A stretch of DNA of 34,733 nt from Desulfohalobiaceae bacterium (GTDB lineage Bacteria; Desulfobacterota; Desulfovibrionia; Desulfovibrionales; Desulfothermaceae): NCBI GenBank assembly GCA_021737615.1, contig JAIPDR010000014.1, forward strand, positions 1-34,733, in the 5' to 3' direction. A program made the translations under genes and the position numbers. Shown one piece after another: positions 1 to 34,733 of the stretch; position 1 is the stretch's first letter, and each line of letters opens with the position of its first letter. The notes under the pieces are model-generated. The model was not told the DNA's origin. It was given only the letters and a program-made list of their open reading frames with translations, and did not search any database.

Positions 1-2
1 AG

Positions 3-434
3 AGCTACGACCCGAAGGCCAAAATCGAGGGTGTGCTCATCCAGAAAATGGCCGATCCCGGGGAAGAGGTCATCCTGGGCATGAACCGCTACCCGATTTT
101 CGGACCGCTGCTCATGTTCGGATTCGGTGGAATCTTTGTGGAGGTCTTCAAGGATGTCCAGTTCAGGCTGGCCCCGGTGGGCAGGAACGAAGCCAGAAGC
201 ATGATCAGGGGGATCAAGGGCTACAAGCTGCTGACCGGCTTCAGGGGGAGGGCCAGGGCGGATGTGGAAAAGATCGAGAAGCTCCTGGTCAGCCTCTCGG
301 ATATGGCCGTCAATCATCCGGAAATCATGGAGATGGACCTTAATCCCCTCCTGGTGCACAGCCAGGGACAGGGGGCCACCGTGGCCGACTGCCGCATCAT
401 TCTGCAGGAGAAGGCAGAAGAAAGTGAAAAGTGA
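3..434 (+). CDS. Acyl-CoA synthetase (ADP-forming), C-terminal ATP-grasp part; 5' truncated
   Basis: The reading frame is open from the first bases of the window, so the N-terminus lies upstream and about 143 residues are visible. They match the end of the ATP-grasp subdomain of NDP-forming acyl-CoA synthetases: an EVILGMNRYPIFGPLLMFG segment, then GGIFVEVFKDV, and a closing EMDLNPLLVH motif typical of this family. These enzymes interconvert acyl-CoA plus ADP and phosphate with the free acid plus ATP; some members are instead fused to protein acetyltransferases, which cannot be decided from this fragment. The last residues (EESEK) and the TGA stop at 432-434 are encoded by a GTGAAAAGTGAGGA-type intergenic repeat, so the native C-terminus has probably been replaced or extended. 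The gene converges on ahbB. Confidence 0.85.
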   Translation, partial: SYDPKAKIEGVLIQKMADPGEEVILGMNRYPIFGPLLMFGFGGIFVEVFKDVQFRLAPVGRNEARSMIRGIKGYKLLTGFRGRARADVEKIEKLLVSLSDMAVNHPEIMEMDLNPLLVHSQGQGATVADCRIILQEKAEESEK

Positions 435-512
435 GGAGTGAGGAGGAGAAGAAGCTCGAAGCGCGGTACTCCGCGTTCCGCGTTCCAGACTCCTCACTCC
501 TCACTTTTCACT
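423..512. repeat. 23-bp inverted repeat of the GTGAGGA family spanning two convergent stop codons
   Basis: The 23 bases at 423-445 are exactly complementary to 490-512. Each arm reads AGTGAAAAGTGAGGAGTG (plus GAGGA) on the sense strand of the gene it terminates. The left arm contains the TGA stop of the synthetase fragment (432-434) and the right arm the TGA stop of ahbB (501-503). The 44-nt loop includes a direct repeat, CCGCGTTCCGCGTTCC (471-486). The hairpin could act as a bidirectional terminator, but there is no U-tract. Confidence 0.8.
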
Positions 513-983
513 ACTCACTTCTGTACTAACCCCGGACAGAGAGGTTTTCTTGAGCTCGGCCAGCGACCTGCAGACCTCGACCTCGCGCACTCCGGGTATA
601 TCTCTGATGGCGGCCACAGTCTTTTGCAGCGGATCATCGTCCTGTCCGTGGACCATCATGTACAGACAACAGGCATCTCCATCCGGATGGGGCCGCTGAT
701 AGCAATGGCTTACCGCCGCCAGTTCAGAACCCGCCTGCCCCACCTGCTCGATGGCCTCCTTGTCCGTTCTGACCATAAGCATGGCGTTCACTGCAAAACC
801 CATGGGCTGGTGCCTGACCGAGGCGGCGAACCGCCGGACCTTGCCCTGCTCGATCAAGTCCTTAAGCTTGTCCAGGACCTCCTGCTCAGTCATCTCCAGG
901 GATTCGGCCAGGGATTTGAAAGGCCGGGCCTCCAGCCTGAGGCCTTTGGCCGCGGCATCGATAAACTCACGATCAGAGACCAT
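501..983 (-). CDS. ahbB: Siroheme decarboxylase subunit AhbB
   Basis: A 160-residue protein of the AsnC/Lrp-like siroheme decarboxylase family. AhbA and AhbB together convert siroheme to 12,18-didecarboxysiroheme in the alternative heme pathway of sulfate reducers and archaea. A winged-helix-like region covers about residues 5-55 (FKSLAESLEMTEQEVLDKL, then GKVRRFAASVRHQPMGF). The family motif SHCYQRP lies at 92-98, in the RAM-like domain. The start is set at ATG 983, preceded by GAAGAGAG; the frame extends further upstream, but that part has no family similarity. The last eight residues (STEVSSEK) come from the GTGAGGA repeat at 490-520. The gene is separated from ahbA by the mntA-hepT pair, whereas the two subunits are often adjacent. 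Confidence 0.85.
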   Translation of the reverse strand: MVSDREFIDAAAKGLRLEARPFKSLAESLEMTEQEVLDKLKDLIEQGKVRRFAASVRHQPMGFAVNAMLMVRTDKEAIEQVGQAGSELAAVSHCYQRPHPDGDACCLYMMVHGQDDDPLQKTVAAIRDIPGVREVEVCRSLAELKKTSLSGVSTEVSSEK

Positions 984-1077
984 GTGACAGCTCTCTTCAA
1001 TGCTTCGGTTTAAGATACAGAGCGCATGCTGCGCCGAATCACCGCTGTAAGTCCGGGAGCATGGACCAGCAAAGCCA

Positions 1078-1491
1078 CTAGCCCAGGGCCTTTTGAAGCT
1101 GCGAGACATACTCCTCCACTTCATCCAGGCCTTGAAGCAGAGCCGTGCAGATTCTCCGCCCGTCCAGCATCTCGTAATCGTGGGCCAGCAGATTTCGAAA
1201 ACCGGCGATTCTGGCAAAGGCGCAGGCGAACTCTGGATCGAGGAGATGATTATCCCCCAAAATGTCAATGGCTTCGGAATAGGTTTGCGGCAGGCGCAAG
1301 GATTTGTGCTTTATGACCAGTTCAGCCAGGGCAATGCAGGAATCGGCCATTAAATACAAATAGTGAAGCAAAGCGCCCCGATAGAGAGGATCCGTGTCAA
1401 AGCGATCCAGACAATCATCCTGAATGTCTCTGAGCAATCTAACGTATTGCAGAATGCGTCCCTTTTTCTGTTCGATCCGCTCGAGTATCAC
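1078..1491 (-). CDS. hepT: HEPN-domain toxin-like protein (HepT family)
   Basis: A 137-residue helical protein with the HEPN signature Rx4HxY: R99, H104 and Y106 in RNLLAHDYE. HEPN proteins of this type are RNases. In the studied HepT/MntA pairs, the partner nucleotidyltransferase silences HepT by AMPylating the motif tyrosine. The start is GTG at 1491, overlapping the mntA stop as GTGA, so the two are translationally coupled with the antitoxin first. The pair lies between ahbA and ahbB and has no metabolic link to heme. All motif residues are present, so the toxin looks intact. Function is inferred from the family. Confidence 0.85.
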   Translation of the reverse strand: MILERIEQKKGRILQYVRLLRDIQDDCLDRFDTDPLYRGALLHYLYLMADSCIALAELVIKHKSLRLPQTYSEAIDILGDNHLLDPEFACAFARIAGFRNLLAHDYEMLDGRRICTALLQGLDEVEEYVSQLQKALG

Positions 1492-1913
1492 CCCAGTATC
1501 CTTTCCCGCTGCTCCTTGAAATCAATCGCCTTGTGCAGTGTCCGCTGTTCAAACAAGGACCTGACTTCAGGAGCAACATCGTAGATCACCCGCACCTGTG
1601 TCATCAGTTCAAAGAGAAGCATATCATTGCTGCAGGTATTCAAGACCAGTACGTCTATTTCATTTTTTCGGGTTGCCCTGGACAGCTCGGTATAGAGCCT
1701 CAGTTTCTGATCCAATTCAATGCAGGATGCCGGGAGGTCGAAATAGACCGCAATATCCAGGTCGCTGCCTGGATGCTCCAGAGCCGTTCCATGGGATCCG
1801 AAAACATAGGCAAACAGGATTCCGGGTTCAAACTCGGCCAAAACCTGACAGATTGCTTCAGTCAAGCCGCTTTTGCCTGATATACCGATCGCGGGATTAT
1901 GATGTTGAGACAT
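1488..1913 (-). CDS. mntA: MNT-type nucleotidyltransferase antitoxin (MntA family)
   Basis: A 141-residue minimal nucleotidyltransferase. The catalytic signature GSx10DxD is complete: G39-S40, then D51 and D53 in GSDLDIAVYF, with the third carboxylate at D87 in NEIDVLVLN. Family knowledge says such proteins transfer AMP from ATP to the HEPN partner and so act as antitoxin. The gene precedes hepT with a 4-nt overlap. The ATG at 1913 has only a weak ribosome-binding site (no clear GGAG). The upstream DNA (1914-1976) is A+T-rich and is followed by the 1977-2027 palindrome, so the cassette may carry its own promoter. Confidence 0.85.
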   Translation of the reverse strand: MSQHHNPAIGISGKSGLTEAICQVLAEFEPGILFAYVFGSHGTALEHPGSDLDIAVYFDLPASCIELDQKLRLYTELSRATRKNEIDVLVLNTCSNDMLLFELMTQVRVIYDVAPEVRSLFEQRTLHKAIDFKEQRERILG

Positions 1914-1976
1914 CAGTTCAGACTCGTACCACCGTTATATAAATCGTCTGTTCACAAGTGTCAAAAAACTGTCAAT

Positions 1977-2027
1977 ATATCCGTTTTGCCCCTCCAGACC
2001 GCCGGTCTAAAGGGGCAAAACGGATAT
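1977..2027. repeat. 17-bp inverted repeat directly after the ahbA stop codon
   Basis: 1977-1993 (ATATCCGTTTTGCCCCT) is exactly complementary to 2011-2027. The spacer contains a second perfect stem, AGACC/GGTCT (1996-2000 and 2004-2008), with loop GCC. The right arm ends on the last base of the ahbA stop codon, so ahbA transcripts would end in this hairpin. A T-run (TTTTTTG on the minus strand) occurs about 10 nt further on. It could be a terminator separating ahbA from mntA, or an inserted palindromic repeat. Confidence 0.7.
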
Positions 2028-2485
2028 TAGAGCTCGAATTTGACCCCCAGCTTGAAGGACCTTTGCTGGGGAAGGGTTTTCACCTCTTCCAGGCCTGCCT
2101 CCTGAGTCACCTGAGCTATGATCAGATCCCGTTTTTCTTCATTTTCCGCAATGACCGTGAACCAAAAGTTCCAGTCATAATCCCGGAAATAGGCATGGGT
2201 GATTTCCGGATAGCCCTCGATAATCTCCCGGATGGCCTCCAGACAGTGCTCTTTGGCCCGGGCCGCCACCAGAACCCCGCTCATGCCCCAGGCCGGATAA
2301 TTGATGATCGGCCCCAGACGCCGGACAATACCCAGATCCCCCATCCTCCTGACCCGGGCCAGCATCTCGCCTTCACTCAGGCCGAATTCCCGGGCCAGGG
2401 CCCGAAACGGCCGTTTGTCCAGGGGAACCCCGGTCTGAATGCGGTTCAGAATCTCCCGGTCCAGGTCATCAAGGACATCGTTCAT
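2027..2485 (-). CDS. ahbA: Siroheme decarboxylase subunit AhbA
   Basis: A 152-residue AsnC/Lrp-like protein, partner of AhbB in siroheme decarboxylation. The N-terminal HTH region includes LDREILNRIQTGVPL and RPFRALAREFGLSEGEM. The family motif HAYFRDYDWNFWFT lies around residues 96-109. The start is taken at ATG 2485, with GGGTGG about 6 nt upstream; two in-frame ATGs further out (2509 and 2497) are possible, but the second overlaps the ribosome-binding site. Upstream lies the four-arm inverted-repeat element and then ahbC. Downstream, the stop codon abuts a 17-bp palindrome. No DNA-binding role is implied; the fold is reused for catalysis in this family. Confidence 0.85.
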   Translation of the reverse strand: MNDVLDDLDREILNRIQTGVPLDKRPFRALAREFGLSEGEMLARVRRMGDLGIVRRLGPIINYPAWGMSGVLVAARAKEHCLEAIREIIEGYPEITHAYFRDYDWNFWFTVIAENEEKRDLIIAQVTQEAGLEEVKTLPQQRSFKLGVKFEL

Positions 2486-2565
2486 GATACCACCCATTTT
2501 ATGCAGCAAAATTAAAGCTTAGTGACTTATCGGTTATTCACTGTAATGAAAAACAAGAAACTTTC

Positions 2566-2836
2566 GAACCGCCCGCTCGCGGACTCGCTCAAGGCGCAAA
2601 GGACGCAAAGGAAGATTTTTTCTCCGGCGGGTGAACGCCGGAGAAAAATCGTGCATTCTCTCTTAAGAGAGAAGGTACGAGAATGCTTCCGTCATTTATC
2701 CCGTTAGAGATTGCAAATTTGAGCTTTGCGGTATGCTCTTGGTCAATCACGCCACAAGCGTGATTGATAAGAGCTACCCCGCAAAGCTGAACTCTTTACT
2801 TGGCGTACTTTGCGCCTTGAGCGGAGCGGGCGGTTC
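2566..2836. repeat. Four-arm inverted-repeat element between ahbC and ahbA
   Basis: This accounts for most of the 394-bp gene-free gap 2486-2879. Outer stem: 2566-2578 (GAACCGCCCGCTC) pairs with 2824-2836, and 2586-2601 (CGCTCAAGGCGCAAAG) pairs with 2808-2823; 29 perfect pairs with a 7-nt bulge on the left strand. Arm a: 2614-2629 with 2636-2650 (core CTCCGGCG/CGCCGGAG, one bulged T). Arm b: 2653-2660 GCATTCTC with 2679-2686, which competes with an 18-nt palindrome at 2656-2673. Arm c: 2722-2731 AGCTTTGCGG with 2779-2788, GCTCTT/AAGAGC, then CAATCACGC/GCGTGATTG (2744-2752, 2758-2766). No credible reading frame lies inside. It may be a non-autonomous mobile element or a structured leader of ahbA. 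Confidence 0.75.
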
Positions 2837-2879
2837 AATGTGCTCTTTATTCTGTATTGGGTTTGGGCTAAGCCCGCAT

Positions 2880-4055
2880 TTAGGTGTTCAATTCTCCGGA
2901 AATCTCTTCCTCGGTCAGGTAACAGGCCGGATCCTCGGCCCAGATGTCATCATACACGGCCTCGGCCCTGGCCCTAAAACCGCCGCGGCAGGTCTCCAGG
3001 AACCGGCAGCGGGAGCATTTGCCCTTGACCAGTTCTTCCCGCCGCCGCAAGTTCTCAAGGAATCCGTTTTCTCTGTCCATCCAGATCTCTTCGAAGCTTT
3101 GCTCTCGAATATTACCCAGGACCTTCTCCCGCCAGAATTGATCCGGAAGGACATCGCCGTTCCAGGAGACCGAGGCGATGCCCTGCCCCGTGCTCATTGC
3201 CCGGTTGGCCCTGATCATCATAAGGATCCTGTCCGCGAGCTCCGGCCGGTTCTTTCTGGCCCAGAGCCAGAGGAAAGGTCCGTCCGCATGGTTGTCCACC
3301 GTCAGGATCTCCTTGTCCAGGCCTCTGGCATGCAGCTCCAGGGTCTTCTCAATAATGACCTCCATGGTCTGCCGGGTCTGCTCCGGTGTGAGTTCCGCCT
3401 CCCTGATTTCGGAGCCCCGCCCGCTGTAGACCAGGTGGTAGAGACACAGTCTCGGAATCTCCGCCTCGGCCAGAAGCTCGAATATCTGCGGTACCTCCTC
3501 AAAATTCTGATTGGTCAAGGTGATTCGAAGGCCGGTTCGGAGTCCTTCGGCCTTGCAGTTCTCAAGGCCCTGAAGGGCATCTTGCCAGGCCCCCTTGACC
3601 CGTCTGAAGCGGTCGTGGGTGGCTTCCATTCCATCGAGGCTGACCCCCACATAGCCCATGTTGCAGCCGGCCAGCTCCCGGGCCAGGTCCCTGCTGATCA
3701 GGGTCCCGTTGGTGGAGACCGTGGTCCGCATCCCCCTGCCGGAAGCATGGTGGATGAGCTCGAACAGGTCTTGCCGCAGCATGGGTTCTCCTCCGGAAAA
3801 GAGCATGACCGGACAGCCGAATGCGGCGCAGGAGTCGATCATGGCTTTGGCCTCGGCTGTGGACAGCGTGTCCTCGCTCTCTTTGAGCGTGGCCTGGGCG
3901 TAACAGTGCATGCAGTGCAGATTGCATCGCTGCAGGCAATTATAGACCACGATGGGCCTGTTCCTCGCGGCAGGGGTCGCTGACCCGTCTTTGCCGTAGC
4001 GAAGCTCGTCAGAAGGTTCTTTTTTATCGATCAAGAGCTTGCTGATGCCGATCAT
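2880..4055 (-). CDS. ahbC: Radical SAM 12,18-didecarboxysiroheme deacetylase AhbC
   Basis: A 391-residue radical SAM protein. The N-terminal MIGISKLLIDKKEPSDELRYG matches the AhbC start pattern rather than AhbD. The [4Fe-4S]/SAM site is CNLHCMHC (C44, C48, C51; Cx3Cx2C), followed by FSGGEPMLR, which contacts SAM. The C-terminus has a SPASM-like cysteine region (KGKCSRCRFLETCRGG) for an auxiliary cluster. AhbC removes the acetate side chains of 12,18-didecarboxysiroheme to give iron-coproporphyrin III; AhbD, the last step, is not in the window. The gene reads toward ahbA across a 394-bp gap that holds the four-arm element, so co-transcription with ahbA is uncertain. Confidence 0.85.
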   Translation of the reverse strand: MIGISKLLIDKKEPSDELRYGKDGSATPAARNRPIVVYNCLQRCNLHCMHCYAQATLKESEDTLSTAEAKAMIDSCAAFGCPVMLFSGGEPMLRQDLFELIHHASGRGMRTTVSTNGTLISRDLARELAGCNMGYVGVSLDGMEATHDRFRRVKGAWQDALQGLENCKAEGLRTGLRITLTNQNFEEVPQIFELLAEAEIPRLCLYHLVYSGRGSEIREAELTPEQTRQTMEVIIEKTLELHARGLDKEILTVDNHADGPFLWLWARKNRPELADRILMMIRANRAMSTGQGIASVSWNGDVLPDQFWREKVLGNIREQSFEEIWMDRENGFLENLRRREELVKGKCSRCRFLETCRGGFRARAEAVYDDIWAEDPACYLTEEEISGELNT

Positions 4056-4179
4056 TATCTATACCATCCTGCGAAGATAATATGAAAAATCTACAGATTG
4101 ACCCGTAAATATTGCAACAAAGTCTGCTTGTCCCTGCCTTTCATAACCTTCCGGAAGACAGACAAGGTCAAGCAGCATA

Positions 4180-4923
4180 TCACAGATCCAAAAAGGCCTC
4201 AATTTCCGGGACGCAGTCCATGAAATCGGCTTCCTCTTCCGGATTGCCCTGTACATTTTCCTCTCTAGCCGCGCCGATCCGGATATCGATGGTCAGGCCC
4301 CGGCTTTGGCAATAGTTCTCCAGAGAGGATTTGGGTCTGGAGGCGACGAGCAGACCGCCCCGAGACCCGGCCCAGGCAAAATGGGGACCGTCCCCGCCGC
4401 TGTCGCCGACGACCACGAGCTTTCCCTTTGCTATCCGGAAATCGGCCATGGCCTTGGCCGTATTTTGACCCTTGTCCTCGATCTCCAGAAGCGGATAGAA
4501 GCGGTCCGGATCGCTCCCGCTCTCTGGAAAGCACAGCATGGGATGGGCCGAAACCGCGGCAACCCGGGGCAGGAGATCTTTGGCCAAGACCCGCTGGAAA
4601 AAGCCATAGAAGGCGGTGGTGTTGATCAGAAACAGGATATCGTGCTCCCGGCACCAGTCAATGAACCGGGGCACGCCTTTGTAGGTGCAAAAAGAGTCCT
4701 CCAGATAGGCGTCGATCTGTTCAGCGGTCAGCTCAGATGGCAGAAGCGAATATAGCTCCTGCAGGGCCCGGCTCAGGGGAATCTCGTTGCCGGTATAGCG
4801 CTTGAATATCGACATGAGCGAAGATTCCAGGCCGGGATAATGATAGAGGATCGGGTCAAAGGGCCCGGTCGGAGCCAGACATTCGTTCCAGTCAGAGGAG
4901 ACAATGGCTTTGTAGTTTGACAT
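4180..4923 (-). CDS. HAD-superfamily hydrolase-like protein with atypical motif I
   Basis: A 247-residue protein with a HAD layout. Motif I is SSDWNECL, with nucleophile D11; the usual second Asp at +2 is Asn (N13), with Glu at +3. Motif II is LINTT (about 99-103), motif III lysine is K151 (EDKGQN), and motif IV is VVGDSGGDGPHF (171-182). Most HAD phosphatases need Asp at +2 as general acid, so this one may be a weak phosphatase, a phosphotransferase variant, or act on another leaving group. It lies 124 bp upstream of ahbC on the same strand, which suggests a link to the heme genes but does not show it. The substrate is unknown. Confidence 0.7.
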   Translation of the reverse strand: MSNYKAIVSSDWNECLAPTGPFDPILYHYPGLESSLMSIFKRYTGNEIPLSRALQELYSLLPSELTAEQIDAYLEDSFCTYKGVPRFIDWCREHDILFLINTTAFYGFFQRVLAKDLLPRVAAVSAHPMLCFPESGSDPDRFYPLLEIEDKGQNTAKAMADFRIAKGKLVVVGDSGGDGPHFAWAGSRGGLLVASRPKSSLENYCQSRGLTIDIRIGAAREENVQGNPEEEADFMDCVPEIEAFLDL

Positions 4924-5067
4924 TTCTTTTTTGGTGAATTATTGGTTAAGCGGTATTTGTAATTTGAAATTTCATGTTATTAAAATAAGTTGGAAACTTA
5001 GAAATGATAAATTACAGGCAGACCCGCTTCGAGATAACGAAAAATTAAATTTCACTGGAGGATAAAC

Positions 5068-5922
5068 ATGGCCAGGACCAGCATCAAAGTCCTTTGTGAA
5101 AACACAGCGGCCAGCCCCCTGGGTATCATGGGAGAACACGGGTTTTCAGTTCTTATCGAAAAAGACGATCAAAAAATCATGCTTGACACCGGCCAGGGTC
5201 TGGCCCTGGAAAACAACGCCAAGAGAATGGGGGTGGACCTGTCAGAGATCATGACCATCGTCTTGAGCCACGGGCACTACGATCACACCGGGGGACTGCC
5301 GGCCGTCCTCTACCCCCCGCGAGGTGTTCGGATCGTGGCCCACCCTGATATTTTCTCCGCCAAATACGCCGAACTGCAGACAGCGCAGGGAACTGCGACC
5401 CCTTTTATCGGGATGAGGTTCAAGAAGGAGTATCTGGAACACTCCCTGGGGGCCGAGTTCGACTTGAGGACGGAGCCTGTGGAAATAGCCCCGGGGATCC
5501 TTTTTTCAGGAGAAGTCCCCAGGGAAACAGAATTCGAAAAACCGGACTCCAGGCTCAAGGTGGAACAGGCGGGCGAGCTGGTGCCCGATCCGCTCAAAGA
5601 TGACGCCAGCATCCTGGTGGAGACCGGCTCCGGACCGGTCGTCCTCCTGGGATGCGCCCATTCCGGAATGATCAACACCTTGAACCACCTGTCCCGCCTG
5701 TCCGGGCACAAAACATTCCATGCCGTCATCGGAGGCACCCATCTCGGGTTCATGGGAGAACCGGTCCCGCAATTCGAACAGTCCATGGACGAGCTGGAGG
5801 CCTTCCGGCCCGACCTCGTCGCCGTCTCCCACTGTACCGGCCAGAAAGGGGCGGCCCTGTGTTGCAAGCGGTTTGGGGAGCGTTTCGCCTTTGCCTCGGC
5901 CGGCTGGAGCTACAGCTGCTAG
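5068..5922 (+). CDS. Metallo-beta-lactamase fold protein, DHPMP-synthase-like (COG1237 type)
   Basis: A 284-residue MBL-fold protein. The metal-binding motif HxHxDH is complete: H68, H70, D72 and H73 in LSHGHYDHTGG. Further ligand candidates are GCAHSG and GGTHLGF in the C-terminal half. Family relatives include archaeal enzymes annotated as dihydropterin-ribofuranosyl-aminobenzene phosphate synthase; bacterial members have no agreed function, so only the fold is firm. The start ATG 5068 follows a clear GGAGG (about 7 nt upstream). It is divergent from the HAD-like gene across a 144-bp A+T-rich gap and stands alone. GTTCACGG repeats begin 4 nt after its stop. Confidence 0.8.
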   Translation: MARTSIKVLCENTAASPLGIMGEHGFSVLIEKDDQKIMLDTGQGLALENNAKRMGVDLSEIMTIVLSHGHYDHTGGLPAVLYPPRGVRIVAHPDIFSAKYAELQTAQGTATPFIGMRFKKEYLEHSLGAEFDLRTEPVEIAPGILFSGEVPRETEFEKPDSRLKVEQAGELVPDPLKDDASILVETGSGPVVLLGCAHSGMINTLNHLSRLSGHKTFHAVIGGTHLGFMGEPVPQFEQSMDELEAFRPDLVAVSHCTGQKGAALCCKRFGERFAFASAGWSYSC

Positions 5923-5925
5923 ATA

Positions 5926-5955
5926 GGGTTCCAGGTTCACGGTTCACGGTTGCAG
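5926..5955 (+). repeat. GTTCACGG repeat copy 1
   Basis: The copy contains GTTCACGGTTCACGGTTGCAG followed by an A-run. Related copies are at 8961-9019, 14923-14958 (opposite strand) and 27071-27105. This is the only copy at a gene 3' end. The rest of the gap to 6046 holds a near-duplicated CTATGCTCTATACC stretch (about 6018-6041). Confidence 0.8.
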
Positions 5956-6046
5956 AAAAAAAGAAGTTCACAGCTCCAGCCGGCCGATCTCCGACGTCCT
6001 TCTTCCCTCTTCACCCTATGCTCTATACCCTATGCTCTATGCTTCT

Positions 6047-7018
6047 TCACCCCAGATTATCCCGCTGCCACTGCCAGATCGGATCAAATGAATCTTCATC
6101 TCGCAAATCTTGAAGCTGCTCCAGGGCCCGGTCCAGATCGGTCCGCTCCCTGATCCGGGTCTGGAGGGTGAAGCCGTTGGCTTCAAAATGCTGCTCAGGC
6201 AGGATCCTCCAGACACTCTTTTTCCCGAGATCATCCTGCAAGGCTTTAAAGCCCTGCTCCAGGCCGGCCAGGACCGGGTACCTGATGCTGTAAGCCCGCT
6301 GCAGGAGGTGCTTCTGCATGTCATTGGGCGATAGGTCCTTTTGCAGGATATCGAGCAGCCCCTCCCTCTGAACGAGCCGGGCAGTCGAGACCCGGTCTCG
6401 TTTTGCGCTTTCCCGGGTCCAGGTCAGAAAATTCCTGGCCTTGTTCCAGGACCAGGACAATGATTCGAAAAAGGAAATAAAGGATTCGCGGTCATCAAGG
6501 CAGACAGAGGCCAGGAGCGGACCGGCCTCGAAAGGAACCCTGCCCTTTTTTAAGGCCCGAACCCAGAAACCCTCCAGAAAGAGCCACTTCTCTACCTGAT
6601 CGAGCACCTTTCCTGAAACAAACCCTCTGAGCTCCTCTTCCAAAAAGCCCCGGACCTCCTCCGTTTTGAGCTGCGTCTGAAAGAACCGGGCGCAGCTGAC
6701 CAGCCCGGCCCCGGACGGCCGTTGATAGAGATTGGCATGCAGGTACAGGCGCCCCTTGCGGAAATCGTCCCCGACAACGAACCTGACCCAAACCGGCCTG
6801 CCCAGTTCCTTACAGGCCAGAAGCCTCTTGTATCCGGAGACAAGCCGGATCCCACCCCCCTCTTCAGCCGCCAGGACCGGTTCCAGCTGCCCCAACTGTT
6901 CAAGACTCCGGGTCAGACGGGAATCCGGCGCTCCGGACCAGAACAGCCAGGCCCCGGCGGCCTCGATCCTGTGGGGATCGATCCAGGCCTCTTCAGATGT
7001 CATTCGTTTCAAATTCAT
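6047..7018 (-). CDS. ParB/RepB-like nuclease-domain protein, no ParA neighbour
   Basis: A 323-residue protein. Residues about 10-100 resemble the ParB N-terminal domain: an IDPHRIEAAGAW start, then LGQLEPVLA and SGYKRLLACKELG (61-73), which corresponds to the GERRLRAAKLAG box of ParB/Spo0J. The segment after it (HANLYQRPSGAGLVSCARF) occupies the place of the ParB ENLQREDLNPIEEA motif but is divergent. The C-terminal half has no domain I recognise. No parA, origin or plasmid gene is nearby, so a chromosome-segregation role is unlikely. Such solo ParB-like proteins may be regulators, CTPases or nucleases. It converges on the MBL gene and is divergent from the glutaredoxin gene. Confidence 0.65.
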   Translation of the reverse strand: MNLKRMTSEEAWIDPHRIEAAGAWLFWSGAPDSRLTRSLEQLGQLEPVLAAEEGGGIRLVSGYKRLLACKELGRPVWVRFVVGDDFRKGRLYLHANLYQRPSGAGLVSCARFFQTQLKTEEVRGFLEEELRGFVSGKVLDQVEKWLFLEGFWVRALKKGRVPFEAGPLLASVCLDDRESFISFFESLSWSWNKARNFLTWTRESAKRDRVSTARLVQREGLLDILQKDLSPNDMQKHLLQRAYSIRYPVLAGLEQGFKALQDDLGKKSVWRILPEQHFEANGFTLQTRIRERTDLDRALEQLQDLRDEDSFDPIWQWQRDNLG

Positions 7019-7126
7019 CTCTAAAGTTTGAAATTACGTTTCCCAAATTGACAGACCATCCGGCCGTCATTTATGATAACGACAAAGACAAGCACCGAAT
7101 CAACGCCAACCACCACGGAGCACACG

Positions 7127-7387
7127 ATGAATGATCAGGTCAAACTTTACTCCTTAAGCACCTGCAGTCACTGCAAATCGACAAAACGCCTTCTGGATGA
7201 ATGCAATGTCCAATACGACGTGACCGACGTGGACCTCCTGGCAGGCGAAGAACGGGCCGCCATCCTGGAAGACGTCAAGAGCCTGAATCCCAAATGCTCC
7301 TTTCCCACCATCAAGATCGGCGACAAGGTCATCATCGGCTACAAGGAACAAGAGATCAAGGATGCCCTCGGCCTGGGAGAATCCTGA
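7127..7387 (+). CDS. Glutaredoxin-like thiol-disulfide protein
   Basis: An 86-residue thioredoxin-fold protein with active site CSHC (C13, C16) after KLYSLST, and the cis-proline loop SFPTIKIGD. It is predicted to be a cytosolic thiol-disulfide oxidoreductase of the NrdH/glutaredoxin type, which in anaerobes is usually reduced by thioredoxin reductase rather than glutathione. The start is ATG 7127, with CGGAG 6-7 nt upstream; an ATG at 7073 in the same frame would add an unlikely Thr-rich leader. It stands alone, divergent from the ParB-like gene, and ends in a strong hairpin terminator at 7429-7536. Confidence 0.85.
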   Translation: MNDQVKLYSLSTCSHCKSTKRLLDECNVQYDVTDVDLLAGEERAAILEDVKSLNPKCSFPTIKIGDKVIIGYKEQEIKDALGLGES

Positions 7388-7428
7388 CCGCCATTTCATG
7401 GCCGGTTCCCGAGGGAAAGCAGAACATT

Positions 7429-7536
7429 GCCCGCGAATCACTCGAAAGAGCACGAAAAAAGGCAACTTTTTGGTCTTGAAACAAACATGCCTTTCTTTTC
7501 GTGTCATTACCCGTGATTCGCGGGCATTTTTCTTTT
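7429..7536 (+). terminator. Long hairpin terminator downstream of the glutaredoxin gene
   Basis: Outer stem GCCCGCGAATCAC (7429-7441) pairs with GTGATTCGCGGGC (7513-7525). A second stem pairs CACGAAAAAAGGCA (7451-7464) with 7488-7503, with small bulges. The right arm is followed by CATTTTTCTTTT. The T-rich tail ends at the stop of the convergent aminopeptidase gene. The direction fits termination of the plus-strand glutaredoxin transcript. Confidence 0.75.
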
Positions 7537-8924
7537 CAGCGCAGAAACTCCCGGAAGGCCAGGCAGGTGGCGTAGAGATCGACCTTGCTGCTGACCTCAA
7601 AGGGGCTGTGCATGCCCAGGACGCCGGGCCCGAAGTCGATGATGTCCATGCCGTAGACAGCCAGGAATTTGGCCACGGTGCCTCCGCCGCCTGAATCCAC
7701 TTTCCCCAGTCCGGCCATCTGCCAGGGGATGCCGGCTGTATTGAGCATGTTCCTGAGCCAGGCCACATACTCGGCCGTGGCCTCGCTGGAACCCACCTTG
7801 CCCCGGTGTCCGGTGAATTTGCAGAAAACCGGTCCATAGCCCAGCTTGGAGGAATTGAGAGCATCGTGCAGATCCTGGTAGTCCGGATCGATGGAGCCGT
7901 GGACATCGGCGGACAGGGCTCTGGCCTGTCTGAGCACCAGGCTGGGATCCGTATCCGGCTCCCAGGCCCGCACCAGATCCTTGAGGGTGTACTCCAGAAA
8001 AAGGGACTTGGCCCCGGTGGCCCCTTCCGATCCGATCTCCTCCTTGTCCCAGAAGATGACGATCTGGGTCTGCTCGGGTTCGGTCTCCGCCAGAAAGGCC
8101 TCAAAAGCGGCAAAGACACAGATCCGGTCGTCCTGGCCGTAGCCGCCCACGAGGGATCCGTCCAGCCCGGCGGATCTGGCCTGTCCGGCCGGTACGATCT
8201 GCAGCTCGGCGCTGTACAGGTCCTCTTCGATCAGGCCGTAGCGCTGGTAGAGCAGCTCCAGGATCTTGGTCTTGAACCGTTCCTTTTGCTCCGGCTGGGA
8301 CTTGTCCTCCCCGGTCTCTGCTTTGGCCGACGGGGTGTTGCCCAGAAGGACATTGAGCTTTTCCGCCTCAAAGGCGTCCGACACCTTCTGTTCGTTCTGC
8401 TTGTAGGCCAGGTGCGGCAGGAGATCGGTGATGACCAGGACCGGATCAACGGGGTCCTCGCCTATGCAGATCTCTACGCAGGCGCCGTCCGCCTTGACCA
8501 CCACGCCGTGCAGGGCCAGGGGCCTGGACAACCACTGATACTTGCGGATCCCTCCGTAATAGTGGGTCTTGGCCAGGGCCAGGTCGCAGGCTTCGTACAG
8601 GGGATGCTGCTTGAAATCCAATCTGGGGGTATCGGCATGGGCCCCCACGATCCGCACTCCATGCTGCAGCGAGCGTCTGCCCTTCCTGGCCATGACAACG
8701 GTCTTGTCCTTGGCGGTCTCAAAGAAACAGGGAGCCGTCACGTCCTTGGCGAAACCGGCTTCCTCCAGCCGGGCCCGAACCCAGTTGACTGTTTCCCGCT
8801 CTGTTTTGCAGCTGCTTAGAAAGTCGATATACTTGTCCGCAAGCTCATGTATCTTTTTCCTTTCGTCCTCAGACGCATAAACATCCCAGCCGTTTCTGGG
8901 TTTGTGGGCTATGTTATTCTGCAT
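7536..8924 (-). CDS. M18 family aspartyl aminopeptidase
   Basis: A 462-residue cytosolic metallo-aminopeptidase of family M18, which releases N-terminal acidic residues from peptides. Zinc-ligand and catalytic motifs are visible: GAHADTPRLD (H96), FWDKEEIGSEGATG near residue 290, SADVHGSIDPDY near 335, and KVDSGGGGTVAKF near 425. Length matches the family. The start ATG 8924 follows GCAGGAG. An acidic/Lys-rich insertion (AKAETGEDKSQPEQKE) sits around residue 200. The gene is isolated; the 370-bp upstream gap is filled with repeats. The peptidase number within M18 was not decided. Confidence 0.9.
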   Translation of the reverse strand: MQNNIAHKPRNGWDVYASEDERKKIHELADKYIDFLSSCKTERETVNWVRARLEEAGFAKDVTAPCFFETAKDKTVVMARKGRRSLQHGVRIVGAHADTPRLDFKQHPLYEACDLALAKTHYYGGIRKYQWLSRPLALHGVVVKADGACVEICIGEDPVDPVLVITDLLPHLAYKQNEQKVSDAFEAEKLNVLLGNTPSAKAETGEDKSQPEQKERFKTKILELLYQRYGLIEEDLYSAELQIVPAGQARSAGLDGSLVGGYGQDDRICVFAAFEAFLAETEPEQTQIVIFWDKEEIGSEGATGAKSLFLEYTLKDLVRAWEPDTDPSLVLRQARALSADVHGSIDPDYQDLHDALNSSKLGYGPVFCKFTGHRGKVGSSEATAEYVAWLRNMLNTAGIPWQMAGLGKVDSGGGGTVAKFLAVYGMDIIDFGPGVLGMHSPFEVSSKVDLYATCLAFREFLR

Positions 8925-8960
8925 GTATTCTCTCCTGCTGATTTATTCTTTAAAGAGAAA

Positions 8961-9019
8961 GTTCCAGGTTCACGGACAAGAGGTTAAGAGGGTTCACGGT
9001 TCACGGTTCACGGTTGCAG
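8961..9019 (+). repeat. GTTCACGG repeat copy 2
   Basis: 8961-8975 is GTTCCAGGTTCACGG. 8990-9019 contains three GTTCACG units in tandem and ends in GGTTGCAG, as copies 1 and 4 do. It lies 37 bp upstream of the aminopeptidase start. Confidence 0.8.
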
Positions 9020-9250
9020 AGTAAACGAGGCAGCATTCCAGCATCTCTGCCACTCGTAGGAAACTACATTTGTTTTCAAAAAAAGCAGACCTGCTATTGA
9101 AAAGGGATTCTTCACTCGCCCCGGTTCAATGCGCTCCGCTTCAGAGATTGAACTGGGCCGGCAGACTCGTTCAGAATGACAGAGAGTGGTGAGCCTTGCA
9201 AAACCTCATCGTAAGGTATTGAAGTTTCTCCCTCAATCAAACTGGCGTCC

Positions 9251-9276
9251 GCGGCCAGCGGCAGGGCTGACTACTG
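9251..9276 (-). repeat. Partial copy of the GTCAGCCCTGCC hairpin repeat
   Basis: The minus strand reads GTCAGCCCTGCCGCTGGC. It differs by one base from the hairpin at 14787 and 21479 up to that point, then diverges (GGCCG in place of GGCAG). The stem is therefore weakened. Confidence 0.5.
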
Positions 9277-9287
9277 ACCACTTCCCA

Positions 9288-9313
9288 TCACTCCTCACTC
9301 CTCACTCTCTACT
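9288..9313 (-). repeat. GTGAGGA repeat at the selA 3' end
   Basis: The minus strand reads AGAGAGTGAGGAGTGAGGAG, then TGA. The selA stop codon (9297-9295) and its last residues (VESEE) lie in the repeat. Confidence 0.8.
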
Positions 9314-10707
9314 GACAGTGCCTGCCTGAAGACATCCACCACCAGGGCGGGCTCGCCTTTCCTGAGGGTCCTTGGATCCAGGCAGAAACAGTCCTGCTCC
9401 ACCCGGCCCACCAGGGGAGGATCGGTCCTGAGCAGGGACCGGCGGAGCCGGTCCCTGCTCAGCTCCTGCCTGGGCCGGAGGCAGACCAGCCAGGTCTTCA
9501 GGTCGACCTCCGGGCTGGCTCCGCCGCCCACTCTGGAGGCGTCGGCCCGGGTGCTCACTTCAAAGCGCTCCCCGAGCTCCTTCTTCATCCTGGCGGCCAA
9601 CTGCGACGCCCTGGCCTTCAGGGTCTTTGGATCGAGCCCGATCATCTCCAGGGTCGGGATCTCCCGCCGGGCCAGGTCCGAATCGAGGTACAGCCGCAGG
9701 GTGGCCTCCAGGCCGGCCAGGGTCATCTTGTCGATCCGCAGGGCCCTGTTCAGGGGGTTCTTTTTGATTTTTTGAATATACTTATCCTGGCCGAGGATGA
9801 TCCCGGCCTGAGGGCCGCCCAGGAGTTTGTCCCCGCTGAAGGTCACCACCGCAGCCCCCCCTCTGAGGACGGAATCCACGGTGGGTTCGTCAAAACCGTA
9901 GATCCCGCTGAAACGATGCAGATTGCCGCTGCCCAGATCCTCCAGGACCGGCAGTTCATACCGCTCTCCCAGGGCCGCCAGATCCTTTAGCGGTACCTCT
10001 TTCTGAAAGCCCACGATACGGTAATTCGAAGTGTGAACCCGCAGCAAAGCCGCGGTCTGCTCTGTGATGGCCTGCTCATAATCATAAAGATGGGTCCGGT
10101 TGGTGGCCCCGACCTCCTTCAAGACCGCCCCGCTCTTGGCCATGACATCCGGAATCCTGAATGAGCCCCCGATCTCGACCAGCTGTCCCCTGGAGACGAT
10201 CACCTCCCGCTTTTTGGCCAGGGTGTCCAGCATGAGGAGCACGGCCGCGGCGTTGTTGTTGACCACCAGTCCGGCCTCGGCTCCGGTCAGGCTGCAGAGC
10301 AGCTCCTCGACCAGGGAGTAGCGGCTGCCACGCTTGCCGGTCTCCAGGTTAAACTCCAGGTTGGAATAATAGCGGCAGGCGCTCTCAACCGCCTCGATCG
10401 CGGACTCGGCCAGCAGGGACCTGCCCAGGTTGGTGTGGACCACCACTCCGGTGGCATTGATGACCCGCCTGAACCTGGGCCTGGACTTTTCTTTGATGTA
10501 GATCAGCAGATCCTGCTTCAAGCGGCCGGGCTCAAGCTCTTCTTCTGCTGTCATCCTCCCCTGGCGGATTGCCTCCCGGCATTTGTCCAGAAAGGCATTG
10601 ACCAGTTCCTTGACCAGGGGCCTGGGCAGCCCGGAAACCTCCTTCTCACTCTCCACCAGCTGCAGCAGGCGGTCAACGGAAGGGATATGGCGAAACAATG
10701 ACGACAC
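9295..10707 (-). CDS. selA: L-seryl-tRNA(Sec) selenium transferase
   Basis: A 470-residue PLP enzyme that converts Ser-tRNA(Sec) to Sec-tRNA(Sec) using selenophosphate. The start is GTG 10707, set by AGGAG five bases upstream and by family alignment (LFRHIPSVDRLL). Visible features are VINATGVVVHTNLGRSLL (83-100), LVVNNNAAAVLLML and the PLP lysine K294 in SGDKLLGGPQAG. Length fits bacterial SelA. selB, selD and tRNA-Sec are not in the window, so they must lie elsewhere if the system works. The last residues (SVESEE) and the stop come from a GTGAGGA repeat. The 271-bp upstream gap contains the tRNA-Arg promoter on the other strand. Confidence 0.93.
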   Translation of the reverse strand: MSSLFRHIPSVDRLLQLVESEKEVSGLPRPLVKELVNAFLDKCREAIRQGRMTAEEELEPGRLKQDLLIYIKEKSRPRFRRVINATGVVVHTNLGRSLLAESAIEAVESACRYYSNLEFNLETGKRGSRYSLVEELLCSLTGAEAGLVVNNNAAAVLLMLDTLAKKREVIVSRGQLVEIGGSFRIPDVMAKSGAVLKEVGATNRTHLYDYEQAITEQTAALLRVHTSNYRIVGFQKEVPLKDLAALGERYELPVLEDLGSGNLHRFSGIYGFDEPTVDSVLRGGAAVVTFSGDKLLGGPQAGIILGQDKYIQKIKKNPLNRALRIDKMTLAGLEATLRLYLDSDLARREIPTLEMIGLDPKTLKARASQLAARMKKELGERFEVSTRADASRVGGGASPEVDLKTWLVCLRPRQELSRDRLRRSLLRTDPPLVGRVEQDCFCLDPRTLRKGEPALVVDVFRQALSVESEE

Positions 10708-10938
10708 GCGAACTCCTGAATACGTCTCAAGTGTAATCCTGCGAGTGCAGGGCCGTTTCAGCGGCATTACACCGGGTAAATCAAGTGAGGTTTTGCGAAC
10801 TGTTGTTACCAGAAATTTTTTATTTGCTATACCTGAAGTTGGCCCTAAAGGTGCCCGTGTCGTACAAGATTTCTCAGAGGTCTCAATAAGGCCGAATATT
10901 AGGGCAAGCAATGCCAGCTTCTGGTAGAAAGTCGGATC

Positions 10939-10967
10939 TTGACCAAAGCGGTCACAATGGATATAAA
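10939..10967 (+). promoter_or_regulatory. Sigma70-type promoter of tRNA-Arg
   Basis: -35 TTGACC (10939-10944) and -10 TATAAA (10962-10967) with a 17-bp spacer. The -10 box is 12 bp before the tRNA. No other gene lies between. Confidence 0.8.
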
Positions 10968-10978
10968 AGACTGACCGG

Positions 10979-11055
10979 GCGCCAGTAGCTCAGTAGGATA
11001 GAGCAACGGCCTTCTAAGCCGTCGGCCGGGGGTTCGAATCCTCCCTGGCGCACCA
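10979..11055 (+). tRNA. tRNA-Arg (anticodon TCT)
   Basis: A full cloverleaf of 77 nt including an encoded CCA. The acceptor arms GCGCCAG/CTGGCGC pair fully. The anticodon loop CTTCTAA gives TCT, reading AGA. The T arm GGGGG-TTCGAAT-CCTCC has one G-T pair. The gene is divergent from selA. A weak hairpin (GGAAAAAACG/CGCGTTTTTCC, 11089-11119) follows and could terminate it. Confidence 0.97.
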
Positions 11056-11442
11056 CTTCCTCTCTGCGCTGTTTTGTGCAACAACCTGGAAAAAACGACT
11101 TCACCCGCGTTTTTCCTTCAACAACCAGACGAAAGTTTTCGTTGCACTCCCAGTCAAAGGGTCATTTCGAGCAGGACTCAACCTACCTCTTCAGAACTCG
11201 TTTGTCACGAAAAAATTGGAGGCCGCAGCCGGTTTTCATCCAGATTACAAGCCAATGCAGTATCGCTACTATCCATTGGCTGTTTGGCAGTCTCTTGGCT
11301 GGCCCGGGAGTCGGGGATCGAAAAGATGAGGTGAAAAAGGAAGCAGGATATGGGTGGGATAAAGCTTTCTCCGATGGCACGCAACAGTATTTTCGACATG
11401 CTCGGCCCTTCCTGAACAAGTCGACACTGCCAGGGCTTGAAG
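11056..11442. other. Gene-free stretch after tRNA-Arg
   Basis: Several short open frames exist, but none has a ribosome-binding site or recognisable protein pattern. Apart from the possible tRNA terminator near 11089-11119 I see no clear structure. No integrase gene follows this tRNA. Confidence 0.5.
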
Positions 11443-11700
11443 CTACCCTGATTGTTCTTGATTCCCTTCAGACGGATGTCTTATATCCAGGCCTGCAGAA
11501 ACCTGTCGAATCGCCTCCAGCCTCTGAGCTGCCCACAGACAATACCTGGCCAGCAGCTCCTGTTCCTGCTGCGTCCACTCCCTTTCATGCGGGCAGAGCA
11601 GAATACGCTGGGCCGCAAAGATTGCCTGATCTCTCAACGTCTTGTCTAAAGGCAAATGGGTCAAGTGCCTCCTCAATCCGACGATGGCTGATTGGCTCAT
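11443..11700 (-). CDS. Small helical protein of unknown function
   Basis: 85 residues; I do not recognise the family. It is predicted to be largely helical, with a basic N-terminal part (GLRRHLTHLPLDKTLRDQAI) and a Q/E/R-rich middle (HEREWTQQEQELLARY). There are two cysteines, neither in a CxxC pattern. The ATG at 11700 follows a near-perfect GGAGG at 6 nt, which is the main reason to accept it as real. It lies downstream of an HTH gene on the same strand, separated by 293 bp that hold a nested palindrome. It could be a remnant of the same mobile or phage-like region. Confidence 0.55.
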   Translation of the reverse strand: MSQSAIVGLRRHLTHLPLDKTLRDQAIFAAQRILLCPHEREWTQQEQELLARYCLWAAQRLEAIRQVSAGLDIRHPSEGNQEQSG

Positions 11701-11760
11701 GATTGACCTCCAACTTTTAATGGACCAAGTGCTCCTTCAAAGCCCGGATCAGGTTACTAA

Positions 11761-11886
11761 GTGCTTGGACGAAAACCCACCCATCTACTTCGGCACTGCA
11801 TAATTTTGAAATCCTCGTGTATTGGAATACACTGCGGTTTCAAAATTTATTGTTCCTCGTATCCAGGCAAGTTTACGTCCAAGCAC
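11761..11886. repeat. Nested palindrome between the HTH gene and the small unknown gene
   Basis: Three concentric stems: GTGCTTGGACG (11761-11771) with 11876-11886; ATTTTGAAA (11803-11811) with 11838-11846; GTGTATT (11817-11823) with AATACAC (11826-11832). All are perfect. It explains most of the gap 11701-11993; nothing else was seen there. Confidence 0.7.
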
Positions 11887-11993
11887 CGTTTTCGCTCAGA
11901 CACTACTTAAGACGGCTTACAAAACTCTGTATCCGTCTTTTGCCGGCCCAGTCCGGAACAGGAGCGCTCCCGACCCGATGAAAAGACCGATGT

Positions 11994-12251
11994 TCAGTCC
12001 TTGGACCGGTCCGATTCTATGTTCTTGCCTTTTGGTTCAGGCAGGAGCTCTTCCGGGATTCCCAAATCGATCAGCTTCTGCAAGGCATCAGGATGCCGTC
12101 TTTTTCCGTTCAGCAAAAAGCTGATATACGAGGGCGAAAATCCTGTCTTTCTGGCCAGTTCATTTTTGGCGATCCCGTGGAGGGACAACCAGGCATTCAA
12201 CCTTGCTTGACGACTGAACTTCTTTGAGTTAATGTATAAACCGTTATCCAT
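11994..12251 (-). CDS. XRE-family HTH protein
   Basis: About 85 residues. A Cro/C1-type helix-turn-helix lies at about 27-50: IAKNELARKTGFSPSYISFL, then NGKRRHPDALQKLIDLG. A short charged tail follows, so this is a solo DNA-binding domain, as in small phage or plasmid repressors. The start is uncertain: ATG 12251 is used, but ATG 12269 and GTG 12293 are in frame and none has a strong ribosome-binding site. It is divergent from a second HTH gene at 12648 across an A+T-rich gap, an arrangement like paired lambda-type repressors. No phage structural gene is near. Confidence 0.7.
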   Translation of the reverse strand: MDNGLYINSKKFSRQARLNAWLSLHGIAKNELARKTGFSPSYISFLLNGKRRHPDALQKLIDLGIPEELLPEPKGKNIESDRSKD

Positions 12252-12647
12252 AAGCAGTGCCGGACTCATTACCCCGTGCTGGCTAGCGATCACCTGGTTT
12301 GAACCTGAAGGTTGGCTCGAACCACCCCTGAGCGGGATGTTCCATAATCTCCTGATACAGGCCTTTGACTCTGAAATGATTTATTTTGCAAATAAACCCG
12401 GTGGTCCCTGCCGGATAGTGGCTTGCACAAAGAGAGTTCAGGGCCGTCTTGGACAGACTCGCCCGCCAGGTGATCGATAAAAAAGGAAAAAACCGTCTTG
12501 GCAGCCTGAGTGATTATCCCGAGAGTAGCGTAAGGCCATGTGCCTGGAAACCGCTTTTGAATTTTTCCTGTTTTTCCAGACTTGCTGCGCCTTGTGTCAA
12601 TAATTAAACTTATTTTTAGAAAATGTCTACCTTTTTTTAGAAAAAAA
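12252..12647. other. Divergent A+T-rich gap between two HTH genes
   Basis: The gap is about 400 bp and becomes very A+T-rich after 12590. It holds most of the TTTTTAGA repeat cluster (next entry) but no clear coding sequence. It is the likely control region for both HTH genes. Confidence 0.5.
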
Positions 12648-12664
12648 TTGGAAAAATCTAAAAA
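12613..12664. promoter_or_regulatory. Possible operator: three TTTTTAGA boxes
   Basis: TTTTTAGA occurs at 12613-12620 and 12634-12641, exactly 21 bp apart (two helical turns). Its inverse, TCTAAAAA, is at 12657-12664. The cluster overlaps the putative start of the plus-strand HTH gene, as expected for an autoregulated repressor. In A+T-rich DNA such boxes can arise by chance. Confidence 0.4.
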
Positions 12665-13169
12665 TAACATAATTGGTCTGAGATTAAAGACTTTTATAAA
12701 AAAAATTTTTGGAAGCGTCAAAAAACTTTGTGTTGAACTGCAGAGAAATGAAAAGGCCATTTACTCCTACACAGGAGGATCAGCCTATCCAGCCTTTGAT
12801 TTGATTTTACAGTTAGTCCAGAAGCATGACCTCAATCCGACCTGGTTTTTCACCGGGGAAGGGGAAATGCTGCTCTCGGAACAGAATCGGAAAGTGATGG
12901 AAGGGGCTGCGGCCTATGAAACTGAAAGAGCCCGGGAAGAAAGAGAATATAAGGAACGGCTGCAGTCTCAGTTTTCCCTGGCCGATTTTATGTGCAGTCA
13001 ACTTCGCCAGGTCAATGCCCCTGAAGAAACGATCCAGCAGGTCCTTTACAACATCGCTGCCGACCCAAACCAGCAGTTCCCGCAGCCGTCCAGGATCTCC
13101 GAGTCCAAAGCGGAATACAACCGGGAAGGCGAAAAGCGGCGGAAAAAAAACGGCAACAGCTCAGGATAA
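12648..13169 (+). CDS. Phage CI-like repressor, N-terminal HTH type without peptidase domain
   Basis: About 173 residues from a TTG start. Residues 10-60 match a CI-type HTH (LRLKTFIKKIFGSVKKLC, then AIYSYTGGSAYPAFDLILQL), followed by NPTWFFTGEGEML (63-75), a hallmark of phage repressors. An E/R-rich coiled coil spans about 85-107. The C-terminal part lacks the S24 LexA/CI peptidase motifs, so it would not self-cleave. The start is unclear: no ATG occurs in frame before the domain. TTG 12648 is used; GTG 12594 and TTG 12582 are alternatives, and none has a ribosome-binding site. The gene ends just before a 40-bp palindrome. Confidence 0.7.
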   Translation: MEKSKNNIIGLRLKTFIKKIFGSVKKLCVELQRNEKAIYSYTGGSAYPAFDLILQLVQKHDLNPTWFFTGEGEMLLSEQNRKVMEGAAAYETERAREEREYKERLQSQFSLADFMCSQLRQVNAPEETIQQVLYNIAADPNQQFPQPSRISESKAEYNREGEKRRKKNGNSSG

Positions 13170-13181
13170 ACCTGTTTTACC

Positions 13182-13226
13182 AAAAAAACCGGAAAGGCCG
13201 TCTTCATGAAGACGGCCTTTCCGGTT
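13182..13226 (-). terminator. Perfect 40-bp palindromic terminator of the RRM gene
   Basis: 13187-13226 is a perfect palindrome with arms AACCGGAAAGGCCGTCTTCA and its complement. On the minus strand it is followed by TTTTTTT (13188-13182), so it terminates the RRM gene. It may also stop the plus-strand HTH transcript, but no U-tract follows on that side. Confidence 0.85.
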
Positions 13227-13255
13227 CGCGTGTGGTTCTTTGTCCTTTGCAGTTA

Positions 13256-13507
13256 TTAACGGTCAAACCTCCTGGGTTTGGCTTCGTTAACCTTCAAGGT
13301 CCTCCCTCCGAAATCAGTGCCATTCAAATTTTCGATAGCCTCATCCGCGCCTGTCTCCATCTCCACAAAACCGAACCCCCTGGGTCTGCCTGTTTCCCGG
13401 TCCTGAATCAGATTCACGGACTCAACCTGGCCATACTGGGCCATCAGTTCACGGACGTCCTCTTCAGAAGAGGAAAAAGGCAGGTTCCCGACATACAGCT
13501 TCTTCAT
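13256..13507 (-). CDS. Small RNA-binding protein with one RRM domain
   Basis: 83 residues forming a single RNA recognition motif. RNP2 is LYVGNL (4-9) and RNP1 is RGFGFVEM (43-50). The short C-terminal tail is basic (KVNEAKPRRFDR). Bacterial single-RRM proteins bind single-stranded RNA and are often cold-induced; the specific role here is unknown. The start ATG 13507 is preceded by AGGAG and GGAG. It is monocistronic, divergent from ispG across 144 bp, and ends at a strong terminator. A longer upstream reading frame is not credible because the RRM starts at this Met. Confidence 0.92.
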   Translation of the reverse strand: MKKLYVGNLPFSSSEEDVRELMAQYGQVESVNLIQDRETGRPRGFGFVEMETGADEAIENLNGTDFGGRTLKVNEAKPRRFDR

Positions 13508-13651
13508 ACTCCAAAAACTCCTGAAATAAAAATAATAACAACTCCGCCCTTCCAAAAGCGAAGACTGGATAATAATACACGTCAGCTGTAAAATGTCAAG
13601 CCCTAAAATCAATCCTTGGCTTGCAAAAGAAAATCTAGTATTGAGTCTGTC

Positions 13652-14773
13652 ATGTCAACGTTTGCAGCTGACCCTCAAGAAGAAGAGGCCCCTAAACGTT
13701 TTCTGACCAGGACCCTGGACCTGGGCGGCCTGAAGATCGGCGGCAGGGGCCCCATAAGGGTCCAGAGCATGACCAATACCGACACCAGGGATGTTCAAGC
13801 CACCCTCGACCAGGTCAACGACCTTGCCGGCAGGGGTTGCGAAATCGTGCGCCTGGCGGTACTCGACCAGGAAGCTGCTTCGGCCCTTAAGGAGATCAGG
13901 AAAAAAGCCCTGGTTCCCCTGGTGGCCGATATTCATTTCGACCATCGCCTGGCCCTGCAGGCCCTGCAGGCCGGTATCGACGGACTGCGGATCAACCCCG
14001 GAAACATTGGTTCAGAATGGGCCGTGGCCGAAGTGGTCCGGGGAGCCAGGGAGCGGAAAGTGCCGATACGTATCGGAGTCAACAGCGGGTCCATAGAAAA
14101 GGAGCTGCTGGCCAGATTCAAGGGCCCTACCCCGCAGGCCATGGTGAAAAGCGCCTTGAAGCACATAAATCTTCTGGAGAAACACGATTTTCAGGAGATC
14201 AAGGTCTCCTTGAAATCCTCTTCCGTGCTTAAGACCCTGGCAGCCTATCGCCTCCTGGCCCAGAAGAGCGACTACCCGCTCCACATCGGGATCACCGAGG
14301 CCGGAACCCTGCTCAGGGGTACGGTCAAAAGCAGTGTCGGCATCGCCCTGTTGCTCTGGGAAGGACTCGGTGACACCCTGCGCGTCTCTTTGACCGGTGA
14401 CCCCAGGGACGAGGTCCTGGCGGCCTGGGAGATACTGCGCAATCTCGGACTCAGGGCCAGAGGCCCTGAGATCATCTCCTGCCCCACCTGCGGCCGGACC
14501 GAAATCGATCTCATCACCCTGACCAGGGAAGTGGAGCGATTTCTGCAGCCGGTCTCCGAGATCTTCAGCGTGGCAGTCATGGGCTGTGTGGTCAATGGGC
14601 CTGGAGAAGCCAGGGAGGCGGACATCGGGATTGCCGGAGGCAGAGGAAACGGCATAATCTTCCGCAAAGGCAGGGTCATCCGCAAAGTTCCTGAAGATAG
14701 ATTGCTGCCAGCCTTCAAACAGGAGCTGACGGCTTTTCTGAAGGAGCGCGGCGCTGAGCTCGCGGATCTATGA
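13652..14773 (+). CDS. ispG: 4-hydroxy-3-methylbut-2-en-1-yl diphosphate synthase
   Basis: 373 residues. IspG (GcpE) converts methylerythritol cyclodiphosphate to HMBPP in the MEP isoprenoid pathway with a [4Fe-4S] cluster. The family start RGPIRVQSMTNTDTRDVQAT is present. The cluster ligands are C277, C280 (SCPTCGRTE) and C312 (MGCVVNGPGEARE). The substrate-binding GLRINPGN is present. The start is ATG 13652; the ribosome-binding site is weak. Two other isoprenoid genes, ispA and dxs, lie about 5 kb downstream. A repeat with a hairpin (14788-14813) begins 14 nt after its stop. Confidence 0.95.
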   Translation: MSTFAADPQEEEAPKRFLTRTLDLGGLKIGGRGPIRVQSMTNTDTRDVQATLDQVNDLAGRGCEIVRLAVLDQEAASALKEIRKKALVPLVADIHFDHRLALQALQAGIDGLRINPGNIGSEWAVAEVVRGARERKVPIRIGVNSGSIEKELLARFKGPTPQAMVKSALKHINLLEKHDFQEIKVSLKSSSVLKTLAAYRLLAQKSDYPLHIGITEAGTLLRGTVKSSVGIALLLWEGLGDTLRVSLTGDPRDEVLAAWEILRNLGLRARGPEIISCPTCGRTEIDLITLTREVERFLQPVSEIFSVAVMGCVVNGPGEAREADIGIAGGRGNGIIFRKGRVIRKVPEDRLLPAFKQELTAFLKERGAELADL

Positions 14774-14787
14774 CCAGCGGTCAGGGG

Positions 14788-14900
14788 TCAGCCCTGCCTC
14801 TGGCAGTGCTGACCTATAACTATTTTTTTTTTGTTAAAATACACAACAACACTATTATACTGTAGATATAGAATAGAATCCACAACTGCCAGTTTGATCA
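14788..14900 (+). repeat. Repeat R1: hairpin plus ACTGCCAGTTTGATCA box, upstream of proS
   Basis: 5' box 14788-14813 forms the hairpin TCAGC-c-CTGCC/GGCAG-t-GCTGA with loop TCT, followed by CTATAACTATT. 3' box 14885-14900 is ACTGCCAGTTTGATCA. Both boxes recur at 21480-21586 (R2), while the A+T-rich middle differs. CTGGCAGT (14800-14807) is exactly complementary to ACTGCCAG (14885-14892), so it can pair with the 3' box or, as part of the hairpin, with CTGCC, but not both. Confidence 0.75.
14831..14858 (+). promoter_or_regulatory. Candidate promoter of proS
   Basis: -35 TTGTTA (14831-14836) and -10 TATTAT (14853-14858), spacer 16; an overlapping TATACT (14856-14861) gives spacer 19. It lies in the A+T-rich middle of R1, 115 bp before proS. 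Confidence 0.45.
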
Positions 14901-14922
14901 GAGTAGAAAATAAGGCTCTCCT

Positions 14923-14958
14923 CTGCAACTGTGAACCGTGAACCCGAAACCGCGAACC
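14923..14958 (-). repeat. GTTCACGG repeat copy 3 (inverted)
   Basis: The plus strand reads CTGCAACTGTGAACCGTG, then AACCCG; this is the complement of GTTCACGGTTCACAGTTGCAG. It ends 15 bp before proS, so it lies in the proS leader if the promoter at 14831 is used. Confidence 0.75.
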
Positions 14959-14973
14959 TTATCAAGGTGAAAC

Positions 14974-16698
14974 ATGAGACTCAGCAAGTACTTTCTGCCC
15001 ACCCTGAAAGAAAATCCGACTGAAGCGGAAGTCGTCAGCCACCGCCTCCTGGTCAGATCCGGCATGATCCGCAAACTGACCTCGGGAATTTACACTTATC
15101 TGCCCCTGGGGCTGAGAGGCATCAACAAGACCGCGGACATCATCAGGGAGGAACTGAACAGGGCCAACTGTATGGAAGTCTTGATGCCCATGGTTCAGCC
15201 GGCTGATTTGTGGCGGCAGACGGGCCGCTGGAATGAATACGGCAAGGAACTGCTGCGTTTGAAAGACAGACACTCCAGGGATTACTGCCTCGGTCCCACC
15301 CATGAAGAGGTCATCACCGACCTGGTCAGACGGGAGGTCGGCTCCTACAGACAGCTACCCCTCAATCTCTATCAGATCCAGACCAAGTTCAGGGATGAAA
15401 TCCGGCCCAGATTCGGGCTGATGCGCTGCCGGGAATTCATCATGAAGGACGCCTACTCCTTTGACCGGGACGAGGCCGGGGCGGAAGATACCTATAAGGG
15501 GATGTTCAAGGCCTACACCCGCATATTTCAGCGTCTGGGGCTCGATTTTCGCTCGGTTCAGGCCGACTCCGGGGCCATCGGCGGCAGTTTTTCACATGAA
15601 TTCATGGTCCTGGCGGATACAGGGGAAGACACCATAGCGGTCTGCACCAAATGCGATTTTGCCGCCAATCTGGAAAAGGCCCCGGTCCATGCCCCGCGGG
15701 CCGCCTCCGTCGAAGACTGCCCTGATTTGGAAATGGTTGAGACACCGGGCATGCACACCGTCCAAAAAGTTGCTGATTTTCTCCAGATTGCCCCCGGGAA
15801 AGTCATCAAGACCCTGCTCTTTGCTGCCGACGGCGAGCCTGTGGCCGCCTTGATTCCCGGCGATCGGGAGCTTAATGAGGTCAAACTGAAAAACCACCTC
15901 CGGGTGACGGAGCTCGATCTGGCCACCCCCGAACAGGTCCGGGAATGGTCCGGGGCCGAAGTCGGATTCGCCGGTCCCAAAGATTTAGAGATCAGGACGA
16001 TTATCGCCGACAACCTGCTCTTGAAGGAAAAGGACTGGGTCACCGGGGCCAATCAAAAGGACATGCACTTAAGGCACGTGGACCTGGAAAGGGATGTCTC
16101 TGTCCGGGAATACGCGGATCTGGTCAATATCGTCGAGACCGATCCCTGCCCTGAATGCGACGCAGATATCCGTTTCCACAAAGGGATCGAGGTTGGCCAT
16201 ATCTTCAAGCTCGGAACCAAATACAGCCGGGCTCTGGAGGCCCTTTTCCTGGACGACCAGGGAAACGAGCAGGAGATGATCATGGGCTGTTACGGCATCG
16301 GGGTCGGCCGCCTCCTGGCCGCGGCCATCGAGCAGAACCACGATGAAAGCGGAATCATCTTCCCCCCTTCCATTTCGCCGTTTGAGCTCGTAATTATTGT
16401 GGTCAACGCCAAGGATCAACATGTCCTCGGCAAGGCCGAAGAACTCTATGCCCGGATCCAGGAACTGGACATCGACGTCCTGCTTGACGACCGGGAAGAA
16501 CGACCCGGCTTCAAATTCAAGGACGCCGACCTGGTGGGCTACCCCATGCAGCTCATTATCGGGGCCAGGGGGATCGAGAAAAACGTGGTGGAGGCCAAGG
16601 ACCGCAAGACCGGGGAACGGATTGAACTGCCCCTGGAAGAATTCAGGGCGGCCTTTGAGGACTTCCGCTCCCGGGTCTGGCAAGGCTGGGGGCTATAG
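14974..16698 (+). CDS. proS: Prolyl-tRNA synthetase, bacterial type with editing insertion
   Basis: 574 residues. This class II synthetase charges tRNA-Pro. Motif 2 is [20 protein letters not shown] (about 139-158). Motif 3 is [11 protein letters not shown] (about 437-447). Between them lies the INS editing domain (about 230-400), with the GKVIKTLLF and [12 protein letters not shown] patterns. The anticodon-binding domain follows ([20 protein letters not shown]). This is the ProS type 1 length. The start ATG 14974 follows AAGGTG. The leader contains the R1 repeat and a GTTCACGG repeat. A 26-bp palindrome lies 44 bp after the stop. Confidence 0.97.
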
Positions 16699-16742
16699 GA
16701 TTGAAGATTGAAGATTAGAAATGGACATAATATCGAAATTCG

Positions 16743-16768
16743 AAGCACGAAATTCGAATTTCGTGCTT
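16743..16768. repeat. Perfect 26-bp palindrome after proS
   Basis: Half-site AAGCACGAAATTC followed by its exact complement. CGAAATTCGAA also occurs just upstream (16734-16744). No T-run follows, so it is not a typical terminator. The sequence is A+T-rich to 16860. Confidence 0.75.
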
Positions 16769-16896
16769 AGAATTTATCATATTTAAAATATAGATACTTA
16801 CGGGAGAAATAAATTGCGAAAATGCCAAAATAAACAGCTTCGAGGATCTGGATTTCCAAATAATGAAAGCCTCAATTTATGACGACCGTAAGTATA

Positions 16897-18231
16897 ATGT
16901 CTCATATCTTCACAGTCCGCGAACTGACCACCGCAGTCAAGGATGTCCTGGAGAGCGAATTTCCCTTTGTCTGGGTCAAGGGTCAGGCCGGAAACATCTC
17001 CAGACCCGGTTCCGGACACCTCTATTTCAGCCTCAAGGACCAGGATTCGGTCTTAAGCTGCGTCTGGTTCAAATCAAACCAGACTGCAGCCCCCAATACA
17101 CTGCCGGACAGGCTGCAGACCGGACAGGCCCTGCTCTGCGCCGGAAGGATAGCGGTCTACGCCCCCAGGGGGACCTACCAGCTCATCGCCGAACTGGTCC
17201 AGGACCAAGGCACGGGCAACCTGCACCTCGAATTTGAAGCCCTGAAGAAGGATCTGGCCAGGCAGGGCTATTTCGACCGGGACCGCAAGAAAAACCTGCC
17301 GGCCAATCCCCTGCGGGTCGGTGTCGTTACCTCGCCCAGCGGAGCCGCGATCCGGGATTTCCTCAAGGTCGGCCACACCAGGGGACTGCCCGCCACGATC
17401 AGGATATATCCCTGCCTGGTCCAGGGCGAGACCGCTGCCGAGACCATTGCCTCGGCCCTGGAGCAGGCCAACCTTGAAGGCTGGGCCGAAGCCCTGGTCC
17501 TGATCCGGGGGGGAGGCTCCCTGGAGGATTTATGGTCGTTCAACACGGAAACAGTAGCCAAGGCCCTGTTTACATCAAAAATTCCAGTCATCACCGGCAT
17601 CGGGCACGAAACCGATCAGACCATCGCCGGTCTGACCGCCGATTGCAACGGGTCCACCCCGACCCACGCCGCCCAGCTCATCTGGCCGGAACGGGATCAG
17701 ATCGCCCAGCGTATCGACGAGCTGGAAATCTCCTTGCTCAAATCCAGGCGGCAGTTCTTCAGAAGCAAAAGACAAGGCCTGCTTGAGCTCGAACAGGGCC
17801 TGTCCTGGCTTTCACCAGGCCGTCATCTGAAAAGGCTCGAGGAGCGAAACGGCTCGGCAGTCCAGGAGCTCAAGCGGGCCGGGGAGCTGTTTTTACAGCA
17901 AAAATCAGGGTCCCTGGTTGATAGCACGGTTGGGTTGTCCAGGACCTTTCCCGCCAGCCGGTGGGATCTCCTGGAACAGAGGGTTGAACAGCTCGCGCAG
18001 AGGCTCCTTAGCGCGGAGCAATTGTTTTGCCGGAACAAGGAAACGCCCCTGGAACGCCTGAAGGTCGCCCTGGATGGCCTGAACCCCTACTCCCCTCTGC
18101 AGAGGGGATACAGTCTGGTCAAGAAGAAAAGCGACGGCGCCATCCTGCGCTCATCGAGCCAGGTAGGGCCCGGGGAGCATCTGGATATCCGGACCGAGAA
18201 AGACCACATCCCGGCAAAAGTGATCGAATAA
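16897..18231 (+). CDS. xseA: Exodeoxyribonuclease VII large subunit
   Basis: 444 residues. XseA and XseB form exonuclease VII, which degrades single-stranded DNA to oligonucleotides. The N-terminal OB-fold is visible (FVWVKGQAGNISRP, then GHLYFSLKD). The catalytic domain has GVVTSPSGAAIRDF, LIRGGGSLEDLWSFN and GIGHETDQTIA. The start is ATG 16897 (MSHIFTVREL), matching the family; an ATG at 16879 would add six residues. It is followed by xseB (68-bp gap), ispA and dxs, a common order in this group. Confidence 0.95.
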   Translation: MSHIFTVRELTTAVKDVLESEFPFVWVKGQAGNISRPGSGHLYFSLKDQDSVLSCVWFKSNQTAAPNTLPDRLQTGQALLCAGRIAVYAPRGTYQLIAELVQDQGTGNLHLEFEALKKDLARQGYFDRDRKKNLPANPLRVGVVTSPSGAAIRDFLKVGHTRGLPATIRIYPCLVQGETAAETIASALEQANLEGWAEALVLIRGGGSLEDLWSFNTETVAKALFTSKIPVITGIGHETDQTIAGLTADCNGSTPTHAAQLIWPERDQIAQRIDELEISLLKSRRQFFRSKRQGLLELEQGLSWLSPGRHLKRLEERNGSAVQELKRAGELFLQQKSGSLVDSTVGLSRTFPASRWDLLEQRVEQLAQRLLSAEQLFCRNKETPLERLKVALDGLNPYSPLQRGYSLVKKKSDGAILRSSSQVGPGEHLDIRTEKDHIPAKVIE

Positions 18232-18299
18232 GTCAAGTTTCTGTTATTTTTTGCCGCAATACACAACATTCTTTTTTTCACTTGTGAATCTCTATTGTT

Positions 18300-18554
18300 A
18301 TGCCCAAAAAAACAAAAAGCTTTGAAGAGCAGCTAGCCAGGCTCCAGGAAATCGTCTCCGCCCTTGAAAAAGGGGACCTTCCTCTGGAAGAGGGGGTGGC
18401 CCTGTTCCAGGAAGGGAGCAAGCTGGCCAAATCCTGCCGGGAACAGCTCAAACAGGCCAAACACAAAGTTCAGGTCTATTCCAACGGCATACTCGAGGAC
18501 TTCGGACCGCTGGACCAGGAAAAGGAGCCCGGTGATGATCAAACAAAGACTTGA
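18300..18554 (+). CDS. xseB: Exodeoxyribonuclease VII small subunit
   Basis: 84 residues, normal for XseB. Family pattern: SFEEQLARLQEIVSALEKG, LPLEEGVALFQEG, then CREQLKQAKHKVQV. It is mostly helical and binds XseA. The ribosome-binding site is poor (A+T-rich). Its 3' end overlaps the start of ispA by 20 bp, which points to translational coupling. Confidence 0.95.
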   Translation: MPKKTKSFEEQLARLQEIVSALEKGDLPLEEGVALFQEGSKLAKSCREQLKQAKHKVQVYSNGILEDFGPLDQEKEPGDDQTKT

Positions 18555-19413
18555 CGAATATCGCACACCCATAGAAGAGGTCCTGCAGAACTGCCTTCAG
18601 GAGGAGGGGGTTCCGGGAGAACTCCTGGAATCCATGAGCTACAGCCTGCAGGCCGGCGGCAAGAGAATCAGGCCTGTCCTCTGTCTGGCCTGGGCGGAGC
18701 TTCTGGGGCAAAAGAGGGAGAAAGTCCTCTGGTTCTGCACCTCCCTGGAACTCATCCACACCTACTCCCTGATCCACGACGACCTCCCGGCCATGGACAA
18801 CGACGACCTCCGGCGGGGCAAACCGTCCAATCACATCCGATTCGGTGAAGCAGCGGCCATCCTTGCCGGAGACGGCCTGCTGACCAGGGCCTTTTCCATG
18901 ATGCTTCAGACCGACCTTTCTCCCGGAGCCGTCCTGCAGGCGGCCGCTCAAATCTCCAGAGCCGCCGGCCCGGCGGGCATGGTCGGAGGGCAGGTCCTGG
19001 ACATGGTCCTGACCGGCAACAACAAAAAGGAACTAGAAGACCTCAAAGAGATGCACTCCCTGAAAACAGGAGCCATGATCAAAAGCAGCTGCCTGGCCGG
19101 GGCCATTCTGGCCGGAGGCAGTCAAGACGATCTGTTGAGGGCTGGAGAATACGGGGCTTCTCTGGGACTCGCTTTCCAGGTAGCCGATGACATCCTGGAC
19201 ATCACCGGAGATCAGACCAAGCTGGGCAAACCGGTTGGCAGCGACCAGGCCAGGGACAAACTGACCTATCCGGCTCTCCTGGGCCTGGATGAGAGCCGGA
19301 CATTGGGACTGGAAATGGTCGCCAGGGCTGTGCGGGCCATCGAGCCCTACTCCGGAGACCGGGCGGATTTCCTGAAGGATCTGGCCCGATACATCATGGA
19401 CAGGGTGGAGTAG
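18535..19413 (+). CDS. ispA: Polyprenyl (geranyl/farnesyl) diphosphate synthase
   Basis: 292 residues. The trans-prenyltransferase condenses IPP with allylic diphosphates to give GPP/FPP. The first Asp-rich motif is DDLPAMD (82-88) in LIHDDLPAMDNDDLRRGKPS; the second is DDILDITGD (near 217). GGKRIRP (41-47) binds diphosphate. The start is ATG 18535, with GGAG 8 nt upstream inside xseB; the frame is open further upstream but without family similarity. The stop is 2 nt before the dxs ATG. Product chain length cannot be settled by eye; FPP is the usual one in this context. Confidence 0.95.
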   Translation: MIKQRLDEYRTPIEEVLQNCLQEEGVPGELLESMSYSLQAGGKRIRPVLCLAWAELLGQKREKVLWFCTSLELIHTYSLIHDDLPAMDNDDLRRGKPSNHIRFGEAAAILAGDGLLTRAFSMMLQTDLSPGAVLQAAAQISRAAGPAGMVGGQVLDMVLTGNNKKELEDLKEMHSLKTGAMIKSSCLAGAILAGGSQDDLLRAGEYGASLGLAFQVADDILDITGDQTKLGKPVGSDQARDKLTYPALLGLDESRTLGLEMVARAVRAIEPYSGDRADFLKDLARYIMDRVE

Positions 19414-19415
19414 GC

Positions 19416-21302
19416 ATGAAGACAGCCGTACTGGAACGCATCGTCTGCCCTGCGGACATCCAGAATCTTTCCATCAAGGAAATGGAGATCCTGGCCGAAG
19501 AACTCCGGGAGCTGATAATCAGCACCATCTCCAAGACAGGTGGACATCTGGCCCCCTCCCTGGGGGTAGTGGAGCTGACCCTGGCCATCCTCAATCTTTT
19601 CAATCCCGACAAGGACAAGATCATCTGGGACGTGGGGCACCAGGCCTATGCCTACAAGATCCTGACCAAGAGGCGGGAGCTGTTTTCCACCATCCGGCAG
19701 TATCAGGGCCTGAGCGGGTTCCCCAGCCCAAAGGAATCAGGATACGACCACTTCGGAGTGGGGCATTCCTCCACCTCCATTTCAGCAGGATTGGGCCAGG
19801 CCGTGGCCAGAGACCTTCTCGGCCGGAATCACAAGGTTCTGGCCGTGATCGGGGACGGATCAATGACCGCGGGCCTGGCCTATGAGGGCCTCAATCAGGC
19901 CGGCGGCCTGGACAAGGACCTGGTAGTGGTCTTAAACGACAACGAGATGTCCATCTCCAAGAATGTCGGGGCTCTGTCCTCTTTCTTCAGCAGGAAACTG
20001 GCTGATCAACGCTACCTGCGCTTTCGGGAAGACCTGAAATCCTGGCTGGAGCAGGTCCCGCGCATCGGGGAAGAGCTTGTCAACTACGCCCGCAAGAGCG
20101 AAGACTCCCTGAAGAGCTTCTTCACTGCAGGCATGCTCTTCGAAGCCTTCAAATTCACCTATGTCGGGCCCATCAACGGCCACAACCTGCGCCAGCTGCT
20201 CAAGGTCTTTGAACAGGTCCGGAACTTGAAGGGGCCGGTTCTGATCCACACCCTGACCACCAAAGGCAAAGGCTACCAGCCGGCGGAAAAGAACCCGACC
20301 TTTTATCATGGAGTCGGTTCTTTCAAACCGGAGACAGGGGAACGCTGGAAAAAGAAGTCGGATCTGCTGCCGAACTACAGCAAGGTCTTTGGCGAAAGCC
20401 TCTGCCGCCTGGCCAGGGAACGAAAGGACATCCTGGCCATCTCTGCGGCCATGCCCGAAGGTACGGGGCTGGACTGCTTCCGGGAGGAATTCCCGGACAG
20501 GTTTTTCGACGTCGGCATCTGTGAACAGCACGCCGTGACCTTTGCCGCCGGGTTGGCCACCCAGGGCTTCAAACCGGTGGTGGCCATCTATTCCACTTTT
20601 CTGCAGCGTTCCTTCGACCAGTTGATCCACGACGTCTGTCTCCAGGAACTGCCGGTCACTTTCTGTCTGGACCGCGGGGGGCTGGTCGGCGAAGACGGAG
20701 CGACCCACCACGGGGCCTTTGATCTCAGTTACCTGCGCCTGATTCCCAACCTGACCCTCATGGCTCCCAAGGACGAACCCGAACTCCAGGCCATGCTGCT
20801 CACGGCCCTTTCCCTGCCGGGTCCGGCCGCCATCCGCTACCCCAGAGGCAGGGGGCCGGGGCTGGCCCTGTCCCAAAACCCGCATTCCCTGGAGATAGGC
20901 CGGGGCGAACTTCTCAGGCCCGGGAACGAGGCCATGATCCTGGCAGCGGGCAGCCTGGTTACCCCGGCTCTCAGGGCGGCCGAAGAGATGGAACAGGAGT
21001 CTCCCTCGAGCATCGGGGTCATCAATGCCAGGTTCATCAAACCCCTGCCGGAAAAGGAAATCCTGGATGCCGTCCAATCCTGCTCAAAACTGATGATCCT
21101 GGAAGAAAACGCTCTGGCCGGAGGCTTTGGCTCCGCTGTCCTGGAATACTTGAACGATCATGCCCTGACATCCGGTTTGACCGTCAAACGTATCGGACTG
21201 CCCGACCGCTTCATTGAACACGGTCAGGTCTCACGGCTGCACCAGCTGATCGGGCTCGACGTCCCGGGAATCAAGGAGGCCCTGCGCGAACTTCTGGACT
21301 AG
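19416..21302 (+). CDS. dxs: 1-deoxy-D-xylulose-5-phosphate synthase
   Basis: 628 residues. This thiamine-diphosphate enzyme makes DXP from pyruvate and glyceraldehyde 3-phosphate, the entry to the MEP pathway. Motifs: DVGHQAYAYKILTKR (71-85), the ThDP site GDGSMTAGLAYEGLN (147-161) with LNDNEMSIS, and EDGATHHGAFDLSYLR (426-441). The start ATG 19416 follows GGAG at 5 nt, directly after the ispA stop. It is the last gene of the xseA-xseB-ispA-dxs run. A GTGAGGA repeat begins 2 nt after its stop, and the 666-bp gap that follows holds a candidate structured RNA. Confidence 0.97.
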   Translation: MKTAVLERIVCPADIQNLSIKEMEILAEELRELIISTISKTGGHLAPSLGVVELTLAILNLFNPDKDKIIWDVGHQAYAYKILTKRRELFSTIRQYQGLSGFPSPKESGYDHFGVGHSSTSISAGLGQAVARDLLGRNHKVLAVIGDGSMTAGLAYEGLNQAGGLDKDLVVVLNDNEMSISKNVGALSSFFSRKLADQRYLRFREDLKSWLEQVPRIGEELVNYARKSEDSLKSFFTAGMLFEAFKFTYVGPINGHNLRQLLKVFEQVRNLKGPVLIHTLTTKGKGYQPAEKNPTFYHGVGSFKPETGERWKKKSDLLPNYSKVFGESLCRLARERKDILAISAAMPEGTGLDCFREEFPDRFFDVGICEQHAVTFAAGLATQGFKPVVAIYSTFLQRSFDQLIHDVCLQELPVTFCLDRGGLVGEDGATHHGAFDLSYLRLIPNLTLMAPKDEPELQAMLLTALSLPGPAAIRYPRGRGPGLALSQNPHSLEIGRGELLRPGNEAMILAAGSLVTPALRAAEEMEQESPSSIGVINARFIKPLPEKEILDAVQSCSKLMILEENALAGGFGSAVLEYLNDHALTSGLTVKRIGLPDRFIEHGQVSRLHQLIGLDVPGIKEALRELLD

Positions 21303-21304
21303 AA

Positions 21305-21330
21305 GAGAGTGAAAGGTGAGGAGTGAGGAG
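21305..21330 (+). repeat. GTGAGGA repeat after dxs
   Basis: GAGAGTGAAAGGTGAGGAG then TGAGGAG, sense to dxs. It starts after the stop codon here, unlike the other copies. The following 150 bp (21331-21479) are GC-rich, with short hairpins such as CTCC/GGAG around 21414-21429; no gene was seen. Confidence 0.75.
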
Positions 21331-21479
21331 ATCAGAGGACGGGAGGACTGATTCTGAAGATGCTGGGATGTAAATGCCGGCCTACGGCTCGGCGTGCCTG
21401 TCCCCTGGTCAACTCCCCTCGTAGCGGAGTCTGCGGGTATATCGGCCCGGATGCCGACTCTCGAATCTGTGATTAGGTG

Positions 21480-21586
21480 TCAGCCCTGCCTCTGGCAGTG
21501 CTGACATATAACTATTGAATATTTAGGAAAATAACTGCTAGACTTTTAACTTATGTTGTTGATTTCGATTACTGCCAGTTTGATCA
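21480..21586 (+). repeat. Repeat R2: hairpin plus ACTGCCAGTTTGATCA box
   Basis: 5' box 21480-21505 is identical to R1 over 26 bases (hairpin loop TCT), then ATATAACTATT against CTATAACTATT in R1. 3' box 21571-21586 is identical to R1. The middle differs but is also A+T-rich and promoter-like. CTGGCAGT (21492-21499) and ACTGCCAG (21571-21578) are complementary. Confidence 0.75.
21515..21544 (+). promoter_or_regulatory. Candidate promoter for the structured RNA
   Basis: -35 TTGAAT (21515-21520), 18-bp spacer, -10 TAGACT (21539-21544). Transcription would start near 21551, toward the foldback structure. No protein gene follows on this strand. Confidence 0.35.
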
Positions 21587-21895
21587 ATGGAGAAACTCCA
21601 GTTTTGAGCATTGGCACCTCTTTGCGAATCGGGCAACAGGGTTTTCTTGCGCGACCTCGCTTAGAGGTTCTCAGGTTTTCTTAGGCTCGCGAAATGGAGG
21701 AAATCCGGCACTCAATCTTTGTTAACTCAGGCAGAACAAAGGCCTTGGGCCATTGAGTGCCGGAAGGGGGCAGGGATCCCCCAGGAGCGAGCCATTGAAA
21801 ACCGAGAGCCGGAAGCGTTTAAGCAAAAGAGAGCCCTGTGACCGGTTCGCATTCTTGGATGGAGTTTCATACCAGATTTGCCTCTGGCAAATCTG
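21551..21895 (+). ncRNA. Candidate structured RNA, rod with three-way junction
   Basis: Stems read by eye, outside to inside: GAAACTCCA (21592-21600) with 21860-21868; TGCGAATCGG (21623-21632) with 21842-21851; ACAGGGTTTTCTTGC (21636-21650) with 21823-21839, two bulged A; CGCTT (21658-21662) with 21813-21817; GGTTCTC-A-GGTTTTC (21666-21680) with 21797-21810; GGCTCGC (21684-21690) with 21787-21793. At the tip, CCGGCACTCAAT (21705-21716) pairs with 21752-21763, CTTTGTT with AACAAAG, and GGGGG (21766-21770) with 21778-21782. Four pairs are G-U on this strand and would be A-C on the other. The 3' end is a hairpin AGATTTGCC/GGCAAATCT (21874-21894). TGGAGAAACTCCA (21588-21600) can also fold locally. 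It matches no RNA family I know. No reading frame looks real. Confidence 0.5.
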
Positions 21896-21950
21896 ACCTA
21901 GTTCAGTATTCCGCGTTTTGACCTCCCCCCTCCGCATTCCGCGTTTCCCT

Positions 21951-21985
21951 ACTCCTCACTCTCACTTTTCACTCCTCACTCTCAT
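21951..21985 (-). repeat. GTGAGGA repeat at the fadD 3' end
   Basis: The minus strand reads ATGAGAGTGAGGAGTGAAAA, then GTGAGAGTGAGGAGT. It supplies the last residues (DESEE) and the TGA stop of fadD. Just beyond is CCGCATTCCGCGTTTCC (21932-21948, plus strand), as also found beside the ahbB copy. Confidence 0.8.
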
Positions 21986-23657
21986 CCCCCTGCTCCTTGA
22001 GATCGCGACGCAAAACCTTGCCCACGATGGTCTTTGGCAGTTCCTCCCGGATCTCGATCCGCCTAGGGACCTTGTATCCGGCCAGCTTTTCCCGGCAGAA
22101 CCCGGCAATCTCCTTTTTATCCAGGGTTTCTCCCTTTTTGGGCACGACATAGGCCTTGATGATTTCGCCCCTGGTCTTGTGGGGCACCCCGACACAGGCC
22201 GCATCCAGGACCTTGGGGTGCTCGTAGAGGACTTCCTCTATCTCCCGGGGATAGACATTCAAGCCGCCGGAAATAATGAGATCCTTTTTGCGGTCGACGA
22301 TAAAAAAATAGCCTTCCTCGTCCATGTAGGCGATGTCTCCGGTGTACAACCAGCCCTCCCGGAGGGTCTCGGCGGTTTCCCCGGCCCGGTTCAGATAGCC
22401 CTGCATGACCTGGGGGCCTCTGACTACCAGCTCTCCGATCTCACCCTGGGGCAGGGCCCTGGTTCCGGTCCGGATATCCACGATCAAGGCATCCGTATCC
22501 GGGAAAGGGAGACCGATGGAACCTTTCTTCCGCTTGCCTCGCAGGGGATTGAAATGAGTGATCGGCGAGGCTTCGGTCAGTCCGTAGCCTTCGATCAGAT
22601 CGGCTCCGGTCACCTCCTTGAACTTCTTAAGGAGCTCGACCGGCATGGGGGCTGAGCCGGTCACGGAGATGCGAATGGATTGCAAATCGAAATCCTGGAT
22701 GTTTTTCTGCTGGAGCAGGGTATTGAAAACAGCCGGAGCGGACGGAAAGATGGTCGGTTTGAGCTTGTTGATGGCCTTTAAGACCTCCTGGGGAACGAAC
22801 TGGGGATAGGGGGCCACGGTAGCGGCCAGGGCCACGGCAAAATTGAGACAGACCGTCAGCCCGTAGACATGAAAATAGGGCAGCAATCCCAGAAAGATTT
22901 CCGGTTCTTTTCCGATATCGTGCAGGACAACGATGCACTGCTGGACATTGGCAGCCAGGCTGTCGTGGCTGAGCTTGACCCCCTTTGGCTGTCCGGTCGT
23001 GCCTCCGGTATACTGGATCGCGGCCAGGTCCCTGGAAGGATCCACCGAAACCGGCTGAAAAGCGGTTCCCTGCTGCATGACGTCCTTCCAGGCAAAGATC
23101 CTCTGCCTGTCAAAGGGCACTCTGACCCTGGTGCCTTCCCGCCAGGCCTTTAGCGGGTAAAGCAGATTCAAAGGAAAAGAGAGGCTATCGCCGACCGAGG
23201 TGTAAATCATCTTTTCCAGGCCCAGCCTGGACTCCAGGGAATGGATCTTCGGCCAGAGCCGGTCCAGGGCGATCAGGAAACGGGTTCCGGAATCCGTGAA
23301 CTGGTGGACCAGCTCCTTTTCCATATACAAAGGATTGGTCATGACCACCACCCCCCCTGCCTTGAGGGCTCCGAAATAGCTGATAACCGTCTGGGGAAGG
23401 TTGGGCAGCATGATCCCGACCCTGTCGCCTTTATGCAGCCCGAGACGGGTCAGATTCGCGGCCAGGATCTCAGCCCGGTCCTTCAAGCGGGCGTAGTTGA
23501 GCTTCATGTTCTGAAAGACGAGGGCCGGCCTGTCCGGGTGATCCCTGGCCGATCGGTCCAGATATTCAAACAGAGGCAGGGATTCGTATTCGAGATGAAA
23601 GCTGACATTGGGGTCATAGCTCTTCAGCCAGAGCCGGTTGATCTCGTTCTCAAACAT
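21969..23657 (-). CDS. fadD: Long-chain fatty acid-CoA ligase
   Basis: 562 residues. The AMP-forming ligase activates fatty acids to acyl-CoA. P-loop YTGGTTGQPKG (216-226), EGYGLTEASP (356-365), GWLYTGD, then the hinge DRKKDLIISGG and the C-terminal lysine motif GKVLRRDL. The start is ATG 23657 (MFENEINRLW), with GGAG 5 nt upstream; an ATG at 23711 lacks a ribosome-binding site. The C-terminal DESEE and the stop derive from the GTGAGGA repeat. Chain length specificity is inferred from overall similarity. The gene stands alone, 200 bp from the methyltransferase upstream. Confidence 0.9.
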   Translation of the reverse strand: MFENEINRLWLKSYDPNVSFHLEYESLPLFEYLDRSARDHPDRPALVFQNMKLNYARLKDRAEILAANLTRLGLHKGDRVGIMLPNLPQTVISYFGALKAGGVVVMTNPLYMEKELVHQFTDSGTRFLIALDRLWPKIHSLESRLGLEKMIYTSVGDSLSFPLNLLYPLKAWREGTRVRVPFDRQRIFAWKDVMQQGTAFQPVSVDPSRDLAAIQYTGGTTGQPKGVKLSHDSLAANVQQCIVVLHDIGKEPEIFLGLLPYFHVYGLTVCLNFAVALAATVAPYPQFVPQEVLKAINKLKPTIFPSAPAVFNTLLQQKNIQDFDLQSIRISVTGSAPMPVELLKKFKEVTGADLIEGYGLTEASPITHFNPLRGKRKKGSIGLPFPDTDALIVDIRTGTRALPQGEIGELVVRGPQVMQGYLNRAGETAETLREGWLYTGDIAYMDEEGYFFIVDRKKDLIISGGLNVYPREIEEVLYEHPKVLDAACVGVPHKTRGEIIKAYVVPKKGETLDKKEIAGFCREKLAGYKVPRRIEIREELPKTIVGKVLRRDLKEQGDESEE

Positions 23658-23857
23658 GTGAACTCCGTATACCGGAAGCCGGCTGTAAAGCCGGTCTTTC
23701 GTTACATCCATAACAATTATGGCAGTAACTGCTTAAATGACTTTAAAATTGGGGTTCATCCAGTTTTTGCGTACTTTAAGTTCTTAAGCTAACAGCTAAC
23801 CGCACAGGTCCACAAATTTCAGCTCACGGAAAGAGCTCTGCAATTTGAACCCGGAGC

Positions 23858-25018
23858 TCACCTGGAAAGGACGAAGACCGCCTCCAGGTGCCAGGTCTGG
23901 GGGAACATGTCGAATAAGGCGACTTTTTCCATTTTCCAGCCCTGTTTTAAAAAAAGACGCAGATCCCGGCAGGTGTTGACCAGGTCACAGGAGACCCAGA
24001 CCAGTCTCTGGAGGCTGTCCAGACTGCGCACAGATTCGAGGCCTTTTTTGCCCCCGCCGGTCCGCGGCGGATCCAGGACCAGGCCCTTGGGGGAAAAATC
24101 CGCCAGGAGATTCCCCGGCAACAAACCGGACAGGTCGAGCCGTTCGACCCGCAGGTTGTCCAGGCCTGCCTCCAGAGCGCTCTGCCTGCAGGAATCAACC
24201 GCCCCTGGCTCCTGTTCCAAAGCCAGGACCCGGTCGTTGACCATAGTCAGGGGCAGGGCGAAGTTCCCGGCACCGGCATAGAGATCGGCCACCCGGCCGA
24301 AACCTGCCAGACAGGAGGTCACATAGGCCGTCAGATCCTGATTCAACAGCCAGTTGGCCTGGAAAAAGCTCCCGGCCGAGACCTTGAGCTGCATCTGATA
24401 AGCCGGAAAAGGCAGGCGGACGGCCTCCCCATCTAAGTCGGAAACCGGTCTGCCCAGCAGCGGTCCGGCCGCGATGGTGTGTTTACCATCGGGCAATCCC
24501 TGGCAGACCCTGCTCAGTCCCTGCCCCAGGGGCCGGGCCAGGAGGAGGCAGTCCTTGAGTGGAACCAGCTCATGGCTGCCCATTTTTTTGAAATGGGGCC
24601 TGGATGCGTGGACATGGATCTGCCCCCGCCAGCGGTAACGCCAGCCTCTGGGGCTCGGAAAGACCTCGACAGGCACCCCGGCAGCCTCCGGGTGGTCGGG
24701 CAGGGCCCTGAAAAGTTCGGCTGACAGTAATTCTTTTTTGAGGTAAAGCTGCAGCCGATTGGGGATAACCCCAAAGAGACAGCCGCCGCAAGCATGGGCA
24801 TGGGGGCAGGGGTGGGGCCGCCGCCCGGGCAGAGGCTCGATGATTTTTGTACAGACCGCCCGCAGATAATCCTTTTTTTCCTGGGTCATCCCGAGCCTGA
24901 CCAGCTCCCCGGGAAAGACGCCGGGTTCGATGATGACCACTTTTCCGGATTCCAGACGGGAAAGCCCCCTGCCCCTCCAGATCAGTTTCTCCACCCGCAC
25001 AACCGGTTCGTTCTTCAT
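23858..25018 (-). CDS. RNA uracil-C5 methyltransferase (TrmA/RumA family)
   Basis: 386 residues. An N-terminal TRAM-like region (VEKLIWRGRGLSRLESGKVV) is followed by a Cx5Cx2C cluster motif (C71, C77, C80 in CPHAHACGGC) typical of RumA-type enzymes with a [4Fe-4S] cluster. The SAM motif is VADLYAGAGNFALPL, then LDPPRTGG and the catalytic-cysteine region WVSCDLVNTCRDL. It methylates uracil C5 in rRNA or tRNA; whether the target is 23S U747, U1939 or tRNA U54 cannot be said. It starts 6 nt after yhhQ ends, so it is probably the last gene of a queF-yhhQ operon. Confidence 0.85.
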   Translation of the reverse strand: MKNEPVVRVEKLIWRGRGLSRLESGKVVIIEPGVFPGELVRLGMTQEKKDYLRAVCTKIIEPLPGRRPHPCPHAHACGGCLFGVIPNRLQLYLKKELLSAELFRALPDHPEAAGVPVEVFPSPRGWRYRWRGQIHVHASRPHFKKMGSHELVPLKDCLLLARPLGQGLSRVCQGLPDGKHTIAAGPLLGRPVSDLDGEAVRLPFPAYQMQLKVSAGSFFQANWLLNQDLTAYVTSCLAGFGRVADLYAGAGNFALPLTMVNDRVLALEQEPGAVDSCRQSALEAGLDNLRVERLDLSGLLPGNLLADFSPKGLVLDPPRTGGGKKGLESVRSLDSLQRLVWVSCDLVNTCRDLRLFLKQGWKMEKVALFDMFPQTWHLEAVFVLSR

Positions 25019-25024
25019 GGGCGC

Positions 25025-25639
25025 CTAACCCCGATAGCCCGGCAGCATTTCTTTCTGCCGAAGATACCAGACCAGGAGGTAGACCAGGCCCGTATCCAGG
25101 GCCGCGATAGCCAGTTTGACGACCCACTGGCCCCATATCAGCGGAAAGAGCGGCATCTGGCCGTAAAAGGCGATACTGATGAACACGGTCGAGTCGATGA
25201 GCTGGGAGACCACGGTGGAGCAGTTGTTTCTGAACCACAGGTGCCGGCCGGAGGTGGCTTTTTTCCAGAAATCAAAAGACCAGACGTCGTGGAGCTGACT
25301 GAGGAGGTAGGCCGCCAGGGACCCGAGGATGATTCGCGGAGTGGTACCCAGGATCAGGGCAAAGGCCTCCTGGTTTTCCCAGAATGGTGCGGCCGGCCAG
25401 TTGAGGGCCAGCTGAATCAAGACCAGACTGGCCACCAGGGTGCCGAAACCGGCCAGGACCACCTGATTGGCCTTTTCCCTGCCCCAGATTTCATTGATCA
25501 CATCGGTGCAGACAAAGGTCACGCAGTAGGCCAGCACCCCGGCCGGAACGAAAATCCCGCCCACGGTTATGATCTTTCCGGCCAGAACGGCGGCGATGAC
25601 CAGACTGCCGGCAAAAAGGGCCGTCAGAAAGGCAAACAT
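25025..25639 (-). CDS. yhhQ: Queuosine precursor transporter, YhhQ family
   Basis: 204 residues, an integral membrane protein of the VUT/YhhQ family with about six hydrophobic segments. Family patterns: VPAGVLAYCVTFVCTDVINE near the N-terminus, and FRNNCSTVVSQLIDSTVF in the middle. YhhQ imports queuine precursors (preQ0/preQ1) in studied bacteria. It lies 4 nt downstream of queF, which supports that role. Confidence 0.9.
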   Translation of the reverse strand: MFAFLTALFAGSLVIAAVLAGKIITVGGIFVPAGVLAYCVTFVCTDVINEIWGREKANQVVLAGFGTLVASLVLIQLALNWPAAPFWENQEAFALILGTTPRIILGSLAAYLLSQLHDVWSFDFWKKATSGRHLWFRNNCSTVVSQLIDSTVFISIAFYGQMPLFPLIWGQWVVKLAIAALDTGLVYLLVWYLRQKEMLPGYRG

Positions 25640-25643
25640 CCCT

Positions 25644-26036
25644 TCACACCTCCAGAGAACCTTGAATCGCAGTCGTTTTGAATCCGCCCCGGATGTTGTA
25701 GACAGTGGTCACCTTCAAGCGGCTGGTCTGTAAGGCCTGCTTCAAGTCCCTGTGTATCCGGGCCGTAGCCTCTTCCTGGTAGATGCCCACATTCTTGTAA
25801 CTCGTGACGTAGTACTTCAGCGACTTGAGCTCTATGCACAGGCCTCCCTCGGGATAGTACTCAATGATCAGCCGGGCCACATCCGGGAGTCCGCTGTAGG
25901 GGCAGACGGCGACGAACTCCCGCGTTTCCGTCTTGATATATTGATCCCGGCTCTCGAAGGCAAAGACCTCCAGAAAGTCCGCCCTGATGTTTTCCCTGCC
26001 CGTATACTCGAACACCTGTCCTTCGGCAATCGGCAT
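25644..26036 (-). CDS. queF: NADPH-dependent preQ0 reductase QueF
   Basis: 130 residues, the short QueF type. It reduces the nitrile of preQ0 to the amine preQ1 in queuosine synthesis. The catalytic cysteine is C45 in [10 protein letters not shown] (D52 the acid). The QueF signature IELKSLKYY (68-76) binds NADPH. ATG 26036 follows GGAGG at 8 nt. The leader (26037-26169) was checked for a preQ1 riboswitch; none was found. It is first in a queF-yhhQ-methyltransferase run. Other queuosine genes are not in the window. Confidence 0.95.
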
Positions 26037-26169
26037 GGCCTTGCCCTCCTAAGGTTGAAAATGTTTCACCCGGACCCGGTCCGGATAGACCGGGGCGGGT
26101 CGAGATTTCCGATTCCAGGTTCAGGGATAAAAGCCGGAAAATTAGCTGCAAGGACTGTATTCTCTGCAT

Positions 26170-27060
26170 TCAGATCCAAGACTCTAGGCGGTGGTGAAGC
26201 AGATAAGTGAGGAGGATCTTGTTGATACATTTCACAGCCACAGATTCAGAGACGACTCCGCAACCAGGCAGAGGCGAGGTCTCGCAAAAATCCATTCCCA
26301 GGAGGCGGACCCCTGAAAACAGGCCGGACCAGAAGTTGTTCAGCCAGGTATAGCTCAGCCCCCCTGGCTCCGGGGTGCCTGTACCGGGCATGATCGACGG
26401 ATCAAGGACATCGGCGTCAAAGCTTATGTAGAGCGGCCTCTGGTCTATAAACTCCCTGACTCGGGCCGCGGCTTCCACCGGGCTGCCCGTTTCCCAGGCA
26501 AAAAGGGTCAGCAGTCCGGTTCCCCGGTCCCTGTCTATGGTTCCGGACTCTTCCCGACAGAGGCTGCGGATCCCCACCTGAGCCAGAGCGGCTCCCTGTT
26601 CTCTGGCCCTGGCCATGACGCAGGCATGGGAATACCTGCTCCCCTGAAACTCCTGTCTCAAATCGGCATGGGCATCCAGCTGCAGGACCACGAGCTCGGG
26701 ATAATGCCTCCTGTAAAATTCAATCGGGGCCAGGGCCAGACTGTGCTCTCCGCCCAGGGTGAGCAGGAAGTCGCTCCCGGGATCCAATCGTTTTTGCAGC
26801 GCAGCCAGCAGCTGCCGGTAACAGTCCTGCGGCCCTGAAACAGGGGCCGGAAAAAATGGAATGGTCTCGAAATGGGCCAGGTCGGCGAGGTCCGCTCCCA
26901 GCTCCTGATCCCAGGTCTCGATCTCGTAACTGGCCTGCAGCAAGGACCGGGGGCCGTCTAACGTGCCCTTGGCAAAGCTGGCCGTGGCTTCGTAGGGCAC
27001 AGGCCAGACATGGACCAGCTGTCCGTTTCGAGAATCAAGATCCAGGTAATTTGTGTACAT
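26170..27060 (-). CDS. speB: Agmatinase
   Basis: 296 residues, ureohydrolase family. It hydrolyses agmatine to putrescine and urea. The manganese-binding motifs are GGEHSL (103-108), QLDAHADLR (127-135) and SFDADVLDP (213-221). It is downstream of pdaD on the same strand, which makes agmatine, so together they form an arginine-to-putrescine route; this favours agmatinase over arginase or formimidoylglutamase. An 82-bp gap with a GTTCACGG repeat separates the two genes. Confidence 0.9.
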   Translation of the reverse strand: MYTNYLDLDSRNGQLVHVWPVPYEATASFAKGTLDGPRSLLQASYEIETWDQELGADLADLAHFETIPFFPAPVSGPQDCYRQLLAALQKRLDPGSDFLLTLGGEHSLALAPIEFYRRHYPELVVLQLDAHADLRQEFQGSRYSHACVMARAREQGAALAQVGIRSLCREESGTIDRDRGTGLLTLFAWETGSPVEAAARVREFIDQRPLYISFDADVLDPSIMPGTGTPEPGGLSYTWLNNFWSGLFSGVRLLGMDFCETSPLPGCGVVSESVAVKCINKILLTYLLHHRLESWI

Positions 27061-27070
27061 ACCTTACTAG

Positions 27071-27105
27071 GTTCCGGGTTCACGGTTCACAGTTCACGGT
27101 TGCAG
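27071..27105 (+). repeat. GTTCACGG repeat copy 4
   Basis: GTTCCGGGTTCACGGTTCAC, then AGTTCACGGTTGCAG, ending in an A-run as in copy 1. It lies 10 bp upstream of the speB start, inside the pdaD-speB gap, so it would be in the speB leader. Confidence 0.8.
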
Positions 27106-27142
27106 AAAAAAAAGACCAAGAGATGGCAAGAACTATCTACAA

Positions 27143-27688
27143 TCAGGGAATGAAGACCGCGGCAGAGATGGTCGTGGTCCATTGTCCGGCCACTCCCCTG
27201 GTCACGCAGGGGGCTGAAGCTGAATCGATGATCTCGCCGCTCATCAAATATATTTCCCGACGTTCATCATAGTCCTTGTCCGGGTCGAAGTCTATTCCCA
27301 GGGTCGTGGCCAGCATGGTCGAGGCCAGATCCTCAGCAAAGTCGCCTATCTCATCTTCTTCGGCTCCAAAAGTATGATGCTCGGATATGTATCCGTAATG
27401 GCTCTCGTCTGCAGGAAAGGCCATACCCACTGCCGCTCCGACCAGTCTGCCCTTTTCATTGGAGGCATTCCTGGCCATGACGCAGTAGGTGATCTGCCCC
27501 GGCTCCAGCTTCCTGATCCCTTCTTTCACTGAGATGATCTGGCACTTGGGGGGGAAAATGCTCGAGACATAGACCAGATTCTGTTTTTCGATCCCGGCGT
27601 CTCTCAAGGCAAGCTCAAAAGACTGCAGGTTGTTCTTGTGCCGGCCTATCCCTTTGGTGAAAAAAGCTTCCCGTGGTACAAATGTCAT
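27143..27688 (-). CDS. pdaD: Pyruvoyl-dependent arginine decarboxylase
   Basis: 181 residues. The proenzyme self-cleaves between two serines to form a pyruvoyl group; S42-S43 in [13 protein letters not shown] match the cleavage site of the archaeal enzyme. [20 protein letters not shown] and GYISEHH follow, as in the family. It makes agmatine from arginine, the substrate of SpeB next door. Such enzymes are best known in archaea and a scattered set of bacteria. GGGGTGAGCC precedes the ATG at 27688. Biosynthetic rather than acid-resistance use is inferred from context. Confidence 0.92.
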
Positions 27689-27816
27689 GGCTCACCCCGC
27701 CCCTTGCGAAAATTGAAAATATATACCAGCAGTTGACCTGAATTGCGCTTTTGAATATTCGAACAATGAGATCCTCGATTGGTAACGACTGAAAGTATAT
27801 GTGGGCAGTGCTGTTT

Positions 27817-28461
27817 TCATTGCAATTTCTTACTGCGCAGAAATGGATTCTTCAGACCGAGGCTGTTCAGCCTGTTCTCCAGGCTTCGTATACCAGAAGC
27901 ACTTCCTGTAAAATCAACATAGACCCTGAACCAATTTTGATCGGGTTTTCGAAATTCATGGATCGAGGCCTGGATGTCGTTCTTTCTCAATCCGGAAACG
28001 ACCCGGACAGCCTGCTGTCTGGTTTTGAAGGCCGCTACCTGATAAACACAATGATACATCTGACTCCCTTGCTCTTCTGGAGGGGACGGTTCACTGGAAG
28101 CCTGCATCTCCCGGACTTCACCTGGACCGGACCGCTTCTGCCTGTCCGTCTGAACCTGGACCTTCTTCTTCAAGTCTTCAAAAAAGTTCAGGTCCTCTGC
28201 CTCCAGGACCTGATGCGAATTCTCTTCGGCCCGGGCTTCATTTTTTTCAACCGAATACCCAGGAATCCAGCCGGCGATCTTCGGCAGGAGGTTCTCCGGA
28301 TGGTAGCCCCGCCCGACAATAACCCCGAGGATGAAGATCCAGACCAGGGCCAGGCAGCCCAGAAAACAAAAAGAAACCAGTCCTGCCCAGCTCAAGGAAA
28401 ATTGGATCTTGCCGGATCCCTTCTTTTTACCGGTCGATTTCTTTTTCTTTGAAGCGGCCAT
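27817..28461 (-). CDS. SPOR-domain protein anchored in the inner membrane
   Basis: 214 residues. A Lys-rich N-terminus (SKKKKSTGKKKGSGK) is followed by one membrane segment (about 24-50), a charged linker, and a C-terminal SPOR domain (about 137-212: YQVAAFKTRQQAVRVVSGL, then WFRVYVDF). SPOR domains bind denuded peptidoglycan at division sites. Topology is predicted as cytoplasmic N-terminus with a periplasmic SPOR domain. It lies downstream of argS on the same strand, a frequent pairing in Desulfovibrionales. Confidence 0.88.
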   Translation of the reverse strand: MAASKKKKSTGKKKGSGKIQFSLSWAGLVSFCFLGCLALVWIFILGVIVGRGYHPENLLPKIAGWIPGYSVEKNEARAEENSHQVLEAEDLNFFEDLKKKVQVQTDRQKRSGPGEVREMQASSEPSPPEEQGSQMYHCVYQVAAFKTRQQAVRVVSGLRKNDIQASIHEFRKPDQNWFRVYVDFTGSASGIRSLENRLNSLGLKNPFLRSKKLQ

Positions 28462-28563
28462 TGTATCTTCAAACCTCGTAGCGCTGTTACATGAATGAAA
28501 TGTAACGGCTTTAAGATCTTAATGTTACTAGCATCCCCTGCGGAGCAAATCTACCCTAAACAG

Positions 28564-28609
28564 AACCAGGATCACCGTCGTATTTTCAAACCGACGATGA
28601 TTCCTGGTT
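28564..28609. terminator. Imperfect hairpin at the argS 3' end
   Basis: 28564-28580 (AACCAGGATCACCGTCG) pairs with 28592-28609 (CGACGATGATTCCTGGTT), with one bulge and one mismatch. The right arm ends at the last base of the argS stop. There is no U-tract, so it may reduce rather than stop read-through into the SPOR gene. A second short hairpin, GTTACAT/ATGTAAC, lies at about 28485-28505. Confidence 0.45.
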
Positions 28610-30261
28610 TACATCCTCTCCATGGGTTGTACTCCCAGGAGATTCAACCCGTTTTTCAGGACCTGAAGCACGCTTTTGACCAAGAGGAGGCGCGCCCCTG
28701 TCAATCTTTCGTCTCCTGCATTCACAATCTGGTGGCGGTTGTAATAGCGGTGCAGCATACCGGCCAAATCCCGGAGATAGTAACTGACCAGGTGCGGACT
28801 GTAGAGCCTGGCCGCTCCCTGGATGCAATCCGGAAAACGTTCCAGGGTCTGGATCAACTCCAGGTCTTCATCAGTATTCAAGCATTTCAATGTATCCGGT
28901 TCCGACTCCTCTTTTTGCCCTGACTCTCCGGCCTTGCGCAATACAGAACAGATTCTGGCGTGGGCGTACTGGACATAGAAGACCGGGTTTTCCATGCTTT
29001 TCTGCTTGAGCAGGTCAAGATCGAACTCCAGGCGACTGTCGCTCTTTCGGCTCAAGAAGGTGAATCTGGAGGCGTCGACCCCCACTTCGGCAATGACCTC
29101 GGCCAGGGTAACAAACTTGCCGGCCCGGGTCGACATGGAGATCTGCTCTCCTTTGCGAAGCAGATTGACCAGCTGGATCAGGACTACCTCGAAATCGGCC
29201 GCATCGCGTCCATGGGCGACAACCGCCGATTTCATCCTGGGGACATAGCCATGGTGATCGGCCCCCCAGACGTCTATCAGGGTGTCGTAGCCCCTGGAGA
29301 ATTTTTCCGCATGATAGGCGATATCAGAGGCAAAATAGGTCAATTCGCCGTCTGACTTGCGCAGGACCCTGTCCTTGTCATCACCATAGTCAGTGCTCTT
29401 AAACCAGAGGGCCCCGTCCCGCTCGTAGGCCAGCCCGCCAGCCAGCATATTCTCCAGGGTCTTGTCCACTGCCCGGGATTCGATCAACTCCTTTTCCGAA
29501 AACCAGCGGTCAAACCCGACCCTGAAGGCCTGCAGATCCTGCTTGATCCCATCCAGTATTCTGCGCTTGCCCTTTTCCAGGCAGATATCCAGGGCCTGTT
29601 GCTCACCTAGGTCCAAAAGCCCGCGGCCGTGCTCCTGATAGAACTCTTCGGCCAGATCGGTAATATATTCACCCTGATAGGAATCAGAAGGCAATTCAAC
29701 CCGAAAGCCGCAGACCTGCTGGTAACGAATCCAGAGAGAGCGAGCCAGGATATTCATCTGGCGCCCGGCGTCGTTTAAATAATATTCTGCGTCTACCCGG
29801 TACCCGGCAAAGCGCAGTATCCGGCAGAGGCTGTCGCCCACGGCCGCTCCCCGGCCGTGCCCGACATGCAGGGGACCGGTGGGGTTGGCGGATACGAATT
29901 CAACCAGGACTTTTTTCCCCTGTCCAAGGTCGAGAGAGCCATAGCTGTCCCCGGCCTCCAGGATCTCAGGGATCGTCTGCCGCCAGAAATCAGGGCTGAA
30001 AAAGAAATTCATGAACCCCGGGCCGGCAATCTCCACTTCCCGCAGCTCGGGTGACGACTCCAGGAGGGCGCTTCGAAGCTCCACCGCCAGATCCCGCGGT
30101 TTGAGGCCGGCCTCCTTACTCAAAACCAGAGCCAGGTTGCTGGCCAGGTCCCCGAAGGAATTTTTCCTCGGGGACTCCAGGGTGGCCTTGTCAGGCCAGT
30201 CAAGACCCTTTTCCAGGATCAGGTTTACCAGCCTGGAAGAGAGATACTGTTTCGACCTCAT
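28609..30261 (-). CDS. argS: Arginyl-tRNA synthetase
   Basis: 550 residues, class I synthetase. The N-terminal Add1 domain (SPRKNSFGDLASNLALVLSK) recognises the tRNA D-loop. The HIGH-type motif is HVGH (132-135) in NPTGPLHVGHGRGAAVGDSL. The KMSKS site is the degenerate MSTRAG usual for ArgRS. The C-terminal anticodon-binding DALR region is visible (YYLRDLAGMLHRYYNRHQIV). The gene starts 132 bp after fabD and is followed by the SPOR gene. Confidence 0.97.
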   Translation of the reverse strand: MRSKQYLSSRLVNLILEKGLDWPDKATLESPRKNSFGDLASNLALVLSKEAGLKPRDLAVELRSALLESSPELREVEIAGPGFMNFFFSPDFWRQTIPEILEAGDSYGSLDLGQGKKVLVEFVSANPTGPLHVGHGRGAAVGDSLCRILRFAGYRVDAEYYLNDAGRQMNILARSLWIRYQQVCGFRVELPSDSYQGEYITDLAEEFYQEHGRGLLDLGEQQALDICLEKGKRRILDGIKQDLQAFRVGFDRWFSEKELIESRAVDKTLENMLAGGLAYERDGALWFKSTDYGDDKDRVLRKSDGELTYFASDIAYHAEKFSRGYDTLIDVWGADHHGYVPRMKSAVVAHGRDAADFEVVLIQLVNLLRKGEQISMSTRAGKFVTLAEVIAEVGVDASRFTFLSRKSDSRLEFDLDLLKQKSMENPVFYVQYAHARICSVLRKAGESGQKEESEPDTLKCLNTDEDLELIQTLERFPDCIQGAARLYSPHLVSYYLRDLAGMLHRYYNRHQIVNAGDERLTGARLLLVKSVLQVLKNGLNLLGVQPMERM

Positions 30262-30393
30262 ATATACCTACTATCCTGTGGAGTCCTGAACCTCCGGGCT
30301 CGAGGGCTCCAGCCGACAACATTAAAAGTAACCGTAGACATCTTGATGGGGCCTCGACCGGCCCCGAGTTTTCGGGCCAAACGCTCCCGTGCT

Positions 30394-31347
30394 TCAGGGC
30401 CCGGAAAATTCTTCCCTGAGTCTCATTACCTCGTCCAGGCTGGAGATGTTCTCGGCCTTATACTCCTTGGCCTGAAGAATATGTTTGGCCAATCCGGTCA
30501 GGACTCCCTTGGGCCCCAACTCCAGCCAGTGCCTGACGCCTCTGTCCCACTGATCCTGGATCAGCTGCATCCAGAGCACCGGAGAGGTCATCTGCTGCTG
30601 CATCTTTTCCAGAATCATGTCCCCGGAGGTCTCGGGACGGGCCGTCACGTTCAGGTGGACGGGAATGCGCGGCTCTCTCCAGGAAAACCGCTTCATATAG
30701 GCGGACAGCTCCCGGGCCGGCTCCAGCATGAGCCTGGAGTGAAACGCCCCGCTGACCTGCAGGGGCAGGCCCCTGCCCTTTCGCTGTTTGATAAGCTCCA
30801 GGGCCTGATCCACTGCCTGTTTCTCACCGCTGATGACCAGCTGAGCCGGACTGTTGAAGTTGGCGATGCACAGCTCCCGCCCTGTCTGCTCCTTAACCTC
30901 GTTGACAATTTCCTGAACCACATCCTGATTCAATTTCAAGCAGGCCGCCATCTTTCCGGCCTGCTCCCTGCCGGCCTCAAACATCAACCTCCCCCGCAGG
31001 GCAACCAGATCCAGGACCTCCCGGACCTGCAGGACGCCGGCTGCGGCCAGGGCCACAAACTCGCCCACGCTGTGACCGGCCAGATAGGCAGGTTTGATAA
31101 CGGAATCGAGACCGGACCACAAGCCCAGACCAACGACCGTGAGCGCCGGCTGCTGATACCTGGTCTCGGTCATGGCCTTTGTATCGCCATCCCAGTAAAT
31201 TTCCCGCAAATCGGCCCCGGAGACGGTTTCGGCCTTTTTCCAGAGATCCATGATCTCAGGGTCCTTCTCAGCCATCTCTCTGCCCATCCCCTTTTCCTGA
31301 GACCCCTGACCAGGGAAAAGGAGCGTCATGGTCGCCTGATCAATCAT
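30394..31347 (-). CDS. fabD: Malonyl-CoA:ACP transacylase
   Basis: 317 residues. FabD moves malonyl from CoA to acyl carrier protein for fatty acid synthesis. The oxyanion loop FPGQGSQEKGMG (11-22), nucleophile S93 in GHSVGEF, and catalytic His in SGAFHSRLM (near 200) are present. The start is ATG 31347, with AGGAG 8 nt upstream; a frame extension to 31407 lacks similarity. Other fab genes are not adjacent. The gap to argS (30262-30393) contains a short hairpin, GGGGCC/GGCCCC. Confidence 0.95.
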   Translation of the reverse strand: MIDQATMTLLFPGQGSQEKGMGREMAEKDPEIMDLWKKAETVSGADLREIYWDGDTKAMTETRYQQPALTVVGLGLWSGLDSVIKPAYLAGHSVGEFVALAAAGVLQVREVLDLVALRGRLMFEAGREQAGKMAACLKLNQDVVQEIVNEVKEQTGRELCIANFNSPAQLVISGEKQAVDQALELIKQRKGRGLPLQVSGAFHSRLMLEPARELSAYMKRFSWREPRIPVHLNVTARPETSGDMILEKMQQQMTSPVLWMQLIQDQWDRGVRHWLELGPKGVLTGLAKHILQAKEYKAENISSLDEVMRLREEFSGP

Positions 31348-31509
31348 CGTGTCAACTCCTCGAAGCAGGGCTGTCCACTGCCTGATAAGCGGCCGCCCCT
31401 TAATCACTCATAAGTTATAGTTTTATTTAAAATCTCAATACTTGCTCTAGCCGCTCCATGATGATAGGCTGTCCTGCCGGTACGGTTTAATCCTATCCCG
31501 GAGCATTCT

Positions 31510-32214
31510 ATGAAAAGCGAATCAGTATACACTCAGGCAGGAGAATTGTCCAGAATTACAGAGAAAGGGGTCGGGCAGGAACTCCGCAAAGGGTTCCAGG
31601 GGCTCGATCCGGACAGGATCCCGGCCTTGACCCGGTATGTGCATCTCCTCATGCGCTGGAACCAGAGATTCAACCTCATCGGGACCAGAGACTGGAAGAA
31701 GGCCATTCAGACACTGATCCTGGACAGTCTGCACCTCGCTGTTTTTCTGGACGAACTCCCCCTGCCCCTGGAGCCTTTCTGCCTGGACATCGGGGCCGGG
31801 GCCGGCCTGCCTGGAATCCCCCTGCGCATCGTCTGGTCAAAGGGCGAATATATGCTTGTGGAACCCAACCAGAAACGATCCACCTTCCTGACCTACTGCC
31901 TCGGTCTGCTCCGTCTGGAAAGAACCAGGGTCCGGTCTGTGAAAGTCAAGGAGCTGCCGGAGATGATCCCGGAGGCGGACCTGGTTCTGAGCCGGGCTTT
32001 CCGCCCATGGGAAGAGTTCCTGGATATATCCTCTTCCCTGCTCTCCCGGCAAGGGCTGACCCTGGTCTTTGCCGGCCGGGCCTGGACTCGCACCGATTCC
32101 CCGCCTCACGGCTGGAGCTTCCTGAGACAGAAACAGTATCCTGTCCAGGATAGAGAGCCGCGTTATTTCTGGGTTTTTCGCCAGACTCATCCGTCAGGAT
32201 CAGACGGTTTCTGA
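31510..32214 (+). CDS. rsmG: 16S rRNA (guanine-527-N7) methyltransferase
   Basis: 234 residues. RsmG (GidB) methylates G527 of 16S rRNA. The family segment YVHLLMRWNQRFNLIGTRD precedes the SAM motif LDIGAGAGLPGIPLRI (92-107), then LVEPNQKRSTFL and VLSRAF. The start ATG 31510 follows GGAG at 6 nt. It is divergent from fabD (162 bp). It overlaps the small convergent gene at 32187 by 28 bp, with its C-terminus HPSGSDGF in the overlap. Confidence 0.92.
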   Translation: MKSESVYTQAGELSRITEKGVGQELRKGFQGLDPDRIPALTRYVHLLMRWNQRFNLIGTRDWKKAIQTLILDSLHLAVFLDELPLPLEPFCLDIGAGAGLPGIPLRIVWSKGEYMLVEPNQKRSTFLTYCLGLLRLERTRVRSVKVKELPEMIPEADLVLSRAFRPWEEFLDISSSLLSRQGLTLVFAGRAWTRTDSPPHGWSFLRQKQYPVQDREPRYFWVFRQTHPSGSDGF

Positions 32215-32423
32215 AGCCCGGGATTCAGATCTTTGAGCTGAGTGTTCTTGAAGATGATGCCGGTCGCGGCTTCATCGGCGGCTTCGCCCAGCTCCATGAG
32301 GTGTTCCAGAAAATCCAGGATCTCATATCGCCTTTCCTCTGCTGAATATTCGAAATCTTCGGCCAGGTTGCCCGACTTGATGTATTCCAGCAGGTTCTTG
32401 ATATATTCTTCATCCAATATCAT
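32187..32423 (-). CDS. Small acidic helical protein of unknown function
   Basis: 78 residues, strongly acidic; I do not recognise the family. Pattern: MILDEEYIKNLLEYIKSG, SAEERRYEILDFLEHL, then MELGEAADEAATGIIF. Predicted all helical and soluble, with no metal motif. The ATG at 32423 follows AAAGAGG. The codon pattern and amphipathic helices argue that it is real. It converges on rsmG with a 28-bp tail overlap. The frame extends to 32519 upstream, but that region lacks a ribosome-binding site. Confidence 0.6.
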   Translation of the reverse strand: MILDEEYIKNLLEYIKSGNLAEDFEYSAEERRYEILDFLEHLMELGEAADEAATGIIFKNTQLKDLNPGLQKPSDPDG

Positions 32424-32571
32424 ATCATATACCTCTTTGCCTCTAGCGGCCGCCAGCCTCCTGCATGGCGCTTCTACCCGCACCGGCAAAGCCTGCAGCA
32501 GGCCAAGCGTCGATACCAAGAGGCTGCATTCAAAAAGGACATAAATACCCTGTATCCGGCCGGCATCAGGC

Positions 32572-32600
32572 TTGACAGGAATGCGGGAGTCCTCTATAAA
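32572..32600 (+). promoter_or_regulatory. Sigma70-type promoter of tRNA-Leu
   Basis: -35 TTGACA (32572-32577, consensus) and -10 TATAAA (32595-32600), 17-bp spacer; the tRNA begins 13 bp later. It closely parallels the tRNA-Arg promoter. Confidence 0.85.
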
Positions 32601-32612
32601 CGGTTTGACCGA

Positions 32613-32699
32613 GCCGGGGTGGCGGAATTGGTAGACGCACGGGACTCAAAATCCCGCGCTCCTTGGAGCGTAAGGGTTCGACTCCCTTCCCCGGCACCA
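32613..32699 (+). tRNA. tRNA-Leu (anticodon CAA), likely integration site
   Basis: 87 nt with a long variable arm (GCGCTCCTTGGAGCGT) and an encoded CCA. Acceptor arms GCCGGGG/CCCCGGC. Anticodon loop CTCAAAA gives CAA, reading UUG. An integrase gene follows 221 bp downstream, so the tRNA 3' end probably holds the attachment core (attL). The other attachment site is not in the window. Confidence 0.97.
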
Positions 32700-32728
32700 A
32701 ATCTTAATCCAACCCTATCCAGTAAGGG

Positions 32729-32769
32729 ACAAAAGACCCCAGGAAACAAAGATTTTCTGGGGTTTTTTG
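32729..32769 (+). terminator. Rho-independent terminator after tRNA-Leu
   Basis: ACAAAAGACCCCAG (32729-32742) pairs with CTGGGGTTTTTTGT, giving the core CCCCAG/CTGGGG followed by TTTTTT (32763-32768). It separates the tRNA from the integrase gene. Confidence 0.85.
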
Positions 32770-32811
32770 TTTCTTGTTGTCCAGCCAAATCCATTGACAT
32801 TCAAAAACCTG

Positions 32812-32872
32812 TGGTGGTATTTCTGGGGGTATGCAGCAAAATGTACCACTTTTTTAGAGGAGAATACCACCA
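32812..32872. promoter_or_regulatory. 10-bp inverted repeat before the integrase gene
   Basis: TGGTGGTATT (32812-32821) is repeated inverted as AATACCACCA (32863-32872). The left copy follows a TTGACA (32794-32799) and overlaps the place of its -10 box, so a protein bound here could control the integrase. TGTACCAC also occurs between them. Confidence 0.45.
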
Positions 32873-32919
32873 AACGTAAGCTAATTATCTCTAATATTTT
32901 ATGAAATGGAGATGTTGTC

Positions 32920-34131
32920 ATGAGCTTAAACGACGTAAAGATTAAGGCCTTGAAGCCAGGCGATAAGCCCTACCGGGTAGCAGACAGCGAAGGGCTATAT
33001 CTGGAAGTGACCACCACCGGCAGTAAGCTCTGGCGACTCAAATATCGATTTGGAAACAAGCAAAAAACGCTTGCTCTTGGCAAATATCCTGAAATCACCC
33101 TGGCTGCTGCACGTGACAAAAAAATTATAGCTAAACGACAGCTTGCCGAAGGCATTGACCCGAACCAAGTCAAAAAACATAAAAAGGCAGAACAGTCAAA
33201 TACATTCGGGATCATCGCCCTGGAGTGGTTCGGCAATCAAAAGCCAAAATGGAAGAAAGGCCACGCACAAACAATTCTAAGGCGACTGGAGAAAAATGTC
33301 TTCCCCTGGATGAAGGATAGGCCGATCCGGGAGATCACTACCCGGGAAATCCTGGAGGTTCTCCGCAGGATGGAGGCCAGGGGCGCGGTGGACTCAGCTC
33401 ACCGGGTAGGTCAGTTCATCAATCAAATCTTTCTCTATGCGGTAGCCAGTGCTCGGGCTGAAACCAATCCGGCAGCCGATATCAACAAGGCCCTGAAGGT
33501 GATCAGAACAAGACAGCTACCGGCAATCACCGAACCCAACAGAATCAAGGACCTGCTCAAAGCCATTGACGGTTTTGAAGGGTCGTTCGTGGTACACTCA
33601 GCTCTCCGGATTGCTCCACTCGTCTTTGTCAGGCCGGGAGAGCTTCGCCATGCCGAATGGACAGAGATCGATTTTGAGAACTCTACCTGGACTCTCCCCG
33701 CGGACAAGATGAAGATGAAACGGGAACACGTGGTACCTCTTTCAAAACAGGCCCTGCAGATTCTGGAAGACCTCTACCCTCTTACCGGCTCAGGTGGATA
33801 TGTCTTCCCTTCGATCAGGACCCCTGCCCGCCCCATGAGCGAGAACACCCTGAACGTGGCCCTCATGCGTTTGGGATTTTCAAAAGAAGAACACTGTCCC
33901 CACGGCTTCAGATCAATGGCCAGCACAAGACTCCATGAAATGGGATGGGATTCCAGGGTGATTGAGGTACAGCTTGCCCATGTGGACCGGAACAAAATCC
34001 GGGGCATATACAACCGGGCCGAATACCTGGATGACCGCACCCGGATGATGCAGGCCTGGGCAGATTATCTCGAAGGTCTGAAATCAGGGGCAAAGGTTTT
34101 GACAATCAACGGAAACAAAGCCATAAATTGA
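32920..34131 (+). CDS. Tyrosine-type site-specific integrase (P4 family)
   Basis: 403 residues. N-terminal arm-binding DUF4102 domain (about 1-90: DSEGLYLEVTTTGSKLWRLK, then KYPEITLAAAR), a SAM-like core-binding domain (about 95-190), and the catalytic domain. Catalytic residues: R238 (FVRPGELR), a Lys near 266-268 (DKMKMKREHVVPL), H328 and R331 (PHGFR), H354 (LAHVDRNKIRG), and the tyrosine nucleophile Y364 (GIYNRAEYL). All are present, so the enzyme looks active. P4-type integrases insert into tRNA 3' ends, matching tRNA-Leu upstream. It ends in a hairpin terminator at 34142-34199. Confidence 0.95.
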   Translation: MSLNDVKIKALKPGDKPYRVADSEGLYLEVTTTGSKLWRLKYRFGNKQKTLALGKYPEITLAAARDKKIIAKRQLAEGIDPNQVKKHKKAEQSNTFGIIALEWFGNQKPKWKKGHAQTILRRLEKNVFPWMKDRPIREITTREILEVLRRMEARGAVDSAHRVGQFINQIFLYAVASARAETNPAADINKALKVIRTRQLPAITEPNRIKDLLKAIDGFEGSFVVHSALRIAPLVFVRPGELRHAEWTEIDFENSTWTLPADKMKMKREHVVPLSKQALQILEDLYPLTGSGGYVFPSIRTPARPMSENTLNVALMRLGFSKEEHCPHGFRSMASTRLHEMGWDSRVIEVQLAHVDRNKIRGIYNRAEYLDDRTRMMQAWADYLEGLKSGAKVLTINGNKAIN

Positions 34132-34141
34132 TTTCAAATTT

Positions 34142-34199
34142 ACGGGGATAGGGAGGCGCACCCGAAAAGCCGGTTCCCTGGCCGGCCTTCCCCGTTTTT
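34142..34199 (+). terminator. Terminator of the integrase gene
   Basis: ACGGGGATAGG (34142-34152) pairs with CCTTCCCCGT (34186-34195), one bulge, followed by TTTTT (34195-34199). Confidence 0.7.
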
Positions 34200-34241
34200 A
34201 TGGATATCAAGGATCAGGGATGTCAACAGGGGGAGAAGGTT

Positions 34242-34733
34242 ATGAAATTTTCAATACGAGATTGGTGTTTTGCTGTAAGTTATTCAAAAAATTATGAAGA
34301 TGATTACAAAAACTATCAGAAAAAAAGTCTTCCAGACTACCCAGAATATTTTTTAGAGGATGGAGTTGATAAACATTCCAGGCTAAGCGAACCAGCTCAG
34401 ATACTTTGTGATAAATGGGGAATCGACTTTCCTATTAGGCCAATAAAATATGGTGATTCTTTCCCAAGCGATGACATTCTTTTATCTTTTGTTAATCCAA
34501 TTAAACCCTTGCCTGCAAAAGAAAAGTGGAAACAAATTGAAGGCTTTGCATTTGGTAAAGAATGGCAACAAATATTAAAAATCAACAGAAAGACTGTTCT
34601 TTCTATCGATCCTCGTTTTCCAATAGATATAATTCTTAAAAAAATCAAAGAATATTTAGAAGTTAATGTTTATAGTTCAGATGGGCGTATAAGAAATAAT
34701 GAATTAGATCATTGGCTTATTTTCCACCAATAC
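34242..34733 (+). CDS. Unknown protein in the integrated element, 3' end outside the window
   Basis: The frame is open from ATG 34242 to the last base, giving 164 residues without a stop. GGGGGAGAAGG lies just before the ATG and is a strong ribosome-binding site. The sequence is strongly A+T-rich, unlike the core genes, which fits acquired DNA. I do not recognise the family. Visible: MKFSIRDWCFAVSYSKNY at the start, a Tyr/Lys-rich region, CDKWGIDFPIRP (about 62-73), then DPRFPIDIILKKIKEYLE (about 126-143). No signal peptide or membrane segment. Proteins next to integrases in such elements are often unknown accessory or defence-related genes; that is context only. Confidence 0.7.
   Translation, partial: MKFSIRDWCFAVSYSKNYEDDYKNYQKKSLPDYPEYFLEDGVDKHSRLSEPAQILCDKWGIDFPIRPIKYGDSFPSDDILLSFVNPIKPLPAKEKWKQIEGFAFGKEWQQILKINRKTVLSIDPRFPIDIILKKIKEYLEVNVYSSDGRIRNNELDHWLIFHQY

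Follow-up and report, generated by a model that had tools for sequence, protein, structure and literature searches.

A 666-bp gap between a dxs gene and an AMP-forming ligase gene of a Desulfohalobiaceae bacterium holds a long hairpin, which raises the question of whether this is an undescribed RNA gene, as a first-pass annotation proposed, or a long foldback mobile element, which it named as the main alternative. The locus lies in a 34,733-nt contig stretch (the "window"). Region 21540–21900 folds as RNA into a single long rod at −157.7 kcal/mol (z −8.3), an energy reached by none of 100 shuffled sequences. The stems are where the first-pass annotation had placed them, and so is the two-armed tip, which comprises a CCGGCACTCAAT/ATTGAGTGCCGG arm (21705–21763) and a GGGGG-CAGGGAT-CCCCC arm (21766–21782). 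The minus strand folds nearly as well (−133.9 kcal/mol, z −5.9), and thus the element is a near-palindrome. The neighboring genes and the parts of the element are as follows:

19416–21302, + strand: dxs, the upstream neighbor (named by inspection)
21479–21505, no strand: left REP-like hairpin GTCAGCCCTGCCTCTGGCAGTGCTGAC, seen in the sequence, which recurs left of most own-genome copies and elsewhere in the genome
21515–21544, + strand: promoter-like TTGAAT-N18-TAGACT inside the repeated left flank, replaced by unrelated sequence in copies L019, L022, L023, L024 and L033
21575–21600, + strand: left end motif CCAGTTTGATCAATGGAGAAACTCCA, whose GAAACTCCA can pair with TGGAGTTTC at the rod base
21621–21675, + strand: 5′ outer arm of the rod (from the fold), including the helix H1 strand GGTTCTC; H1 covaries between genera
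21676–21704, + strand: 5′ core block TTTTCTTAGGCTCGCGAAATGGAGGAAAT, with the family consensus end GGGGGAAAC
21705–21763, + strand: tip arm of the hairpin type, CCGGCACTCAAT...ATTGAGTGCCGG (from the fold); elsewhere an 88–92-nt loop or a 35–68-nt hairpin is found here
21766–21801, + strand: 3′ core block GGGGGCAGGGATCCCCCAGGAGCGAGCCATTGAAAA, holding the 5-bp tip arm, with the consensus end TTAGAAAA
21802–21868, + strand: 3′ outer arm of the rod, terminating in TGGAGTTTC (sequence, fold and copy alignment)
21869–21875, + strand: right end motif ATACCAG, beyond which own-genome copies diverge
21873–21895, no strand: right REP-like hairpin CAGATTTGCCTCTGGCAAATCTG (sequence and fold)
21969–23711, strand opposite to dxs: AMP-forming ligase, the downstream neighbor (named by inspection)

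The element is larger than the rod first described, as the base of the rod can close by pairing of GAAACTCCA (21592–21600) with TGGAGTTTC (21860–21868), and REP-like hairpins flank it. A purine strand that had been read as exposed, GAAATGGAGGAAAT, is a degraded form of GGGGGAAAC. In the rest of the family, GGGGGAAAC can pair with the same CCCCC that the 5-bp arm uses, and this competition makes the two pairings mutually exclusive. As for coding content, we rejected a 71-aa minus-strand ORF (21722–21937), which extends beyond the element and looks like chance.

Searching the draft genome that contains the element (G000) returned 46 matches at about 40 places, that is, at least 40 copies, the best full-length relatives being 79–90% identical to the window element. 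Many of the copies are cut off by the end of a contig, which is typical of repeats in draft assemblies. A single-copy RNA gene is not compatible with so many scattered, diverged copies. By eye, the aligned copies share a layout of a REP-like hairpin (GTCAGCCCTGCCTCTGGCAG..CTGAC), an AT-rich stretch, CCAGTTTGATCAA.GAAGAAACT, the rod, GAAGTTTCATACSAG and further REP-like hairpins, and those to the right of the rod occur in various states. The AT-rich stretch exists in several unrelated versions, one of which carries the promoter-like boxes. At 14783–14912 of the window, downstream of an ispG/gcpE-like gene, lies another left module without a core, made up of a REP-like hairpin, an AT-rich stretch and CTGCCAGTTTGATCAGAGTAGAAA; this shows that the left flank also exists as an independent repeat.

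No Rfam family matched the element at E ≤ 0.5 (the best scores were 16.2 and 14.6 bits, E 0.58 and 0.84) and nothing over it reached the gathering threshold, which agrees with the first-pass statement that no known family has this layout. Elsewhere in the window, an int-alpA RNA (RF02996) was detected above the gathering threshold (52.3 bits) at 34141–34212, about 1.4 kb past a tRNA-Leu (32613–32699) and close to where the window ends; int-alpA RNA is a small RNA that is usually integrase-linked. A DNA search of 60 relatives confined the core to the same genus and family. Pattern scanning for the 3′ block across 84,980 species gave 64 matches, all in metagenome-assembled genomes labeled Desulfohalobiaceae; a pattern scan of viral contigs returned 0 matches, and there were none in a plasmid collection. 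Using a covariance model built from 24 diverse cores, we detected the core in 12 of 297 genomes of Desulfovibrionales, distributed over three families and seven genera. About 35 cores are present in a genome that we take to be Desulfohalobium retbaense DSM 5692 (G015) and 62 in another relative (G006). Passages found in the D. retbaense genome paper (PMC3035252) make no mention of such repeats, and our literature search found no paper on an ISL3 MITE. The rod element is a member of an undescribed mobile hairpin family of sulfate-reducing Desulfovibrionales. We also looked for a rule in the gene context. An upstream co-oriented gene was present for 16 of 18 own-genome copies and for 13 of 19 elements in D. 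retbaense; about two-thirds of elements follow such a gene, yet no consistent rule holds across genomes.

The ends of the elements are well defined in relatives. Terminal inverted repeats include GGCTCTTCGTCACAG/GTCAAAGAACC, GTAATCCTTCACGGGG/..TTAC and others. Elements of D. retbaense and G006 begin with GGCTCTTCG.CACAG and end with GTC(A/G)AAGAACC. Core-bearing copies are flanked by exact 8-bp duplications in 20 of 26 cases in D. retbaense, with 4 more at one mismatch, and in 16 of 31 cases in G006, with 9 more at one mismatch. Subfamily I runs from GTAATCCTTCACGGGG to ..TTAC and has exact 8-bp duplications in 6 of 13 core-bearing copies (three more at one mismatch). Subfamily II runs from GTAACTATTCACC to ..TTAC; of 6 core-bearing copies assigned to it, 4 have exact duplications, and further exact cases fell into other classes in the scripted classification. 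Subfamily III ends in GTGTCCGCC. The same core is found within at least three sets of ends. Nesting is seen in L127, where a subfamily II element contains one of subfamily I with the duplication GCTGAACT/GCTGAATT; this case illustrates how new outer ends can be acquired by a core. The elements are about 200–310 bp long, and by eye their predicted ORFs are short or enter from outside, with none common to the copies. In D. retbaense copies L288–L307, most target duplications are rich in A when read on the plus strand of the element, and some A-rich ones (L189, L190) lie in a run beside a terminator-like hairpin; insertion in this species seems to favor A-rich tracts in one orientation.

An intact 1.34-kb ISL3 element in D. 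retbaense (PF01610, E 2e-85) has the ends GGTTCCTCACACAAATC and an 8-bp duplication, AATTTCTT, and adjoins a core-less copy. We call the D. retbaense and G006 ends "ISL3-like" based on their GG-TC termini, their 8-bp duplications and this neighboring element. The terminal repeats are similar, not identical, and match only in the first bases, and thus an ISL3 transposase is a presumptive partner. G006 likewise has an ISL3 insertion sequence whose ends resemble those of its elements without being identical. No autonomous element with exactly matching terminal repeats was found, and 1.4–1.8-kb spans between G006 ends contained no transposase. The GTAA ends look IS66-like, but G003 and G007, both of which have such ends, yielded no IS66 transposase.

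The dispersed own-genome copies, together with the inverted ends and 8-bp target duplications of relatives, bear out the foldback mobile element that the first-pass annotation had offered as its alternative. We consider it likely that the window element is a degenerate copy of a high-copy, non-autonomous, MITE-like foldback transposon family of Desulfovibrionales. In the window's own genus, aligning copies by eye brought out neither clear terminal inverted repeats nor target duplications, and the element is flanked there by REP-like hairpins. This flanking could instead point to a REPIN-like composite, moved in that genus by a Y1 (RAYT-type) rather than a DDE transposase. Y1 transposase (PF01797) matches occur in the genus, including G002 and, with the best E-value of 2e-11, G001. 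However, the match in the window's own genome is weak (8e-5), the core is common to elements with clear 8-bp duplications, and REP-like left modules also exist without it, as at 14783–14912. We consider this reading unlikely for the genus.

The part that the elements share across genera is the core. Three motifs are near-invariant, TTTTCTT/TTAGAAAA, GGGGGAAACC and GGGGGCAGGGAT-CCCC (the third reading GGGGGCA(G/A)GGAT(G)CCCC), and the stems between them change jointly. In an alignment with tips cut to eight bases per side (A1), 96.3% of cells are paired and 13 of 20 pairs show two-sided changes. The covariation score is 0.356, compared with 0.101 for shuffled and at most 0.064 for slid alignments, and RNAalifold independently reported 14 two-sided pairs. 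Homologues with covarying stems, which the first-pass annotation had suggested looking for, are thus present. Both GGGGG strands are kept in nearly all members and the CCCCC can pair with either, whereas the window copy has GGAGG in place of one of them. A U-U or U-UU internal loop, a 12–13-nt purine bulge and an AAA strand are imperfections retained across genera. In five copies (L102, L033, L038, L039 and L067), from two genomes, the 3′ block GGGATCCCGTGTTCACGAGCC substitutes for GGGATCCCCCATGAGCGAGCC, with a small local hairpin in place of the CCCCC strand.

Tips fall into two classes, a hairpin of 35–68 nt or a loop of 88–92 nt (exactly 90 in 50 of 75), and these are swapped on otherwise similar rods both within genomes and between G006 and D. 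retbaense. The interior of the loop is near-random, with an identity between lineages of 0.461 compared with 0.440 after shuffling, so its length is constrained and its sequence is not. In type A tips of all lineages the near-random interior lies between fixed loop ends, CGGACCG..AGAGTCCGG or CCGACCG..AGAGTCGGG.

Perfect hairpins are prone to correction of one arm by the other, and covariation and rod shape might be by-products of such palindrome mutagenesis, through template switching between arms, acting on a functionless core. The neutral decay of young copies (see below) would suit this explanation. It does not account for the persistence of specific imperfections and invariant unpaired motifs across genera, or for a loop that keeps its length while its sequence drifts, and we regard it as very unlikely.

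Does the core act as RNA? The first-pass annotation had argued for a plus-strand transcript from G-U pairs and from the promoter-like sequence upstream. Among own-genome copies, single stem changes comprise 45 to A-C, 31 to G-U and 51 to other mismatches, with 2 compensatory doubles. Because A-C changes are at least as frequent as G-U changes, individual copies decay without strand-specific selection. Between lineages, G-U and A-C are about even when counted by kinds of change. The promoter-like boxes recur in the left flank of many own-genome copies, but are missing from others and, by eye, have no counterpart in other genera; no conserved promoter or terminator was seen. In relatives, the plus strand is mostly opposite to the G-rich (leading) strand, and a plus-strand transcript would therefore run head-on to replication. 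Together, these results do not support the proposed transcript. Divergence among own-genome copies is about 0.015–0.02 over much of the core and 0.07–0.10 in the tip, with the ends also above the core; as with transposons, the source copies seem to be the target of selection.

These data also bear on a further possibility, that the core is a genuine non-coding RNA, acting in trans or in cis from either strand, which binds a protein or other partner via its invariant G-rich strands and was spread by mobile ends. Strong covariation with invariant unpaired motifs, conserved internal loops and the lower divergence of the core relative to tip and ends are consistent with this, and plus-strand RNA energies are better in most lineages, although not in all. 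On the other hand, the young copies lack a G-U preference, no conserved promoter or terminator accompanies the core, plus-strand transcription in D. retbaense would oppose the direction of replication, and each genome has dozens of copies. We consider a non-coding RNA of this kind unlikely, and an RNA product of the core is unproven. The element is more than junk, yet not an established RNA gene.

The orientation of the cores provides another line of evidence. On the 2,864,304-bp D. retbaense chromosome, positive GC skew extends to about 1.29 Mb and negative skew begins at 1.43 Mb. All 18 cores in the first half are on the minus strand, while 15 of 17 in the second half are on the plus strand (Fisher 4e-8), and 33 of 35 thus have a single orientation relative to replication, in which the G-rich plus strand is the leading-strand template. 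Cores of G006 show the same direction (p 8e-4), as do those of the window's genome, where the bias is not significant (p 0.23). As a simplification, every copy counts as independent in the Pearson and Fisher tests.

Core-less copies with the same ends make an informative comparison. D. retbaense has seven, 5 of them with exact 8-bp duplications, and their common junction is at a 5-bp repeat, AGACG. Only 2 of the 7 have the usual orientation (p 5e-4 versus cores, with small numbers). Among nine core-less copies of G006, with a common junction at GAAAGTGG, 5 are in the usual and 4 in the opposite orientation, again small numbers and partly assigned from contig-level skew or from cores on the same contig. 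As core-less siblings are unbiased, the bias goes with the core and not with the ends, and we rejected an insertion preference of the ends as its cause. We also rejected asymmetric hairpin stability in D. retbaense, where plus- and minus-strand energies with DNA parameters are equal within about 4 kcal/mol; given this, a sequence-specific polar effect may lie behind the bias. For several G-rich quadruplex repeats in E. coli, mutation is more frequent if the G-rich strand serves as lagging-strand template, with exceptions (PMC10530614), a pattern that fits loss of wrong-way cores by slippage.

It is conceivable that the core is instead a polar element of replication or chromosome organization that must face one way (for example, a fork-protein site or a single-strand initiation hairpin), with wrong-way copies selected against. 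The biases in D. retbaense and G006 and their absence from core-less siblings would be expected, and the near-equal strand energies would require polarity to stem from sequence. However, the bias is not significant in the window's genome, copy number varies widely, and presence in only 12 of 297 genomes of the order argues against an essential chromosomal function, which leads us to regard this explanation as improbable.

For the MITE-like foldback transposon family that we favor, the observations suggest the following scenario. Gene-less elements would be moved by transposases supplied elsewhere that recognize their ends, ISL3-like in D. retbaense and G006 and of the GTAA type in others, producing the 8-bp target duplications observed. 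The conserved middle core folds as a bulged rod whose GGGGG / CCCCC / GGGGG triad permits two exclusive pairings, and it has been kept by compensatory change as ends were exchanged, partly via nesting of element in element. In active master copies, the core most likely has a cis-acting role as folded single-stranded DNA or RNA, and the copies they leave behind decay. Replication is the most likely source of the orientation bias: the hairpin would be lost when the G-rich strand is the lagging-strand template. This loss may often occur by slippage between short direct repeats, yielding core-less derivatives of 60–80 bp. As such derivatives have intact ends and target duplications, the core is probably dispensable for insertion. 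A less probable alternative is that the core is an independent functional module of RNA or ssDNA that works in a replication-polar manner, combines a 90-nt loop of fixed length with a G-rich strand switch, and was captured by several unrelated end types.

Compared with known systems, the elements of relatives resemble bacterial MITEs and foldback elements of the ERIC, Correia/NEMIS and RUP type in being short, gene-less and dispersed, with inverted ends, target duplications and deletion derivatives. They differ in having a core with covarying stems over seven genera and in several end sets. ISL3 insertion sequences have ends starting GG-TC and 8-bp duplications like the D. retbaense elements, which, unlike them, lack a transposase; other subfamilies end in GTAA or GTGTCCGC. 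Large structured non-coding RNAs in Rfam share the long bulged rod, invariant loops and covariation, whereas this element is multicopy and mobile, has no Rfam match and is known here from DNA sequence alone. Pseudomonas REPINs, which are moved by RAYTs and whose spacer matters by length and hairpin capacity, are likewise mobile hairpins with compensatory changes (PMC3116915), and own-genus copies have REP-like hairpins at their flanks. However, at about 300 bp the element is much longer, its interior rather than its ends is conserved, and relatives' elements have 8-bp duplications and ISL3-like ends, whereas REPIN/RAYT movement occurs without target duplication.

Bacterial MITEs are usually identified by their ends and regarded as inert. 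In this family it is the interior that is conserved: it shows compensatory changes between genera and has a loop constrained only in length, whereas tips and ends are exchangeable. The strong orientation bias relative to replication occurs in D. retbaense, a cultured type strain whose genome is finished. Whether a functional nucleic-acid fold can be carried by miniature elements is thus open to direct testing. The approximately 100 hairpins also form a natural set for studies of replication-orientation-dependent deletion. If the core were an independent module, it would represent a selfish or chromosome-level structured element of a hitherto undescribed kind.
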